Assembly (NCBI RefSeq): GCF_902506495.1
Contig: NZ_LR733264.1
Span: 620,001 to 684,000 of the forward strand
Source of the DNA: Pseudomonas sp. 8O
Lineage (GTDB): Bacteria; Pseudomonadota; Gammaproteobacteria; Pseudomonadales; Pseudomonadaceae
Direction: 5' to 3'
Length of the DNA stretch: 64,000 nucleotides
Shown here: positions 1 to 64,000 of the stretch, piece after piece
How positions within the stretch are numbered: position 1 is the stretch's first letter
Layout of the letters: every line of letters begins with the position of its first letter
The notes under the pieces: generated by a model
Told to the model about the DNA's origin: nothing
Seen by the model: only the letters and a program-made list of their open reading frames with translations
Databases searched by the model: none
Translations under genes and position numbers: made by a program

Positions 1-2
1 CG

Positions 3-485
3 CTGGTAAGCCATCAGCGCCTCCCGGTGTTGACCGATGCGCCATTGCGCGCAGCCCTGCGCCGCGCCATCGAACGCGTCCGTCTACACCGTCCGTTCGT
101 CATCGAGGGCTGTGTGCTGTTACCAGACCACCTGCATTGTCTTTGGCGCATGCCTCAAGGAGATGCAGATTTCGGGTCGCGCTGGTCGATGATCAAACGC
201 CTGACATCCCAGGCAATCGCGATCCCTGGAGCGGTCAGTTTGAGCCGTAGCCTGCGCCGCGAGTCGAGGCTGTGGCAGCGGCGTTTCTGGGAGCATCGCA
301 TTCATGATGGCGACGATTACCAGCGGCATATGGATTACCTGCATTTCAATCCGGTGAAGCATGGCCTGGTCGGTCGTGTGGCGGATTGGCCGTGGTCGAG
401 CTTTCATCGGTTGGTGACGGAGGGCGTATATCCGGCCGATTGGGGCGGTGATGCAGTGGTGGACAACGGTGAGTACGGCGAATGA
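3..485 (+). CDS. REP-associated tyrosine transposase (RAYT), 5' end outside window
   Basis: IS200-like Y1 transposase of the RAYT type, which are single-copy enzymes thought to mobilise REP palindromes. The HUH motif is visible as DHLHCLW in PDHLHCLWRMP, followed by the typical GDADF and SRWSMIKR segments and the C-terminal HFNPVKHGLV and WPWSSFHR motifs; the catalytic Tyr is probably in the DYQRHMDYLHFNP stretch. The frame is open back to base 3 with no stop, and the family's N-terminal part is missing, so the gene starts upstream of the window; the first internal start codon is a GTG at 27. A REP-like palindrome follows at 542, as expected for a RAYT beside its own REP family. Family assignment is firm; activity is unknown. 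Confidence 0.88.
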   Translation: MVSHQRLPVLTDAPLRAALRRAIERVRLHRPFVIEGCVLLPDHLHCLWRMPQGDADFGSRWSMIKRLTSQAIAIPGAVSLSRSLRRESRLWQRRFWEHRIHDGDDYQRHMDYLHFNPVKHGLVGRVADWPWSSFHRLVTEGVYPADWGGDAVVDNGEYGE

Positions 486-541
486 CGCGGTGCGCGTGGC
501 CTGGGCGGCCCCGCGACACCCTACGGGTAGCGGCAGTGTTC

Positions 542-563
542 GTAGGGTGCGCCGCGCGCACCA
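542..563 (+). repeat. REP-like palindrome, family A (GTAGGGTGCGCC type)
   Basis: An imperfect palindrome beginning GTAGGGTGCGCCGCGCGCACC lies 56 bp after the transposase stop. The same motif recurs at 1593-1615 (inverted), 11483-11562 (inverted pair) and 31676-31733 (inverted pair). Its position next to the RAYT makes it the best candidate for the cognate REP. The rest of the 486-693 gap holds no gene that I can support. Confidence 0.7.
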
Positions 564-693
564 ACTTTTTTCAATGTGCCTGTCGATTCTTCCGTCGCCT
601 ATTCGACTACTGCATAGAACCCCACTCTGGGTTCACTGTCAGCCGTAGGGAGACACCCTGCGCGCGACTTCGACTCGAACAAGGAGAAAGGCG

Positions 694-1128
694 ATGCGTT
701 TCATGGTGATTGTCAAAGCGACGGCCGATTCCGAAGCCGGTCTGGTGCCCAGCGAAGAGCTGCTGACGGCCATGGGCCGTTACAACGAAGAGCTGGCAGC
801 CGCTGGTGTGATCCAGGCAGCCGAAGGTTTGCACCCGAGCTCCAGGGGAGCACGGGTGCGGTTCTCCGGGGCGCAGCGCACAGTGATCGACGGCCCCTTC
901 ATGGAAACCAAGGAGCTGGTAGCCGGTTTCTGGATCTTTCGGTGCGAATCGCTGCAGGCCTGCATCGACTGGGTCAAGCGTTGCCCCAACCCCATGCCTG
1001 GCGAATCCGATATCGAGATTCGACAGATCTTCGAGGCCGAGGATTTCGGCGCCGAGTTCACCCCCGAGTTGCGTGAGCAGGAAGACCGTATTCGCGCGCG
1101 CATGAGCAGTGAAAATCAAGGAGCGTAA
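694..1128 (+). CDS. YCII-related (DGPF-domain) family protein
   Basis: A 144-residue soluble protein of the YCII/DGPF family, recognised by the N-terminal MRFMVIVKA strand and the IDGPFMETKELVAGF motif in the middle. Family members are small dimeric alpha/beta ferredoxin-like proteins that often sit next to extracytoplasmic-function sigma factors or glyoxalase-like genes; no reaction is established for this subgroup. The start is supported by AAGGAG seven bases upstream. The stop TAA overlaps the ATG of the next gene (TAATG), so the two are translationally coupled. Confidence 0.82.
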   Translation: MRFMVIVKATADSEAGLVPSEELLTAMGRYNEELAAAGVIQAAEGLHPSSRGARVRFSGAQRTVIDGPFMETKELVAGFWIFRCESLQACIDWVKRCPNPMPGESDIEIRQIFEAEDFGAEFTPELREQEDRIRARMSSENQGA

Positions 1129-1550
1129 TGATGAAGATTCATGCCTATCTGATGTTCGATGGCCAGTGCGAGGCCGCCTTCAACCGCTACGCCGAGGTCT
1201 TCGGCGGTAACCTGGAGATGATGCGCTACGCCGACAGCCCTGAGGATATGGAGGTTCCGGCCGAGTACCAGCAGCGTGTCATGCACGTCTGCCTGACCGT
1301 TGGCGATCAGTTGCTGATGGCCTCCGACAATCTGCCGCAGTACCCCTATGAGGGGATCAAGGGGTGTTCCGTTTCCCTGCAGGTGGACAACGTGCCGGAG
1401 GCCGAGCGCCTGTACGAGGCATTGTCGGCCGGCGGTTCGGTGCAGATGGAGCTGCAGGCGACCTTCTGGGCGACCCGCTTCGCCATGCTTACCGACCGTT
1501 TCGGCGTGTCCTGGATGATCAACTGCATGGTCGATAGCCAGCAGGGTTGA
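1128..1550 (+). CDS. VOC-family (PhnB/glyoxalase-like) protein
   Basis: A 140-residue single-domain vicinal-oxygen-chelate protein of the PhnB-like subgroup. Characteristic segments are AYLMFDGQCEAAFNRYAEVFGG at the N terminus (the usual YLxFDGxxxEAxxFY pattern), MASDN in the middle and FGVSWMIN near the C terminus. Such proteins are often called 3-demethylubiquinone-9 methyltransferase-like in databases, but they lack a methyltransferase fold and have no proven substrate. The gene overlaps the YCII gene by one base; a second ATG directly follows the first, so the exact start is uncertain by one codon. The pair forms a two-gene operon. Confidence 0.82.
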   Translation: MMKIHAYLMFDGQCEAAFNRYAEVFGGNLEMMRYADSPEDMEVPAEYQQRVMHVCLTVGDQLLMASDNLPQYPYEGIKGCSVSLQVDNVPEAERLYEALSAGGSVQMELQATFWATRFAMLTDRFGVSWMINCMVDSQQG

Positions 1551-1592
1551 GCCTGTTCTATGCCTGTTGCCACCCAGATGCCTAAGTCGGCT

Positions 1593-1615
1593 TTGGTGCG
1601 CACGGCGCACCCTAC
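1593..1615 (-). repeat. REP-like palindrome, family A, inverted
   Basis: TTGGTGCGCACGGCGCACCCTAC is the reverse complement of the family A motif at 542-563. Together they bracket the YCII-VOC pair in inverted orientation. Confidence 0.65.
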
Positions 1616-1653
1616 GACGGGTGCGGATGCAGTTCTGGGGAAGGAGCATGTGC

Positions 1654-1732
1654 CTTCGCGGCTGAAGCCGCTCCTACCGAGTGAATGAGCTCCGTAGGAG
1701 CGGCTGGGCGGCATTCCGTTTCAGCCGCGAAG
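1654..1732. repeat. Inverted pair of family C repeats (GTAGGAGCGGCT type)
   Basis: Two facing copies: a left arm reading TTCGCGGCTGAAGCCGCTCC and a right arm that starts at GTAGGAGCGGCT and ends in CAGCCGCGAAG. The pair sits between the convergent VOC and glucosylglycerol genes. Related palindromes occur at 13481-13545, 17200-17303, 19511-19568, 20691-20824 and 51708-51766. Confidence 0.65.
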
Positions 1733-1738
1733 CGCTTT

Positions 1739-3997
1739 TCAGCTCACCAGCGTCAGCGGCTCGGGCTCTTCCTGCACCTGCACGCCGGAGAGAAACTCCT
1801 CGCCCCAACGGCGAATGTCGTTGTAGCAGACGATGTCGAACAGCTCGCGCAGGCGCGCCTGGGCTTCGCTTTTCGGCAGGTTCAGCGCCAGGTAGCAGGT
1901 CTGCGCAAGGTCGGCCGGATCGTGCGGGTTGGTCAAAAGTGCGCCCTTGAGCTCGGCGGCCGCACCCGCGAACTCCGATAGCACCAGCACGCCACGTCCA
2001 CCCAGCAGGCCCTGGGCGGCGACGAATTCCTTGGCTACCAGGTTGAGGCCATCGCGCAGTGGGGTGATCCACATGACGTCGGCCATGGCATACCAGGCGC
2101 TGACTTCCTCGAACGGCAGGCTGCGGAAGAAGAACTGCAGCGGCGTCCAGCCGATGCGGGCGAAGCGGCCATTGATACGGCCGACGGCCTGTTCGATCTG
2201 CGTCTGCAACTCGTCGTAGATGGTCATTTCCTTGGCCGCCGGCACGCAGACGGTGACCAGGGTGACCTTGCCGATCAGCTCGGGGTTATCGGCCAGCAGG
2301 CGCTCGTAAGCGTTGAGCTTTTCCAGAATGCCTTTGGTGTAGTCAAGCCGTTCCACCGAGAGGATCAGCTTCACGCCTTTCATTTCCTCGCGCAGCTGGC
2401 CCATCAGCTCCTTGATCTTCGGCGCTTCCAGCGCATTACGTACGCGCTCGATGTCCAGCCCGACCGGGTGCGCGCCGAGTTTGACCTGGCGGGTGCCGGT
2501 ATCCAGTGCGGTGGTCATGCGCTCCAGTCCTACGGCGCAACCATAGGTGATGAAGCGTGGGGCGCAGTTCTGCCGCTCCAGGGTCTTGAGCGGGAATACA
2601 CCACGGGCGACGTCGACGAAGTTTTCCACCTGCCGTGGGATGTGAAAACCGATGTAGTCGCACTGCAGCAGGCTGCCAACGATCTGCCGGCGCCAGGGCA
2701 GCACGTTGAACACGTCCGCCGAGGGAAAGTAGGTGTGGTGGAAGAAGGCGATGCGCAGGTCCGGGCGCAGCTCGCGCAGGTAGGCCGGCACCATCCACAG
2801 GTTGTAGTCGTGCAGCCAGACGATGGCGCCCTCGGCGGCCTCCAGCGCCGTACGTTCGGCGAAAGCGCGGTTGACCTTGAGGAACACCTGCCAGTCGTCT
2901 TCGTTGAAGGTGGCGCGCTCCCAGAAGGTGTGCAGGGTCGGCCAGAAGGCTTCCTTGGAGAAGCGCTTGTAGAAGATGTCCACTTCTTCCTTGCTCAGTT
3001 TGACCCGCGCCGCGGTGAGCTTGGGATAGCGTTCGGCGTCCACCGTGGTGTGGCTGTCGAACGGCTCGTCGCCATCCTCGTGCACGGCCCAGGCCACCCA
3101 GGAGCCGGGGCGGCCATCGCCGAAGAAACTCAGCAGGGTGGGGATGATGCCGTTGGGCGAGGTCGGGCGACGGCGCTGCAGCTTGCCGGCGTCATTGCGG
3201 TATTCCTCATAGGGCAGGCGGTGATAGACCATCACCAGCTCGGCCTTGCCCGGCTGCGCGGCCTGGCGGCGTTCGGCAGCGATGCCGTGCTCGCCGAGAA
3301 AGCCAAAGTGGGCGAAGGCTTCGAGAATGCCGCCGCAGCCAGGGCGAGTGGCGTGCAGGGTGCGCGAGTGGCTGGCGGTGGCCTCCAACAGGGCGGTTTC
3401 CGACTGACCGACGCACACACCGTGGAAGCTGGCGCTGAGCATGGACAGGTCGTTGAGCGTATCGCCGGCAGCCAGTACCTGATCGTGGCTCAGCTCCAGC
3501 CAGTCGGCCAGAGCCTGCAGGCTGCTGCCCTTGTTCACGCCCCTGGGCAGAAAGTCCAGGTACAGCTCGGCGGAGTAGAGCAGGTCGCAGCCCAGCTCAT
3601 CGGCGATCTCGCGCAGCGCCGGGTTGGCCGCCTGTTCAGGTGTGCAGAAGTAGGAGCAGCGGCGCGCCTGCGGTACGTCCTGGCGCTCAAGGCCGAGCGG
3701 CTCGATGGCGCTGGCCACCTGGGTTTCTCCGGGCCAGCGGGCGTCGACCACGCTCTGCAACGGCTGGATCGGTTGCAGGCTGTCGCCATGTACCAGCGTC
3801 GCGCCGACGTCGGCGATGATGTAGTCAGGCTGCGGCAGCGTCGGGTCGGCCAGCAGCGGCAGCACCGCCTCCAGGCTGCGCCCGGTGACGTAGGCGAGCT
3901 TGATCTCGGGATGAGCGGCGATGGTCTGATAAAGGCTCAGGCGATCCTCGGGATCGCCAGCGAGAAAGGTTCCATCCAGGTCGGTAGCAAGTAGCAT
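1739..3997 (-). CDS. ggpPS: Bifunctional glucosylglycerol-phosphate phosphatase/synthase
   Basis: A 752-residue fusion. Residues 1 to about 240 are a HAD-IIB phosphatase (LLATDLDGTF near the N terminus, AAGDTLNDLSML later). The rest is a GT20 retaining glycosyltransferase with IVWLHDYNLWMVP, FFHHTYFPS and SVERLDYTKGI segments. In Azotobacter and Pseudomonas this fusion makes the osmolyte glucosylglycerol from ADP-glucose and glycerol 3-phosphate, the HAD half removing the phosphate. The LHDYNLW version of the usual VHDYHL motif favours the glucosylglycerol branch over trehalose-6-phosphate synthase. I chose the ATG at 3997 because GGAGA lies eight bases before it and the HAD fold starts immediately; the frame is open further upstream. 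The function fits the second osmolyte locus at 57-62 kb. Confidence 0.85.
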   Translation of the reverse strand: MLLATDLDGTFLAGDPEDRLSLYQTIAAHPEIKLAYVTGRSLEAVLPLLADPTLPQPDYIIADVGATLVHGDSLQPIQPLQSVVDARWPGETQVASAIEPLGLERQDVPQARRCSYFCTPEQAANPALREIADELGCDLLYSAELYLDFLPRGVNKGSSLQALADWLELSHDQVLAAGDTLNDLSMLSASFHGVCVGQSETALLEATASHSRTLHATRPGCGGILEAFAHFGFLGEHGIAAERRQAAQPGKAELVMVYHRLPYEEYRNDAGKLQRRRPTSPNGIIPTLLSFFGDGRPGSWVAWAVHEDGDEPFDSHTTVDAERYPKLTAARVKLSKEEVDIFYKRFSKEAFWPTLHTFWERATFNEDDWQVFLKVNRAFAERTALEAAEGAIVWLHDYNLWMVPAYLRELRPDLRIAFFHHTYFPSADVFNVLPWRRQIVGSLLQCDYIGFHIPRQVENFVDVARGVFPLKTLERQNCAPRFITYGCAVGLERMTTALDTGTRQVKLGAHPVGLDIERVRNALEAPKIKELMGQLREEMKGVKLILSVERLDYTKGILEKLNAYERLLADNPELIGKVTLVTVCVPAAKEMTIYDELQTQIEQAVGRINGRFARIGWTPLQFFFRSLPFEEVSAWYAMADVMWITPLRDGLNLVAKEFVAAQGLLGGRGVLVLSEFAGAAAELKGALLTNPHDPADLAQTCYLALNLPKSEAQARLRELFDIVCYNDIRRWGEEFLSGVQVQEEPEPLTLVS

Positions 3998-4112
3998 CGT
4001 TGTTTCTCCAGAAGTGGCCGGTACGGCTCGGCGCGAATGCGAGCGGCCGACGGGCCGGGTTTCTGGCTGCTTGGGGTAGGCTCGCGGCCTTGCCGAAACA
4101 GCCATCCTTCAA

Positions 4113-4134
4113 CAGGCTGTTTTTCAACAGCCTG
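4113..4134. repeat. Nine-bp perfect hairpin between MFS gene and ggpPS
   Basis: CAGGCTGTT and AACAGCCTG form a perfect nine-base-pair stem around a TTTC loop in the short gap between two genes read leftward. There is no T-tract on the minus strand, so it is not a clear terminator; it may slow readthrough or be a degenerate repeat. Confidence 0.45.
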
Positions 4135-4142
4135 CCAGGTGT

Positions 4143-5405
4143 TCAGGAGGCGTTGGGGGAAGGTTCCTCCGTGGCTTCGTGGTCTTGTGGCGGTGCATCG
4201 GGCATCAGCTCCAGCACCGTGGGGCTGGTACGCAGCATGGGTACGAAGTGCGCGGCGTCGCCGCTGACCAGATCGCTGACATGGCGCAGCCGGTAAAAGG
4301 TGTAGGCGGCCAGCAGGCCGAGGGTGCTGGCGAAATACAGCGGCAGTGCGCCGGCGCCCAGTTGTTCCATCAGTACGCCGGCCAGCAGCGGCCCACACAC
4401 CGAGCCGATGCCGTTGACCATCAGCAGGCTGGCGGAGCCGGAAAGGATCTCGTCGCTGTGCAACTGGTCGATCAGTTGCGCCACGGCGATGGGGTAGATG
4501 GCGAAGGCCAGGCCGCCCCAGATGAATATGGCGCCGAGCAGCAGCGGGCCGGCTGGCAGCAGGCTCATGATCAGCGCCAGGGCGACTGCCAGTATCACGA
4601 CCCAGAGCAGCACCTGGCGCCGGTCGTGGCGATCGGAGTAGATACCGATGGGCCATTGCAGCAGGGCGCCGCCGAGAATGGTCGCGGTCATCAGCAGGCC
4701 GACGCCGGACGTATCGAAGCCGGCCAGGCTGGCGTAGACCGGCGCCATGCCCCAGAAGGCGCCGAGTGCCAGCCCGGACAAACCCGCAGCGACGATGGCC
4801 AGCGGCGCGATAGTCCACAGTTGGCGCAGGTTGCTCGGCGGTGTCTCGGGCAGACTTGGCTGTGCCTGGCGGGTGAGGGTAATGGGCATCAACGCGGCGC
4901 TGATGAGGATGGCGGCGATGGCGAACAGGGTGAACTGCACCGGGTCGGCCAGGTGCAGCAACTGCTGGGCCAGCGCCAGGGCACCGAGGTTGACCGCCAT
5001 GTACACGGCGAACACCTGGCCGCGCTTGTCGTTGGGTGCCTGGGCGTTGAGCCAACTCTCGATGACCATGTACAGCGTTACCAGCCCCAGGCCGTAGAGC
5101 ACGCGCAGAAGCAACCAGACCCAGGGATCGATCAGCAGCAGATGGAGCAGGGCAGCGATGGCGGCCAGTGCGGCACAACAGGCGAACGCGCGAATGTGCC
5201 CGATACGTTTGACCAGCGGAGTCGCCAGCCAGGTACCGAGGAGGAACCCGACGAAGTACCCGGACATGATCAGTCCGAGCATCGTGGTGGAGTAGCCTTC
5301 GGCGACGCCACGCAGGGTCAGTAGGGTGTTGAGCAGACCATTGCCAAGCAGGAGTAACGCGACCCCGCTCAGCAACGAACTGATGGGGGCAATCAGGGAC
5401 CACAT
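4143..5405 (-). CDS. MFS transporter (YcaD-like)
   Basis: About 420 residues with roughly twelve hydrophobic segments from the first residues (SLIAPISSLLSGVALLLLG) to near residue 390, then a polar acidic tail. The GTWLATPLVKRIGHIRAF segment is the MFS loop 2/3 motif. Closest in appearance to the YcaD-type MFS carriers; the substrate cannot be read from the sequence. The frame extends to 5525, but that part is lysine-rich and AT-rich, so I place the start at the ATG at 5405 where the first membrane helix begins. The AT-rich 145 bp upstream probably holds its promoter. Confidence 0.8.
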   Translation of the reverse strand: MWSLIAPISSLLSGVALLLLGNGLLNTLLTLRGVAEGYSTTMLGLIMSGYFVGFLLGTWLATPLVKRIGHIRAFACCAALAAIAALLHLLLIDPWVWLLLRVLYGLGLVTLYMVIESWLNAQAPNDKRGQVFAVYMAVNLGALALAQQLLHLADPVQFTLFAIAAILISAALMPITLTRQAQPSLPETPPSNLRQLWTIAPLAIVAAGLSGLALGAFWGMAPVYASLAGFDTSGVGLLMTATILGGALLQWPIGIYSDRHDRRQVLLWVVILAVALALIMSLLPAGPLLLGAIFIWGGLAFAIYPIAVAQLIDQLHSDEILSGSASLLMVNGIGSVCGPLLAGVLMEQLGAGALPLYFASTLGLLAAYTFYRLRHVSDLVSGDAAHFVPMLRTSPTVLELMPDAPPQDHEATEEPSPNAS

Positions 5406-5550
5406 GCGAACTACCCTAGGGAACTGTGCCCCTGATGGCAAGCATGAAGTACGCCATGTTTTTTGTGATTGTTTTTTATCTATTTGATTTTTAAGGATTA
5501 TTTTTACTGATAAACGGTCGTGCAATATTTTGGCGGCAAACTTGGCCCCA

Positions 5551-6894
5551 TCATGGTGCTTCGTTCGCGATTTGCAGGGGCATCAGCGGCTGCTCCGAGT
5601 CCTGCAATGTGCGGTTGAGACGAGTGATGAAATCGTTGATTTCCTCGCGCTCGCGACGCTCGGTCAGATGGCGCTCGGCGGTATCGCGCACGCTGCGTGC
5701 GTGGCGCAGCAGGTCGGCGCGTTGCTGCGTGCTGGCGGGGCGATGCAGCAGGTTCTTGAAGGCCTGCAGCAGGCTGACCAGTACGCTGACATCCGCCGCA
5801 CCGTAGGCGCGTATCGGCCCCAGCAGTTGCAGCAGCAACTGGTCCAGCGACAGTTCCTGGTAGCACAGCCGTGGTGGCTCGTCAGGCAGGCTGGCGAAAT
5901 CTCGCTCGGACAACGCCAGGCGCCGACTCAGCAGCACGCTGAGCAGGTCCACCGTCTTGATCGCCGTGCCGGGATCGTTGATGCCGGGGCTCAGCGCCTT
6001 CACGGCGATTTCCGACATCTGCCGGCAACCGAAGAGGTAATGGGTGCTGGCGTACTCTTCGATGAAGAAGTCGAAGCAGTCGAGCAGTTGCTGGCAAACG
6101 GCCTCATCCAGCGGACGTTCCAGGCAAAACAGCGGATGCCCCTCGCTGACGAAGAAACCACGGTGGGCGAGTACCGTCATGCGTACCTGATGGCGACGCA
6201 GCAGCGTGTTGACCTCTTTGACGTTGAGTTCCTTGAAGTAGCCGTTGCGCTGCGCATTGACGGTTACCCATTCGCGGTCGTCCGGCCACTGTGGCGCGGC
6301 GTCGCGCGAGGCCGGGCCGCCGCTGCAGGCATCGAGCTTTGCCAGGCTGGCGTTGTAGAGGTTGCTGAGGATGTGCTCGACCTGAATCGACTGCGAGATC
6401 GAACGGATGAAGTGCACGAACAGACCCAGGCAGGTGATGCCCAGCACCAGGGTGATCAGCACGCCGAGGCTCGGCACACGGTCGCTGTTGCCCTGTTCGA
6501 TGGTGGTGATCAGCAGCAGTGCGTAGAGGATGCTGCCGAGGTAGATGCCCAGGGTTTTCTGGTGGCCCTTGCTGCTGATCAATCCCGGAATCACCCGTGG
6601 CGAAAGCGATGCCGCAGCATTGTTGAGCACCACCATGACCATCGAGAAGCTGAACACCATCAGCGACAGAATGCCGGCCACCAGGGTGCCGAGAATCAGC
6701 CTGGCGTTGTCGGCGTTGCGCACCAGGCCAAGATCGAAATGCCCCTTGAGCGTCATCATCCAGGGCTGGTATTCGATGGCCATGGTCAGCAGGCACAGCA
6801 GGAAGAAGCCGATGGCGATCAGCGTCGGGTAGAACGCCAGGCTGTGGATGATGCGCTGGTAGGCGCGAAAGAGAATGTTGCTGGGTACGGCCAT
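5551..6894 (-). CDS. DUF2254 family membrane protein
   Basis: A protein of about 447 residues with membrane helices near the N terminus (LAFYPTLIAIGFFLLCLLTMAI), around residues 90-120 (LVAGILSLMVFSFSMVMVVLNNAA) and at about 130-170, followed by a long soluble domain containing SPGINDPGTAIKTVDLL. This matches DUF2254 proteins, whose function is unknown. The frame is open to 6927 with a GTG, but the ATG at 6894 gives a more usual N terminus; no strong ribosome-binding site distinguishes them. It is read leftward toward the MFS gene with a 145-bp gap, so the two are probably separate units. Confidence 0.75.
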   Translation of the reverse strand: MAVPSNILFRAYQRIIHSLAFYPTLIAIGFFLLCLLTMAIEYQPWMMTLKGHFDLGLVRNADNARLILGTLVAGILSLMVFSFSMVMVVLNNAAASLSPRVIPGLISSKGHQKTLGIYLGSILYALLLITTIEQGNSDRVPSLGVLITLVLGITCLGLFVHFIRSISQSIQVEHILSNLYNASLAKLDACSGGPASRDAAPQWPDDREWVTVNAQRNGYFKELNVKEVNTLLRRHQVRMTVLAHRGFFVSEGHPLFCLERPLDEAVCQQLLDCFDFFIEEYASTHYLFGCRQMSEIAVKALSPGINDPGTAIKTVDLLSVLLSRRLALSERDFASLPDEPPRLCYQELSLDQLLLQLLGPIRAYGAADVSVLVSLLQAFKNLLHRPASTQQRADLLRHARSVRDTAERHLTERREREEINDFITRLNRTLQDSEQPLMPLQIANEAP

Positions 6895-6978
6895 TGGCGA
6901 ATCCGTCGTGAATGGCGATGACCGCACTATAGCCGTGAAGTGGGCAGGCGGCGGTCTTTGAGACTACCGCCTGCGGAC

Positions 6979-8178
6979 TCAGTTCACGCAGACCCGGGCG
7001 ATGGCGTCGGCCAACTGATCCAGTCGGCTGGCGTCCAGCCCGGCGACGTTGGCGCGGCCACTGCCGACCATGTACACGCTGAATTCCTCACGCAGGCGTT
7101 GCACCTGCAACGGCGACAGACCGGTGTAGGAGAACATGCCGCGTTGCTCGGCTATGTGCGCGAAGCGCTCGCTCAGACCGTGCGGTGCCAGTGCCTCGAC
7201 CAGGCCGTGACGCAGGCTGGCGACGCGCAGGCGCATGTTTTTCAGCTCGTCCAGCCACAGCGCCTTGAGTTCTTCGTCGCCGAGAATCTGCGCCACCACG
7301 GCGGCGCCATGGGCCGGCGGCGTCGACCACAGGTTGCGGGCAATGGACGCCAGCTGGCTGCGGATGTCGACGAGCTTTTCGGCGTCGCCGGTGCAGACGA
7401 TCAGCGCGCCGGTGCGCTCGCGGTAGAGGCCGAAGTTCTTCGAGCAGGAACTGGTGATCAGCAGCTCCGGCAGTTCGGCGGCGAACAGGCGCACGGCCCA
7501 GGCGTCCTGCTCCAGGCCATCACCGAAGCCCTGGTAGGCGAAGTCGATCAGCGGCAGCAGTTCACGCGCCTTGACCACTTCCAGCACACGCTTGAAGTCG
7601 CGCGGGGTGAGGTCGAAGCCGGTGGGGTTGTGGCAGCAGGCATGCAACAGCACCACGTCGCCCTTGGGCAGGTGGGTGAGGGCAGCGATCATGGCCTCCA
7701 CGTCGAGGCGATTGTCGGCGCCGACGTAAGGGTAGTGACCGACCTTGAGCCCGGCTTCGGCGAACAGGGTTTCATGGATCGGCCAGGTCGGATCGCTCAG
7801 CCAGATACCGCGCCCCGGCAGACAGTGGCGGATGAAGTCACCTGCCAGGCGCAGGGCGCCGGTGCCACCTGGCGTTTGCGTCGCGGCGGCACGCTGCTCG
7901 GCGAGCAGGGCCGAGTCAGCGCCCAGCACCAGTTGGCTCAGCAGCGTGCCGAATGTCGCGTCGCCGTGACCACCGATGTAGGTCTTGGTTTGCTCGATAT
8001 CGATCAGGCGCTGCTCGGCAAGCTTCACCGCACGTGGGATTGGCGTCAGGCCCTGAGCGTCCTTGTAGACGCCGACGCCGAGGTCCAGGCGCGCCGGGTT
8101 GCTGTCGAGGCGATAGGCTTCCATCAGGCTGAGGATGGGGTCGCCCGGCACGCGGGTGACCTGGGCGAAGTGGCTCAC
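6979..8178 (-). CDS. phhC: Aromatic amino acid aminotransferase
   Basis: A class I/II PLP-dependent aminotransferase of 399 residues, the aspartate/tyrosine type (TyrB-like). It opens [21 protein letters not shown], and the PLP lysine lies in [28 protein letters not shown] and the C-terminal GRANVAGL region bind substrate and cofactor. It transaminates tyrosine or phenylalanine to the 2-oxo acids during catabolism. The start is the GTG at 8178, whose bases overlap the TGA stop of phhB (GTGA), so the two are translationally coupled. The ORF continues upstream in frame only as antisense of phhB. Last gene of the phhA-phhB-phhC unit. Confidence 0.92.
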
Positions 8179-8528
8179 TTGCGGCCCTCGGCGCTGGCTG
8201 CCAGCACATCGGTACGTGCGGCCATGATGAAGTCGTTGCGGTGCAGGCCGCGCATTTCGTGGCTCCACCAGGTGACGGTGACCTTGCCCCATTCGGTGAG
8301 CAGAGCCGGGTGGTGGCCGACTTCCTCGGCGATGGCGCCAACCGCGTTGGTGAACGCCAGGGCGTGGCGGAAGTTTTTGAACAGGTACACGCGCTCCAAC
8401 TCCATGTGGTCGCCGCGTACCTCGATGTTCCAGTCGGGGATCTCGCGGATCAGCTCGGCCAGTTCTTCATCGGTCACTTTCGGCGCATCGGCGCGGCAGG
8501 CTTCGCATTGGGCTTGGGCAAGGGACAT
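8175..8528 (-). CDS. phhB: Pterin-4a-carbinolamine dehydratase
   Basis: A 117-residue protein that regenerates the pterin cofactor used by PhhA by dehydrating 4a-hydroxytetrahydrobiopterin. The family pattern is clear: [23 protein letters not shown] carries the catalytic histidines. The start at 8528 is preceded by AGGAGA five bases upstream, and the length matches the Pseudomonas PhhB of about 118 residues. It follows phhA after a 184-bp gap filled mostly by a REP pair and overlaps phhC by four bases. Confidence 0.94.
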
Positions 8529-8547
8529 GAGGCTCTCCTGATTATTC

Positions 8548-8607
8548 GTAGCCCGGATGAAATCCGGGGCCATGTCTGTGAACGATCCCGGATTGCATCC
8601 GGGCTAC
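8548..8607. repeat. Inverted pair of family B REPs (GTAGCCCGGATG type)
   Basis: Two facing copies of GTAGCCCGGATGnAATCCGGG lie between phhA and phhB inside the operon, where they can fold in mRNA and may protect the phhA message or uncouple phhB. Other copies are at 14489-14538, 18550-18617 and 63894-63944. Confidence 0.75.
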
Positions 8608-8712
8608 TCATCTGGGGTGTTCGACGCAGTGAAGACACGAAGCGTTTCCTGTGCAGGATAAAGGCTGCGTGAACCACTGCCCGTTCGCATAAACGGGCGA
8701 GGGGCTAAAAGG

Positions 8713-9498
8713 CTACGCCGCTTTCGGCGGAAATTTCGGCGCGTGCAAGCCCAACTGCATGGCCTGATGCACCAGCGCCATGATGTCTTCATGAGCCAGC
8801 TCGAACAGGCGCTTGAGCTCGGGCAGGACGAAGTACACCGGCTGCAGGATATCGATGCGATACGGTGTGCGCATCGCCTCCAGCGCATCGAATGCCTGGT
8901 GCTCGGGGGCGTCGGACAGGGCGTAGAGGGTTTCCTTCGGCGACGAGAGGATGCCGCCGCCGTAGATGCGCCTGCCGGCCGGGGTGTCGAGCAGGCCGAA
9001 CTCGATGGTCAGCCAGTACAGCCGCGCCAGGTAGACACGTTGCTCTTTCGTGGCCTTGAGGCCCAACTTGCCGTAGGTATGGGTGAATTCGGCGAACCAG
9101 GGGTTGGTCAGCATGGGGCAGTGACCGAAGATCTCGTGGAAGATGTCCGGTTCCTGCAGGTAGTCCAATTCTTCGGGCGTACGGATGAAGGTGGCAACGG
9201 GAAACTGCTTGCTGGCCAGCAGCTCGAAGAAGGTCTGGAAGGGGATCAGCGCCGGTACTCGCGCCACGCGCCAACCGGTGGTGGACTCGAGCACCCGGTT
9301 GATCTCACCGAGCTGCGGAATCCGCTCCATGGGTAGACCGAGCTGCTCGATGCCGTCCAGGTATTCCTGGCAGGCGCGGTTCTGAATGACTTCCAGCTGG
9401 CGAGTGATCAGGGTGTTCCACACCTGATGTTCGCTTTCCGGGTAGTGGATAAAGCCACTCTCGTCCGGGTCCCGGGCCAGGTACTGCGTACTCTTCAT
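8713..9498 (-). CDS. phhA: Phenylalanine 4-monooxygenase
   Basis: A 261-residue non-haem iron hydroxylase that converts phenylalanine to tyrosine with tetrahydropterin and oxygen. The iron ligands are visible as His121 and His126 in IFHEIFGHCPM and Glu166 in YWLTIEFGLL, and PFQTFFELLASKQFPVATFIR is the usual pterin-site region. The start at 9498 follows AAGGAGG five bases upstream. First gene of phhA-phhB-phhC, divergent from its activator phhR across 434 bp. Confidence 0.96.
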   Translation of the reverse strand: MKSTQYLARDPDESGFIHYPESEHQVWNTLITRQLEVIQNRACQEYLDGIEQLGLPMERIPQLGEINRVLESTTGWRVARVPALIPFQTFFELLASKQFPVATFIRTPEELDYLQEPDIFHEIFGHCPMLTNPWFAEFTHTYGKLGLKATKEQRVYLARLYWLTIEFGLLDTPAGRRIYGGGILSSPKETLYALSDAPEHQAFDALEAMRTPYRIDILQPVYFVLPELKRLFELAHEDIMALVHQAMQLGLHAPKFPPKAA

Positions 9499-9609
9499 CG
9501 CTGCCTCCTTGAGGGGGCTGTTGTTCTTGTCTTGACCCAAGCATGCCGACGATTGTTCGGGTTGAAATGGTGCCCATAAGCAGCGCTGCCCGGCATTGCG
9601 CTCAGAAAC

Positions 9610-9627
9610 TGTAAAATTTTTATTACG
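9610..9627. promoter_or_regulatory. Possible PhhR box in the phhA-phhR intergenic region
   Basis: TGTAAA-N6-ATTACG resembles the TyrR/PhhR consensus TGTAAA-N6-TTTACA, with one perfect half and four of six matches in the other. It lies 112 bp upstream of the phhA start in the only divergent promoter region of the cluster. The match is modest and could be chance in an AT-richer stretch. Confidence 0.4.
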
Positions 9628-9755
9628 ATATTGCCGGTATGGCGATTTATCGGCTTGCTGCTGTGCTCTGCTGTCACATATTCTTGACGGAAATTATGCC
9701 GCCATCGTTGATTTCTACGACTCGGCGGCCACAACAACAAGATCAAGACGCTGTT

Positions 9756-9906
9756 CACGGCCTCACGAGCTAGAGCGATACAAGGCGAAAACGAGAGAGG
9801 AGCGGCCGGGGTCGCGGGCGACTGTACTTTTGTACATGAGCATTACGACCGGGCTGGCGATCCAGCTCGTTTTTAACGCAGTAGCGCCGACGCGCAGCAG
9901 GCCGTG
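9756..9906 (+). repeat. Dispersed 150-bp repeat related to the 12.2-kb MITE
   Basis: This stretch shares long blocks with 12213-12398: CGGCCGGGGTCGCG, CGACTnTAC, ATGAGCATTnnGACCGGGCT and TCGTTTTTAACGCAG / CTGTTTTTAACGCAG. It lacks that element's 17-bp ends but is bracketed by CACGGCCT (9756-9763) and AGGCCGTG (9899-9906). It ends 26 bp before phhR, so it may form part of the phhR promoter or leader. The remainder of 9499-9932 is the phhA/phhR promoter region. Confidence 0.6.
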
Positions 9907-9932
9907 GATGGCGTCTAACAAGAGCCTGAGCC

Positions 9933-11486
9933 ATGCGTATCAAGGTCCACTGCCAGAACCGTGTCGGCATCCTGCGTGACATCCTCAACCTGCTGGTCGA
10001 CTACGGCATCAACGTCGCCCGTGGCGAAGTCGGGGGTGAGCAGGGCAACGCCATCTACCTGCACTGCCCGAATCTGATCAATTTGCAGTTCCAAGCGCTA
10101 AGGCCGAAGTTCGAGGCCATTGCCGGCGTGTTCGGCGTCAAGCGTGTGGGGCTGATGCCCAGCGAACGGCGTCACCTGGAGCTCAATGCGCTGCTCGGTG
10201 CGCTGGATTTTCCCGTGTTGTCCATCGATATGGCCGGCAGCATCGTCGCCGCCAACCGCAGCGCCGCGCAGTTGCTCGGCGTACGCGTGGACGAGGTGCC
10301 GGGCATGGCACTGTCGCGCTATGCCGAGGATTTCGATCTGCCCGAGCTGGTTCGCGCCAACAAGACGCGGATCAACGGGCTGCGGGTGAAGATCAAGGGC
10401 GATGTATTTCTCGCCGATATCGCGCCGCTGCAGAACGAACACGACGACAGCGAGGCACTGGCCGGTGCCGTGCTGACCCTGCACCGCGCCGACCGCGTCG
10501 GTGAGCGCATCTACCATGTGCGCAAGCAGGAGCTGCGCGGCTTCGACTCGATCTTCCAGAGCTCGAAAGTCATGGCGGCGGTGGTCAAGGAGGCGCGACG
10601 CATGGCGCCGCTGGATGCACCGCTGCTGATCGAAGGTGAAACCGGCACTGGCAAGGAATTGCTGGCGCGCGCCTGTCACCTGGCCAGCCCGCGCGGGCAG
10701 TCGCCCTTCATGGCGCTCAACTGCGCCGGCCTGCCGGAATCCATGGCCGAGACCGAGCTGTTCGGTTACGGCCCCGGCGCCTTCGAAGGCGCACGCCCGG
10801 AAGGCAAGCTCGGTCTGCTGGAGCTGACCGCCGGCGGCACGCTGTTTCTCGACGGCGTTGGCGAGATGAGCCCGCGCCTGCAGGCCAAGCTGCTGCGCTT
10901 TCTGCAGGACGGCTGCTTCCGCCGCGTCGGCAGCGACGAGGAGGTGTACCTAGACGTGCGGGTGATCTGCGCCACCCAGGTCGATCTGTCCGAACTCTGC
11001 GCCCATGGCGAGTTCCGCCAGGACCTCTACCACCGCCTCAACGTGCTCAGCCTGCACATCCCGCCGCTGCGCGAATGCCTCGACGGCCTGGCGCCGCTGG
11101 TCGAGCACTTTCTCGATTCCGCCAGTCGGCAGATAGGTTGCGCGCTGCCGAAACTGGCGCCGCAGGCCTTCGAGCGCATGGCCCATTACCACTGGCCGGG
11201 CAACGTGCGGCAGCTGGAGAACGTGCTGTTCCAGGCGGTTTCGTTGTGCGATGGCGGTACGGTGAAGGCCGAGCATATCCGCCTGCCAGACTACGGCGCG
11301 CCGCAGCCGTTGGGCGAGTTTTCAGTGGAAGGCAGCCTCGACGATATCCTCGGCCGTTTCGAGAAGGCAGTGCTGGAGCGGCTATTCCACGACCATCCCA
11401 GCAGCCGCCAGTTGGGCAAGCGCCTCGGTGTTTCCCATACCACCATCGCCAACAAGCTGCGGCAGCATGGCCTGGGCAAGGAGTAG
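9933..11486 (+). CDS. phhR: TyrR-type regulator of aromatic amino acid catabolism
   Basis: A 517-residue regulator with an N-terminal ACT domain (residues 1-70, VHCQNRVGILRDILNLL), a PAS domain (about 78-190), an AAA+ domain (about 205-430; Walker A GETGTGKE, Walker B GGTLFLDGVGEM) and a C-terminal helix-turn-helix (SSRQLGKRLGVSHTTIANKLRQHGL). It senses aromatic amino acids and activates phhABC. The sigma-54 contact loop is GAFEGA instead of GAFTGA, as expected for the TyrR branch that works with sigma-70. The stop TAG falls inside a family A REP starting at 11483. Weak Shine-Dalgarno. Confidence 0.93.
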   Translation: MRIKVHCQNRVGILRDILNLLVDYGINVARGEVGGEQGNAIYLHCPNLINLQFQALRPKFEAIAGVFGVKRVGLMPSERRHLELNALLGALDFPVLSIDMAGSIVAANRSAAQLLGVRVDEVPGMALSRYAEDFDLPELVRANKTRINGLRVKIKGDVFLADIAPLQNEHDDSEALAGAVLTLHRADRVGERIYHVRKQELRGFDSIFQSSKVMAAVVKEARRMAPLDAPLLIEGETGTGKELLARACHLASPRGQSPFMALNCAGLPESMAETELFGYGPGAFEGARPEGKLGLLELTAGGTLFLDGVGEMSPRLQAKLLRFLQDGCFRRVGSDEEVYLDVRVICATQVDLSELCAHGEFRQDLYHRLNVLSLHIPPLRECLDGLAPLVEHFLDSASRQIGCALPKLAPQAFERMAHYHWPGNVRQLENVLFQAVSLCDGGTVKAEHIRLPDYGAPQPLGEFSVEGSLDDILGRFEKAVLERLFHDHPSSRQLGKRLGVSHTTIANKLRQHGLGKE

Positions 11487-11562
11487 GGTGCGCCGCGCGC
11501 ACCAATGGCTCCGCTGGTCCTGGCGGATGCCCGCAAATTTCGGTGCGCATGGCGCACCCTAC
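11483..11562. repeat. Inverted pair of family A REPs overlapping the phhR stop
   Basis: GTAGGGTGCGCCGCGCGCACC starts at 11483, so its TAG is the phhR stop codon. The facing copy CGGTGCGCATGGCGCACCCTAC ends at 11562, and a third partial half-site (GGTGCGGGCGCACC) follows near 11575. The pair can serve as the 3' hairpin of phhR mRNA. Confidence 0.7.
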
Positions 11563-11595
11563 GTCTGCCATTTTTGGTGCGGGCGCACCCTGCGC

Positions 11596-12150
11596 TCAAC
11601 GCCCGCCGCGCCAGGCTGCGGCCACGCGCTCGCGCATGGTCCGTCGGTCTTGCAGGCCGACGATGACCTGCTCGGCGAGATGCAGCCAGTAGGGATCGGC
11701 CGTAGCCTGAACCACCGAAAGGCCGGAGGCGAGATTGGCCCAGGCCGGTGGCAGGCGCCCGTGACGCAGGGCGAAGCCGCCATCGCGGTCGCGCGCCAGG
11801 TAGCGCACGCGGGTGATGCCGGCCAGCAGGATACGGCCGTAGCACATCAGGCAGGGTTCGAGGCTGACGTAGAGCGTCAGGCGCCCACGGTCGATCTGTG
11901 CGTGTTCGGCTTCGAGCTGGTCGAGCACCTGCATCTCGGCGTGAGCGGCGCTGCTGTACGCCGCAGCGAACACCTGATTCCGACCGCTGCACAACAGCTC
12001 ACCTGCGTCATCCACCAGCAATGCACCGACCGCGTAACAGCCTTCCTCAAGCGCCAGCAGGGCCTGTTCGCAACAGAGCCGGGCCCAGGTGTCATCGACA
12101 TGGGTGCTGGCTGGTGCCTGCTGCAGCAGGGCGAGGTACTCCGGGTTCAT
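11596..12150 (-). CDS. Nucleoside/tRNA-adenosine-type deaminase family protein
   Basis: A 184-residue zinc-dependent deaminase of the cytidine/deoxycytidylate superfamily. The zinc site is complete: His70 and the proton-shuttle Glu72 in AAHAEMQV, and Cys100 and Cys103 in EPCLMCYG. The N-terminal 20 residues and C-terminal 50 residues extend beyond the core. Similar genes are annotated as tRNA-specific adenosine deaminase or guanine deaminase, but true TadA is normally elsewhere, so I leave the substrate open. The ATG at 12150 has GGAGG close upstream; the frame continues upstream but runs into the MITE at 12213, which shows that the longer version is not real. Confidence 0.8.
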   Translation of the reverse strand: MNPEYLALLQQAPASTHVDDTWARLCCEQALLALEEGCYAVGALLVDDAGELLCSGRNQVFAAAYSSAAHAEMQVLDQLEAEHAQIDRGRLTLYVSLEPCLMCYGRILLAGITRVRYLARDRDGGFALRHGRLPPAWANLASGLSVVQATADPYWLHLAEQVIVGLQDRRTMRERVAAAWRGGR

Positions 12151-12212
12151 GGGTGCCTCCAGGGCCAAAAAGGCGTCGCGTGAGTATGGCCTGCCCTGTG
12201 ACTGGCGCCCTA

Positions 12213-12398
12213 GGGTCTGTACGAAAAGTCGTCGAGCGAAGGTCAGGCAATACCGATGGCGGCCCCGCAAAAACAGGCGAAGAACGGCCGGGGTCGCGTT
12301 CGACTTTACGAGCTGTAAATGAGCATTCTGACCGGGCTCGCACACGAGCCTGTTTTTAACGCAGCATCACCGAGCGCAGGCACTTTTCGTACAGACCC
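12213..12398. mobile_element. 186-bp MITE with 17-bp perfect terminal inverted repeats
   Basis: The element starts GGGTCTGTACGAAAAGT (12213-12229) and ends with its exact reverse complement (12382-12398). It is flanked on both sides by TA (12211-12212 and 12399-12400), consistent with a TA target duplication as made by some IS5/IS630-group transposases. It is too short to code for a transposase. Its interior shares long blocks with 9756-9906 and, inverted, with 63789-63846, so it belongs to a dispersed family in this genome. Confidence 0.8.
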
Positions 12399-12488
12399 TA
12401 CGACCTTGGTGCAATAGGCAGGGCATGGGGCTACGGCGACACTGAGGCCGTCCCGATCATCCTGCGTGATTTGGGTGCAAGCGTTTCC

Positions 12489-12548
12489 GCATTCCTCTCG
12501 AGGAATGCCTTGAATGGGCGGGCGACCAAATTGGTCGCCCTTTTTTTT
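12489..12548 (+). ncRNA. Candidate small RNA 3' end: hairpin plus intrinsic terminator
   Basis: GCATTCCT-CTCG-AGGAATGC (12489-12508) is a perfect eight-base-pair hairpin with a CTCG tetraloop. It is followed by GGGCGACC-AAATT-GGTCGCCC (12520-12540) and eight T residues (12541-12548), a textbook terminator for plus-strand transcription. No plus-strand protein gene lies within 1 kb upstream; both neighbours are on the minus strand. The simplest reading is an unannotated small RNA starting somewhere in 12400-12480. I could not recognise its family or a convincing promoter. The rest of the 12151-12568 gap is the MITE. Confidence 0.5.
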
Positions 12549-12568
12549 ACCCGTGATTTCGCCTGGCG

Positions 12569-13465
12569 CTATACACCCTGGTTCAGCCGGTCGATCAGCG
12601 CCCGCACGCTGCCCGGCAGCGCATCCAGCTCACGCACCAGCATGCTGCGTTCGCGCACCGCCCAGGCTTCGTCCAGCTGCAGGATGGCCAACTGCATGGT
12701 GCGGCTGTGCCGACGTGCGGCCGACTCGGGGATAATGCCGATGCCGACGCCGCCTTCGATCATCCGACAGATCGCCTCGAAACTGGAGACCTGGATACGC
12801 AGGGCCAGGTTGCCGCCGAGTTTCTCCACCTGTTCGCGCAGGAAACTCAGCAGGGTGCTGCCCTCGTGCAGGCCGATGTGTTGGTAGGCGAGGGTGTCGC
12901 CGAGGCTGACCGTCTGCCGCTGCGCCAGGGCATGACCCAGCGGCACGGCCAGCACCAGGCGGTCGGTGCTGAAGTGCAGTACCTGCAGGCCGGGCGCCTG
13001 CACCGGGCCGGCGATGATGCCCAGATCCGCCGCGCCATCGAGTACGCCACGCACGATGTCGCGGCTCAGGCGCTCCTGCAGATCGACGGTGACGCCGGGG
13101 CGTTCGGCGAGAAAACCGGCCAGCACCTCGGGGAGGAACTCGGTCACCGCCGTGGTGTTGGCGAAGATGCGCATATGCCCGGCGGCGTCGGTGCCGTATT
13201 CGGTGAATTCACTCTTCAGGTAATCCACCTGGCGCATGATCAGCCGCGCATGCTGCAGCAGGCGCTGACCGGCCGGGGTCAGCTCGACACCACGGCTGTC
13301 GCGGTACAGCAGGCGGCTGCCGAGCTGACCTTCCAGTGCCTTGATCCGTGCGCTGGCGGCGGCCGGCGAAAGGAATGCCTTGCGCGCGCCCTGGGTCAGG
13401 CTGGGCGACTCGGCGATATGGATGAACAGGCGCAGGTCGGGCAGATCGAAATGCATGGTGGCCAT
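12569..13465 (-). CDS. LysR-type regulator next to itaconate genes
   Basis: A 298-residue LysR regulator: winged helix-turn-helix at residues 8-70 (SLTQGARKAFLSPAAASARIKALE) and a periplasmic-binding-type effector domain after about residue 93. It is divergent from ich with a 191-bp gap, the same arrangement that I recall upstream of the PAO1 itaconate genes (PA0877), so it most likely senses itaconate or a CoA intermediate. The start may be the ATG three codons downstream (13456), which has better spacing from AGGA. It resembles the second LysR at 23301 (both carry the IRIFANT/VRIHANT and VSSFEAICRMI/VRSFEAICRMI segments), so they are probably paralogues. Confidence 0.88.
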   Translation of the reverse strand: MATMHFDLPDLRLFIHIAESPSLTQGARKAFLSPAAASARIKALEGQLGSRLLYRDSRGVELTPAGQRLLQHARLIMRQVDYLKSEFTEYGTDAAGHMRIFANTTAVTEFLPEVLAGFLAERPGVTVDLQERLSRDIVRGVLDGAADLGIIAGPVQAPGLQVLHFSTDRLVLAVPLGHALAQRQTVSLGDTLAYQHIGLHEGSTLLSFLREQVEKLGGNLALRIQVSSFEAICRMIEGGVGIGIIPESAARRHSRTMQLAILQLDEAWAVRERSMLVRELDALPGSVRALIDRLNQGV

Positions 13466-13480
13466 TTCCTGAGGTCATTC

Positions 13481-13545
13481 GTAGGAGCCCGCTTGCGGGC
13501 GATCACTGGCGATCTGTAAAGCATCGCCCGCAAGCGGGCTCCTAC
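13481..13545. repeat. Inverted pair of family C repeats in the LysR-ich promoter region
   Basis: GTAGGAGCCCGCTTGCGGGC and its facing copy (GCCCGCAAGCGGGCTCCTAC) form a long hairpin just upstream of the LysR start. The sequence between 13546 and 13656 (AT-richer, including CCGGTTTAAATAAATGCGG) is the likely ich promoter. Confidence 0.65.
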
Positions 13546-13656
13546 AGGATTAGCGTTAAGCATATCCGAACGCCGGTTTAAATAAATGCGGATTCTCTGA
13601 ACGCAAGCGGCGTCGCATGCTACAGCTCACACAAGAACCGAGCTGGAACCTGCCCC

Positions 13657-14484
13657 ATGAGTGATTCTGCTTTTTCCGCCTGGATCGGTCGTAGCGAAGA
13701 AGTTCACGACCAACTCAGCCGCAACCTGGTCAAGCACATCGCGGCTACCTTTGGCGAAGTCACGCCGGCCCATGGCGAGGCGCTGCCGCCTTTGTGGCAT
13801 TGGGCGTTCTTCCAGGAGCCGGTCGCCGAGAGCGGCCTGGGCGAAGACGGCCATCCGGCGCGCGGTGGCTTCCTGCCGCCGGCCGACAACCGCAATCGCA
13901 TGTGGGCCGGCGGCCGTATCGAGTTCATCCAGCCACTGCGCGTGGGTGGCGAAGCCAGTCGGGTATCGACCATCAAGCACATCGAAGAGAAACATGGCCG
14001 CACCGGCGCGCTGCTGTTCGTCACCGTGCAGCACGACTACCTGCAGGACGGCCAACTGGCCATCCGCGAGGAGCAGGACATCGTCTACCGCGAGCCCAGC
14101 CCGCCCAAGGCCAGCAGTGGCGAGCCGCTGGTCGCCGGTGACTGGCGCGAGGCGGTCACGCCGTCCAGCACCCTGCTGTTTCGCTACAGCGCAGTGACCT
14201 TCAACGGTCACCGCATCCATTACGACTGGCCCTATGTCACCGAAACCGAAGGCTACAGCGGCCTGGTGGTGCACGGCCCGCTGACCGCCACCCTGAACCT
14301 GCGCGCCTTCTGCCGCGCCAACCCGCAGGTGCGCCTGCGCCGTTTCGCCTATCGCGGCCTGCGGCCGCTGATTGCGCCGCAGCCGTTCGAGGTCGGTGGG
14401 CGCATCAGCGGTGAAGGCCTGGCTGAGCTGTGGGCGGGCAACGAGGCCGGCCTGGCGCAGCGCGCCGAGGTGCAATTCGACTGA
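13657..14484 (+). CDS. ich: Itaconyl-CoA hydratase (HTD2/MaoC-like)
   Basis: A 275-residue double hot-dog protein. The C-terminal half holds the hydratase-like GYSGLVVHGPLTATLNL motif, and the N-terminal half has LPPADNRNRMWAGGRIEF, as in mesaconyl-C4-CoA and itaconyl-CoA hydratases. It adds water to itaconyl-CoA to give (S)-citramalyl-CoA, the second step of the itaconate pathway described in P. aeruginosa and Yersinia. The assignment rests on the family and on the ict and ccl genes downstream on the same strand. The gene is followed by a REP pair and an acyl-CoA dehydrogenase. Confidence 0.88.
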   Translation: MSDSAFSAWIGRSEEVHDQLSRNLVKHIAATFGEVTPAHGEALPPLWHWAFFQEPVAESGLGEDGHPARGGFLPPADNRNRMWAGGRIEFIQPLRVGGEASRVSTIKHIEEKHGRTGALLFVTVQHDYLQDGQLAIREEQDIVYREPSPPKASSGEPLVAGDWREAVTPSSTLLFRYSAVTFNGHRIHYDWPYVTETEGYSGLVVHGPLTATLNLRAFCRANPQVRLRRFAYRGLRPLIAPQPFEVGGRISGEGLAELWAGNEAGLAQRAEVQFD

Positions 14485-14488
14485 TTGT

Positions 14489-14538
14489 GTAGCCCGGATG
14501 CAATCCGGGAAATCGCTCCCGGATTGCATCCGGGCTAC
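14489..14538. repeat. Inverted pair of family B REPs between ich and the acyl-CoA dehydrogenase
   Basis: GTAGCCCGGATGCAATCCGGG and its facing copy lie between two genes of the same operon, beginning five bases after the ich stop. Confidence 0.75.
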
Positions 14539-14557
14539 GGCTTACCGAGGAACTGTG

Positions 14558-15721
14558 ATGAACGCCTACAACAACGAAGAACTCAATGCCATCCGCGAAG
14601 GCGTGCGCGCCCTGTGTGCGGAATTTCCCGCCGAATACTGGCGCAAGATCGATGAGGAGAAAGGCTTCCCGGAAGCCTTCGTCAGCGCCATGACCGAGGC
14701 CGGCTGGCTGTCGGCGATGATCCCGGAAGAATACGGCGGCTCGGGCCTGGGCCTGGCCGAGGCGTCGGTGATCCTCGAGGAGGTCAACCACTGCGGTGGC
14801 AACTCCGGCACCATTCACGGGCAGATGTACAACATGTTCACCCTGCTGCGTAACGGCAGCGAGGAGCAGAAGCGCTACTACCTGCCCAAGCTGGCCAGCG
14901 GTGAGCTGCGCCTGCAGTCGATGGGCGTCACCGAGCCGACCACCGGCACCGACACCACCAAGATCAAGACCACCGCCGTGCGCCAGGGCGACAAGTACGT
15001 GATCAACGGCCAGAAGGTGTGGATCTCGCGCGTCCAGCATTCCGACCTGATGATCCTGCTGGCGCGCACCACGCCGCTGGCCGAGGTGCAACGCAAGTCC
15101 GAAGGCATGTCGATCTTCCTGGTCGATCTGCGCGAAGCCATTGGCAACGGCCTGACCGTGCAGCCGATTGCCAACATGGTCAACCACGAGACCAACGAGC
15201 TGTTCTTCGACAACCTGGAGATTCCCGCCAGCAGTCTGATCGGCGAAGAGGGCAAGGGTTTCCGCTACATCCTCGACGGCCTCAATGCCGAGCGCACGCT
15301 GATCGCCGCCGAGTGCATCGGCGATGGCCGCTGGTTCATCGAGAAGTCCGCGCAGTACGCCCGTGATCGTGTGGTGTTCGGCCGCCCCATCGGGCAGAAC
15401 CAGGGCGTGCAATTCCCCATCGCCGAGGCGCACATCGAGATCGAGGCCGCCGACCTGATGCGCTGGCGCGCCTGCGAGGAATACGACGCCGGGCGCAATG
15501 CCGGTGCCGCCGCCAACATGGCCAAGTATCTGGCGGCCAAGGCTAGCTGGGAGGCGGCCAACGCCTGCCTGCAGACCCACGGTGGCTTCGGCTTCGCCAA
15601 CGAGTACGACGTCGAGCGCAAGTTCCGCGAAACCCGCCTGTACCAGGTCGCGCCGATCTCCACCAACCTGATTCTGAGCTACGTGGCCGAGCATCTGCTC
15701 GAGCTGCCGCGTTCGTTCTGA
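14558..15721 (+). CDS. Acyl-CoA dehydrogenase of the itaconate cluster
   Basis: A 387-residue FAD-linked acyl-CoA dehydrogenase: MGVTEPTTGTDTTKIKT is the flavin-binding segment, and NACLQTHGGFGFANEYDVERKFRE is the C-terminal signature. It corresponds in position to PA0879 of PAO1. Its role is not required by the core itaconate route (ict, ich, ccl); it may act on a related C5 or methyl-branched acyl-CoA. The ATG at 14558 has GAGG seven bases upstream; the frame runs further back, but only through the REP pair and ich. Confidence 0.87.
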   Translation: MNAYNNEELNAIREGVRALCAEFPAEYWRKIDEEKGFPEAFVSAMTEAGWLSAMIPEEYGGSGLGLAEASVILEEVNHCGGNSGTIHGQMYNMFTLLRNGSEEQKRYYLPKLASGELRLQSMGVTEPTTGTDTTKIKTTAVRQGDKYVINGQKVWISRVQHSDLMILLARTTPLAEVQRKSEGMSIFLVDLREAIGNGLTVQPIANMVNHETNELFFDNLEIPASSLIGEEGKGFRYILDGLNAERTLIAAECIGDGRWFIEKSAQYARDRVVFGRPIGQNQGVQFPIAEAHIEIEAADLMRWRACEEYDAGRNAGAAANMAKYLAAKASWEAANACLQTHGGFGFANEYDVERKFRETRLYQVAPISTNLILSYVAEHLLELPRSF

Positions 15722-15729
15722 CTGTAAAC

Positions 15730-15812
15730 GTAGGGTGGATCGGGGCGCGTAGCTGTCGCTTTTACATCCACCACCTGCATGACGGAAGACGCATCGCGGT
15801 TTTCCGCCCTAC
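15730..15812. repeat. Family D repeat pair (GTAGGGTGGAT type)
   Basis: A palindromic region beginning GTAGGGTGGAT and ending CCGCCCTAC, with an inner TTTACATCCACC arm. The same type recurs at 51627-51701 and as a half copy at 18638-18665. Confidence 0.55.
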
Positions 15813-15830
15813 GAATTGGAGAGCATCAAG

Positions 15831-17183
15831 ATGAGTCAGCACACCCAGGCATTGGCTGGATTCCTCGCCAAACTGTCCTACGAGCAGATTCCCGAGCACG
15901 TGCTGGATCGCACCGAAGACCTGTTCCTCGACTGGCTGGGCTCGGCACTGGCTAGCGAGGGCGCGCGGCCGATTCCGCTGTTCGAGGCCTACGCGCAGAA
16001 GATGGGCCCGGCCGACGGCCCGGCGCGCATCCTGGTCAACGGTCGCGGCACCTCGGCGTACTTCGCCGCGCTGGTCAACGGTGCCTCCTCGCACCTGGTG
16101 GAGCAGGACGACCTGCACAACAGCTCGGTGCTGCACCCGGCCACCGTGGTATTCCCGGCGGCCCTGGCGGCCGCGCAGGACCTCGGCAAGTCCGGTCGCG
16201 AGCTGCTGCTGGCCTCGGTGGCCGGCTACGAGGCGGGTATCCGCATCGGCGAATTCCTTGGCCGCTCGCACTACCGCATCTTCCACACCACGGCCACCGT
16301 CGGCACCTTGGCCGCTGCGGTGGCCGTGGGCAAGCTGCTGGATTTCGATCAGCAGCAGTTCATCCATCTGCTTGGCAATGCCGGCACCCAGGCCGCCGGG
16401 CTGTGGGAGTTCCTGCGCGATGCCGCCGACTCCAAGCAACTGCATACCGCCAAGGCCGCCGCTGATGGTCTGTTGGCGGCGTACTTCACCGAGCAGGGCC
16501 TGACCGGCGCGCAGAACATTCTCGAAGGCGAGCAGGGCATGGCCGCCGGTATGTCGCGCGATGCCGACCCGAGCAAGCTGTCGGACCGTCTCGGTCGGCG
16601 CTGGGCGCTGGTGGAGACCTCGTTCAAGTTCCACGCTTCCTGCCGTCATACCCATCCGGCGGCTGACGCGCTGCTCGATCTGATGCAGCGCGAAGGCCTG
16701 CGTCACGAGCAGATCGAGCGCGTCATCGCCCGCGTGCATCAGGGCGCCATCGATGTGCTCGGCCGCGTGAAGGTGCCGCAGACGGTGCACCAGGCCAAGT
16801 TCTCCATGGGCACCGTGCTCGGTCTGATCGCCGTGTATGGCAGCGCGCAACTGACCGAGTTCGCCAACCTAGCGTTGCAGGACCCAGCGGTGGCCGCCTT
16901 CCGTGACAAGGTGCTGATGCGCCTCGACCCGGAGGTGGATGTGGCCTACCCGCAGCGCTGGCTGGGCCGCATCGAGGTGCTCACTACCGATGGCCGAACC
17001 CTGCGTGGCGCCATCGACGAGCCCAAGGGCGACCCCGGCAACACCCTCAGCCGCGTCGAGTTGGAAGACAAGTTTCGCCGCCTGCTGGCCTTCGCCGGCA
17101 AGCGCAGCAGCGATGAGGCGGGTGTGCTGATCGAGCGGGTCTGGCGCCTGCGCGAGATGGACGATCTGCGCCACCTGGTGTGA
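15831..17183 (+). CDS. MmgE/PrpD family protein of the itaconate cluster
   Basis: A 450-residue MmgE/PrpD-fold protein (2-methylcitrate dehydratase/cis-aconitate decarboxylase superfamily). Family segments include DLFLDWLGSALAS, LVNGASSHLVEQDDLHNSSVLHP, SFKFHASCRHTHPAADALLDL and QAKFSMGTVLGLI. It sits where PAO1 has PA0881. In the same superfamily cis-aconitate decarboxylase makes itaconate; whether this one interconverts a C5/C6 acid or isomerises a CoA ester is unknown. Start: ATG at 15831 with GGAG nine bases upstream; a TTG five codons earlier is possible. Confidence 0.86.
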   Translation: MSQHTQALAGFLAKLSYEQIPEHVLDRTEDLFLDWLGSALASEGARPIPLFEAYAQKMGPADGPARILVNGRGTSAYFAALVNGASSHLVEQDDLHNSSVLHPATVVFPAALAAAQDLGKSGRELLLASVAGYEAGIRIGEFLGRSHYRIFHTTATVGTLAAAVAVGKLLDFDQQQFIHLLGNAGTQAAGLWEFLRDAADSKQLHTAKAAADGLLAAYFTEQGLTGAQNILEGEQGMAAGMSRDADPSKLSDRLGRRWALVETSFKFHASCRHTHPAADALLDLMQREGLRHEQIERVIARVHQGAIDVLGRVKVPQTVHQAKFSMGTVLGLIAVYGSAQLTEFANLALQDPAVAAFRDKVLMRLDPEVDVAYPQRWLGRIEVLTTDGRTLRGAIDEPKGDPGNTLSRVELEDKFRRLLAFAGKRSSDEAGVLIERVWRLREMDDLRHLV

Positions 17184-17199
17184 TGAGAACAGCCAATCT

Positions 17200-17303
17200 G
17201 TGGGAGCGGATTCATCCGCGAATGCAATGTGTTAGGCGCTGCAGTTGTGTGGGATCGACATACGTCTTCGCGGATAAAGCGGTACGCCGCCCGCCGCTCC
17301 TAC
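17200..17303. repeat. Degenerate family C repeat pair
   Basis: GTGGGAGCGGATTCATCCGCG and a facing arm containing CTTCGCGGATAAAGCGG and ending GCTCCTAC fill the gap between the PrpD-like gene and ict. Confidence 0.5.
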
Positions 17304-17341
17304 AAGGATGCTGTGGCGCCTGAGTAAATGAGGTTTTCGAC

Positions 17342-18541
17342 ATGACTCAAAGTAACCCCCGTCCACTGGATGGCATCACCGTGGTCAGCCTGGAGCACGC
17401 CATCGCCGCGCCGTTCTGCACCCGCCAACTCGCCGACCTCGGCGCGCGGGTGATCAAGGTCGAACGCCCCGGCAGTGGCGATTTCGCCCGTGGCTACGAC
17501 GAGCGGGTCAGCGGCCTGGCCTCGCATTTCGTCTGGACCAACCGCTCCAAGGAAAGCCTGACCCTCGACCTCAAGCAGGACGATGCGATGCAGGTGCTCG
17601 GCAGCCTGCTGGCCAGTGCCGACGTGCTGGTACAGAACCTGGCACCGGGTGCCGCCGCGCGCATGGGCCTGTCGTTCGAGGCGCTGCACGAACGCTTTCC
17701 CACGCTGATCGTCTGCGACATCTCCGGCTACGGCGAGGGCGGCCCGTACGAGCAGAAGAAAGCCTACGACCTGCTGATCCAGAGCGAGGGCGGCTTTCTC
17801 TCCGTTACCGGTGGGCCGGGCGAGGAGGAGATGGCCAAGGCCGGCTGCTCCATCGCTGATATCGCCGCTGGCATGTATGCCTACACCGGTGTGCTTTCGG
17901 CCCTGATGCTGCGTGGCAAGACCGGTGTCGGCAGCCGCGTCGACGTGTCGATGCTGGAAAGCCTGGTGGAATGGATGGGTTACCCGCTGTACTACGCCTA
18001 CGACGGCGCCACGCCGCCACCGCGTGCCGGTGCCGCACACTCGACCATCTATCCCTACGGCCCTTTCCCGGCCGGTGACGGCGGCACGGTGATGCTCGGC
18101 CTGCAGAACGAGCGCGAATGGGCTGCGTTCTGCGACAAGGTGCTGGAGCAGCCGGCGCTGGCCAGCGACGAGCGCTTTTGCGCCAACTCCAAACGCTCGG
18201 CCAATCGCAGTGAGCTGCGCGCCATCATCGTCGAGGCCTTCTCGCGCATGAGCGCGGCGCAGGTCATCGAGCGCCTGGAGCAGGCGCAGATCGCCAATGC
18301 CCAGGTCAACGACATGGCTGGCGTCTGGGCTCATCCGCAACTTCAAGCGCGGCAGCGCTGGCGCCAGGTCGACAGCCCCAGCGGCAGCCTGCCGGCGCTG
18401 CTGCCGCCAGGGCGCAACAGCGCCTTCGAACCGCGCATGGACGCCATTCCGGCGCTGGGCCAGCACACCGATGCACTGCTCGCCGAGCTGGGTTATGCCG
18501 CCGATGACATCCAGCGCCTGCATCAGCAGGGGGCCGTATGA
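17342..18541 (+). CDS. ict: Itaconate CoA-transferase (CaiB/BaiF family)
   Basis: A 399-residue type III CoA-transferase that activates itaconate with CoA from succinyl-CoA. The family fold is clear from VVSLEHAIAAPFCTRQLADLGARVIKVERP at the N terminus, LDLKQDDA, and KKAYDLLIQSEGGFLSVTG, which holds the expected catalytic Asp. Position between the PrpD-like gene and ccl matches PA0882 in PAO1. It is one of three CaiB/BaiF proteins in this window; the others (21930 and 47064) fall in different subgroups. Confidence 0.88.
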   Translation: MTQSNPRPLDGITVVSLEHAIAAPFCTRQLADLGARVIKVERPGSGDFARGYDERVSGLASHFVWTNRSKESLTLDLKQDDAMQVLGSLLASADVLVQNLAPGAAARMGLSFEALHERFPTLIVCDISGYGEGGPYEQKKAYDLLIQSEGGFLSVTGGPGEEEMAKAGCSIADIAAGMYAYTGVLSALMLRGKTGVGSRVDVSMLESLVEWMGYPLYYAYDGATPPPRAGAAHSTIYPYGPFPAGDGGTVMLGLQNEREWAAFCDKVLEQPALASDERFCANSKRSANRSELRAIIVEAFSRMSAAQVIERLEQAQIANAQVNDMAGVWAHPQLQARQRWRQVDSPSGSLPALLPPGRNSAFEPRMDAIPALGQHTDALLAELGYAADDIQRLHQQGAV

Positions 18542-18549
18542 GTCCGACC

Positions 18550-18617
18550 GTAGCCCGGATGCAATCCGGGAATTTCTTGGCTGCCATCAGACCGCTCCCG
18601 GATTTCATCCGGGCTAC
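18550..18617. repeat. Inverted pair of family B REPs between ict and ccl
   Basis: GTAGCCCGGATGCAATCCGGG and its facing partner (ATTTCATCCGGGCTAC). A half copy of family D (GTAGGGTGGACGA, 18638-18665) follows immediately. Confidence 0.75.
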
Positions 18618-18692
18618 GCGCCGCAAGTCGCTGCGTAGGGTGGACGACGCTCTTTTCGTCCACCAGTCGCCTGTGTTCGAAGAGGGTAGATC

Positions 18693-19514
18693 ATGAGCAA
18701 TCCGATCATTCGCAGTGCCCTGTTCGTGCCGGCGAGTCGCCCTGAGCGTATTCCCAAGGCGCTCGCCGTCGGCGCCGATGCAGTCATCGTCGACCTGGAA
18801 GACGCCGTGCAGGAGAGCCTCAAGATCGAGGCGCGGGCCAATCTCGATGCCTTCCTGACGGCCAATCCCGAGGCCCGTCTGCTGGTGCGCATCAACGCGC
18901 CGGAGCATGCCGGCCATGGCGCCGATATCGAACTTTGCGCACGCCATGCCGGTGTCGTTGGCGTGTTGCTACCCAAGGTGGAAAGCGCTGTGCAGGTGGC
19001 GCGGGTGGCTGCTTGTGGCAAGCCGGTGTGGCCGATCATCGAGAGTGCGGCGGGGGTGCTGGCGCTGGCGCAAATCGCCCGCGCGGAAGGCGTCGAGCGT
19101 TTGTCCTTCGGCGCGCTCGACCTGGGGCTGGATCTCGGTCTGAGCAGCGGCAGCGCAGCGGCCGAACGCATTCTCGATCAGGCCCGTTACGCCTTGCTGC
19201 TGCATTCGCGCACAGTGGGCCTGGCAGCGCCGCTGGACAGCGTATTTCCCGCCATCGAGGACCGCGACGGTCTGGCCCGTACGACGCGTGATGCGCGCGA
19301 CATGGGCTTCGATGGTTTGCTCTGCATCCACCCGACCCAGATCGAAATCGTCCACGACGCCTTGCGCCCGGCGGACCAGGAATTGGCCTGGGCGCGTCGC
19401 GTAATGACGGCGGCCAGCAGCGGCGAAGGCGTCTTCGTGGTGGACGGCCAGATGGTCGACGCCCCCGTACTCGGTCGCGCTCGTCGCTTGCTGCAGCGCG
19501 CAGGAGAACCGTAG
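18693..19514 (+). CDS. ccl: (S)-citramalyl-CoA lyase (CitE-like)
   Basis: A 273-residue HpcH/HpaI/CitE-type aldolase that splits citramalyl-CoA to acetyl-CoA and pyruvate, the last itaconate step. The family signature is visible: RSALFVPASRPERIPKAL, DAVIVDLEDAVQ (metal-site acid residues), LVRINAPEH, and GFDGLLCIHPTQIEIV near the C terminus. Corresponds to PA0883. The stop TAG is the first TAG of a family C repeat (19511). Confidence 0.88.
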   Translation: MSNPIIRSALFVPASRPERIPKALAVGADAVIVDLEDAVQESLKIEARANLDAFLTANPEARLLVRINAPEHAGHGADIELCARHAGVVGVLLPKVESAVQVARVAACGKPVWPIIESAAGVLALAQIARAEGVERLSFGALDLGLDLGLSSGSAAAERILDQARYALLLHSRTVGLAAPLDSVFPAIEDRDGLARTTRDARDMGFDGLLCIHPTQIEIVHDALRPADQELAWARRVMTAASSGEGVFVVDGQMVDAPVLGRARRLLQRAGEP

Positions 19515-19568
19515 GAGCCCGCTGGCGGGCGATGCATCTCAGCAGATCGCCGGCAAGCCGGCTCCTAC
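19511..19568. repeat. Inverted pair of family C repeats overlapping the ccl stop
   Basis: GTAGGAGCCCGCTGGCGGGCG starts at 19511 and supplies the ccl stop codon at 19512-19514; the facing arm CAAGCCGGCTCCTAC ends at 19568. Confidence 0.65.
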
Positions 19569-19608
19569 AAAAAACGGCTGGCTGCCGAGGCAGTCAGCCA
19601 CCTTGTAA

Positions 19609-20640
<1,032 letters not shown>

Positions 20641-20660
20641 TCGTTCACCCTGACATGAAA

Positions 20661-20690
20661 AAGCCCGGTGCTTGCACCGGGCTTTTTTTG
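20661..20690 (+). terminator. Rho-independent terminator after first dctP
   Basis: AAGCCCGGTG-CTTG-CACCGGGCTT, a perfect ten-base-pair stem, is followed by a further run of T (CTTTTTTT in the sequence), closing the itaconate operon. Confidence 0.92.
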
Positions 20691-20824
20691 TCGCGGCTAA
20701 AGCCCCTCCCACAATATTGGAAGGGCATAGCCTTTTGGGTAGGCGATGGGGTATGGCTAAAGCCGCACGCCGTTCAGCTTTACCTCAGACCAGCACCATC
20801 GTGTGGGAGGGGCTTCAGCCGCGA
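20691..20824. repeat. Inverted family C-like repeats (CGCGGCTaAAGCCCCTCCCAC type)
   Basis: TCGCGGCTAAAGCCCCTCCC (20691) and its facing copy GTGGGAGGGGCTTCAGCCGC (ending 20822) bracket about 95 bp between convergent genes. The same pair occurs at 51708-51766. Confidence 0.6.
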
Positions 20825-20839
20825 CTTGGCAGCCGAGCT

Positions 20840-21775
20840 TCAGAGCCCGGCCTCCTGCATCCACTTGGGCTTAGGGTAACGACGATCGGATTTGCCGGCC
20901 TTGAGGATGGCGCCTGGCACCTCGTGGCCGATCAGGCCGGGCAGGGAAGCGGCAGCGTCGAGCAGGGCATCGAGGTTCACGCCGGTGTCCAGGCCCATGC
21001 GCTGGAACATGTGCACCAGGTCTTCGGTGCAGATATTGCCGCTGGCGCCCGGGGCATAGGGGCAGCCGCCGAGGCCGCCGAGTGAGGCGTCGAAGCGGTC
21101 GATACCGGCATTCAGTGCCGCCAGGGCGTTGGCCAGGCCCATGCCACGGGTGTTGTGGAAGTGCGCGGTGAATACCGCCTCGGGCCAGCGTTGCAGGGCT
21201 TCGCGGCAGATGCGCTCGACCTGCGCCGGGTCGGCCATGCCGGTGGTGTCGCACAGGGTCACGCCCTGTACGCCGATCTCCAGCAGACGCTGGATCAGGC
21301 CATAGACGCGGGCTTCGCTGACCTCGCCTTCGAACGGGCAACCAAAAGTGGTCGACAGCGAGGCGTTGATGAACACGCCGCTGCCACGGCTGACCTCGAT
21401 GATCTCGGCGAACTGCGCCAGCGACTGCTCCGGCGTCATGCGCAGGTTGGCCAGGCCGTGGGTGTCGCTGGCGGACATCACCAGGTTGATCTCGTCCACT
21501 TCGCACGACAGCGCGCGTTCGCAGCCCTTCACGTTGGGTACCAGCACGGTGTACTCGACACCGGCCACGCGTTGGATGCTACGCATCACCTCTTCGGCAT
21601 CGCGCAGGTTGGGAATGGCTTTGGGCGAGGTGAAAGAGGTGACTTCGACCTTGGCCAGGCCAGTGTGGGACAGACGGTCGATCAGGGCGATCTTGTCTTC
21701 GGTCGGCACGAAGGTGGCTTCGATCTGGAAGCCGTCGCGGGTGGCGACGTCCTGGATGTAAAGGCGTTTGCTCAT
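20840..21775 (-). CDS. HMG-CoA lyase family protein
   Basis: A 311-residue TIM-barrel lyase. DVATRDGFQIE carries the metal-binding Asp, HFHNTRGMG the His pair, and GGLGGCPYAPGASGN is the HMG-CoA lyase signature with its catalytic Cys. It should cleave 3-hydroxy-3-methylglutaryl-CoA, or a close relative such as citramalyl-CoA, to acetyl-CoA plus a keto acid. It is not the leucine-pathway gene, as no methylcrotonyl-CoA carboxylase genes are nearby. It lies 154 bp downstream of a CaiB/BaiF CoA-transferase on the same strand, which would supply the CoA ester. Confidence 0.87.
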   Translation of the reverse strand: MSKRLYIQDVATRDGFQIEATFVPTEDKIALIDRLSHTGLAKVEVTSFTSPKAIPNLRDAEEVMRSIQRVAGVEYTVLVPNVKGCERALSCEVDEINLVMSASDTHGLANLRMTPEQSLAQFAEIIEVSRGSGVFINASLSTTFGCPFEGEVSEARVYGLIQRLLEIGVQGVTLCDTTGMADPAQVERICREALQRWPEAVFTAHFHNTRGMGLANALAALNAGIDRFDASLGGLGGCPYAPGASGNICTEDLVHMFQRMGLDTGVNLDALLDAAASLPGLIGHEVPGAILKAGKSDRRYPKPKWMQEAGL

Positions 21776-21825
21776 GGTGTGATCCTGGTTGTTGATCGTT
21801 CCTCACGTCGAGGCGTCGAACCGTT

Positions 21826-21921
21826 CGCGTGGGAACGCATCTTGCGACGCTCTGCGTCGGCTGTTGTTAGGGGCGGACGCAGAGCGTCCTGAGCGGTGCT
21901 CCCACGCAGAGCGTGGGAGCT
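21826..21921. repeat. Imperfect inverted repeat between CoA-transferase and lyase genes
   Basis: CGCGTGGGAACGC and CGACGCTCTGCGTC on the left face GACGCAGAGCGTC and CCCACGCAGAGCGTGGGAGC on the right. A further REP-type palindrome family, seen once in this window. Confidence 0.5.
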
Positions 21922-21929
21922 ATCGGTCG

Positions 21930-23132
21930 TTAGATGATGCCGCGCTCGCGCAGGCCGGCGACCTGTTCCGCGCTCAGGCCTAGGCCGGCGAGGATGTCGT
22001 CGTTGTGCTCGCCCAACTGCGGGCCGCCGGTGCCGATACGGCCCGGTGTACGGCTCAGCTTGGGCAGCACGCCCGGTACCTTGAGCGGGCCGACACTGGT
22101 CTGCACCTGCTCGATCATCTGCCGCGCCAGGTAGTGCGGGTCCTGCACGATGTCGGCGGCGGTGTAGGGATAGCCGGCCGGTACGCGCGCGCCCTTGAGG
22201 GCTTCGATCACTTCATCGCGGCCGCGCTGCGCGGTCCATTCGGCGATGGCACCGTCGATCAGCTCGGCGTGCTGGCTGCGCCCGTCGTTCTGCGCCAGGC
22301 GCGGGTCATTGCCCAGGTCGTCGCGGCCGATCAGGCTCATCAGGCGCTTGTAGATGCTGTCGCCATTGCCGGCGATCAGCACGTAGCTGCCGTCGTTGCA
22401 GGGGTAGGAGTTGGACGGCGTGATGCCGGGCAGGGCGCTGCCGGCCGGCTCGCGGACGTAGCCGAAGGCGTCGTATTCGGGGATCAGGCTTTCCATCATG
22501 GCGAACACCGACTCGTACAGCGCCACGTCGATTTCCTGGCCTTCGCCGCTGCGCGCACGCTCCTGCAGGGCCAGCAGTACGCCGATCACGCCGTACAGCG
22601 ATGACAGCGAGTCACCGATGCTGATGCCGACGCGCACCGGTGCCTGGCCGGGGTAGCCAGAGAGGTGGCGCAGGCCGCCCATGGCTTCGCCGATCACGCC
22701 GAAACCGGGCAGGTCGCGGTAGGGGCCGGTCTGCCCGTAGCCGGAGATGCGCAGCATGATCAGGCGCGGGTTGATCGCCTTCAGCGCCTCGTAGCTCAGG
22801 CCCCAGCCTTCCAGCGTGCCGGGACGGAAGTTCTCCACCAGCACGTCGGCCTCACTCACCAGGCGACGGACGATGTCCTGCGCTTCGGCCTGCTTCAGGT
22901 CGAGGGTCAGCGAGCGCTTGTTGCGCGACTGCACGTGCCACCAGAGCGAGGTGCCGTCCTTGATCTTGCGCCATTTGCGCAGCGGATCGCCGACGCCCGG
23001 CGGCTCGATCTTGATCACCTCGGCGCCGAATTCGCCGAGCATTTTGCTGGCGAAGGGACCGGCGATGAGCTGGCCCATCTCGATCACCTTGAGCCCCTGC
23101 AGGGCCATGTTGCTGTTATTGCTCTGAGTCAT
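21930..23132 (-). CDS. CaiB/BaiF CoA-transferase, HMG-type module
   Basis: A 400-residue type III CoA-transferase (GLKVIEMGQLIAGPFASKMLGEFGAEVIKIEPP at the N terminus, LDLKQAEAQDI, VENFRPGTLEGWGL). With the adjacent lyase it forms a plausible two-step route, like the human SUGCT enzyme plus HMG-CoA lyase: free 3-hydroxy-3-methylglutarate (or a similar acid) to its CoA ester and then to acetyl-CoA. The segment aligned with the catalytic Asp of the two paralogues reads PGFGVIGEAMGG here, with Gly in place of Asp; this pattern is common in one CaiB subgroup, so it is a warning sign, not proof of inactivity. Divergent from the LysR gene at 23301. Confidence 0.85.
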   Translation of the reverse strand: MTQSNNSNMALQGLKVIEMGQLIAGPFASKMLGEFGAEVIKIEPPGVGDPLRKWRKIKDGTSLWWHVQSRNKRSLTLDLKQAEAQDIVRRLVSEADVLVENFRPGTLEGWGLSYEALKAINPRLIMLRISGYGQTGPYRDLPGFGVIGEAMGGLRHLSGYPGQAPVRVGISIGDSLSSLYGVIGVLLALQERARSGEGQEIDVALYESVFAMMESLIPEYDAFGYVREPAGSALPGITPSNSYPCNDGSYVLIAGNGDSIYKRLMSLIGRDDLGNDPRLAQNDGRSQHAELIDGAIAEWTAQRGRDEVIEALKGARVPAGYPYTAADIVQDPHYLARQMIEQVQTSVGPLKVPGVLPKLSRTPGRIGTGGPQLGEHNDDILAGLGLSAEQVAGLRERGII

Positions 23133-23221
23133 GGCTGCACCTGATTTGCCTGTGCGTTTCTCGTGGTGCGCAGAATGGCGCAGCGCAGCGGTGCCGACAA
23201 TTGCCCAATGGCCAAGCTAGG

Positions 23222-23238
23222 CTTCGCGTATCGCGAAG
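23222..23238. promoter_or_regulatory. Palindromic LysR-type operator
   Basis: CTTCGCG-TAT-CGCGAAG is a perfect palindrome containing the LysR-family T-N11-A pattern (TCGCGTATCGCGA). It lies midway between the divergent CoA-transferase (start 23132) and LysR (start 23301) genes, where the regulator would bind for control of both. Confidence 0.6.
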
Positions 23239-23300
23239 TGGCATGCTGTAAATCAGCTTTCTGGCAGCTTCGCTTCGCCAGGCACGAAATGGAGACCCTG

Positions 23301-24221
23301 ATGCGCCGCATCGATTTCGTCACTCTCAAGCTGTTCGTCGCCATCGCCGACGAGCGCAGCCTGACCCGCGCCGCCGAGCGCGAGCACCTGGCCCTGGCAG
23401 CGGTGAGCAAGCGTGTCAGCGACCTGGAAAACCAGCTCGGCATCACGCTGCTCTATCGCCAGCCCAAGGGCGTCGAGCTGACCCCGGCCGGTCACGCGCT
23501 GCTGCACCACGCGCGCAACATGATGGACAACCTCGAACAGCTCAACGCCGACCTCAGCGAGTTCAGCGAAGGGGTCAAAGGCCATGTGCGCATCCACGCC
23601 AACACCTCGGCGGTGATCGAGTTTCTGCCCGAGGATCTGGCCAGCTTCAGCCGTCTGCACCCGCAGGTGAAGATCGACCTGGAAGAGCGCGTCAGCAGCG
23701 AGACCATCCGCGCCGTGCGCGAGGGGCTGACCGATATCGGCATCTTCGCTGGGCATGTGCCGGCCGAGGACCTCCAGGTGTTCACCTACCGCCATGACCA
23801 GCTGGTGCTGGTCACTCCGCGTGAGCATCCGCTGGCCGAACGCGACGGCCTGTTCCTGCGCGAGGCGGTGGGCTACGACTTCATCGGCCTGCAGCAGGAC
23901 GCGTCCTTGCACGGCCTGCTACAGCACTCGGCGCACAGCCAGGGGGTGGCCCTGCGCCTGCGCATCCAGGTGCGCAGCTTCGAAGCCATCTGCCGGATGA
24001 TCCACACCGGCATGGGCGTCGGTGTGTTGCCGGATCTGGCGGTGCGCACCTATTTGCCGGCGCTCGATGTGCGGGTGATCCCGCTGCACGATCCCTGGGC
24101 CCGGCGCGAACTCAAGGTGGCGGTGCGCAATCAGGACAACCTTTCGCTGACCGCGAAGCAGATGCTCGATCACCTGAGAAACAGTGGCGCGGCAGGGGAG
24201 GGTTCTGCGCTGCCTTCGTGA
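23301..24221 (+). CDS. LysR-type regulator of the HMG-type module
   Basis: A 306-residue LysR regulator with the helix-turn-helix at residues 8-65 (RSLTRAAEREHLALAAVSKRVSDLE) and an effector domain from about residue 90. It is divergent from the CoA-transferase and followed by a TRAP binding protein on the same strand. Start: the ATG at 23301 has GGAG six bases upstream; the in-frame ATG at 23289 lacks a site. Paralogue of the LysR at 12569. Confidence 0.88.
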   Translation: MRRIDFVTLKLFVAIADERSLTRAAEREHLALAAVSKRVSDLENQLGITLLYRQPKGVELTPAGHALLHHARNMMDNLEQLNADLSEFSEGVKGHVRIHANTSAVIEFLPEDLASFSRLHPQVKIDLEERVSSETIRAVREGLTDIGIFAGHVPAEDLQVFTYRHDQLVLVTPREHPLAERDGLFLREAVGYDFIGLQQDASLHGLLQHSAHSQGVALRLRIQVRSFEAICRMIHTGMGVGVLPDLAVRTYLPALDVRVIPLHDPWARRELKVAVRNQDNLSLTAKQMLDHLRNSGAAGEGSALPS

Positions 24222-24250
24222 ATGCCGAAGGCTCGGTTGTCCAAATGTGA

Positions 24251-25345
<1,095 letters not shown>

Positions 25346-25356
25346 GCCTTACAGTC

Positions 25357-25380
25357 GCCCCGGGCCCACGCACCCGGGGC
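25357..25380 (+). other. GC-rich hairpin after second dctP
   Basis: GCCCCGGG and CCCGGGGC form a perfect eight-base-pair stem with an eight-base loop. No T-tract follows, so it is more likely an mRNA-stabilising or partial attenuating structure in the dctP-dctQ gap than a full terminator. Confidence 0.5.
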
Positions 25381-25496
25381 GGCCTCTCATTCGCCGTCGC
25401 CTAAGACGGCGTTTGCCAATGACGAATATCGCGCCGGTCCTTGCTCGGTTAGATTCGCCTCACTCCTTAAAACCACAACAATGCTCGGAGATGCCG

Positions 25497-25670
25497 ATGA
25501 ACGCCTTGCGGCGCGTCTGGGAGCACTTCGAGGAAGGCTTCATCGCTTTCCTCCTGGCGGCCATGACGCTGATCACTTTCGTCTACGTGATCCTCAACAA
25601 CTTCTACACCCTGTTTTATTGGCTGGGTGACTATTTCGGCGGTAACGAGTTTTTGCTCGGTATCGGCGAC
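25497..25670 (+). pseudogene. dctQ: TRAP small permease DctQ, truncated by IS110 remnant
   Basis: About 58 residues of a DctQ protein: MNALRRVWEHFEEGF followed by the first membrane helix (IAFLLAAMTLITFVYVILNN) and the LYTLF-like loop. The frame has GGAG six bases before the ATG at 25497. Similarity stops after GIGD at about 25670, and the frame then runs into unrelated sequence and ends at 25727. DctQ proteins normally have about 200 residues and four helices, so three helices are missing, and dctM is absent altogether. Confidence 0.85.
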
Positions 25671-25675
25671 GGGTC

Positions 25676-25813
25676 GTGTACAGCTTCTACCGGCGACTTA
25701 AGGAACAGGGGAAACCAGGCAAAGTAGCGGTCGTCGCCTGCATGCGGAAATTGCTTACCATCCTCAATGCGATGCTCCGTGATCAGGCTCATTTCAGGCC
25801 TCAAGTGGCTTGA
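25676..25813 (+). pseudogene. IS110-family transposase C-terminal remnant
   Basis: Reading from 25676 the sequence encodes 45 residues, including FYRRLKEQGKPGKVAVVAC and MRKLLTILNAMLRD, and then TGA. This is the conserved C-terminus of IS110-family (DEDD/serine) transposases. The rest of the transposase is missing; its 5' part has been lost and the end abuts dctQ. The following 130 bp (25814-25945) carry no gene and are probably the right end of the element. It marks a deletion or recombination junction, since the next genes belong to a different conserved neighbourhood. Confidence 0.85.
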
Positions 25814-25960
25814 CGCTGAACACGGTTGCTCGCCCGTAAGGGGCGAAACCCATCAGGTCAGACGGCGTGCTAATGGATAGTGCCAAGTCATCGACAGCTA
25901 ACACTTAATTGCCAGTCCGGTGTCAAGCGTATCCTCTCCGCGAGAATGCAAAAAACCATA

Positions 25961-25988
25961 AAAAAACCGGGCATTAGCCCGGTTTTTT
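25961..25988 (-). terminator. Bidirectional rho-independent terminator after the DUF3108 gene
   Basis: CCGGGC-ATTA-GCCCGG flanked by A6 and T6 gives a symmetrical terminator. It ends leftward transcription of the purM-purN-DUF3108 group 14 bp past the stop. Confidence 0.9.
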
Positions 25989-26001
25989 GTGCGCTTGCCA
26001 A

Positions 26002-26718
26002 TCAGTCGCGACGACCTTCCACCGACTTGCCGGAGACGGTGCCTTCCTTGAGCATGATCTGGTATTCCTTGCCGTCGGTCTCCACCTGATGCAGGCGCAC
26101 CAGCAGGTGGCCCCAGTCCTTGGCGAACCACAACACGGTCTTGCGGGTGCTTTGCGTGGGGTCCCGCACGCGCTCGACCTTGATCGCGTCGATCAGGCCG
26201 GCCTTGGTGCGTACCACTTCTTCGCCCAGCACACGGAAGTCGTAGGTTTCGATCTCATCACCGTCGACCACCTGATAGCTCACGCTCTTCTTGCCGGCCG
26301 CGACGTCCTGTTGCAGGGCGATCTGGTAGGTGGACTTGTCCAGCAGGCCGCGATTGAGCGGGAAGCGCACGGCGTCACCACGGTCGGTGCCGATCACTTG
26401 CTTCTGTTCCCAGTCGAAGTCCTGCTCGACCTTCTTGCCTTTGCCCAGGCCGCTGCGATTGAGGCGGTAGGTCAGTGGCATCAGGGTCTGGTTGTCGACC
26501 CGGAAGGTGCTTTCTTCGGTGAGGCCGGCGACCAGCATCGACGCTTCGAAGTTGAGGGTCCAGCGGCCGTCATCTTCGCGCTTGAGGCTACGCTCGGCGC
26601 TGCCACTGACCGGCAACTGCTTCCAGTCCGCGGTGTAACTGGCGGAGAAGGGCTGCAGATCCTCGGCAAGGGCGGGCAGGCTGAACAGTGTCAGGGCGAA
26701 CAGCAGGGCACGACGCAT
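26002..26718 (-). CDS. DUF3108 periplasmic protein
   Basis: A 238-residue exported protein: signal peptide residues 1-18 (ALLFALTLFSLPALA), then a beta-rich DUF3108 domain (PFSASYTADWKQLPVSGSAERSL, TLMPLTYRLNRSGLGKGKKVEQDFDW). Function unknown. It lies just downstream of purN, in the same order as PAO1 PA0943-PA0944-PA0945 as I recall it, so it is a conserved neighbour and not a purine enzyme. Confidence 0.85.
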   Translation of the reverse strand: MRRALLFALTLFSLPALAEDLQPFSASYTADWKQLPVSGSAERSLKREDDGRWTLNFEASMLVAGLTEESTFRVDNQTLMPLTYRLNRSGLGKGKKVEQDFDWEQKQVIGTDRGDAVRFPLNRGLLDKSTYQIALQQDVAAGKKSVSYQVVDGDEIETYDFRVLGEEVVRTKAGLIDAIKVERVRDPTQSTRKTVLWFAKDWGHLLVRLHQVETDGKEYQIMLKEGTVSGKSVEGRRD

Positions 26719-26726
26719 AGAGTCTC

Positions 26727-27371
26727 CTAGGTTCGAATCAGGTGGCCGCTGGCGGGCAGCGGCTGGCCATCCAGCATTGCGCCTTGAGCGTCAAGACGCA
26801 AGCGACCTTCGGCAAACCAGCGTACAGCCAGAGGGTAGATCTGGTGTTCCTGAATGTGCACGCGGCGGGCCAGGCTTTCGGCCGTGTCGTCTGCCATTAC
26901 TGGCAACACAGCTTGTACGACCAGAGGGCCACCATCGAGTTCCTCGGTGACGAAGTGCACGCTGCAGCCGTGTTCGCTGTCGCCAGCTTCGAGAGCCCGC
27001 TGGTGGGTGTGCAGGCCTTTGTGCCTAGGTAGCAGTGAGGGATGGATATTCAGCAGGCGGCCTGCATAGTGCTGAACGAAGCCGGGCGTGAGGATGCGCA
27101 TGAAGCCGGCCAGCACCACCAGATCAGGCTGGTGGGCGTCGATGGCCTGGATCAGAGCGGCATCGAAGGCTTCGCGGCCGTCGAACTGCTTGTGGTCAAG
27201 CAGTTCGGTGGCTATCCCTGCCTGTTTCGCCCGCTCCAGGCCATAGGCACCGGCGCGGTTGCAGATAACCGCGGCGATGCGGGCCGGATTGCCGTCGTGG
27301 GCAACGCTGTCGATCAGCGCTTGCAGATTGCTGCCTGACCCGGAGATCAGGACGACGACATTGCAGGGCAT
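26727..27371 (-). CDS. purN: Phosphoribosylglycinamide formyltransferase
   Basis: A 214-residue enzyme for the third step of purine synthesis, transferring formyl from 10-formyltetrahydrofolate to GAR. VVLISGSGSNLQALID is the phosphate loop, and INIHPSLLPRHKGLHTHQRAL holds the catalytic His with the upstream Asn, with SVHFVTEELDGGPLV following (catalytic Asp). The ATG overlaps the purM stop (TGATG), so the two are coupled. Confidence 0.97.
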   Translation of the reverse strand: MPCNVVVLISGSGSNLQALIDSVAHDGNPARIAAVICNRAGAYGLERAKQAGIATELLDHKQFDGREAFDAALIQAIDAHQPDLVVLAGFMRILTPGFVQHYAGRLLNIHPSLLPRHKGLHTHQRALEAGDSEHGCSVHFVTEELDGGPLVVQAVLPVMADDTAESLARRVHIQEHQIYPLAVRWFAEGRLRLDAQGAMLDGQPLPASGHLIRT

Positions 27372-28429
27372 CAGTGGGCTTTCAGGTTGTTCAGCTGAAC
27401 CTGGGCTGCACCTTCTGCAGCTTCGGTGATCTGGCCGATGACCCAGGGTTGCTCGCCGCTGGCACGCAGGCTGGCCAGGGCAGTTTCGACCTGATCCTGA
27501 GCGACGCAGATGACCATGCCGACGCCACAGTTCAGGACGCGGTGCATTTCATGCTCGTCGACGTTGCCTTTTTCCTGCAGCCAGTCGAACACGGCCGGGC
27601 GATTCCAGCTGGCGACGTCGATCACCGCCTGGGCGCCTTGCGGCAGTACGCGCGGGATGTTGTCCAGCAGGCCGCCGCCGGTGATGTGGGCCATGGCCTT
27701 GACCGCGCCGGTGTCCTTGATCAGCTTGAGTAGCGGCTTGACGTAGATACGGGTCGGCGCCATCAGCAGGTCGGCCAGGGCCTTGCCGTCCAGCTGCACC
27801 TGCTCGATGTCGGCGCCGGAGACTTCGATGATCTTGCGGATCAACGAGTAGCCGTTGGAGTGCGGGCCGGAGGAGGGCAGTGCAATCAGGGCGTCGCCAG
27901 TGACCACCTTGGAACCGTCGATGATTTCGCTCTTTTCCACCACGCCAACGCAGAAGCCGGCCAGGTCGTAGTCCTCGCCTTCGTACATGCCCGGCATCTC
28001 GGCAGTTTCACCGCCGACCAGAGAGCAGCCAGCCAGTTCGCAGCCAGCGCCGATGCCGGTGACCACGGTGGCGGCCACATCGACGTTGAGCTTGCCGGTG
28101 GCGTAGTAGTCGAGGAAGAACAGCGGCTCGGCGCCGCAGACCACCAGATCGTTGACGCACATGGCGACCAGGTCCTGGCCGATGCTGTCGTGCTTGTTCA
28201 GGTTCAGCGCCAGGCGCAGCTTGGTGCCGACGCCATCGGTACCGGACACCAGGACGGGTTGCTTGTAGCCGGCCGGGATCTCGCACAGGGCGCCGAAGCC
28301 GCCCAGGCCACCCATGACTTCCGGACGCGCAGTGCGCTTGGCCACGCCCTTGATGCGCTCGACCAGGGCTTCACCGGCATCGATGTCGACGCCTGCGTCC
28401 TTGTAGCTGATGGAGGGTTGCTTGCTCAT
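27371..28429 (-). CDS. purM: Phosphoribosylformylglycinamidine cyclo-ligase
   Basis: A 352-residue AIR synthetase, fifth step of purine synthesis. Clear family segments: [52 protein letters not shown] and [18 protein letters not shown]. The ATG at 28429 gives the usual N terminus; the 20 extra in-frame residues upstream are not conserved in kind. Divergent from the DUF2066 gene with a 247-bp gap. Confidence 0.97.
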
Positions 28430-28676
28430 AGATCCGGGCCTTTGGATGGGGAGTTCGTGTAGGCGCCGACGTGGCGCAGGCTCATCCAAGGAGCCCGGCG
28501 CGCGTACCGGCTGGCGGAGGCGCGCGATTTTATCAGGCTTGCCCGGTAGCGGCCACTCGCGTGCATGCGCTTCGTCGCAGGCACGGGCTCTGGTTGCCGG
28601 GGCTTGAGCGGCTGTTTAAGGTATAGGCCTTTGTGGCCGCCCTCCGTGCAGCCATCCCTTGCGAGAGTCCGCCCCA

Positions 28677-29717
28677 ATGCGTTTGCCCATCCGTCTGCTG
28701 TTCTTCTGTCTGTCGCTCCTGAGCCTGCCGGCATTGGCCGCGCCGGTTACCGGTCTTTATCAGGTGCGTGAACCCGTGGCGGATCAGCAGCCGGAAAGCC
28801 GTGACGCGGCCATGCAGAAGGCCCTGCAGACTCTGGTGCTGCGTTTGACCGGTGATGCCAAGGCGCTGCAGAGCGCTGGGCTGGAAGGTCTGCGCAAGGA
28901 CCCGCAACAGATCGTCAGTCAGTACGGATATGAAGGTGACGCGCTGTTGGTCGAGTTCGATCCAGCCAGCACCGATCACCAACTGCGCCAGGCAGGCCTT
29001 GCCCTGTGGGGCGCCAACCGTCCGGCCATTCTCACCTGGTGGCTCAACGAATCGCCGGAAGGCAGCCAACTGGTTGGCGAAAGCCAGAGTGCAGCGGCGT
29101 TGCTACGCGATGCTGCTCAGCATCGTGGCCTGCCGCTGCGTCTGCCGCTGGCGGACCTGAGCGAGCAGGCGCTGGGCAATGCCGATACGTTGCTGGCCAA
29201 CGATCCGCAAGCACTGCGCGAGGCCTCCGAGCGCTATGGCGCCGATGCTTTGCTGGCCGTGCAGGCGACCGAGAGCAGCGGCAACTGGCAGGCCACCTGG
29301 CGCCTGTGGTTGGGCGACGAACGTGAACAGGGCAAGGCCGAAGGCGCTGATCAGGCTGCGCTGGCCGATGCCGTGCTGCTGGCGGTGGCCGAACGCCTGG
29401 CCCCGCGTTTTCTGGTCAAGCCTGGTGCTGCGCAAAGCCTGACGCTGGTAATCGAAGGTGCAGACCTGGGTCGTTTCGCGGCGCTGGAGCGCTTGCTCGA
29501 ACCCTTCGCCGCGCGTTTGCAGGAGATCGATGGCCAGCGCCTGGTCTATCAGGTCAGTGCCAGCCCGGAGCAATTGCGTGCGCAACTGGCATTGGGGCAG
29601 TTGCAGGAAGTCAGCGAGCCGCTCGATGCCGCTGAGCCGGTAGAGAACCCGGGGGCCGCTACAACCGAGGCTCCGCAGGTGAAACCGCGCACCGATCAGT
29701 TGCGCTTTCGTTGGTAG
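28677..29717 (+). CDS. DUF2066 exported protein
   Basis: A 346-residue protein with a signal peptide (PIRLLFFCLSLLSLPALA, cleavage about residue 21) and a DUF2066 domain (GLYQVREPVADQQPESRDAAMQKALQTLVLRLTG at the start; NRPAILTWWLNE in the middle). Function unknown; conserved in gammaproteobacteria beside purMN, perM and hda, as here. The C-terminal 40 residues are proline-rich and poorly structured. The TTG six codons upstream is a weaker start. Confidence 0.86.
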   Translation: MRLPIRLLFFCLSLLSLPALAAPVTGLYQVREPVADQQPESRDAAMQKALQTLVLRLTGDAKALQSAGLEGLRKDPQQIVSQYGYEGDALLVEFDPASTDHQLRQAGLALWGANRPAILTWWLNESPEGSQLVGESQSAAALLRDAAQHRGLPLRLPLADLSEQALGNADTLLANDPQALREASERYGADALLAVQATESSGNWQATWRLWLGDEREQGKAEGADQAALADAVLLAVAERLAPRFLVKPGAAQSLTLVIEGADLGRFAALERLLEPFAARLQEIDGQRLVYQVSASPEQLRAQLALGQLQEVSEPLDAAEPVENPGAATTEAPQVKPRTDQLRFRW

Positions 29718-29790
29718 AATTCCTGTCGGGTAGACCACAGCCCAGTTCCGCGGCGCCTTACTGGCGCCGTTTCGCATCGAGGACGCGAGC

Positions 29791-30882
29791 ATGACCGATT
29801 CCACCCGTTGGCTATGGATGGCTGGGCTGTTCCTGCTCGGCTGGCTGCTGTACCTGTTACACCCGATTCTTTCCCCGTTCCTGATCGGTATCCTGCTGGC
29901 CTATCTGGGCGACCCGCTGGTCGACCGCCTCGAGCGGCACCGCCTGTCGCGCACCGGCGGCGTAGTGGTGGTGTTCACGCTGTTCGCGCTGGTGCTGCTG
30001 ATCCTGTTGCTGGTGCTGGTGCCCATGCTGGGGCGACAGCTGGTGCGTCTGTACCAGCTGGCGCCGGAAATGCTCGACTGGCTGCAGGGTACGGCGTTGC
30101 CCTGGTCGCAATCACATCTGGGTTTGCAGGATGACCTGCTGCAGATCGACCAACTCAAGCAGGTCTTCACCGATAACATCGGCAAGACCACCGATGTGCT
30201 CAAGATGGTGCTGGCTCAGGCCACGTCCTCGGGCCTGGCGCTGCTGGCCTGGCTGGGCAACCTGCTGCTGATTCCGGTGGTGAGCTTCTACCTGATGCGC
30301 GACTGGGATGTGCTGGTCGAGCGCCTGCGTCGCCTGCTGCCGCGCCAGCGCGAAGGGTTGGTAGTCAAGCTGACTGGTGAATGCCACGAGGTGCTCGGTG
30401 CCTTCCTGCGTGGCCAGTTGATGGTAATGCTGGCGCTAAGCATCATCTACGCCTCTGGCCTGATGCTGGTGGGGTTGGAGCTGGGGTTGCTGATCGGTGT
30501 GCTGGCTGGCCTGGCGAGCATCGTGCCCTACATGGGCTTCATCGTCGGCATCGGTGCGGCGTTGACTGCCGCGTTGTTCCAGTTCGGTCTTGAGCCCTAT
30601 CCGTTGATCGGCATCGGTGTGGTGTTCATGATCGGCCAACTGCTCGAAGGTATGGTCCTGACACCCATGTTGGTGGGTGATCGCATCGGTTTGCATCCGG
30701 TCGCAGTGATCTTCGCCATCCTCGCTGGCGGCCAGCTGTTTGGCTTCACCGGCGTGCTGCTGGCCTTGCCAGTTGCTGCAGTAATCATGGTTCTGCTGCG
30801 CCATGCCCATGATTTGTATAAACTTTCCGGCCTTTACGGAGAGTCCAACAGCGGTTCTGACGAACCGCCGAGCCCTGCATGA
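29791..30882 (+). CDS. perM: AI-2E family transporter (PerM-like)
   Basis: A 363-residue membrane protein of the AI-2E/PerM family with about seven to eight helices; GDPLVDRLERHRLSRTGGVVVVFTLFAL in the first quarter and GFIVGIGAALTAALFQFGLEP, LLEGMVLTPMLVGDRIGLHP and GQLFGFTGVLLALPVAAVIMV near the end are family segments. Some members export quorum signals, others couple sodium and proton exchange; this one's cargo is unknown. GAGG lies eight bases before the ATG. The stop overlaps the hda start (ATGA). Confidence 0.9.
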   Translation: MTDSTRWLWMAGLFLLGWLLYLLHPILSPFLIGILLAYLGDPLVDRLERHRLSRTGGVVVVFTLFALVLLILLLVLVPMLGRQLVRLYQLAPEMLDWLQGTALPWSQSHLGLQDDLLQIDQLKQVFTDNIGKTTDVLKMVLAQATSSGLALLAWLGNLLLIPVVSFYLMRDWDVLVERLRRLLPRQREGLVVKLTGECHEVLGAFLRGQLMVMLALSIIYASGLMLVGLELGLLIGVLAGLASIVPYMGFIVGIGAALTAALFQFGLEPYPLIGIGVVFMIGQLLEGMVLTPMLVGDRIGLHPVAVIFAILAGGQLFGFTGVLLALPVAAVIMVLLRHAHDLYKLSGLYGESNSGSDEPPSPA

Positions 30883-31583
30883 AACCAATCCAGCTGCCTC
30901 TGGGGGTGCGTCTGCGTGACGACGCCACCTTCGCCAACTACTACCCCGGCGCCAATGCCGCCGCCCTGGGCTATGTCGAGCGTCTGTGCGAGGCCGATGC
31001 CGGCTGGACGGAAAGCCTGATCTATCTGTGGGGCACTGAGGGCGTGGGGCGCAGCCACTTGCTGCAGGCCGCCTGCCTGCGTTTCGAGCAGCGCGGCGAA
31101 GCGGTGGTGTACCTGCCGCTTGGCGAGGTGGTGCAGCATGGCCCGGAGTTGCTCGACAACCTCGAGCTGTGTGAGCTGGTCTGTCTCGATGATCTCGATG
31201 CAGTGGCTGGCCGCAGCGACTGGGAAGAGGGTTTGTTCCACCTGTTCAATCGTCTGCGTGACAGCGGCCGGCGTCTGTTGCTGGCCGGCACCATGTCGCC
31301 GCGCGAGTTGCCCATTCAACTGCCCGATCTGAAGTCGCGGTTGACCCTGGCGCTGGTCTTCCAACTGCACGAGCTGTCTGATGAGGACAAGCTGCGCGCC
31401 CTGCAGCTGCGTGCCTCGCGTCGTGGCCTGCAGATGAGCGACGAGGTTGGCCGCTTCATCCTCACCCGTGGCGAACGCAGCATGAGCGCGCTGTTCGAGC
31501 TGCTGGAACGCCTGGATCAGGCTTCGCTGCAGGCCCAGCGCAAGCTGACCATTCCCTTTCTCAAGGAAACGCTGGGCTGGTAG
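30879..31583 (+). CDS. hda: DnaA regulatory inactivator Hda
   Basis: A 234-residue AAA+ protein homologous to the DnaA core. With the DNA-loaded sliding clamp it stimulates DnaA-ATP hydrolysis after initiation. The N-terminal QLPLGV is the clamp-binding motif; LWGTEGVGRSHLLQA is the Walker A region; LVCLDDLDAVAG is Walker B; SRLTLALVFQLHELSDEDKLRALQLRA is the arginine-finger/box VII area. Coupled to perM by a four-base overlap, a conserved pairing in pseudomonads. Confidence 0.95.
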   Translation: MKPIQLPLGVRLRDDATFANYYPGANAAALGYVERLCEADAGWTESLIYLWGTEGVGRSHLLQAACLRFEQRGEAVVYLPLGEVVQHGPELLDNLELCELVCLDDLDAVAGRSDWEEGLFHLFNRLRDSGRRLLLAGTMSPRELPIQLPDLKSRLTLALVFQLHELSDEDKLRALQLRASRRGLQMSDEVGRFILTRGERSMSALFELLERLDQASLQAQRKLTIPFLKETLGW

Positions 31584-31675
31584 CGGCAAGCTGCAAGCCA
31601 ACACGCGTCGGTCGGCGCATCGCTCTGCCTGTCCCCAAGCCCCGCTACATGCTCGATTCAGAGTCCGGGCGGCCC

Positions 31676-31733
31676 TTGGTGCGCGCGGCGCACCCTACGA
31701 CGGAAACATGTAGGGTGCGCCGTGCGCACCAAT
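31676..31733. repeat. Inverted pair of family A REPs
   Basis: TTGGTGCGCGCGGCGCACCCTAC (31676-31698) faces GTAGGGTGCGCCGTGCGCACC (31710-31730) between the convergent hda and DUF2069 genes, where it may act as a shared 3' end. Confidence 0.7.
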
Positions 31734-31767
31734 AAGCCCCCTGAATAGCGCGGCTTGCGGCTGTTGC

Positions 31768-32175
31768 TTATTCCCCCGCCAGCTTGCGATCGTACTGAAA
31801 GCGCCAGCGGGTATAGAGCAGGGCGCAGCAGAACAGGCCGAAGCTGATTACCGCCTCCAGCGCGCCGAACAGAGCACGCGCCGGATCGATGGCGGCCAGT
31901 ACGCCCTGGATGAAATAGATATTGACCACGAAGCAGGCCCAGGCGTGGGCACGGGCGTTTCCCATCAATATCCCGGGGGCGAGCAACGCCAGCGGCAGCA
32001 GCTGAATGGCCAGCACCACGCCGACCCGCGCGCCATGCAGATCGGCGAAGGCCAGATTCCACACCAGCAGCAGGGTCAGCAGGGCGATGAAACTGAACAG
32101 ACTCAGTGCTCGACTGAGTTTGACCCGTGGCTCCAGCCATTCGAGGCTGGGCAGGGGTTTCTTCGCTCGGGCCAC
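31768..32175 (-). CDS. DUF2069 membrane protein
   Basis: A 135-residue protein with four predicted helices (LFSFIALLTLLLVWNLAF; VVLAIQLLPLALLAPGILMG; ACFVVNIYFIQGVLAAI; VISFGLFCCALLYTRW) and a basic N terminus, matching DUF2069. Function unknown. I start it at the GTG at 32175, four bases after the wrbA stop, because GGAG lies eight bases upstream and the frame before it is inside wrbA. Third gene of the arsC-like/wrbA/DUF2069 unit. Confidence 0.82.
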   Translation of the reverse strand: MARAKKPLPSLEWLEPRVKLSRALSLFSFIALLTLLLVWNLAFADLHGARVGVVLAIQLLPLALLAPGILMGNARAHAWACFVVNIYFIQGVLAAIDPARALFGALEAVISFGLFCCALLYTRWRFQYDRKLAGE

Positions 32176-32177
32176 GT

Positions 32178-33158
<981 letters not shown>

Positions 33159-33260
33159 CTAACCGCCTGGTGCGCGGATGCACGCAAACCGCTGGGTCGC
33201 TTTGCTGCGACCTTTTCACGCGGCGCACTGTCTGTAAGGTTTGAGAGCTAAGGAGAGGGC

Positions 33261-34478
33261 ATGCGGGTTCGTTTTAAGGACTGGCTGGGGTTCTGGCTGA
33301 GTCTCTACAAGCGTTTCGTGGAGAACCGTGGCGCAGGCAATGCGGCTGCCTTGACCTACACCACCTTGTTCGCCGTGGTGCCGATGATGACCGTGACCTT
33401 CGCCATGCTTTCGGCGATTCCGGCATTCAAGGACGTGGGCGAGGACATCCAGGGTTTCATCTTCAATAACTTCGTGCCTTCCACTGGCGAGACGGTGCAG
33501 GAGTACCTGCGCGAGTTCACCACTCAGGCGCGGCAGTTGACCTGGTTCGGTGTGGGGCTGCTGGCTGTCACCGCCTTCCTCATGCTGGTGACCATCGAAA
33601 AGACCTTCAACGTGATCTGGCGGGTGCGTCAGCCGCGCCGCGGTATGTCCAGCTTTCTGCTGTACTGGGCGATCCTCAGCCTCGGGCCGTTGCTACTGGG
33701 GGCAGGTTTTGCGATCAGTACCTATATCGCCTCGCTGTCGCTGATTTCCGGGCCGGATGCCGTCTTGGGCGCCAAGACCCTGCTTGCCTTCGCGCCGCTG
33801 CTATCGAGCATCGCAGCCTTTACCTTGCTCTATGCGGCGGTCCCGAATACTCGGGTGTCCTTGCGCCATGCGTTGCTGGGTGGTTTGTTCAGCGCCGTAC
33901 TGTTCGAAGTGGCCAAGGCACTGTTCGGCCTATACGTGCGCCTGTTTCCCGGTTACCACCTGATCTACGGCGCCTTCGCCACGGTGCCGCTGTTTCTGCT
34001 GTGGATCTATCTGTCCTGGTTGATCGTGCTGCTGGGCGCCGAGCTGGTGTACGGCCTCTCGCAACCACGGCATTGGCGCCGCGAACCCATCCCCAAGGGA
34101 TTGATTCTGCTAGTGGTGCTGCGCCTGTTGCTCAAGCGTCAGCAGAAGGGTGAAGTCCTGCATTACGGCGATATGCAGCGTGCTGGCTGGCGTTTACCCG
34201 AGGACGAGTGGAGTCAAGTGATGGACTTCCTCGAGCGCGAGCACCTGGCATGCAAGGCCAACGGTGGAGGTTGGGTGCTGTGCCGTGACCTGCATAATTT
34301 TTCCCTGCATCAACTACTCGAGTGCAGCCCTTGGCCGTTGCCAAGCCTCTCGCAACTGCCCGCTCAGCTTGACGAGCCCTGGTATCCGGCATTGCGCGAG
34401 GGAATGGAACGCATGCAAGCGGAGCGCGAGGAGCAGTTCGGCGCCAGTCTGGCGGACTGGTTGCCGGGGAAGGGCTGA
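33261..34478 (+). CDS. yihY: YihY family inner membrane protein
   Basis: A 405-residue protein: six membrane helices of the YihY/virulence factor BrkB family in residues 1-265 ([70 protein letters not shown]), then a soluble C-terminal winged-helix-like domain of about 140 residues. Once called ribonuclease BN in error. AAGGAG lies five to six bases before the ATG. Confidence 0.92.
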
Positions 34479-34582
34479 GGAAGCGTAACGGAGGGTGACG
34501 AAAAACGTCACTTTCAGGCATTGCCCAGGCCTGATGCGCTCTGAGCAAAGGCGTGGCGGCAATGAATGCGTTGTAGAAGGGC

Positions 34583-34598
34583 TGGCACGCTTCTAGCA
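34583..34598 (+). promoter_or_regulatory. Sigma-54 promoter
   Basis: TGGCACGCTTCTAGCA matches the consensus TGGCACG-N4-TTGCA at all but one fixed position and has the required GG-N10-GC spacing (GG at 34584, GC at 34596). It points toward the small ORF at 34662 with a leader of about 50 bases. No other gene start is within reach on this strand. Confidence 0.65.
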
Positions 34599-34661
34599 AA
34601 TGCCAGGTCAGTTGCTATCGAACTGCCAGCAAGGCAGGGATCGCTGAGGACGCAGGCAGTA

Positions 34662-34862
34662 ATGACGGTAAAAAACAGGGTAATCCACCTTCACCGACGC
34701 GATCCGCAGGAAGCGCTGACGCGGCTCAACCGAATCACTGGGCTGCACTTCGCACGTTGGCCGGAGTCGCTGCTCGAGCATGTTGCTGCCGAAAACCTGC
34801 AGCCAGACGCTGACGACTCAAATCCGCAGGTTGCGCCCAGCTCCGGAGTTTCCTCAGGCTGA
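34662..34862 (+). CDS. Small protein of unknown function behind a sigma-54 promoter
   Basis: A 66-residue hydrophilic protein, no membrane segment, basic first half (VKNRVIHLHRRDPQEALTRLNRITGL) and acidic C terminus. I recognise no domain. The ATG has GAGGA 11 bases upstream, a loose but acceptable spacing; the frame is open further back to 34566. A symmetrical terminator follows six bases after the stop, so the unit is a complete promoter-ORF-terminator cassette. Confidence 0.6.
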   Translation: MTVKNRVIHLHRRDPQEALTRLNRITGLHFARWPESLLEHVAAENLQPDADDSNPQVAPSSGVSSG

Positions 34863-34867
34863 AAGCG

Positions 34868-34893
34868 AAACCCCGCGTCGATGCGCGGGGTTT
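34868..34893. terminator. Bidirectional terminator between small ORF and the 130-residue gene
   Basis: AAACCCCGCG and CGCGGGGTTT pair over ten bases with a six-base loop, between convergent genes. Short T-runs exist on both sides. Confidence 0.75.
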
Positions 34894-34910
34894 GATGTTC
34901 CAGTTCTGTC

Positions 34911-35303
34911 TCAGGCCATGGCCTGGCGGCTCTCGCTGTTGACCAACTCGACGGCTTGAACGAAGAATTCCTCGACTACCAGGCTTTGCGCCGGCACCGC
35001 CGAGCGCAGGCGCACCTGCATGTCTTCGATCTTCAGCCGCACCGGCATGCGAGCGATCCCTGAGAGCAGGATCTTGCCATGGGCATTGACCTTGCCGTGG
35101 TCGACATTGACCTCGCGACGCTTGTCTCCATCGCGATAACTCACCAGCAGTGACACCGGCAGATTGGCCAGCCCCGGCAGTTGCAGCCAGGTGGCGACGT
35201 TGTATTCGGCTACGCGCCCCTCGTAGGGCGTGACCAGCAGGCGAGCGGCGTCTACGATGCGCGAGGGCACGGAGCCAATCAGCTTGTCTTGCGCTTGGGA
35301 CAT
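34911..35303 (-). CDS. Conserved-looking hypothetical protein, 130 residues
   Basis: I do not recognise the family. It is soluble, with alternating hydrophobic segments suggesting a beta-sandwich or ferredoxin-like fold (ATWLQLPGLANLPVSLLVSYRDG; HGKILLSGIARMPVRLKIEDMQVRL), no signal peptide and no membrane helix. Codon use matches its neighbours. It lies 114 bp downstream of the PilZ-like gene on the same strand and could be in its operon. Confidence 0.65.
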   Translation of the reverse strand: MSQAQDKLIGSVPSRIVDAARLLVTPYEGRVAEYNVATWLQLPGLANLPVSLLVSYRDGDKRREVNVDHGKVNAHGKILLSGIARMPVRLKIEDMQVRLRSAVPAQSLVVEEFFVQAVELVNSESRQAMA

Positions 35304-35417
35304 GGTGAAATTCCAGGCTAGGTGAGACGTTAGTACCGGGAATTATAAGCAGCCACCTGCTGGCGAAACTGTGCACTCGGCGGACAGACCGCGTGACTGG
35401 AGTCGCAGTTTCGCGTA

Positions 35418-36824
35418 TCAGGCCAGGCGCAGCGGGTGACGAGTAACCGATGAGGTCTGCAGGTTGCTTTCGGGGAGAGGGAGGATCGCCTGATTATGCA
35501 CGCTGACCAGTTGCAGCCAAAGGTGCTCGCCGGAGGCGAACTGGCCGTTGGGCAGCCACAGGCCGTGGTGCCAGCCGTTGCCCGGTGCCGGGGTACTCTG
35601 CAACACGCCCGGATGAGTCTGCGCATTGGGGGCGCGTCGCAGCCAGACCGGCCGTGGCAGGCCTTTCAGATAGCGCAGCCCGAGGTGCAAGCCTTCGCTA
35701 TTGAGATGACGCCAGCGCACCAATGCCAGAGTCGGTGTGCCATTGGTAAGCAGCAGAACCAGTTGCCCGACCTGCAGTTGCCCGCCCTCGTTGGCGTTGC
35801 ACAGCAGGCGCGCACCGCCTGGGCTGGCATCGAGAATCTGTGCCTCGGTGCGTTGTGGCAGCTTGTCCAGCAGTTGCGCATGAATGGCTGGCAGGCCGAC
35901 CACCAGGCTGCATTGTCCGTCCAGTTCGGCGCGTTCATGGCGGCGTTGCTGGCGTCCCAGCCAGTGCTGACGTACTCGTTCAAGCAACTGACGCTCCTGC
36001 GTGCTTTGCAGTGGCGCTGGTTCATGCAGCGCGATCAGCAGAGCTCCCAGTTCGAAGCGGCGCAGGTTGGCGGCCTCGCCTTCGATACGTTGTTCGAAAC
36101 TCAGGCAGGCCTGTGATTCGCTGAGGTCGACTACCGGACCTTCGATTTCGTCTTCCTCGTCCCACGCTTGCAACCTGGCCAGGGCGGCCAGAGGCGCCAG
36201 TGCGCTGAAAAGAGTCAGGCATTCGCCTTCATCGAGGTGGAAGGGGTTGCTCAGGGCCAATAGCAGCATCTGCTGGTAAAGGCCTCTCAGGGTGCTGGCC
36301 GGCTTCGGCTCGAAGGCCGCAGCCACTGGCTCGTCCAGACACTGCTGATGCTCGCCGATCCAATACAGCAAGTGGCTGTCGCGCCAGAGCGCTGCGGGTG
36401 GCTCCTGGTAAAGCTGATAGTGGCGCAGCAACTGCTGGGCAAGGAAGTGCTGGGCCATGTACAGGCACCAGGCCAGGTGCGGCATCGATGGTTGACGCCC
36501 CTGCAGGATTTGCAGCAACAGGCGTTTGAAACCGATCGCCAGCTCGCCGCAGAAACGCACGAACAGAGTGCTTGGCGGATGCTGGCGATTGGCAAGGCCG
36601 GCGTAATGGCGGTACTCGTCACTGAAGTTTTGCAGCGCACGTTGCCTTTCCAGTAAGGTCAGGGCGCTGCGATTGAGCGAAAACAACAGGCCCAGTACGT
36701 GTTGCAGGCCATTTTCCTGCTCCAGGTGACGAGCCGTCGCGAGTCGCTGGACGATTTCCGCCGGCGATACGCTGTTGTCCTCGCGGATGTCCGGTACTTC
36801 CAGGCGCAGGGCATCCAGCGTCAT
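35418..36824 (-). CDS. Large soluble protein with a degenerate PilZ-like domain
   Basis: A 468-residue protein without signal or membrane segments. Residues 1-260 are mainly helical with no recognised domain. Around residues 300-400, RHERAELDGQCSLVVGLPAI and AQILDASPGGARLLCN resemble the PilZ pattern (D/NxSxxG plus beta barrel) found in cyclic-di-GMP receptors, although a clean RxxxR motif is not seen. The C-terminal 90 residues are again beta-rich. Position next to a TlpA-like gene matches PAO1 PA0952-PA0953 as I recall it. Only 30 bp separate its start from the divergent TlpA-like gene. Confidence 0.7.
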   Translation of the reverse strand: MTLDALRLEVPDIREDNSVSPAEIVQRLATARHLEQENGLQHVLGLLFSLNRSALTLLERQRALQNFSDEYRHYAGLANRQHPPSTLFVRFCGELAIGFKRLLLQILQGRQPSMPHLAWCLYMAQHFLAQQLLRHYQLYQEPPAALWRDSHLLYWIGEHQQCLDEPVAAAFEPKPASTLRGLYQQMLLLALSNPFHLDEGECLTLFSALAPLAALARLQAWDEEDEIEGPVVDLSESQACLSFEQRIEGEAANLRRFELGALLIALHEPAPLQSTQERQLLERVRQHWLGRQQRRHERAELDGQCSLVVGLPAIHAQLLDKLPQRTEAQILDASPGGARLLCNANEGGQLQVGQLVLLLTNGTPTLALVRWRHLNSEGLHLGLRYLKGLPRPVWLRRAPNAQTHPGVLQSTPAPGNGWHHGLWLPNGQFASGEHLWLQLVSVHNQAILPLPESNLQTSSVTRHPLRLA

Positions 36825-36854
36825 ATCAACCCCGGGTGGACGAGGATCGAGTAC

Positions 36855-37331
36855 ATGGGCTTAGGGCTCCGGAATGTCGGCAAGGCTGTTATGGGTATCT
36901 GCGCCGCTCTGCTGCTGACGGCTTGTGCCGAAGATTACGGCCTTGATCAGCATGGACGAAAGGTAACGGCTGAGAGCTTGGATGGCCAGTGGCTAGTCAT
37001 TAATTATTGGGCTGAATGGTGCGCACCGTGCCGCACGGAAATTCCCGAGCTCAACGCCTTGGAAGAAGAGCTGAAGAACCAGTCGGCGCGAGTGATCGGC
37101 GTCAATTTCGACGCCCTGCAGGGCGATGACCTCAAGCGTGCAGCGGACAGTTTTGACATTCGGTTCACCGTGCTGGCGCAGGACCCGGCGGCGCGTTTCG
37201 AGCTGCCGCGTAATGACGTGCTACCGGTGACCTATATCGTCGATGCGGACGGCAAGTTGCGCGAGCGCCTGGTCGGTGAGCAGACCTCGGCGGGCTTACA
37301 GGCGCATCTCAAACAGTTGCGCGGGCAGTAA
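36855..37331 (+). CDS. TlpA-like thioredoxin-fold lipoprotein
   Basis: A 158-residue periplasmic lipoprotein: lipobox LLTAC with acylated Cys24 after a short basic-hydrophobic signal, then a TlpA/ResA-type thioredoxin domain with active site WAEWCAPCRTEIPEL and cis-Pro region DVLPVTYIVDADG. It probably reduces periplasmic disulphides. I start at 36855, which keeps basic residues before the hydrophobic core; the ATG at 36891 would leave a signal of only 12 residues. The open frame further upstream is inside the opposite-strand gene. Confidence 0.87.
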   Translation: MGLGLRNVGKAVMGICAALLLTACAEDYGLDQHGRKVTAESLDGQWLVINYWAEWCAPCRTEIPELNALEEELKNQSARVIGVNFDALQGDDLKRAADSFDIRFTVLAQDPAARFELPRNDVLPVTYIVDADGKLRERLVGEQTSAGLQAHLKQLRGQ

Positions 37332-37429
37332 CGACTAGAAAAATCGCTGCGACATGCAGTCGCAGTAATAGGTAGCATGCTAAGCTTTTGCTCCGGCCGA
37401 ACCTGCGCCGTGCTTCATGAGTCTGCCTG

Positions 37430-38602
37430 ATGTCCGCTACCCATCTTACCCGTGGCAGCGCCGGTTATCGGCGCGCCACTCTGGCGCTGTTCTGTGCCGG
37501 TTTCGCTACCTTCGCCATGCTCTACTGCGTGCAGCCGCTGCTACCTCTACTGGCGGCGCACTTTCGTGTTTCTGCGGCCAGCAGCAGCCTGGCGCTGTCG
37601 CTGACCACACTGAGCCTGGCGCTATGCCTGCTGGTATCCGGTGCGCTGGCCGAGAGCTGGGGGCGCAAGCCGGTCATGGCTGCGGCGCTGGGCCTGGCAG
37701 CGATGCTGGGTATCGCCTGCGCACTGGTAGAAGAGTGGGGCAGCCTGCTGATTCTGCGTGCGCTGCTGGGACTGGCGCTGAGCGGTTTGCCGGCGTTGGC
37801 CATGGCCTATGTCGGCGAAGAGTTCGACCCCGAAGCGCTTCCGGCGGCGATGGGGCTGTATATCGGCGGTACGGCGTTGGGTGGGTTGCTCGGTCGCCTG
37901 CTGGCCGGTCTGCTCAGTGACCTGGGCGGCTGGCCCTGGGCGCTCGGCGGCATTGCCGGGCTCGGCTTGCTGGCGTTGGCGCTGTTTATCTGGCTGTTGC
38001 CGCCCTCGCGGCATTTCACGGCTCAGCCGCTGTCCTTGCGCGGGCTGCTGCGCAACTTCGTCCTGCACCTGAGTAACCCGCGTCTGCGCGTGCTGTTCGC
38101 TTTGGCCTTTCTGCTCATGGGCGGTTTCGTTGCGCTGTTCAACTATGTCGGCTTTCGTCTGGCCGGAGCGCCATTCAACCTGTCGGCGACGGTGATCGGT
38201 CTGCTGTTCACCGTCTACCTGCTGGGTATCTTCAGCGCCGGATGGGCAGGGCGTCTGGTCCCACGCTTCGGCGCACGCCAGGTGCTGCATGGCGGCATCG
38301 GTCTGATGCTGCTTGGGGTGGCCCTGTGCGCAGGGCCGTGGCTGAGCGCTGTGGTGATCGGGCTGGCGCTGTTCACCCTGGGTTTCTTCGCGGCTCATGC
38401 GGTTGCTAGCGGGCAGGTTGGTATCCATGCACAGGGGGCCAAGGCGCAGGCCTCGGCGTTGTACCTGTGTGCCTATTACCTCGGCTCCAGCCTGGTGGGC
38501 TACGTCGGTGGTTATGTCTGGGAGCACGCCGGCTGGCTGGCGTTGTTGGCTGTTCTGGCCTCGTTATTCGTCGCCGCTGGGGCTCTGGTACGGCGTATCT
38601 AG
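37430..38602 (+). CDS. MFS transporter (YnfM-like)
   Basis: A 390-residue carrier with twelve predicted helices. FAMLYCVQPLLPLLAAHFRVSAASSSLALSLTT and LAESWGRKPVMAAAL (MFS motif A in the 2-3 loop) are typical of the YnfM/drug efflux branch. The substrate is unknown. Its stop is 13 bp before the first PhoP half-site of oprH, with no terminator between, so some readthrough is possible. Confidence 0.88.
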   Translation: MSATHLTRGSAGYRRATLALFCAGFATFAMLYCVQPLLPLLAAHFRVSAASSSLALSLTTLSLALCLLVSGALAESWGRKPVMAAALGLAAMLGIACALVEEWGSLLILRALLGLALSGLPALAMAYVGEEFDPEALPAAMGLYIGGTALGGLLGRLLAGLLSDLGGWPWALGGIAGLGLLALALFIWLLPPSRHFTAQPLSLRGLLRNFVLHLSNPRLRVLFALAFLLMGGFVALFNYVGFRLAGAPFNLSATVIGLLFTVYLLGIFSAGWAGRLVPRFGARQVLHGGIGLMLLGVALCAGPWLSAVVIGLALFTLGFFAAHAVASGQVGIHAQGAKAQASALYLCAYYLGSSLVGYVGGYVWEHAGWLALLAVLASLFVAAGALVRRI

Positions 38603-38615
38603 GCTGTTTGCCGCT

Positions 38616-38654
38616 CGTTCAGTGCAGGTTCAAGGAGGGTTCAGCAGGGATTCA
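38616..38654 (+). promoter_or_regulatory. Four-repeat PhoP box upstream of oprH
   Basis: Four hexamers spaced exactly 11 bp apart: CGTTCA (38616), GGTTCA (38627), GGTTCA (38638) and GATTCA (38649). A PhoP box normally has two such direct repeats with five-base spacers (GTTCA type). The last repeat ends 60 bp before the oprH ATG. This layout would allow two PhoP dimers in tandem on one DNA face. Confidence 0.75.
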
Positions 38655-38714
38655 GTAGCCTTCCCGCAGACTTGTTGCCGAGTTGATCAAAACTGCAACG
38701 AGAGGAATGATGCA

Positions 38715-39320
38715 ATGAAAATCACCCTGAACCGTATCGCATTCGCGACCTGCCTGGCCCTGGGCGCAACCGCTGCTCAGGCCAATGACAATTTCGTCGG
38801 CCTGACCTGGGGGCAGACTGACAACAACATCCAGAAGTCCAACGCGTTGAACGCCAACCTCGGCAATCCCAAACTGGACAAGGTGATCAATGGTGAGGGC
38901 ACCTGGGGTGTCCGCGCTGGCCAGAAGACCGATGATGTCCGCTACTACGCGGCTTACGAGAATGTCTCCGACAGTCACAACGGCTACAAACTGCGCCAGC
39001 AGAATCTGCTCGGCAGCTACGACATGTTCGTACCGCTGGGCAGTAACAACACCAAGCTGTTCGGTGGTGTAACCGCCGGCCTGGTCAAGCTCGAGCAGGA
39101 AAGCCGCGGGTTCTCCCGTGACAGCGACATCGGATTTGCTGCAGGTTTGCAGGCCGGTATCCTGCAGGAACTCAACAGCAATACATCGATCGAAGCCGGC
39201 TATCGTTACCTGCGTACCAACGCCAGCACGGAAATGAAACCGCATGGTGAAGGCAAGGCCGGGTCGCTGGATCTACATAGCAGTGCGCAGCTCTACCTCG
39301 GCGCCAACTTCGCCTTCTGA
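38715..39320 (+). CDS. oprH: Outer membrane protein OprH
   Basis: A 201-residue outer membrane beta-barrel that binds and stabilises LPS when magnesium is low. Signal peptide residues 1-23 (cleavage after TAAQA); the mature protein begins NDNFVGLTWGQTDNNIQKS, and LRQQNLLGSYDMFVPLGSNN, AGLQAGILQELNSNTSIEAGYR and the C-terminal YLGANFAF (terminal Phe for barrel insertion) closely resemble P. aeruginosa OprH. The ATG at 38715 has GAGAGGA upstream; the frame extends back into the MFS gene only by chance. First gene of oprH-phoP-phoQ. Confidence 0.96.
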   Translation: MKITLNRIAFATCLALGATAAQANDNFVGLTWGQTDNNIQKSNALNANLGNPKLDKVINGEGTWGVRAGQKTDDVRYYAAYENVSDSHNGYKLRQQNLLGSYDMFVPLGSNNTKLFGGVTAGLVKLEQESRGFSRDSDIGFAAGLQAGILQELNSNTSIEAGYRYLRTNASTEMKPHGEGKAGSLDLHSSAQLYLGANFAF

Positions 39321-39339
39321 TGGCGACTTGGCATTACCA

Positions 39340-39364
39340 GGCCGGGCATCTGCCCGGCCCTTTT
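39340..39364 (+). terminator. Terminator-like hairpin between oprH and phoP
   Basis: GGCCGGGC-ATCT-GCCCGGCC with eight base pairs is followed by CTTTT. It probably reduces readthrough, so that OprH is made in large excess over PhoP and PhoQ. Confidence 0.8.
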
Positions 39365-39388
39365 ACACCTTAAATCAGGGAGAGTCTC

Positions 39389-40066
39389 ATGAAATTGCTG
39401 GTGGTGGAGGATGAGGCGTTGCTGCGTCACCATCTGTTCACTCGCCTCAGTGAAAACGGGCATGTGGTGGATGCCGTGCGCACCGCCGAAGAAGCATTGT
39501 ACCGAGCTGAGTCCTTCAACCATGACCTGGCCCTGGTCGACCTCGGTCTGCCCGGTATGAGCGGTATCGACCTGATCCGTGAGCTGCGCAGCCAGGACAA
39601 GAACTTTCCAATTCTGATCCTTACCGCACGCGGCAACTGGCAGGACAAGGTCGAAGGCCTCTCCTGCGGTGCCGACGACTATGTGGTCAAGCCGTTCCAG
39701 TTCGAAGAGCTGGAGGCACGCCTGAACGCGCTGCTACGACGTTCTTCCGGGTTCACCAAGTCGACCATCGAGGCAGGGTCCCTTGTGTTGGATCTCAATC
39801 GCAAGCAAGCCACAGTCGATAAACAGTCATTGCAACTGACCGCCTACGAGTATCGCATCCTCGAGTACCTGATGTTGCATCACCAGCAGGTAGTGGCCAA
39901 GGAGCGCCTGATGGAGCAACTCTATCCAGGCGACGACGAGCGCGATCCCAATGTCATAGAGGTATTGGTGGGCCGTTTGCGGCGCAAGTTGGAGGCCCCG
40001 CTGGGCGGCAAGCCGATAGAAACCGTGCGTGGTCAGGGCTACATGTTCAACGAGCGCTGCACGTGA
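39389..40066 (+). CDS. phoP: Two-component response regulator PhoP
   Basis: A 225-residue OmpR-family regulator. Receiver domain with phospho-acceptor Asp51 (LALVDLGLPGMSG) and Lys101 (YVVKPFQFEEL); the winged-helix domain (residues about 125-225) contains LTAYEYRILEYL and NVIEVLVGRLRRKLE. It responds to low magnesium and cationic peptides with PhoQ and autoregulates through the oprH promoter. GGGAG lies seven bases before the ATG. Confidence 0.97.
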   Translation: MKLLVVEDEALLRHHLFTRLSENGHVVDAVRTAEEALYRAESFNHDLALVDLGLPGMSGIDLIRELRSQDKNFPILILTARGNWQDKVEGLSCGADDYVVKPFQFEELEARLNALLRRSSGFTKSTIEAGSLVLDLNRKQATVDKQSLQLTAYEYRILEYLMLHHQQVVAKERLMEQLYPGDDERDPNVIEVLVGRLRRKLEAPLGGKPIETVRGQGYMFNERCT

Positions 40067-41445
40067 GTCGAGCGCGCGTCGTTCTATGCAAGCTGCGCAT
40101 GCGTCTCGGTTCGCTACGACTGCGTCTGATGTTGGCCAGCGCTGCGTTGGCGATGTTGTTCATGCTGTTGCTGATGCCGGTGCTACAGGGTGTGTTTCTC
40201 ATGGCCCTGGAACAGACCGTGGAGAAACGTCTAGCCTCTGACGCGGCTGCACTGATATCTGCTGCGCGCATCCATGACGGCCAGTTGCACATGCCGGACA
40301 AGATGCCCGACGAGGAATTCGACAACCTCGACTCGCACCTGCTGGGTTTCATCTTCGACCGTGAGGGCCAACTGATCTGGCGCTCACGCTCCTCAATCGA
40401 CGAGTTGGTGCGCTACCTGCCGCGTTACGACGGTCGCGGCCACGAGTTCATCCGCATTCGCGACGACAGCGGCCAGGAATATTTCGTATACGACGTGGAA
40501 GTGGATTTTCTGCGCGGCGACCAAACCGCGCTGAGCATCGTGACCATGCAGCCGACGCGCGAATACCAGGGGCTGTTCAACGGTTTTGCCTGGCAGTTGC
40601 GTTTGTGGCTGGGCATGGCCTTGCTGGTGTTGCTGGGCCTGCTCTGGTTCGGCCTGACCTGGGGCTTTCGCAGCCTGCGCGGCCTCAGCGATGAACTTGA
40701 TGGCGTGGAGGCGGGTACTCGCCAGCGCCTGAGTGACGAGCATCCACGCGAGCTGCTGCGCCTGACCAACTCCCTCAACCGTCTGCTCGACAGCGAGCGG
40801 CGTCAGCGCGAACGTTATCGTGACTCGCTGGAAGACCTCGCCCATAGCCTGAAAACGCCGCTCAGCGTGCTACAGGGCATCGGCGAAACCCTTGCCGTGC
40901 ACTCCGAAAATCGCGAGCAGGCACAGCTGATGCAGGCGCAGATCGAGCGCATGAGTCAGCAGGTCGGCTATCAGCTGCAGCGCGCCAGCCTGCGCCGCAG
41001 CGGCTTGGTACGCCATCGCGAGCAGGTCTGGCCGGTGCTCGACGGCTTGTGCCGCTCGCTGGACAAGGTCTACCGCGACAAGCGCGTCGAAGCGACCCTG
41101 GAGGTTCCCGAGCACAGCCAGATCACCATGGAACGTGGTGCGCTGATGGAGCTGCTCGGCAACTTGCTGGAGAACGCCTACCGCCTCTGCCTGAATCGTG
41201 TACGCGTCAGGCTGCAACCCCTGGCCGGAGGTTGCCTGATCACCATCGAGGACGACGGCCCCGGTGTACCGCAGCAGCAGCGTGCGCGGGTACTACAGCG
41301 CGGCGAGCGTCTGGATGCGCAGAACCCGGGGCAGGGCATCGGCCTGGCGGTGGTCGAAGACATCGTCGAAAGCTACGACGGCGAACTGAGCCTGGACGAC
41401 TCCGAACTGGGTGGCGCCTGCTTCAGGGTACGCCTGTACGACTGA
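40063..41445 (+). CDS. phoQ: Sensor histidine kinase PhoQ
   Basis: A 460-residue membrane kinase: first helix about residues 20-45, periplasmic sensor domain with the acidic DKMPDEEFDNLD patch (residues 79-90) that binds divalent cations, second helix about 180-200, HAMP, phospho-acceptor His261 in LEDLAHSLKTPLSVL, and an ATPase domain with NLLENAY (N box), DDGPGVP and GQGIGLAVV. The GTG start overlaps the phoP stop (GTGA). Confidence 0.96.
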   Translation: MSRARVVLCKLRMRLGSLRLRLMLASAALAMLFMLLLMPVLQGVFLMALEQTVEKRLASDAAALISAARIHDGQLHMPDKMPDEEFDNLDSHLLGFIFDREGQLIWRSRSSIDELVRYLPRYDGRGHEFIRIRDDSGQEYFVYDVEVDFLRGDQTALSIVTMQPTREYQGLFNGFAWQLRLWLGMALLVLLGLLWFGLTWGFRSLRGLSDELDGVEAGTRQRLSDEHPRELLRLTNSLNRLLDSERRQRERYRDSLEDLAHSLKTPLSVLQGIGETLAVHSENREQAQLMQAQIERMSQQVGYQLQRASLRRSGLVRHREQVWPVLDGLCRSLDKVYRDKRVEATLEVPEHSQITMERGALMELLGNLLENAYRLCLNRVRVRLQPLAGGCLITIEDDGPGVPQQQRARVLQRGERLDAQNPGQGIGLAVVEDIVESYDGELSLDDSELGGACFRVRLYD

Positions 41446-41507
41446 ATACAGCCGCTGCTGCCTAAGGACTGGCAAAATACTCGGGCGACTATGAAGGGCA
41501 CACGTCT

Positions 41508-42818
41508 CTAGAGTTGCGTCGCGAAGCGCTCCACCGCGTTTACCACGAGCTTTGCACCATCCTGAATTTCGGTGATCACCTGGCCGGCTTGGGCGGAAAG
41601 CTCCAGGCCCAACTCGGCCTGAGTCTTGCCTCGGTCGATCAGCTCTACCGCGCGTTCGGTCAGTTGCTGGTTCTGACCGACCACTTGGGCGATTTCCTCC
41701 GTCGCGGAGCTGGTACGTGAAGCCAATTGGCGAACCTCATCGGCCACCACGGCGAAACCACGACCCTGCTCACCGGCACGCGCCGCTTCGATGGCAGCGT
41801 TGAGGGCCAGCAGGTTGGTCTGGTCGGCGATGCTGCTGATGTTCTTGACGATGGCTCCGATCAGTTGGGATTGCTTGTCCAGTGCCTCGATGCCCTGCGC
41901 GGCCTCCTGCATGCGAGCGGCCAGTTCGCGCATGGTGTCGAGCATCTGCTGCACCACCGACGCACCGTTCTTGGCGCTGTCATCCGTGCCTTTCGACGTC
42001 TCGAAGGCAATGCTGGCGGCCTCGGCGATGGCCGCTTCGCGGTTGACCTGGTCGGTGATCACAGTGGCGAACTTGACCACCTTATACAGGTTGTCGTGGG
42101 CGTCGGTGATAGGGTTGTAGGAGGCTTCCAGCCAGACTTCGCGTCCGTGACTGTCCAGACGTTTGAAACGACCTGTAGCGAATTCGCCACGGCGCAGTTG
42201 CTCCCAGAACCGCTGGTACTGTGGAGAGTTGGCTTCGGCGAGGTCGCAAAAAATCCTGTGATGTTTGCCCTGAATCTGCGTCAGGCTGTAGCCCATCGAA
42301 TCGAGGAAGCGTTGGTTGGCGGTAAGCACCTCACCGTTCAGGTTGAATTCGATGACGGCGGTGGAGCGCTGCAGCGCGCTGATCAGGTTTTCGTGCTCGC
42401 GCGAGGTCTCGATGGTACGCGTCAGGTCGCTGGCATAGATCGAGAAGCGCTGCACCCGGCCCTGGCTGTCGCGTAGCGGCTGCAGGATCGAGCGCAGCCA
42501 GGCTTCTTCGCCGTTGCCGCGTTTCAGGCGGATGACCCCGGCCAGATGTTCGCCGCGCTCCAGGGCATGGCGTACCCGGTGGTGGAAGTCCAGGTTGTGC
42601 ACATGTTCCGGGATCAGCTCCAGCAGGGGGCGGCCGCGCAGTTGATCGGCGCGGTAGAGCATTTCCTTCTCGAAGTTGGCGTTCACCGACTCGATGCGCC
42701 CCTGTGGATCGAGAATCAGCGCGAGCATCTCTTGATCGAGGCTGGTGCGCACCTGTTCGACCGAGGACAGTTCTTCGCGTAAGGCTTGCAGCTCTTGTTT
42801 CAGGCGGGTCGCGAACAT
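41508..42818 (-). CDS. Soluble PAS-PAS methyl-accepting protein (BdlA-like)
   Basis: A 436-residue chemoreceptor without membrane helices. Two PAS domains (residues about 25-135 and 145-260; the second with [13 protein letters not shown]) are followed by a shortened signalling domain that contains the hairpin tip [38 protein letters not shown]. The layout equals BdlA, the biofilm dispersion locus protein of P. aeruginosa, and Aer-type soluble receptors. There is no NWETF-type tether. It is probably a redox or c-di-GMP-linked sensor. The N terminus is weakly supported by a ribosome-binding site. Convergent with phoQ. Confidence 0.87.
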
Positions 42819-42949
42819 TGGCAGAATCTCTGAGTAGGTGCTGAGGCTGTGTCGGCACTGCGGTGCAATTATTTAGGGCGAAATGACCGAGCGGTCGACG
42901 CATAGGTTACGGCGTGTGGCAGGCTGAGCGTCGCCGTCGATTCGCCGTT

Positions 42950-43948
42950 TCAAGCCTCTTGCGCCCTATACGCCCCTGGCGTCAGCCCCGTCCATTTCTT
43001 GAAGGCGCGATGAAAGGCCGAGGGTTCGGAGAAACCGAGTTGTTCGGCGATGTCCTGAATCGCCAGTTCATCGCGGCCCAGGTGGTAGATGGCCAGGTCG
43101 CGGCGCAGGTGGTCCTTGAGTTCCTGAAAGCTGGAGCCTTCCTCGCGCAGGTGACGTCGCAAGGTTTGTGGGCTGGTGTGCAGTTGCTGGGCGACCTGTT
43201 CCAGGTCCGGCCAGGTGCGACAGTCGCGGCCGAGCAGGCGACGAATCTGGCTGATCAGGCTGTCGCCGCCGTCGGGGCGGGCCAGCAGGTCGGCGGGGGA
43301 GTGCTGGAGGAATTGCTTGAGCGTGCGTTCGTCCTGCAGCAACGGCATGACCAGGTAGCGGGCGTGGAACAGCAGGCTGGTGCAGCCGGCGGCGAAGCGG
43401 CGGCTGCCGGGGAACAGCAATTCGTACTCGGCGGCATGCTCGGGCTCGGGGTAGGCGAAGGTGGCTTCTTCCAGGCGGATGCGCTGGCCGATCAGCCAAC
43501 TGCCGAGGCGATGCCAGATCACCAGCAGGCTTTCCACGAGAAAATGATCCGGGTCCCACAGTGGGCTGTCGTCGACACTCAGCCGTGCCCAGTCGCCTTC
43601 GCGTTGCAGGCTGATGCTCGGTGCGTGGGGAAACAGCCCGTAGAACATCGCGCCACGACTCAGCGCCTTTTCCAGGTTGCGGCAATGGATGATGGCGTGG
43701 CCCATCATGGCGAAGGTGCCGCGTTTGCTCGGCTGGCGGCCGAAACCCAGGTACTCGTCGTCCAGCGCTTCCCACAGCAACTGCATCAGCCGGGCGAACT
43801 GTTCGGGGGCGATGCGTGCGCGTGGCTCGACCAGAACAGCGGGCTGGATGCCAGCCTGACGCAGGATCAGGTCGCAGGCCAGGCCGTGGCGATCCGCGCC
43901 GCGCAGGGCAGCACGGACGAAGTGGCTGGCGATGGTGCGTTCGCGCAT
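42950..43948 (-). CDS. AraC-family regulator
   Basis: A 332-residue regulator with an N-terminal arabinose-binding-like domain (FVRAALRGADRHGLACDLILRQAGIQP; RIAPEQFARLMQLLW) and a C-terminal AraC helix-turn-helix pair (TSPQTLRRHLREEGSSFQELKDHLRRDLA; IQDIAEQLGFSEPSAFHRAFKKWTG). The start at 43948 has GGAAG seven bases upstream. It is divergent from the acyl-CoA dehydrogenase at 44112 with 163 bp between, and probably controls that cluster. Confidence 0.9.
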   Translation of the reverse strand: MRERTIASHFVRAALRGADRHGLACDLILRQAGIQPAVLVEPRARIAPEQFARLMQLLWEALDDEYLGFGRQPSKRGTFAMMGHAIIHCRNLEKALSRGAMFYGLFPHAPSISLQREGDWARLSVDDSPLWDPDHFLVESLLVIWHRLGSWLIGQRIRLEEATFAYPEPEHAAEYELLFPGSRRFAAGCTSLLFHARYLVMPLLQDERTLKQFLQHSPADLLARPDGGDSLISQIRRLLGRDCRTWPDLEQVAQQLHTSPQTLRRHLREEGSSFQELKDHLRRDLAIYHLGRDELAIQDIAEQLGFSEPSAFHRAFKKWTGLTPGAYRAQEA

Positions 43949-44111
43949 GCTGGGCTTCCGATAACGAGGGTGGTCGATGGTAGGCAGTTGCTCCCGACCA
44001 GGGCAAGCCAGCCGAGCGATTGGGTCAACCGAGGCTGAGCGCATGGGTCATTGAGGGGCTGCGGAGCGGCCCTTAACCTCAAGGGCATAACAACAGCGGA
44101 GGACCCGCCCC

Positions 44112-45251
44112 ATGCAACGCAACCATTTCGACACCGAACACAACCTGTTCCGCGACGCCTTCGCGGCATTTCTCGATAAAGAGGTGGTGCCGCATCAGGA
44201 GGAGTGGGAGGCCGCCGGGGTGGTCGACCGCAGCGTGTGGCGCAAGGCCGGCGAGATGGGCTTCCTACTGCCCTGGGCGGATGAGGAATACGGCGGCGCG
44301 GGTCTCAAGGACTTTCGCTATGAGCAGATCATGTGCGAGGAACTGGCGCGCATCAACGAACCAGGTTTTATGATCCCGCTGCACTCGGCGCTGTGCGGCC
44401 CCTATATCGCCGAGTACGGTAATGTCGAACAGAAGGCGCGATTGCTGCCGGGCATCATCAGCGGTGAAACCATCCTCGCGGTGGCGATGACCGAGCCGTC
44501 TGCCGGCTCCGATCTGGCTGGCATGCGCACCACGGCGGTGGATAAGGGCGACCACTGGCTGCTCAACGGCTCCAAGGTATTCATCTCCAACGGCTATCTG
44601 GCCGATGTGGTGATCGTCGCAGCCAAGACCGACCCGGCCAACAAGCACGCCATGGGCTTGTTCCTGGTGGAACGCGGCATGCCCGGTTTCGAGCGCGGCA
44701 AGAAGCTGAAGAAACTCGGCATGCACAGCCAGGACACCGCCGAGCTGTTCTTCAATGACGTCAAGGTGCCGAAGGACAACCTGCTGGGCGATGCCAAGGG
44801 CGGCTTCTTCTACCTGATGAACATGCTCGCCCAGGAGCGTCTGACCAATGCTTGCGGCGCGGTGGCCGGCGCTGAGGCGGCATTGCAGACCACCATCGAG
44901 TACGTCAAGGAACGCCAGGCCTTCGGCCGCCCGGTGGCGCACTTCCAGAACACCCGCTTCAAGCTGGCCGAGATGCGCACCCAGATCGATGTGGCTCAGG
45001 TTTTCACCGACCGCTGCGTGCTCGACCACAACCAGAAGAAGCTCAGTGCAGAAGTCGCCGCAGAGGCCAAACTGTTTACCACCGAGCTGCTGTGCAAGGT
45101 GGTCGACGAGGGCGTGCAGCTGCACGGCGGGTGGGGCTACATGTGGGAGTACCCGATCTGCAAGATGTACGCGAACGCGCGTATCCAGCGCATCTTCGCC
45201 GGCACGTCGGAGATCATGAAGGAAATCATCAGTCGCGGGATGAAGTTGTAA
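44112..45251 (+). CDS. Acyl-CoA dehydrogenase, branched-chain cluster
   Basis: A 379-residue FAD-linked acyl-CoA dehydrogenase. VAMTEPSAGSDLAGMRTTA is the flavin segment; the catalytic Glu is expected in the region ending in the GWGYMWEYPICKMYANARIQRIFAGTSEIMKEIISR signature. It is the first gene of a unit with an acyl-CoA ligase and an alpha-methylacyl-CoA racemase, which suggests a 2-methyl-branched or long-chain substrate. GGAGG lies eight bases before the ATG. Confidence 0.92.
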   Translation: MQRNHFDTEHNLFRDAFAAFLDKEVVPHQEEWEAAGVVDRSVWRKAGEMGFLLPWADEEYGGAGLKDFRYEQIMCEELARINEPGFMIPLHSALCGPYIAEYGNVEQKARLLPGIISGETILAVAMTEPSAGSDLAGMRTTAVDKGDHWLLNGSKVFISNGYLADVVIVAAKTDPANKHAMGLFLVERGMPGFERGKKLKKLGMHSQDTAELFFNDVKVPKDNLLGDAKGGFFYLMNMLAQERLTNACGAVAGAEAALQTTIEYVKERQAFGRPVAHFQNTRFKLAEMRTQIDVAQVFTDRCVLDHNQKKLSAEVAAEAKLFTTELLCKVVDEGVQLHGGWGYMWEYPICKMYANARIQRIFAGTSEIMKEIISRGMKL

Positions 45252-45255
45252 CGGT

Positions 45256-45306
45256 GTAGGGCGGGTGCAACCCGCCACGAGCGCTCTGTGGTGGGTTGCA
45301 CCCGCC
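45256..45306. repeat. Inverted pair of family E repeats (GTAGGGCGGGTGCAACCCGCC type)
   Basis: GTAGGGCGGGTGCAACCCGC faces GGTGGGTTGCACCCGCC between the dehydrogenase and the ligase. The second pair in this window is at 53281-53333. Confidence 0.7.
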
Positions 45307-45387
45307 TGCGAGAGGCTGTGGTCTATCGTCAGTAACGCTCGCATTGCAACGAGCAGGTGAACCCCAAGGACAAGAAGGTAACCTTCC

Positions 45388-47028
45388 ATGACCCTGCAAC
45401 TGCCTCTCGAACGCTTCGACCACTGGCTGGATCGACAACCCGACGCGGTCTGGCTGCGCCAGCCTGTCAATGGCGTATGGCACGACTTCACCTGGCGCCA
45501 GGTCGACGAGCAGGCGCGCCGCTTGGCCAGCGCGCTGTTGGCGCTGGGCTGCGTGCCCGGCGAACGCGTCGCTCTGCTGGCGAAGAACTGCGCCGAATGG
45601 TTCATCAGCGACCTGGCGATCCAGCACGCCGGGCTGGTCAGCGTGCCGCTGTATCCGCTGCAGGCGCCTGAACAGATCGCCTACGTGCTGGAGCACGCGG
45701 GCTGCAAGGTAATCCTGGTTGGCAAGCTGGATGAGCCGGACAAACTGGCCACCGGCATCGCGCCGCATATCACCCGCATCGCCATGCCTTATCCGACCAT
45801 GCCCGCCGAGCATCAATGGCATGCTTTGCTGGCGGCGCATGAGCCGCTGCTCGGCGCGCATCTGCAACGCGGCGAGGATCTGCTGTCGATCCTCTATACC
45901 TCCGGCACCACCGGGCAGCCCAAGGGCGTGATGCTCTCGGCCCACGCCATGGCGTTCTCTGCGGCCAACGCCACGGCGGAGCTGAACATGACGCCGCAGG
46001 ATCAGTTCTTCTCCTACCTGCCGCTATCGCATGCCGCCGAGCGCTTCCTGGTCGAATTCAACAGCCTCTACTGCGGCGCACCTGTGGCCTTCGTCGAGTC
46101 GCTGGAGACCTTCGCCAGCGACCTGCGTCAGGTGCGTCCCACCGTGTTCTTCTCGGTGCCACGGTTGTGGACGCGCTTTCAGCAGGGCGTGCTGGAGAAA
46201 TTGCCGGCGCACAAGCTCGACCGGCTGCTGCGCGTCCCGCTGCTGGGGAGGCTGGTGGCGCGCAAGGTGCGCGCGGGGCTGGGGTTGGACCGCGCACGCA
46301 TTCTGGTATCCGGCGCGGCGGCGATTTCCACCGGGCTGCTGGAGTGGTATAGGCGCCTGGGCATGACTATTTGCGAGGGTTACGGCATGACCGAGCACTT
46401 CGCCTACGGTTGTTTCAATCGCCCCGGGCAGGTGCGTTTCGGCACCGTGGGCAGACCGATGCCGCATCTGGAGGTGCGCATTGACGCCAGTGGCGAGATC
46501 CTGCTGCGCAGCGAGACCCTGATGCAGGGTTACTACCGTGAGCCTGAGAAAACCGAGGAAACCCTCAGGGACGGTTGGTTGCACACCGGTGATCGTGGCC
46601 AGCTGGACGAGGCGGGCTACCTGCGCATCACTGGGCGAGTGAAGGACATCTTCAAGACCAGCAAGGGCAAGTACGTGGCGCCGGCGCCCATCGAAGGCGA
46701 GATCGCCAAGAGTCATTGGGTCGAGCAGGTGTGCCTGATGGGCAGCAACCTGGATCAACCGCTGGCGCTGATCGAGCTTTCACCTGCGGCCCACCAGCAA
46801 CCACGCAGCTTGCTCGAACAGTCGTTGTCCGAGCATCTGCATGCAGTCAATCAACGGCTGGAGGCGCACGAGCGTGTCAGTCATTTCTATCTGGTCAGCG
46901 AGGCCTGGACAGTGGACAACGGCAGCATGACGCCGACCATGAAGATTCGCCGCAATGTGCTGGAAGTGCGGTATGCCGAAGCAATTGCAGCGATGCCCGG
47001 CGATGTCGTCATCGTCTGGGAAGGCTGA
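45388..47028 (+). CDS. AMP-binding acyl-CoA synthetase (long-chain type)
   Basis: A 546-residue adenylate-forming enzyme. LLSILYTSGTTGQPKGVMLS is the P-loop, GYGMTEHFAYG the A5 motif, WLHTGDRGQLDEAGYLRITGRVKDIFKTSKGKYVAP the hinge and catalytic lysine region. The closest pattern is the long-chain/bubblegum type ligase. It would activate the acid whose CoA ester is handled by the dehydrogenase and racemase of the same cluster. Confidence 0.9.
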   Translation: MTLQLPLERFDHWLDRQPDAVWLRQPVNGVWHDFTWRQVDEQARRLASALLALGCVPGERVALLAKNCAEWFISDLAIQHAGLVSVPLYPLQAPEQIAYVLEHAGCKVILVGKLDEPDKLATGIAPHITRIAMPYPTMPAEHQWHALLAAHEPLLGAHLQRGEDLLSILYTSGTTGQPKGVMLSAHAMAFSAANATAELNMTPQDQFFSYLPLSHAAERFLVEFNSLYCGAPVAFVESLETFASDLRQVRPTVFFSVPRLWTRFQQGVLEKLPAHKLDRLLRVPLLGRLVARKVRAGLGLDRARILVSGAAAISTGLLEWYRRLGMTICEGYGMTEHFAYGCFNRPGQVRFGTVGRPMPHLEVRIDASGEILLRSETLMQGYYREPEKTEETLRDGWLHTGDRGQLDEAGYLRITGRVKDIFKTSKGKYVAPAPIEGEIAKSHWVEQVCLMGSNLDQPLALIELSPAAHQQPRSLLEQSLSEHLHAVNQRLEAHERVSHFYLVSEAWTVDNGSMTPTMKIRRNVLEVRYAEAIAAMPGDVVIVWEG

Positions 47029-47063
47029 GTCGCCTACGCCACTTTTTCTTATCTGGAGTCACC

Positions 47064-48245
47064 ATGTCTGGCCCGTTGTCATCGCTGAAGATTCTCGATT
47101 TTTCCACGCTGCTGCCGGGGCCGTTCGCCTCGCTGCTGTTGGCCGATATGGGCGCAGAGGTACTGCGGGTGGAGTCGCCCACGCGCATGGACCTGGTGCG
47201 CGTGCTACCGCCGCACGATGGCGGAACCTCCACCAGCCACGCTTACCTCAACCGCAACAAACGCAGCATCGCCCTCGATCTAAAGCGGCCCGAAGCGGTG
47301 GAGGTGGTCAAGCAACTGGTCAGCCAGTACGACATCGTGCTCGAACAGTTTCGTCCCGGCGTGATGGACAAGCTGGGCGTCGGTTACGAGGCGCTCAAGT
47401 CGATCAACCCACGGCTGATCTACGTGTCGATCACCGGCTACGGCCAGAGTGGGCCTTATCGTGATCGCGCCGGGCACGACATCAACTACCTGGCGCTGGC
47501 CGGTATCGCCAGCTACACCGGGCGCCGCGACAGCGGCCCGTTGCCGCTCGGCGTACAGTTGGCCGACCTGGCGGGCGGCTCGCTGCATGGGGTGATCGGC
47601 CTGCTTGCGGCTGTGGTGCAGCGTCAGGTCACCGGTCAGGGACAGCAGGTCGACGTGAGCATGACCGACTGCGCCTTCAGCCTGCATGGCATGGCGGGCG
47701 CTGGTTACCTCGGTGCCGGCGTCGAGCCTGGAATGGAAAACCAGGCGCTCAATGGCGGTAGCTTCTACGACTACTACCGCACGCGCGACGGTCGCTGGTT
47801 CTCCGTCGGCAGCCTGGAGCCACAGTTCATGCAACAGTTCTGCGCCGCCATTGGCCGCCCCGAACTGGCAGCACGCGGCCTGTCACTCAAGCCCGAGGAT
47901 CAACGCGCGCTCAAGCGCGAGATCGAGATCGAGTTCGAGAAGCGCGATTTCGCGCAATGGTGCGAAGTCTTCGCCGCGCTGGATGCCTGCGTCGAACCCA
48001 TGTTGCCGCTATCCGAGGCGTTGCAGCATCCGCAGATCAAAGCCCGTGGATTGGTCGTCGAGGTGCCGCGCGAGGGGCTGCCCGCGCAATCTCAACTGGC
48101 TTGCCCGCTGAAGTTTTCTGAGGGCTTGGCGCCGCCCCGGCATGTCGGGGCGGCGGTTGGCGCACACACCGCCGAAGTGCTGGTGGAGTTGGGTTATGAC
48201 GCCGAGCGAATTGCAGCGCTAAGTGAGGCGCGCGTGTTCGGTTGA
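47064..48245 (+). CDS. Alpha-methylacyl-CoA racemase
   Basis: A 393-residue CaiB/BaiF-fold protein whose active site is that of alpha-methylacyl-CoA racemase (AMACR/MCR): His138 in RAGHDINYLALAG, Asp168 thirty residues later in QLADLAGGS, and Glu252 in VGSLEPQF, the same spacing as the mycobacterial enzyme's catalytic residues as I recall them (126, 156, 241). It inverts (R)-2-methylacyl-CoA esters to the (S) form that acyl-CoA dehydrogenases accept. GGAG precedes the ATG at 47064; the long frame upstream belongs to the ligase's other frames. This distinguishes it from the two CoA-transferases at 17342 and 21930. Confidence 0.86.
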   Translation: MSGPLSSLKILDFSTLLPGPFASLLLADMGAEVLRVESPTRMDLVRVLPPHDGGTSTSHAYLNRNKRSIALDLKRPEAVEVVKQLVSQYDIVLEQFRPGVMDKLGVGYEALKSINPRLIYVSITGYGQSGPYRDRAGHDINYLALAGIASYTGRRDSGPLPLGVQLADLAGGSLHGVIGLLAAVVQRQVTGQGQQVDVSMTDCAFSLHGMAGAGYLGAGVEPGMENQALNGGSFYDYYRTRDGRWFSVGSLEPQFMQQFCAAIGRPELAARGLSLKPEDQRALKREIEIEFEKRDFAQWCEVFAALDACVEPMLPLSEALQHPQIKARGLVVEVPREGLPAQSQLACPLKFSEGLAPPRHVGAAVGAHTAEVLVELGYDAERIAALSEARVFG

Positions 48246-48288
48246 ACCCGCTTAGGATGGGAGCCTTTATCGCAGCGGAGCGTCAGGC

Positions 48289-48693
48289 ATGAACGGAATT
48301 TCAGGGAGGATGGCGGGCGTCGTATCGGGCTTGGCAATGTATGTGGCCGTTACCCTGGCACCCGTGCAGGCCGCTGAGAATTCAGAGGATCCCTGCCAGC
48401 AAGGCAGCGCCATGGCCGCCTTCATGTGTCAGGGACCTGTCTGGAAAGCCGCCGAGCAGGAGCTGCAAGGCACTTATGATCGCGTGATGGCTTCGCTCAA
48501 GCAGTATGATCCGGCGCTCGCCAATGAACTACGGGACGCCCAGCGTCTGTGGATCAAGCTTCGCGAGCAGGATTGCAGCCTCTACGCCCGCAACCGCGTG
48601 CAAGGTTCGCCCTGGACCGGGTTCTGGGAGTCGGAGTGCCATGCCGAGCAAGCACGTGCACGCACTCAGTGGCTGCAATCGTTCGAGGGCTAG
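48289..48693 (+). CDS. LprI-like DUF1311 exported protein
   Basis: A 134-residue protein with a signal peptide ending near LAPVQA (residue 28) and a DUF1311/LprI domain (CQGPVWKAAEQELQGTYDRVMASL; LRDAQRLWIKLREQDCSLYA; WESECHAEQARARTQWLQ). The four Cys residues probably form disulphides. LprI in mycobacteria inhibits lysozyme; here the role is inferred from the family only. Confidence 0.85.
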   Translation: MNGISGRMAGVVSGLAMYVAVTLAPVQAAENSEDPCQQGSAMAAFMCQGPVWKAAEQELQGTYDRVMASLKQYDPALANELRDAQRLWIKLREQDCSLYARNRVQGSPWTGFWESECHAEQARARTQWLQSFEG

Positions 48694-48721
48694 AGGCCGC
48701 TAGCGGTGCGTCGGCGCCCGA

Positions 48722-49216
48722 TCACTCCTGGCGCTGCTCACCACTGAAGGTCAGCGTCACCTTGCAACGCCGGCAGTAGTAGCGGCGGCCCTTGGCGACC
48801 AAGGCGTGACGCTGGGCCGAGAAGGGGAACTCGCCATCCGCGCAGCTGCAACGATAGATGAATCGACTGACCTTGCGCCGCTCGACTTCGTAGCTGTGGC
48901 AGCGATGCGGCGGCAGCTCGTAGACGCCGCGCATGATCAACTGCCATTCCTCGCCATGCGGCTGAATGCGCGGGCCGAATAGCTGGTGGGCGATCATGTG
49001 AGCGACTTCGTGCGGCACTGTCTGGTGCAGGAAATCCTCATGGTTGGCCCGATACAGCTGCAGGTTGAAGCGCAGTTTGTTTTCCGTCAGGTGCGCGACG
49101 CCCGCCTTCTGCCCGCGTAGCTTGAAGCTGATTTCGGGGCGGGCAAAGCGTTGCTTGAAGAAGGTTTCGGCCTGCTGGTAGCAGGCTTCGACGCGGGCGT
49201 GAATATGTTCGGGCAT
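48722..49216 (-). CDS. SprT family zinc metalloprotease-like protein
   Basis: A 164-residue SprT domain protein: TVPHEVAHMIAHQLFG carries the HExxH-type zinc site (HEVAH), FGPRIQPHGEEWQLIMRGVY the third ligand region, and the C terminus has a zinc ribbon (YRCSCADGEF...YYCRRCKVTL) with four Cys. Related to human SPRTN; the bacterial role is unknown. Start at 49216 gives the usual family N terminus. Confidence 0.9.
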   Translation of the reverse strand: MPEHIHARVEACYQQAETFFKQRFARPEISFKLRGQKAGVAHLTENKLRFNLQLYRANHEDFLHQTVPHEVAHMIAHQLFGPRIQPHGEEWQLIMRGVYELPPHRCHSYEVERRKVSRFIYRCSCADGEFPFSAQRHALVAKGRRYYCRRCKVTLTFSGEQRQE

Positions 49217-49284
49217 GAGCGGGTGCAGGTACTGGCTGAGCGCCGATTATGCCGTAAGCCGGGAGCCTGTGCCGCTTGCCAATG

Positions 49285-49306
49285 AAAAGGCCGCCCGAAG
49301 GCGGCC
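49285..49306 (-). terminator. Terminator after the Yip1 gene
   Basis: On the minus strand GGCCGCC-TTCG-GGCGGCC is followed by TTTT. It lies 24 bp past the Yip1 gene stop and separates it from sprT. Confidence 0.8.
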
Positions 49307-49329
49307 TGTAGGTTAGCTGCTAATGACTA

Positions 49330-49929
49330 TCAGCTGGTGTAGACCGGGCCGACGCCCATGCCCCAGAGAATGACCGAGCTGGCGATCATCGCTACCAGCA
49401 CGACCAGGCCGACCGCCAGTACGGAACTGGAGAACATGAAGCCCTCGTCCTCAGGAATGTTCATGAAGGTCGGTATGCCGACATAGAGCAGATAAACGGT
49501 GTAGCAGATCGCGACCGTGCCCACGACCATGCCCAGCCACAGATGCGGATAGAGCGCTGCGAGCCCTCCGATGAACAGCGGGGTGGCTGTATAGGCCGCG
49601 AATACGACGCACTGGCTCAGGCTGGGATTGGCGTCGTAGGTACGTGCCATCCAGTGGATGAAGGCGCCCATCACGGCTACCCCGGCGAGCATCGCCAGGT
49701 AGGACATGATGGTCATCACCATCGCACTGCCTTCGGTAAGCATCACCGGTGCTCGGTCACCAATCGCCCAGCCAACCTGGGTGGTGCCGATGTAGGCTGA
49801 AATGGCGGGAATTGCCGCAAGAATCAGCACGTGAGTCAGGTACATGTGGCTGATGGATTCTTCCTCGCCACGGATTTCTTGCCATTCTTGATCGGGATGG
49901 GTGAAGAGCCCCCAAACGTGGTGGATCAT
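49330..49929 (-). CDS. Yip1-domain membrane protein
   Basis: A 199-residue protein with five predicted helices in the Yip1 arrangement: short soluble N terminus (HHVWGLFTHPDQEWQEIRGEEESISHMYLTHV), then hydrophobic segments to the C terminus (MLAGVAVMGAFIHW; YPHLWLGMVVGTVAICYTVYLLYVG; VLAVGLVVLVAMIASSVILWG). Function unknown. I start at the ATG at 49929, where the conserved N terminus begins; AGGAGG lies close upstream. Confidence 0.85.
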   Translation of the reverse strand: MIHHVWGLFTHPDQEWQEIRGEEESISHMYLTHVLILAAIPAISAYIGTTQVGWAIGDRAPVMLTEGSAMVMTIMSYLAMLAGVAVMGAFIHWMARTYDANPSLSQCVVFAAYTATPLFIGGLAALYPHLWLGMVVGTVAICYTVYLLYVGIPTFMNIPEDEGFMFSSSVLAVGLVVLVAMIASSVILWGMGVGPVYTS

Positions 49930-50097
49930 GCCAGACACCTCCTCTTTCTTATGACGGTCGCCCCCCAGCGAACGCCCGAGGCGCGTGTACAGCGCCACCG
50001 GGTGTCGGGCCGAAATCTATGCGACCTTATGTCGCAGTATAGGCAGGGCCTGGAGCAGGCGTGGTGTCTGGCTTTAGAGCAAATCGCTCTCTAGAAG

Positions 50098-50691
50098 TCA
50101 GCGGTAATAGCGCTCAAGAATTTCCATGGCCAGGTTTATCGACTGCAACCGCTCTGTGCTGCCGCCTCGGTCCGGATGATGCTCGCTGACCATTTGTCGG
50201 TAGCGCAGCTTGATGCGTGGCAGATCGAGTGTCCGTTCATTGGCCAGTTCGAACAGCTCGAGTGCGGCCTGCTTTTCTTCACCGCCCTGCATGCGTGTCC
50301 AGAAGCTGGTGAGCAGACGCTCGACGTCGCGCTCGTCGGTGCCCTGCAGGTTGCTCATGTCCAGGTAGTAATCGCGCAGTCCGTCGCGCTCACTGAGCGC
50401 TGCGTTGCCTGGCTGATACGGCAGCAGGCGGATACACAGCGGGCTGATCTGCAACTGGTTTAAGTTCTCCTCCCACAATCGCTCGCGCAGGCGATAAAGC
50501 GCGTTGAACAGCAGGAAATGAGTGCGAAACAGCACCAGCTTGTCGGCCAGGGGCAGATTGGGTATGTGGCCGCTGTGGCGGTCTTTCAATTGCTGTATCA
50601 GGGTGTATTCGGCAATGCCGTCCGGTGCTGCCTGCAGCAATTGCAGTAGCTGCTCGGCGAGGTCCAGGCTGGGGTCGAGATCGTCGTTCAT
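50098..50691 (-). CDS. DnaJ-domain protein (DNA-J related)
   Basis: A 197-residue protein with an N-terminal DNAJ_related domain (about residues 10-130, LLQLLQAAPDGIAEYTLIQQLKDR) and a C-terminal J domain containing the HPD motif in MVSEHHPDRGGSTERLQSINLAMEILE. It should stimulate an Hsp70 ATPase; the client is unknown. It is read divergently from ttcA with a 101-bp gap. Confidence 0.88.
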   Translation of the reverse strand: MNDDLDPSLDLAEQLLQLLQAAPDGIAEYTLIQQLKDRHSGHIPNLPLADKLVLFRTHFLLFNALYRLRERLWEENLNQLQISPLCIRLLPYQPGNAALSERDGLRDYYLDMSNLQGTDERDVERLLTSFWTRMQGGEEKQAALELFELANERTLDLPRIKLRYRQMVSEHHPDRGGSTERLQSINLAMEILERYYR

Positions 50692-50792
50692 CGGCCGAGA
50701 CTAGCATTTCATTGCTATCGGGGTAGGGGCGCGGCGCCATTGTGCGTAAAATGTCGCGCTTTCGTTCCCACTCCCTCGGATTTCGACGCACC

Positions 50793-51617
50793 ATGGGCAC
50801 CCTTTCGGTCAACCAGAACAAACTGCAGAAGCGCATTCGCCGCCTGGCCGGCGAAGCCATCACCGACTTCAACATGATCGAGGATGGCGACAAGGTGATG
50901 GTCTGCCTGTCCGGCGGCAAGGACAGCTACACCATGCTCGACGTGCTGCTGTACCTGCAGAAGGTGGCGCCGATCCAGTTCGAGATCGTCGCGGTGAACA
51001 TGGACCAGAAGCAGCCCGGCTTCCCCGAGCATGTGCTGCCGGCCTATCTGGAATCCGTCGGCGTGGCGTACCACATCATCGAGAAGGACACCTACTCGGT
51101 GGTCAAGGAGAAGATTCCCGAGGGCAAGACCACCTGCTCGCTGTGCTCGCGTCTGCGTCGCGGCACCTTGTACACCTATGCCGACGAGATTGGCGCGACC
51201 AAGATGGCGCTGGGGCACCACCGCGACGATATCCTGGAAACCTTCTTCCTCAACATGTTCTACGGCGGCACGCTCAAGGCCATGCCGCCCAAGCTGCTGT
51301 CCGACGATGGCCGCAACGTGGTGATCCGCCCGCTTGCCTACTGCGCCGAGGCCGATATCGAGGCTTACAGTCAGCTCAAGGGATTCCCCATCATCCCGTG
51401 CAATCTGTGCGGTTCGCAGGAAAACCTGCAGCGTCAGGTGGTCAAGGAGATGCTGCAGGAGTGGGAGCGCAAGAGCCCAGGTCGTGTCGAGATCATGTTC
51501 CGCGCCCTGCAGAACGTGCACCCCTCGCAGTTGGCCGACCGCAACCTGTTCGATTTCAAGAGCCTGAAGATCGACGACAGCGCCACGCCGCGTTTTCTCG
51601 ATGTAATGAGCCTGTAA
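50793..51617 (+). CDS. ttcA: tRNA 2-thiocytidine synthetase TtcA
   Basis: A 274-residue PP-loop ATPase with a [4Fe-4S] cluster that thiolates cytidine 32 of tRNA. PP-loop SGGKDS is at residues 40-45, the cluster Cys residues are Cys115 and Cys118 in TTCSLCSR and a third in [10 protein letters not shown]. The start at 50793 gives [18 protein letters not shown], the usual N terminus; the open frame begins at 50742. Confidence 0.96.
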
Positions 51618-51626
51618 GGCGCCGCC

Positions 51627-51701
51627 GTAGGGTGGATCACGCTTCACCGATTCGCCGTGTATGGGGATTGGTGGATGTAAAGGGCGACATCCACCCTACG
51701 T
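51627..51701. repeat. Inverted pair of family D repeats
   Basis: GTAGGGTGGATCACGC faces GGCGACATCCACCCTAC downstream of ttcA; a family C pair follows directly. Confidence 0.65.
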
Positions 51702-51707
51702 AAGACA

Positions 51708-51766
51708 TCGCGGCTAAAGCCCATCCCACGGTTCGCGTCGTTTGTGGGAGGGGCTTTAGCCGCGAC
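51708..51766. repeat. Inverted pair of family C-like repeats
   Basis: TCGCGGCTAAAGCCCATCCC faces GGGAGGGGCTTTAGCCGCG, ending 10 bp before the promoter of the DAHP synthase leader. The two pairs isolate the leader transcript from ttcA. Confidence 0.65.
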
Positions 51767-51776
51767 GCTTTCGCCC

Positions 51777-51806
51777 TTGCCAGGCTGCAAAGGCCTGGAG
51801 TATGGT
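51777..51806 (+). promoter_or_regulatory. Sigma-70 promoter for the DAHP synthase leader transcript
   Basis: TTGCCA and TATGGT with an 18-base spacer. Transcription would start near 51813, about 18 bases before the first leader ORF, as in classical attenuators. Confidence 0.6.
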
Positions 51807-51830
51807 TCGGCCATCGCTTTGGAGAATTCC

Positions 51831-51962
51831 ATGTCCGCCAGCCTCAACCTCCTGTCCATGCTGCAAGCCGGTGCCACGAGCGCCGCGCTGGCTCGTGCGC
51901 AGGCGCTTGTGGCGGCAGCGTATTATTTCTTTGGGTATTGGTTTAGCCACAGGCGCGCCTGA
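51831..51962 (+). CDS. Aromatic leader peptide 1 of the DAHP synthase attenuator
   Basis: A 43-residue ORF with GGAG six bases before its ATG. Near its end it encodes YYFFGYWF (codons 51921-51944): seven aromatic residues in eight, covering Tyr, Phe and Trp, followed by a short polar tail and TGA. Starting 57 bases after its stop is a perfect intrinsic terminator. This is the arrangement of a ribosome-mediated attenuator: a shortage of charged tRNA-Tyr, -Phe or -Trp stalls the ribosome at this run and allows readthrough into the gene for the first enzyme of the aromatic pathway. The N-terminal 30 residues are alanine/leucine-rich, longer than in typical leader peptides. Confidence 0.8.
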   Translation: MSASLNLLSMLQAGATSAALARAQALVAAAYYFFGYWFSHRRA

Positions 51963-52014
51963 TACCCCACAGGCGGCCTGAGACACCAGGGTCGCCACCA
52001 GAGACGTTTTCCAG

Positions 52015-52055
52015 AAAACCCCCGGTCGGCAACCCGACCGGGGGTTTTGTTTTTT
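52015..52055 (+). terminator. Attenuator terminator ahead of DAHP synthase
   Basis: CCCCCGGTCGG-CAAC-CCGACCGGGGG, an eleven-base-pair perfect stem, is extended by AAAA/TTTT and followed by TTTTGTTTTTT. It lies between the two leader ORFs, not after the gene, so it can only act as a regulated premature terminator. A GTTTT/AAAAC mini-hairpin (52007-52019) overlaps its 5' arm, and GGGTAT/ATACCC (51933/51962) could form an upstream stem that overlaps the aromatic codons. Confidence 0.85.
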
Positions 52056-52091
52056 CCGGCCGAAAAACGGCCACAGATCGAGGACTCACAG

Positions 52092-52181
52092 ATGAACCGT
52101 TATTACCGCAACTACCGCTACGACTGGCGATTTAGCAGCGTCACCACCGCCCTGACACCTTTGCAACGAACACTCAGTTAG
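52092..52181 (+). CDS. Aromatic leader peptide 2, after the attenuator
   Basis: A 29-residue ORF beginning MNRYYRNYRYDWRF: four Tyr, one Trp and one Phe among the first 14 residues, interleaved with Arg. GAGGA lies seven bases upstream. It starts 36 bases after the terminator's T-tract and ends 44 bases before the DAHP synthase ATG. No terminator follows it; instead CGCGGT-ATCG-ACCGCG (52188-52203) forms a hairpin just before the synthase ribosome-binding site, so a stalled ribosome here could control translation. A similar role to leader 1 is inferred. Confidence 0.65.
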   Translation: MNRYYRNYRYDWRFSSVTTALTPLQRTLS

Positions 52182-52225
52182 CGCCGCCGCGGTATCGACC
52201 GCGCCGGCCAAGGAACCGCCAGATC

Positions 52226-53284
52226 ATGAACAGCTCCGCTCAACTCGCTTCCACCGTCACCAGCATCGCCCGCCGCAGCGCCCAGCCGCTGCCCAGCCCC
52301 GCTGTCTTGCGCCAGCGCCTGCCGCTGCCCGCCGCACTTGCCGAACGTATTGCCGCCGACCGTGACGCCATTCGCGCCGTGCTCGATGGCCGCGACTCGC
52401 GCCTGCTGGTGGTAGTCGGCCCCTGTTCCCTGCATGACCGTACCAGCGCCCTCGAATACGCCGAGCGCTTGGCCGAGCTGGCCCCGCAGGTCGATGACCA
52501 ACTGCTGCTGGTGATGCGCGCCTACGTGGAAAAACCACGCACCACGGTGGGTTGGAAGGGGCTGTTGTACGACCCGCATCTCGATGGCAGTGGCGACATG
52601 GCCGAAGGCTTGCGCCAGTCGCGGCAACTGATGCTGGATATCCTCGCTCGCGGCCTGCCGCTGGCCACTGAGCTGCTGCAGCCGATGGCCGCCGGTTACT
52701 TCGATGATCTGCTCGGTTGGGCGGCCATCGGCGCACGTACCAGCGAGTCGCAGGTGCATCGCGAGATGGTCAGCGGCCTGGATCTGCCGGTGGGCTTCAA
52801 GAACGGCACCGACGGCAGCGTTGGCATCGCCTGCGACGCCATGCGTTCGGCGGCGCACCCGCATCAGCACTTCGGCATCGATGACCTTGGTCACCCGGCG
52901 CTGTTGCAAACTACCGGCAACCCGGACACCCATCTGGTGCTGCGTGGTGGCCACGGTGCGCCGAACCATGACGCTGCCAGCGTCGGCGCTGCACGTGAGG
53001 CACTGCAGCGCCAGGGGATAGCGCCGCGCATCATGGTCGACTGCAGCCATGCCAACAGTGGCAAGGACCCGCTGCGCCAGCCGGCTGTATTGGAGTCTGT
53101 GATCGACCAGCGCCTGGCCGGTGATGCCAGCCTGCGCGGTGTGATGCTGGAGAGCCACCTGTTCGACGGTTGCCAGGCGCTTTCCGGCGAGCTGCGTTAC
53201 GGCGTGTCGATTACTGATGGCTGCCTGGGCTGGATCGCTACCGAAGCAACACTGCGCCAGGCTGCCGAGCGTTTGCGCGGGTAG
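52226..53284 (+). CDS. 3-deoxy-7-phosphoheptulonate (DAHP) synthase, class I
   Basis: A 352-residue AroF/G/H-type enzyme that condenses phosphoenolpyruvate with erythrose 4-phosphate, the first step to chorismate. VVGPCSLHD holds the metal-binding Cys, VDCSHANSGKD the His, GVMLESHLFDG the Glu and ITDGCLGW the Asp. The N-terminal 45 residues would form the feedback-binding extension; which amino acid inhibits it cannot be read from the sequence. It is preceded by two aromatic leader ORFs and an attenuator. The TAG stop lies in the first bases of a family E repeat. Confidence 0.94.
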   Translation: MNSSAQLASTVTSIARRSAQPLPSPAVLRQRLPLPAALAERIAADRDAIRAVLDGRDSRLLVVVGPCSLHDRTSALEYAERLAELAPQVDDQLLLVMRAYVEKPRTTVGWKGLLYDPHLDGSGDMAEGLRQSRQLMLDILARGLPLATELLQPMAAGYFDDLLGWAAIGARTSESQVHREMVSGLDLPVGFKNGTDGSVGIACDAMRSAAHPHQHFGIDDLGHPALLQTTGNPDTHLVLRGGHGAPNHDAASVGAAREALQRQGIAPRIMVDCSHANSGKDPLRQPAVLESVIDQRLAGDASLRGVMLESHLFDGCQALSGELRYGVSITDGCLGWIATEATLRQAAERLRG

Positions 53285-53333
53285 GGCGAGTGCAACCCGC
53301 CAATCCGGGACTGGCGGGTTGCACCCGCCCTAC
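53281..53333. repeat. Inverted pair of family E repeats overlapping the DAHP synthase stop
   Basis: GTAGGGCGAGTGCAACCCGC starts at 53281 and supplies the stop codon (53282-53284); the facing arm GGCGGGTTGCACCCGCCCTAC ends at 53333. Confidence 0.7.
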
Positions 53334-53414
53334 GTGAGCGTCGCCGCTGTGGGACTTGAGTGTTCTACGCGCTGCGTGCAGGCTCTGTCATCCGTTTCAT
53401 GAAGGGTTCGATTC

Positions 53415-54266
53415 ATGCGTGATTACAAGTGGCTGCACGAGTTCTGCCTCAACCGTTTCGGCTCGGCCAAGGCATTGGAAGCCATGCTGCCGCAGCCGCG
53501 CAGCGACGCCGAACTGCGTGCGCTGAGTGACGACCGCTACTTGTCGCTGATCAGCCTGCGCATCTTTCGCGCCGGCCTCAAGCACAGCCTGGTGGACGCT
53601 AAATGGCCGGCGTTCGAGGAAGTGTTCTTTGGCTTCGACCCGGAGAAGGTGGTGCTGATGGGCGCCGAGCGCCTGGAGAACCTGATGCAGGATGCGCGGC
53701 TGATTCGCCACCTGGGCAAGCTCAAAAGCGTGCCGCGCAATGCTCAGTTCATCCTCGATGTGCGGGCTGGACGCTTGTTGGGCAGTCCCTCATCCGGCGC
53801 TGCGCGCCACCTTGATCCACAGGGATGTGGTGAATGCAGTACTCCCGCCGGCGACCACATGGATGGGGGAGGTAGGAAAAACGCCGGGAGCGTTTTCGAG
53901 AGCGGGAGCTGCCTCCCTGAGGGAGAAGGGCATCAGACTGGGCCTGCGGCCCATTTCTCTTTTGGCGCGCTGATTGCCGATTGGCCGGTCAGTGACATCG
54001 TCGGGTTGTGGAAGTATCTGGCCAAGCATGGCAGTCAGCTTGGCGGTCTGTCGGCGCCGCGCTTCCTGCGTATGGTGGGCAAGGACACCTTCGTCCCTAC
54101 CGATGACATGGTCGCCGCGCTCAAGGCCCAGGGCGTGATCGACAAGGCACCAACCAGTTTGAAAGACCTGGCTGCCGTGCAGGCTGCCTTCAACCAGTGG
54201 CAGGCCGAAAGCGGGCGGCCGCTGTGTCAGCTATCGGTAATGCTGGCGCACACGGTCAATCACTGA
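53415..54266 (+). CDS. DNA-3-methyladenine glycosylase I-like protein with in-frame repeat insertion
   Basis: A 283-residue protein of the Tag-like helix-hairpin-helix glycosylase family. The two halves are clear: residues 1-116 (YKWLHEFCLNRFGSAKALEAMLP, FEEVFFGFDPEKV, RNAQFILDV) and from residue 182 (SFGALIADWPVSDIVGLWKYLAKHGSQLGG, PRFLRMVGKDTF). Between them about 65 residues of Gly/Ser/Cys-rich sequence replace an expected five or six. They come from a repeat at about 53763-53957, and the frame stays open. Without it the protein would have about 223 residues, the usual length. It may be inactive or may have a flexible loop. Convergent with yheU, overlapping by 11 bp. Confidence 0.85.
   Translation: MRDYKWLHEFCLNRFGSAKALEAMLPQPRSDAELRALSDDRYLSLISLRIFRAGLKHSLVDAKWPAFEEVFFGFDPEKVVLMGAERLENLMQDARLIRHLGKLKSVPRNAQFILDVRAGRLLGSPSSGAARHLDPQGCGECSTPAGDHMDGGGRKNAGSVFESGSCLPEGEGHQTGPAAHFSFGALIADWPVSDIVGLWKYLAKHGSQLGGLSAPRFLRMVGKDTFVPTDDMVAALKAQGVIDKAPTSLKDLAAVQAAFNQWQAESGRPLCQLSVMLAHTVNH
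53763..53957. repeat. Repeat element inserted in frame inside the glycosylase gene
   Basis: About 195 bp with intergenic-repeat character: TCATCCGGCGCTGCGCGCCACC at the left, CTCCCTGAGGGAG and GGGCCTGCGGCCC hairpins at the right, similar in style to the CCCTCTCCC/GGGAGAGGG hairpin at 58703-58728. Its translation has no similarity to glycosylases that I can see. Confidence 0.7.
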
Positions 54267-54507
54267 GGCTGTCGTTGAGGGCGTCCAGCCATTCCTTGGG
54301 CACGTCACGCTTCATCGCCAGTTGGCACTGCTGGCTGTCAGGGTCGAAGACGATCACCGCCTCGCCCTTGTCCAGGGCACGGCGTACGCGTTGCACGCGG
54401 GTTTCCAGCGGGGTTTCATCGCCGTTGTCGGTGCCGTCACGGGTGACGAAGTCTTCGATCAGGGCGGTGAGGGTGTCGGCTTGCAGCAGGTCAGCGGGGA
54501 TCAGCAC
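54256..54507 (-). CDS. YheU family (UPF0270) protein
   Basis: An 83-residue protein matching the YheU family: MLIPADLLQADTLTALIEDFVTRDGTD at the start and KGEAVIVFDPDSQQCQL in the middle. Function unknown; small, acidic, cytosolic. Its 3' end overlaps the glycosylase gene by 11 bp, tail to tail. Confidence 0.9.
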   Translation of the reverse strand: MLIPADLLQADTLTALIEDFVTRDGTDNGDETPLETRVQRVRRALDKGEAVIVFDPDSQQCQLAMKRDVPKEWLDALNDSLSD

Positions 54508-54569
54508 AACGAGTGACTCCAGTTATTGGCGCCCATGATAGAGCCAGAGGCGCCGTGCTGCGAGTTCTC

Positions 54570-57320
<2,751 letters not shown>

Positions 57321-57413
57321 CCGTGAACCTCAGAAGGCCATGAGAGATGGCCGGAGTGTCATGTTCAACGTCGCTTGGCGACGGCCCGAAGGTTGGCCAC
57401 TGACGCAGGCCAG

Positions 57414-57436
57414 AAAAAGGGGAGCTGATGCTCCCC
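57414..57436 (-). terminator. Terminator of the NAGGN operon
   Basis: On the minus strand GGGGAGC-ATCA-GCTCCCC is followed by TTTTT. It lies 43 bp past the stop of the peptidase gene. Confidence 0.85.
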
Positions 57437-57478
57437 TGTCGTCCTTTCGTGTCACTTTGCCTTTATGCGCTGAACCCT

Positions 57479-58678
57479 TCAAGCGTCCCGATCATGTTGC
57501 CCGACCAGGCTGTCCACAGGTGGGACACGGGTATCGCTTTCCATCTGCGCATCGTGCTCCAGCTGATGGCTGAAGCGCTCCAGCGAGCCCTGCGCCGGCT
57601 GGGCGTCACTGGCGAATACCGGCGGGCTCATCATGTAGGCGGTGAGCAGGCGGCTGAGTGCCTTGAGGCTGTCGATATGGGTGCGTTCGTAGCCATGGGT
57701 AGCGTCGCAGCCGAAGGCCAGCAGCGCCGTGCGAATGTCATGGCCAGCGGTGACCGCTGATTGCGCGTCGCTGTGGTAGTAGCGGAACAGGTCGCGCCGT
57801 ACCGGTACTTCCTGCTCGGCAGCCAGACGCAGCAGCTGGCGTGACAGGTGGTAGTCATAGGGGCCGCCGGAGTCCTGCATGGCCACACTGACAGCATGCT
57901 CGCTGGACTGCTGGCCCGGCGCGACCGGGGCGATGTCGATACCGACGAATTCGCTGACATCCCAGGGCAGGGCAGCGGCGGCGCCTGAGCCGACCTCCTC
58001 GGTGATGGTGAACAGCGGGTGGCAGTCGATCATCGGTTGCAGGCCGTGGTCACGAATCGCCTTGAGCGAGGCCAGCAATGCGGCGACGCCGGCCTTGTCG
58101 TCGAGGTGACGGGCACTGATATGACCACTTTCGGAAAATTCCGGCAGCGGGTCGAAGGCGACGAAATCACCGACGCTGACGCCCAGTGAATCGCAATCGG
58201 CGCGCGTGGCGCAGTAAGCGTCCAGGCGCAGTTCGACGTGATCCCAGCTCACCGGCATGGTGTCTACGGCGGTGTTGAAGGCGTGCCCCGAGGCCATCAG
58301 GGGCAGCACGCTGCCGCGAATCACGCCGTTGTCGGTGAACAGGCTGACACGGCTGCCCTCGGCGAAGCGGCTCGACCAGCAGCCCACTGGCGCCAGGCCG
58401 AGACGGCCGTTGTCCTTGATCTCGCGAACGATGGCGCCAATGGTGTCCAGGTGCACGGAAACGGCACGGTCGAAACGCTCGTACTCGCTCTGGCGCCCGC
58501 GCAGGGTGGCGCGGATGGTGCCGCGGCGGGTCAGCTCGAAGGGGATTTCCAGCTCTTCGAGACGCTCGGCGACGTAGCGCACGATGGTGTCGGTGAAACC
58601 GGTAGGGCTGGGGATGGCAAGCATCTCCAGCAGTACCTTCTGCATGTAGTCGAGATCGGGTTCGGGTAGTTGTTGCAT
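57479..58678 (-). CDS. M42-type peptidase of the NAGGN osmoprotectant locus
   Basis: A 399-residue di-zinc aminopeptidase-like protein. Metal-site segments: VSVHLDTIGAIV (His, Asp), SARHLDDKAGVAALLASL (Asp), FTITEEVGSGAAAAL (catalytic Glu-Glu), VGIDIAPVAPGQ and CDATHGYERTHID near the end. It is always found next to the NAGGN genes asnO and ngg and may recycle or trim the dipeptide. Start 58678 with GAGGAG five bases upstream; the open frame extends to 58714. Third gene of the operon. Confidence 0.88.
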   Translation of the reverse strand: MQQLPEPDLDYMQKVLLEMLAIPSPTGFTDTIVRYVAERLEELEIPFELTRRGTIRATLRGRQSEYERFDRAVSVHLDTIGAIVREIKDNGRLGLAPVGCWSSRFAEGSRVSLFTDNGVIRGSVLPLMASGHAFNTAVDTMPVSWDHVELRLDAYCATRADCDSLGVSVGDFVAFDPLPEFSESGHISARHLDDKAGVAALLASLKAIRDHGLQPMIDCHPLFTITEEVGSGAAAALPWDVSEFVGIDIAPVAPGQQSSEHAVSVAMQDSGGPYDYHLSRQLLRLAAEQEVPVRRDLFRYYHSDAQSAVTAGHDIRTALLAFGCDATHGYERTHIDSLKALSRLLTAYMMSPPVFASDAQPAQGSLERFSHQLEHDAQMESDTRVPPVDSLVGQHDRDA

Positions 58679-58702
58679 GCAAGCTCCTCGGCGTTGGGTT
58701 TT

Positions 58703-58728
58703 CCCCTCTCCCAAATGTGGGAGAGGGC
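58703..58728. repeat. Hairpin repeat between ngg and the peptidase gene
   Basis: CCCTCTCCC and GGGAGAGGG pair over nine bases across a six-base loop in the 63-bp gap within the operon; a common type of intergenic repeat in this genus. Confidence 0.5.
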
Positions 58729-58741
58729 CGGGGGAGAAGGC

Positions 58742-60481
58742 TCAGCTCGGTGTCTGGCTGAGGGGGAACAGCAGGTCGACGAAGCGCTCGGCGGTTGGCT
58801 GCGGTTCGTGGTTGGCCAGGCCGGCGCGTTCGTTGGCTTCGATGAACACGTACTGCGGCTGGTCGGCAGCCGGTACCAGCAGATCGAGGCCGACCACGGG
58901 GATTTCCAGGGCGCGCGCGGCTTTGATGGCGGCGTCACGCAGGGCCGGGTGGAGGATCGCAGTGACATCCTCCAGGGTGCCGCCGGTGTGCAGGTTGGCG
59001 GTCTTGCGCACGGCCAGGCGTTCGCCAGCTGGCAACACGCTGTCGTAGTCGAGGCCGGCACCGTGCAGGGTGCGCAGGGTTTCTGCGTCCTTGGGGATGC
59101 GGCTCTCGCCACCAGTGGCTGCCTGGCGACGACGGCTCTGCGCATCGATCAGCTTGCCGATGCTGTGGCGGCCATCGCCAATGATTTCGGCTGGGCGGCG
59201 AATGGCTGCGGCCACCACCTCGTAGCCGATCACCAGCACACGCAGGTCGTGGCCTTCGTGGTAACTCTCCAGCAGCACGCGCTGGTCGAATACTCGGGCG
59301 CGCTCTATGGCTTCCTGCACCTCGCCCGGCGTACGCAGATCGACCGCCACGCCCTGGCCCTGTTCGCCGTCGACCGGCTTGACCACAACCGAACCATGCT
59401 CGGCGAGAAACGTGGCGTTATCTTCAGCACTACCGGCCAGGCGTTGGGCCGGCACGCTGAGGTCGGCGCGCGACAGGGCGCGATGAGTCAGGCGCTTGTC
59501 CTGGCACAGGGTCATGCTCACCGCGCTGGTCAGGTCGCACAGCGATTCGCGGCAGCGGATGCGTCGGCCGCCGTGGCTGAGGGTAAACAGTCCGGCATCG
59601 GCGTCGTCCACCTGCACCTCGATGCCGCGGCGCAGTGCCTCGTCGACGATGATCCGCGCATAGGGGTTGAGCTCGGCCTGTGGGCCGGGGCCGAGGAACA
59701 GCGGCTGGTTGATGCCGTTCTTGCGCTTGAGGCTGAAGGTCTGCAGCTCGCGGAAGCCGAGTTTGGCGTAGAGCTTCTTGGCCTGCTTGTTATCGTGCAG
59801 CACCGACAGGTCGAGGTAGCTCAGGCCACGGCTCATGCCGTGTTCGATCAGATGCCGGACCAGCACCTCGCCGACGCCTGGGCGGCTGCATTGCGGGTCG
59901 ACTGCCAGGCACCAGAGGCTGCTGCCGTTTTCCGGGTCACGGAAGGCTCGCTGATGGTTGAGGCCCATGACGCTGCCAATCACCGCGCCGCTGTCTTCAT
60001 CCTCGGCCAGCCAGTAGGTCGGGCCGCCCTCGTTGTAGGGCGTGAGTTTGGCCGGGTCGATCGGCAGCATGCCGCGGGTCTGGTACAGGCAGTTGATTGC
60101 CTGCCAGTCTGTGTCGTTCTGCGCCCGGCGGATACGAAAACCACGGAAGCTGCGACGCGCTGGGCGGTAGTCGGTGAACCACAGGCGCAACGTGTCGGAA
60201 GGGTCGAGAAACAGTTGCTGCGGCGCGTAGGCCAGCACCTGATGCGGCGCGGCCACGTACAGGGCGATATCGCGCTCGCCGGGCTGTTCGCCCAGCAGGG
60301 ATTCGGCCAGGGCGGTGGCATCGGGGTAGGTGTGGCCGATCAACAGGCGGCCCCAGCCGCAATGAATGGCTTGTGGCTGGCTGGGCTGACTGGTGTGATC
60401 CTCGGCCAGGCGTGCCTGCAGACGCTCGTAAGAGGGTGTCTGGCCGCGCAGCAGGCGTTGGTTGAAGGCAGTGGAGCGCAT
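58742..60481 (-). CDS. ngg: N-acetylglutaminylglutamine synthetase
   Basis: A 579-residue enzyme fused from an N-terminal GNAT acetyltransferase domain (about residues 90-270; LWCLAVDPQCSRPGVGEVLVRHLIEHG is the acetyl-CoA loop) and a C-terminal ATP-grasp domain (KPVDGEQGQGVAVDL, VLLESYHEGHDLRVLVIGYEVVA, VGLDLLVPAADQPQYVFIEANERAGL). It makes the acetylated glutamine dipeptide precursor of NAGGN. I prefer the ATG at 60481 (AGGG upstream; family length) over the ATG at 60532, which is preceded by a REP-like palindrome and no ribosome-binding site. Confidence 0.9.
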   Translation of the reverse strand: MRSTAFNQRLLRGQTPSYERLQARLAEDHTSQPSQPQAIHCGWGRLLIGHTYPDATALAESLLGEQPGERDIALYVAAPHQVLAYAPQQLFLDPSDTLRLWFTDYRPARRSFRGFRIRRAQNDTDWQAINCLYQTRGMLPIDPAKLTPYNEGGPTYWLAEDEDSGAVIGSVMGLNHQRAFRDPENGSSLWCLAVDPQCSRPGVGEVLVRHLIEHGMSRGLSYLDLSVLHDNKQAKKLYAKLGFRELQTFSLKRKNGINQPLFLGPGPQAELNPYARIIVDEALRRGIEVQVDDADAGLFTLSHGGRRIRCRESLCDLTSAVSMTLCQDKRLTHRALSRADLSVPAQRLAGSAEDNATFLAEHGSVVVKPVDGEQGQGVAVDLRTPGEVQEAIERARVFDQRVLLESYHEGHDLRVLVIGYEVVAAAIRRPAEIIGDGRHSIGKLIDAQSRRRQAATGGESRIPKDAETLRTLHGAGLDYDSVLPAGERLAVRKTANLHTGGTLEDVTAILHPALRDAAIKAARALEIPVVGLDLLVPAADQPQYVFIEANERAGLANHEPQPTAERFVDLLFPLSQTPS

Positions 60482-60611
60482 GGAATAGTCCCTGTCCGTG
60501 TTCACGACGTCCGGTCCGAGCCGGATCGTCATTGAGTCGCGACAAATCCCGGCTTGACCGGGCTACGACCATTGATCCTGCAGGAGCGGCCCGAGGGCCG
60601 CTCCATGTGAG

Positions 60612-62381
60612 TTACAGACCCTGTTCGCTCAACCACAGGTTGAGCGCCGCCAGTTGCCACAGCTTGGAACCGCGTAGCGGGGTGAGCTGGCTCTGCGGGT
60701 TGGTCAGCAGCTGATCGAGCATGGTCGGGTTGAACAGACCACGATCCTGGCTGGGGTCGAGCAGCAGGTCGCGCACCCAACCCAGGGTGGCGCCCTCCAG
60801 GTGCTTGAGACCCGGTACCGGGAAGTAGCCCTTGGGCCGGTCGATCACCTCGCTGGGGATGACTTTGCGCGCCGCTTCCTTGAGCACATGTTTGCCGCCG
60901 TCAGGCAGCTTGAACTGCGCCGGAATGCGCGCCGACAGTTCGGCCACGCGGTAGTCGAGGAACGGCGTGCGCGCCTCCAGCCCCCAGGCCATGGTCATGT
61001 TGTCCACGCGTTTGACCGGGTCATCGACCAGCATCACCGTGCTGTCCAGGCGCAGGGCCTTGTCTACCGCTGCACTGGCACCGGGCATGGCGAAGTGCTC
61101 GCGAACGAACTCGCCGGCCATGTCACCAGTCAGCCAGGCAGGCTGCACGCAGGCCGCGTATTCGTCGTGCTCGCGGTCGAAGAAGGCGGCGCGGTAGGCA
61201 GCGAAGGCATCGTCTGCGCCATCGACCTGCGGGTACCAGTGGTAGCCAGCGAACAGCTCGTCGGCGCCCTGGCCGCTCTGCACCACCTTGCAGTGTTTGG
61301 CCACTTCACGTGAGAGCAGGTAGAAGGCGATGCAGTCGTGGCTGACCATTGGCTCGCTCATGGCGCGGAAGGCCTGCGGCAACTGATCGAGAATCTCGTG
61401 CTCGCCAATGCGCAACTGGTGGTGGCGGGTGGCGAAGCGCTGGGCGATCAGATCCGAATACTGGAATTCGTCACCACGCTCGCCGCCGGCATCCTGAAAA
61501 CCGATGGAGAAGGTCAGCAGGTTCTCCACACCGGCTTCGCGCAGCAGGCCGACCAGCATGCTCGAATCGACGCCGCCGGACAGCAGCACGCCGACGTCCA
61601 CGGCCGCGCGCTGACGAATCGCCACGGCTTCGCGCATGGTGTCCAGCACCTGCTCGCGCCATTCTTCCAGACCGTAGCCGGTTTCATCGCCTTGTGGGCC
61701 GAATTGCAGCGTCCACCAGGTGTTCTGCTCGACCTTGCCGTCGGCGTCGATGCGCATCCAGGTGGCCGGCGGCAGCTTCTCCACGCCCGCCAGGATGGTG
61801 CGCGGTGCCGGCACCACGGCGTGAAAGTTCAGATAGTGGTTGAGGGCGACGGCATCCAGCGTCTTGGCGATATCGCCGCCTTGCAGCAGGGCCGGCAGCG
61901 ACGAGGCGAAGCGCAGGCGCTCGCCGGTACGCGACAGGTAAAGAGGTTTGACGCCGAGACGGTCGCGGGCGATGAACAGGCTTTGCTTGTCACGTTCCCA
62001 GACGGCGAAGGCGAACATGCCATTGAGCTTGGGCAGCAGCTTTTCGCCCCATGCGTGATAGCCCTTGAGCAGCACCTCGGTGTCACCGCCGGAGAAGAAG
62101 CGATAACCCAGCGTCTCCAGCTCGGCGCGCAGCTCGGGGTAGTTGTAGATGGCGCCGTTGAACACCATGGACAGGCCGAGATCACTGTCGATCATCGGCT
62201 GGCCCGAAGCTTCGGCCAGATCCATGATCTTCAGCCGGCGATGGCCCAGGGCGATGGGGCCCTGGCTATGAAAGCCATGGGCGTCGGGGCCACGAGGGGC
62301 CAGGTGGTGGGTGATGCGCTCGACTGCCGCCAGGTCCGCGGGGCGTCGATCAAAACGTAGTTCTCCAGCTATTCCGCACAT
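60612..62381 (-). CDS. asnO: N-acetylglutaminylglutamine amidotransferase
   Basis: A 589-residue class II glutamine amidotransferase of the AsnB type. The mature N terminus CGIAGE gives the nucleophile Cys2; the glutaminase half contains LAPRGPDAHGF and MVFNGAIYNYPELRAEL; the synthetase half has the PP-loop LLSGGVDSSMLVGL and FLDYRVAELSARIP. It amidates N-acetylglutaminylglutamine to the osmolyte NAGGN. First gene of the operon asnO-ngg-peptidase; the arrangement is that of PA3459-PA3461. Divergent from the MarR gene. Confidence 0.93.
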   Translation of the reverse strand: MCGIAGELRFDRRPADLAAVERITHHLAPRGPDAHGFHSQGPIALGHRRLKIMDLAEASGQPMIDSDLGLSMVFNGAIYNYPELRAELETLGYRFFSGGDTEVLLKGYHAWGEKLLPKLNGMFAFAVWERDKQSLFIARDRLGVKPLYLSRTGERLRFASSLPALLQGGDIAKTLDAVALNHYLNFHAVVPAPRTILAGVEKLPPATWMRIDADGKVEQNTWWTLQFGPQGDETGYGLEEWREQVLDTMREAVAIRQRAAVDVGVLLSGGVDSSMLVGLLREAGVENLLTFSIGFQDAGGERGDEFQYSDLIAQRFATRHHQLRIGEHEILDQLPQAFRAMSEPMVSHDCIAFYLLSREVAKHCKVVQSGQGADELFAGYHWYPQVDGADDAFAAYRAAFFDREHDEYAACVQPAWLTGDMAGEFVREHFAMPGASAAVDKALRLDSTVMLVDDPVKRVDNMTMAWGLEARTPFLDYRVAELSARIPAQFKLPDGGKHVLKEAARKVIPSEVIDRPKGYFPVPGLKHLEGATLGWVRDLLLDPSQDRGLFNPTMLDQLLTNPQSQLTPLRGSKLWQLAALNLWLSEQGL

Positions 62382-62434
62382 AGTTCCTTACCGGTGTTGC
62401 CGTTGGGGAGTGGCTCGTGGTCGAGCCTTTTACA

Positions 62435-62470
62435 CCAAAACAAAAAAATGCTTTCATGTCAAAGTTTTGG
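62435..62470. promoter_or_regulatory. Inverted repeat in the asnO-MarR intergenic region
   Basis: CCAAAAC (62435-62441) and GTTTTGG (62464-62470) are perfect inverted repeats 22 bp apart in an AT-rich stretch, 20 bp before the MarR start and 54 bp before asnO. Extended ends (ACA/TGT) also agree. Likely operator for the adjacent MarR protein or an osmotic regulator. Confidence 0.5.
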
Positions 62471-62489
62471 TTGTTATGAATTGGTGCTT

Positions 62490-62963
62490 ATGACCGATAA
62501 AAAAGTTCCTGTTGAAATAGATTTGTCATCTGTCATGGCCTTCGAGATGCCCCTGTTCCAGGCTCTGCGGCGCTTGCAGCAGGCGGGTGAGGTGCATGCC
62601 AAGCGTCTGGCTCGCTTCGGCGGACTGACGCCCATGCAGTTGATGGTGCTGCAGGTGCTGGCCAGCGAGACGCGGATGACTGCCAGCGTGCTCAGCAGTC
62701 GCGTCAGCCTCACTGCGGCGACGCTTTCCGGTCTGCTCGATCGTCTCGAGGAGCACGGCCTGCTGCAGCGTCAGCGCGATGATCAGGATCGTCGCCGGCA
62801 GTGGCTGCTGATCAGTGCTGCCGGGCGTGAGTTGATCCGGCAGGCGCCGTCGTTGATGCCGCCAGAATTCAACCAGCGTTTCGCCGCACTGGCCGATTGG
62901 GAGCGCCATAGCCTGACAGCAGCGCTATTGAGGGCGGCCGAGTTGTGTGGAGAGATGGAATGA
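62490..62963 (+). CDS. MarR-family regulator divergent from asnO
   Basis: A 157-residue MarR protein: winged helix with LTPMQLMVLQVLASETRMTASVLSSRVSLTAATLSGLLDRLEEHGLLQRQRDDQDRRRQWLLIS. It is paired head to head with the NAGGN operon across 108 bp, as PA3458 is in PAO1 as I recall it, so control of osmolyte synthesis is likely. The ATG at 62490 has no strong ribosome-binding site; the frame is open back to 62394. Confidence 0.87.
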   Translation: MTDKKVPVEIDLSSVMAFEMPLFQALRRLQQAGEVHAKRLARFGGLTPMQLMVLQVLASETRMTASVLSSRVSLTAATLSGLLDRLEEHGLLQRQRDDQDRRRQWLLISAAGRELIRQAPSLMPPEFNQRFAALADWERHSLTAALLRAAELCGEME

Positions 62964-63059
62964 GGTGGGCGGTGAATCCGTCTTTTTCAGAAAAAATTCA
63001 AGCAGGGTGTTGACTTAGCATCGCCGCCTGCATAAAGTGCGCGCCTCGCTAAGGCACAT

Positions 63060-63135
63060 GGGTGATTAGCTCAGCCGGGAGAGCATCTGCCTTACAAGCA
63101 GAGGGTCGGCGGTTCGATCCCGTCATCACCCACCA
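63060..63135 (+). tRNA. tRNA-Val (anticodon TAC)
   Basis: A full cloverleaf: acceptor GGGTGAT/ATCACCC, D-arm AGCTCAGCCGGGAGAGC, anticodon loop CTTACAA with TAC, T-arm GGCGGTTCGATCCCGTC (GTTCGA loop), and encoded ACCA end. Length 76. Confidence 0.97.
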
Positions 63136-63150
63136 TAGCCTTAGAGAGAA

Positions 63151-63162
63151 GGACGAAAGTCC
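63151..63162 (+). other. GGAC-GAAA-GTCC hairpin upstream of first tRNA-Asp
   Basis: A four-base-pair stem with a GAAA tetraloop, found again in the same place before the second tRNA-Asp (63335-63346). It was probably copied with the tRNA and may influence processing. Confidence 0.5.
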
Positions 63163-63170
63163 ACCGACGC

Positions 63171-63247
63171 GCAGCGGTAGTTCAGTCGGTTAGAATACCG
63201 GCCTGTCACGCCGGGGGTCGCGGGTTCGAGTCCCGTCCGCTGCGCCA
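63171..63247 (+). tRNA. tRNA-Asp (anticodon GTC), copy 1
   Basis: Acceptor GCAGCGG/CCGCTGC, D-arm TAGTTCAGTCGGTTAGAATA, anticodon loop CTGTCAC with GTC, T-arm CGCGGGTTCGAGTCCCG, discriminator G and encoded CCA. Length 77. Confidence 0.97.
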
Positions 63248-63355
63248 TTATTTCCCAGATCGATGTTTCATCGATTTGAGATGGCAGAGTCCGCAAGGGC
63301 GCCATCAGATGCAATAAAGCTTCAAGAGTTTTCTGGACGAAAGTCCAACCGACAC

Positions 63356-63432
63356 GCAGCGGTAGTTCAGTCGGTTAGAATACCGGCCTGTCACGCCGGG
63401 GGTCGCGGGTTCGAGTCCCGTCCGCTGCGCCA
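63356..63432 (+). tRNA. tRNA-Asp (anticodon GTC), copy 2
   Basis: Identical in sequence to the copy at 63171, with the same GGACGAAAGTCC hairpin upstream, so the two are a recent tandem duplication of about 95 bp. The T-tract terminator follows directly. Confidence 0.97.
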
Positions 63433-63439
63433 TATACGA

Positions 63440-63471
63440 AACCCGCTGATCGCAAGATCAGCGGGTTTTTT
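63440..63471 (+). terminator. Terminator of the tRNA cluster
   Basis: CCCGCTGATC-GCAA-GATCAGCGGG, a perfect ten-base-pair stem extended by AA/TT and followed by TTTTTT. Confidence 0.95.
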
Positions 63472-63611
63472 ATTGGCCGCCGTTTGTGCGGCTGCTTCTC
63501 TGTGGCAGGCGTTCAAGCGGCAAGCTTTGCGTGCTTGTCATCGGCTAAAGCCGCTCCCACGCAGACAGCTCCTGGCCAGTGTCGATGGCCATTTCTCCTG
63601 CCCGCGACTTT

Positions 63612-63629
63612 TCGTCATATTGCCTTCAT
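63612..63629 (+). promoter_or_regulatory. Weak Pho box-like direct repeat
   Basis: TCGTCAT-ATTG-CCTTCAT has the seven-four-seven layout of a PhoB site (CTGTCAT repeats) with five of seven matches in each half. It lies 71 bp upstream of the 28-residue ORF. The match is too weak to be sure. Confidence 0.3.
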
Positions 63630-63699
63630 ACCGCCGCTCTAGCCTGATGGGCATGCACCTTGTGTCGTCGTTGAATGGATCATGCGGGAGGGTCGAGTA

Positions 63700-63786
63700 A
63701 TGGATGATTATCAGGAAGAACTGCTGGAGCTGAGCGCCCTTGAGCAGGGCGCAGTGGATGGCGTCGAGGACGCTACCGAGCTGTAA
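63700..63786 (+). CDS. Tiny acidic ORF, 28 residues
   Basis: Encodes MDDYQEELLELSALEQG and then an acidic C-terminal tail. It is strongly acidic, probably one amphipathic helix. GGGAGG lies about nine bases before the ATG. The 63433-64000 stretch contains no longer gene; codon use here looks protein-like. Function unknown. Directly downstream is a copy of the dispersed MITE-related repeat. Confidence 0.45.
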   Translation: MDDYQEELLELSALEQGAVDGVEDATEL

Positions 63787-63788
63787 GG

Positions 63789-63846
63789 GCCTGTCCAGGC
63801 CCTGCTGCGCGTCAGCACTGCTGCGTTGAAACAGGCTCGTGTGCGG
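63789..63846 (-). repeat. Partial copy of the dispersed MITE-related repeat
   Basis: On the minus strand this reads CGCACACGAGCCTGTTTCAACGCAG and continues to ACGCGCAGCAGG, matching blocks in both 12213-12398 and 9756-9906. Only the right-hand third of the element is present. Confidence 0.6.
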
Positions 63847-63893
63847 GGCCGATCCGGATGAGGCGCTGCTCAAGCGGCTGCCGCTCGCTCTAA

Positions 63894-63944
63894 TGGCCCG
63901 GATGCAATCCGGGGCGCGGCATTCCCGGATTTCATCCGGGCTAA
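63894..63944. repeat. Inverted pair of family B REPs
   Basis: TGGCCCGGATGCAATCCGGG faces CGGATTTCATCCGGGCTAAT. No gene can be supported between here and the window end. Confidence 0.65.
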
Positions 63945-64000
63945 TCAGGCTCCGGGCAGAGACGTTGAGTTTTGCTCAGGGCGACAGGGCGTCCAGCACC

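Follow-up and report, generated by a model that had tools for sequence, protein, structure and literature searches.

A second conserved aromatic leader ORF between a P15-type attenuator and the DAHP synthase gene of Pseudomonas sp. 8O, with a possible role in translation

Layout of the DAHP synthase locus

The stretch of DNA analyzed here (the window) comprises 64,000 nucleotides from Pseudomonas sp. 8O, and all coordinates refer to window positions. The locus lies on the plus strand and, in gene order, begins with ttcA (50742-51617). It is followed by a first short ORF (leader 1; MSASLN...AAAYYFFGYWFSHRRA; 51831-51962), which carries the control codons of an attenuator. The Rfam family P15 (RF00627) covers the aromatic codons of leader 1, the hairpins and the terminator stem (51920-52044); its covariance model matched leader 1 and the terminator with 103.7 bits compared with a gathering score of 70 bits. 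The intrinsic terminator of the attenuator (52015-52054), made up of a stem (52015-52048) and a T-run, was found by a consensus terminator scan. The regulated gene, a type I DAHP synthase of the aroF type (52226-53284), was assigned using NCBIfam PRK12755 (508.3 bits) and Pfam PF00793. Its nearest relatives among the listed loci are from P. composti, P. khazarica and two other Pseudomonas, with 93-95% identity.

Between the terminator and the synthase gene, a second short ORF (leader 2; MNRYYRNYRYDWRFSSVTTALTPLQRTLS; 52092-52181) is present, with an SD-like GAGGA (52080-52084), the start codon ATG at 52092 and the stop codon TAG at 52179-52181. The first 14 codons encode M N R Y Y R N Y R Y D W R F, i.e. 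four Tyr, one Trp and one Phe. The following 44 nt, which separate the stop codon from the synthase ATG at 52226, contain a hairpin (52183-52208) filling the gap up to the SD sequence of the synthase, AAGGAA (52210-52215). A CTGGCG within leader 2 (52124-52129) can pair with a CGCCAG that lies between this SD sequence and the ATG (52217-52222). It overlaps a near-invariant core, TGGCGATTTAGC, encoding Trp-Arg-Phe-Ser (52125-52136), which became apparent on comparison of loci. An initial annotation of the window had described a second aromatic leader with its own ribosome binding site (RBS) and this codon content; both were confirmed in the sequence, and every number checked, including the 44-nt distance, was correct.

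A scan of 51620-52300 gave no sigma-70-like promoter between the terminator and the synthase, and on this basis an own promoter of leader 2 was rejected. A sigma-54 promoter was also rejected, since by eye the spacing did not agree with the consensus. As no sigma-70-like site separates the two leaders in the window, they are probably part of a single transcript.

Occurrence of the two leaders in related bacteria

For comparison, we used loci from named genomes, namely the best 80 of a longer list ordered by similarity to the synthase of the window. Locus L073 was dropped for lack of an upstream region, and the assessable set consisted of 79 listed loci and the window (80 in total), spanning Pseudomonas and allied genera as well as Halomonas and allied genera. 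ORFs with at least four Tyr, Trp or Phe within 12 residues were searched without use of a motif. By this density scan, an aromatic leader 1 was found in 80/80 loci, with consecutive Tyr-Trp-Phe in all of them except L087. Immediately preceding the synthase, another aromatic ORF was found in 75/80; those without it were L066, L076, L077, L078, and L080. A scan anchored on the pattern TGG[CA]GNTT[TC][AT][GC][CTA] added L066, so that leader 2 is in frame in 76/80 loci, in line with the expectation of an intact frame in relatives. The four remaining loci all belong to Salinicola, and in the three of them that were inspected the terminator is followed directly by the synthase. In most relatives inspected, GAGGA or AGGA precedes the ATG of leader 2 and an SD-like sequence precedes the synthase (both by eye and without a count).

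A further 19 stretches were chosen for a match to P15 or to a model of the long form of leader 2 (see below). In the family of the window, leader 2 was present in 6/6 of these stretches (L146-L151). The core was found in 5/5 stretches of family f36, probably Halomonas-like as judged by likeness, one of which (L152) has fewer aromatic codons. Among the seven stretches of family f43, leader 2 was present in two, present in a decayed form in two, and absent from three. Stretch L154, fetched for its model match, was unrelated. Judged by these comparisons, leader 2 is not a chance ORF, and the series of two aromatic leaders is real and conserved. Leader 2 is nevertheless dispensable, as it is absent from the four Salinicola loci and from three of the seven f43 stretches, which counts against the role proposed below. 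Leader 1 was kept where leader 2 is missing, both in Salinicola (L076, L077, L078, L080) and in part of family f43 (L139, L143, and L145). Salinicola and the others without leader 2 constitute a natural deletion series.

Ribosome-mediated transcription attenuators of aromatic operons are known from the trpL and pheL type, in which a short ORF rich in end-product amino acids precedes a biosynthetic gene, and the trp genes of P. putida are subject to attenuation; leader 1 is of the same kind. Attenuation was reportedly also the subject of a comparative survey by Vitreschak and colleagues in 2004. Matches to P15 were found in 21 of 244 genomes of the order, 12 of them above its cut-off. Because leader 1 and the terminator match this family, the "Pseudomonas sRNA P15" would most simply be the terminated leader transcript made from the attenuator of the DAHP synthase, and not an sRNA that acts in trans. 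A TTTAGC close 3′ of a Trp codon is common to both leaders (51939-51947 and 52125-52136 in the window). In the listed loci, TGGTTTAGC occurs at leader 1 in 69 of the 79 having a script-found TGGTT, and TGGCGATTTAGC at leader 2 in 54/76.

Stop position, codon content and core of leader 2

In the hairpin after leader 2, CGCGGT (52188-52193) is paired with ACCGCG (52198-52203), and GCCG/CGGC extend the stem to 52183-52208. The initial annotation had called this hairpin a non-terminator, which holds: there is no T-run, and the consensus terminator scan of 51620-52300, which finds the upstream terminator, detected nothing resembling a terminator beyond 52054. In the window, a terminator thus follows leader 1 and none was found after leader 2, and a second terminator was rejected. 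Leader 2 differs from P15 and from trpL/pheL-type attenuators in this respect, and also in its position after an attenuator and the fixed distance between its stop and the SD sequence of the synthase. Leader 2 could still be a second transcription attenuator, Rho-dependent or acting via an unrecognised structure, as its aromatic codons and, in many relatives, the possibly structured element after the core would allow, and tandem transcription attenuators are known from mgtCBR (PMC3641672). This is nevertheless quite unlikely in view of the negative terminator scan after 52054 and of a stable hairpin that adjoins the SD sequence and has no T-run.

The distance from the leader 2 stop to the synthase ATG is 37-50 nt in most loci and 26-30 nt in seven (L060, L072, L074, L082, L086, L140, and L157). 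In nine regions (L079, L083, L084, L085, L087, L088, L153, L155, and L156), all Halomonas-type by name or likeness, it is at most 11 nt or the ORFs overlap; synthase starts were picked by script, and that of L079 is ambiguous. Every gap of at least 20 nt is filled by a stem (67/76 regions; identical gaps taken once); the hairpin is conserved among relatives. The stems begin around the stop codon, which lies within the stem loop in L060, L074, and L086, and end 12-21 nt before the ATG, adjoining the SD sequence; as the folded segment was cut 12 nt before the ATG, the lower bound is set by construction. Compared with dinucleotide shuffles, z was below -1 in 58 of 65 distinct gaps and below -2 in 35, with a mean of -2.34. 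The hairpin of the window itself reached -1.2, and weak stems were obtained for L009 (0.3), L082 (-0.2), L012 (-0.3), L050 (-0.6), L072 (-0.7), and L027 (-0.8). In L029, L030, and L032 the letters of the stem change and the pairing is kept. When the hairpin is counted as zero length, the standard deviation of the stop-to-ATG distance decreases from 14.0 to 4.2, helped by the 12-nt fold cut.

A stop at or near the next start, as in translationally coupled upstream ORFs, was thus found as near contact or overlap in 9/76 regions and as a stem-filled gap in 67/76. Of all observations, this geometry of hairpin or overlap most strongly suggests that the end of leader 2 is linked to the start of the synthase; the stop placement points to a cis-acting leader coupled to synthase translation. 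Because leader 2 is placed at a fixed position against the synthase start, control at the level of translation is the best reading. In our main interpretation, to which we assign a probability of about 0.5, leader 2 acts in cis, is translated, and has aromatic control codons and a stop tied to the synthase start; it would serve as a second ribosome-based check after the attenuator. The same geometry fits equally well, with opposite sign, to coupling by termination and re-initiation, in which ribosomes finishing leader 2 are passed on to the SD sequence of the synthase: the stop overlaps or lies within 11 nt of the synthase start in nine of the 76 regions, and a stem closes the gap in the other 67. 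The aromatic codons would then lead to less synthase during shortage, or leader 2 would mainly set translation efficiency. We regard this as unlikely, though it deserves consideration, since only a mild stall would reconcile its sign with the regulation of a biosynthetic enzyme, and re-initiation alone leaves the enrichment of Tyr and Trp unexplained.

This enrichment supports a check by aromatic control codons. Conservation of the Tyr codons in orthologous loci had been expected and was observed: at least one Tyr codon is present in 76/76 loci, at least two in 75/76, and at least three in 69/76. Up to and including the Trp-Arg-Phe core, 38% of the residues are aromatic (32% without the Trp and Phe of the core). 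Beyond the core this share falls to 0.6%, and over residues 1-300 of the synthase it is 3.4%. Leader 2 is accordingly a short ORF rich in a regulatory amino acid, as is typical for amino acid attenuators. The peptide outside the core is weakly constrained, as expected if leader 2 is a cis-acting leader. When 31 ORFs, each 50 codons long, were compared in pairs, 28% of the codon differences were synonymous, compared with 24% expected at random; the pairs are not independent, and third positions are the most variable in codons 2-14. In the closest clade of the window (five ORFs), 15/35 codon differences were synonymous, and therefore some amino acid constraint is possible. None of three leader 2 peptides tried matched an NCBIfam model.

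The core TGGCGATTTA was found in 75/76 loci. Its variants (n = 76) are TGGCGATTTAGC in 54, TGGCGATTTACC in 19, TGGCGATTTAGT in two, and TGGCGCTTTAGC in one; some core letters were fixed by the scan pattern, and the third positions of CGN and TTY, among others, were free. In the synthases, CGA accounts for 3.1% of Arg codons and TTT for 5.6% of Phe codons. The near-invariant core, with codons rare in the synthase, is therefore under selection for its nucleotides or exact codons. CGA is also frequent elsewhere in leader 2 (110/368 Arg codons outside the core), and therefore less odd inside this ORF. The invariance of CGATTTA exceeds what control codons alone would need, and no partner tested accounts for it in all clades. 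In the genome of the window, the 12-mer core occurs once.

Such invariance, found in 75/76 loci despite the low share of CGA and TTT in their codon families in the synthases, would also fit a primary RNA element, e.g. a site for a protein, sRNA or nuclease at CGATTTA and, in many species, the downstream element, with the ORF being secondary. This is improbable, as frame and aromatic content are maintained and CGA is common in leader 2 outside the core as well. In addition, when the window and seven further loci were scanned, no match of an Rfam family to leader 2 attained the gathering score; weak sub-threshold matches overlap leader 2. Very improbable is a functionless vestige of a duplicated attenuator. 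The cores of both leaders are alike (GCTATTGG[CGA]TTTAGC compared with GCTATTGGTTTAGC in L083), and leader 2 was lost several times, but the near-invariant core and the geometry are kept across many genera, and the similarity of leader 1 and leader 2 reached p ≤ 0.05 in only 3/25 loci (L083, L084, and L085). An origin of leader 2 by duplication of leader 1 is suggestive only.

A longer leader 2 (45-57 codons) occurs in the fluorescens/putida group, in most Halomonas-type loci and in L082. In this form, a 45-nt element with CGGTCGG, TGCCRCC, CCGRCCG, and GGTGGC lies 6 nt after the core. It was analyzed in 50 loci, reduced to 45 by removal of identical rows and to 44, aligned without gaps, by omission of L086, which is out of register; the element is degenerate in L060 and missing in L081. 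Two mutually non-nested helices, as a pseudoknot or as alternatives, could form, with 93.2% of their cells paired (helix 1 88.0%, helix 2 99.2%). Shuffles reached the observed values in 40/500 cases for the paired percentage, in 22/500 for two-sided pairs, and in 384/500 for further pair types. Sliding the partners by +3 gave 8 compared with 4 two-sided cells and a covariation score of 0.091 compared with 0.063, but only 53.7% paired cells. RNAalifold favours a nested alternative, in which the core is paired with GGTGGC, and adds one pair with eight two-sided changes. Statistical support for a pseudoknot in the long form is modest. Because the element is present in both Pseudomonas and Halomonas-type bacteria, the comparison suggests that the long form is older and that the group of the window lost the element.

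A model of the long-form element (R1) matched 9/244 genomes of the order and 2/369 of the class, with G218 in both; the filters were strict and the short form is not reliably detectable, the genome of the window itself being missed. The matches in G247 and G574 are probably false, since these stretches contain no DAHP synthase motif. Frameshifting at the core and the possibly structured element, which together look like a frameshift site, was rejected, since the relative frame of leader 2 and the synthase is not constant (leader 2 starts at -134, -140, -146, -147, and other positions relative to the synthase); no slippery heptamer was seen by eye.

RNA folding, proposed control and known systems

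The initial annotation had further suggested folding the region to see whether the RBS of the synthase is hidden. The fold of the whole leader was no more stable than that of shuffles (z 0.73). In a crude model, opening the RBS of the window costs 6.7 kcal/mol when leader 2 is free of ribosomes. With the A site of a stalled ribosome at Tyr4, Tyr5, codon 6, and codon 7, the cost was 6.4, 6.7, 8.4, and 8.0, and at Tyr8, Tyr10, Trp12, Phe14, and the stop codon it was 5.1, 5.8, 5.9, 5.0, and 5.0; over codons 10-14 it ranged between 5.0 and 5.9. For two of the four Tyr codons, Tyr4 and Tyr5, the model thus predicts no effect, and for codons 6 and 7 the opposite one. For 33 loci, chosen from the 76, an A site located -4 to +3 codons around the Trp codon lowered the cost by about 1.1 on average (medians 0.2-1.0), and a ribosome at the leader 2 stop by 1.6 on average.

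Pairing of the core with the RBS region was compared between groups. In the group of the window (20 loci), the core paired better with the region from -22 to +4 than with shuffled RBS sequences (p ≤ 0.05) for 7 of the 13 distinct RBS; for 6/13, no other segment of leader 2 paired as well. The corresponding numbers were 7/33 for the fluorescens/putida group, 1/10 for the Halomonas-type group, and 1/5 for Halopseudomonas/Denitrificimonas. With the region from -12 to +20, 6/15 were obtained for the group of the window and 4/36, 2/9, and 0/5 for the other groups in the same order. Masking of CTGGCG lowers the predicted cost of RBS opening in the clade of the window. Outside this clade, pairing of the core with the start of the synthase is near chance, and as a general feature it was not supported. 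Folding support for a masking of the synthase start is modest and applies mainly to the clade of the window. For a hidden RBS, the pairing with the core above chance, mainly in this clade, speaks in favour; the z value of the whole fold and the small gain in RBS access speak against it.

Under the main interpretation, leader 2 would be reached only when transcription has continued past the P15-type attenuator. Owing to the Tyr run and the Trp-Arg-Phe core, the progress of the ribosome would depend on charged aromatic tRNAs. The stop would keep a constant position relative to the synthase RBS, either via the gap-filling hairpin or by near overlap, and the position of the ribosome on leader 2 would set synthase translation. 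In the most likely direction, with plenty of aromatic amino acids the ribosome would finish and depart, and the segment with the Trp-Arg codons would then be free to pair with the start region of the synthase. When they are scarce, a ribosome stalled at one of the later Tyr, Trp or Phe codons would cover the Trp-Arg segment and leave the synthase start open. The ORF, its conservation and placement, the hairpin and the near-invariant core are observed; translation of leader 2, its coupling, the sensing of amino acids and the direction of control are inferred. The initial proposal of a two-stage control, with leader 1 acting on transcription and leader 2 on translation, is thus supported in part, by the conserved series of leaders and the fixed placement of leader 2, and less by the folding of the RBS region.

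Only tentatively, and with more against it than for it in our estimation, we propose an ancestral module consisting of the core TGGCGATTTA (Trp-Arg-Phe), upstream aromatic codons and, in many species, the structured element 6 nt after the core. It might time the arrival of ribosomes at the synthase start and would represent a translational attenuator that follows a transcriptional one, with the same aromatic amino acids read by both. In the clade of the window, the structured element would have been lost, with retention of the core, of the aromatic codons and of the joint of stop, hairpin and SD sequence.

Control of one pathway at two levels is known from Bacillus subtilis with rtpLP and TRAP, where amino acid starvation likewise acts on the translation of the next gene. 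This system belongs to another phylum, uses different parts and is not known to have tandem leader peptides; the name rtpLP was not used among the matches listed in the open literature. Tandem attenuators were described for mgtCBR of Salmonella, in which mgtM and mgtP respond to different signals, ATP and proline, and both act on transcription; the passages concerned call it a "singular example" (PMC3641672). The mgtCBR leader (PMC3641672) resembles the present locus in having two short ORFs serially in one leader, one of which senses a charged tRNA, and differs from it in that both leaders here carry codons for one pathway and the second is located at the translation start. Serial leader ORFs as such thus have a precedent in mgtCBR (PMC3641672), and two of them precede the gene at this locus as well. 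Two leader peptides, ermBL and ermBL2, are described for ermB (PMC8274638), and mgtQ controls the translation of mgtB (PMC8092293). In both cases small upstream ORFs control translation of the next gene, as proposed here, but control is drug-induced or peptide-driven and the passages describe no run of end-product codons (PMC8274638, PMC8092293). In Shewanella, aroF is among the predicted regulatory RNAs, with "Attenuator sensing tyr-tRNA" listed as prior knowledge in the relevant part of that study (PMC2659441). The passages on PA1750 in two further articles make no mention of a leader (PMC4263517, PMC7857532). As judged by titles and the beginnings of abstracts, neither two serial aromatic leaders nor leader control of a Pseudomonas DAHP synthase was found among the matches listed in the open-access literature, in agreement with the initial annotation, which knew of no described case of two such leaders in series.

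If the main interpretation is true, ribosomes that read aromatic codons would control the first step of aromatic amino acid synthesis twice in Pseudomonas, Halomonas and their relatives, before transcription of the gene and before its translation, and the Rfam "sRNA" P15 would be the first half of a two-step switch. Natural variants with and without leader 2 would be on hand in Salinicola and the others lacking it. This would also be relevant for engineering Pseudomonas for aromatic products, because removal of the attenuator alone would leave the second control in place.

Some further features were observed 3′ of the synthase. A sequence at about 53270-53345 has dozens of matches genome-wide on both strands and is perhaps an intergenic repeat of the REP type. 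The ORF at 53415-54263 resembles DNA-3-methyladenine glycosylase I over about residues 39-118 only and scores 39.9 compared with an NCBIfam cut-off of 232.5 bits; its middle part looks foreign, perhaps due to a repeat inside the gene. Three consecutive tRNA genes are located at 63060-63429 on the plus strand.
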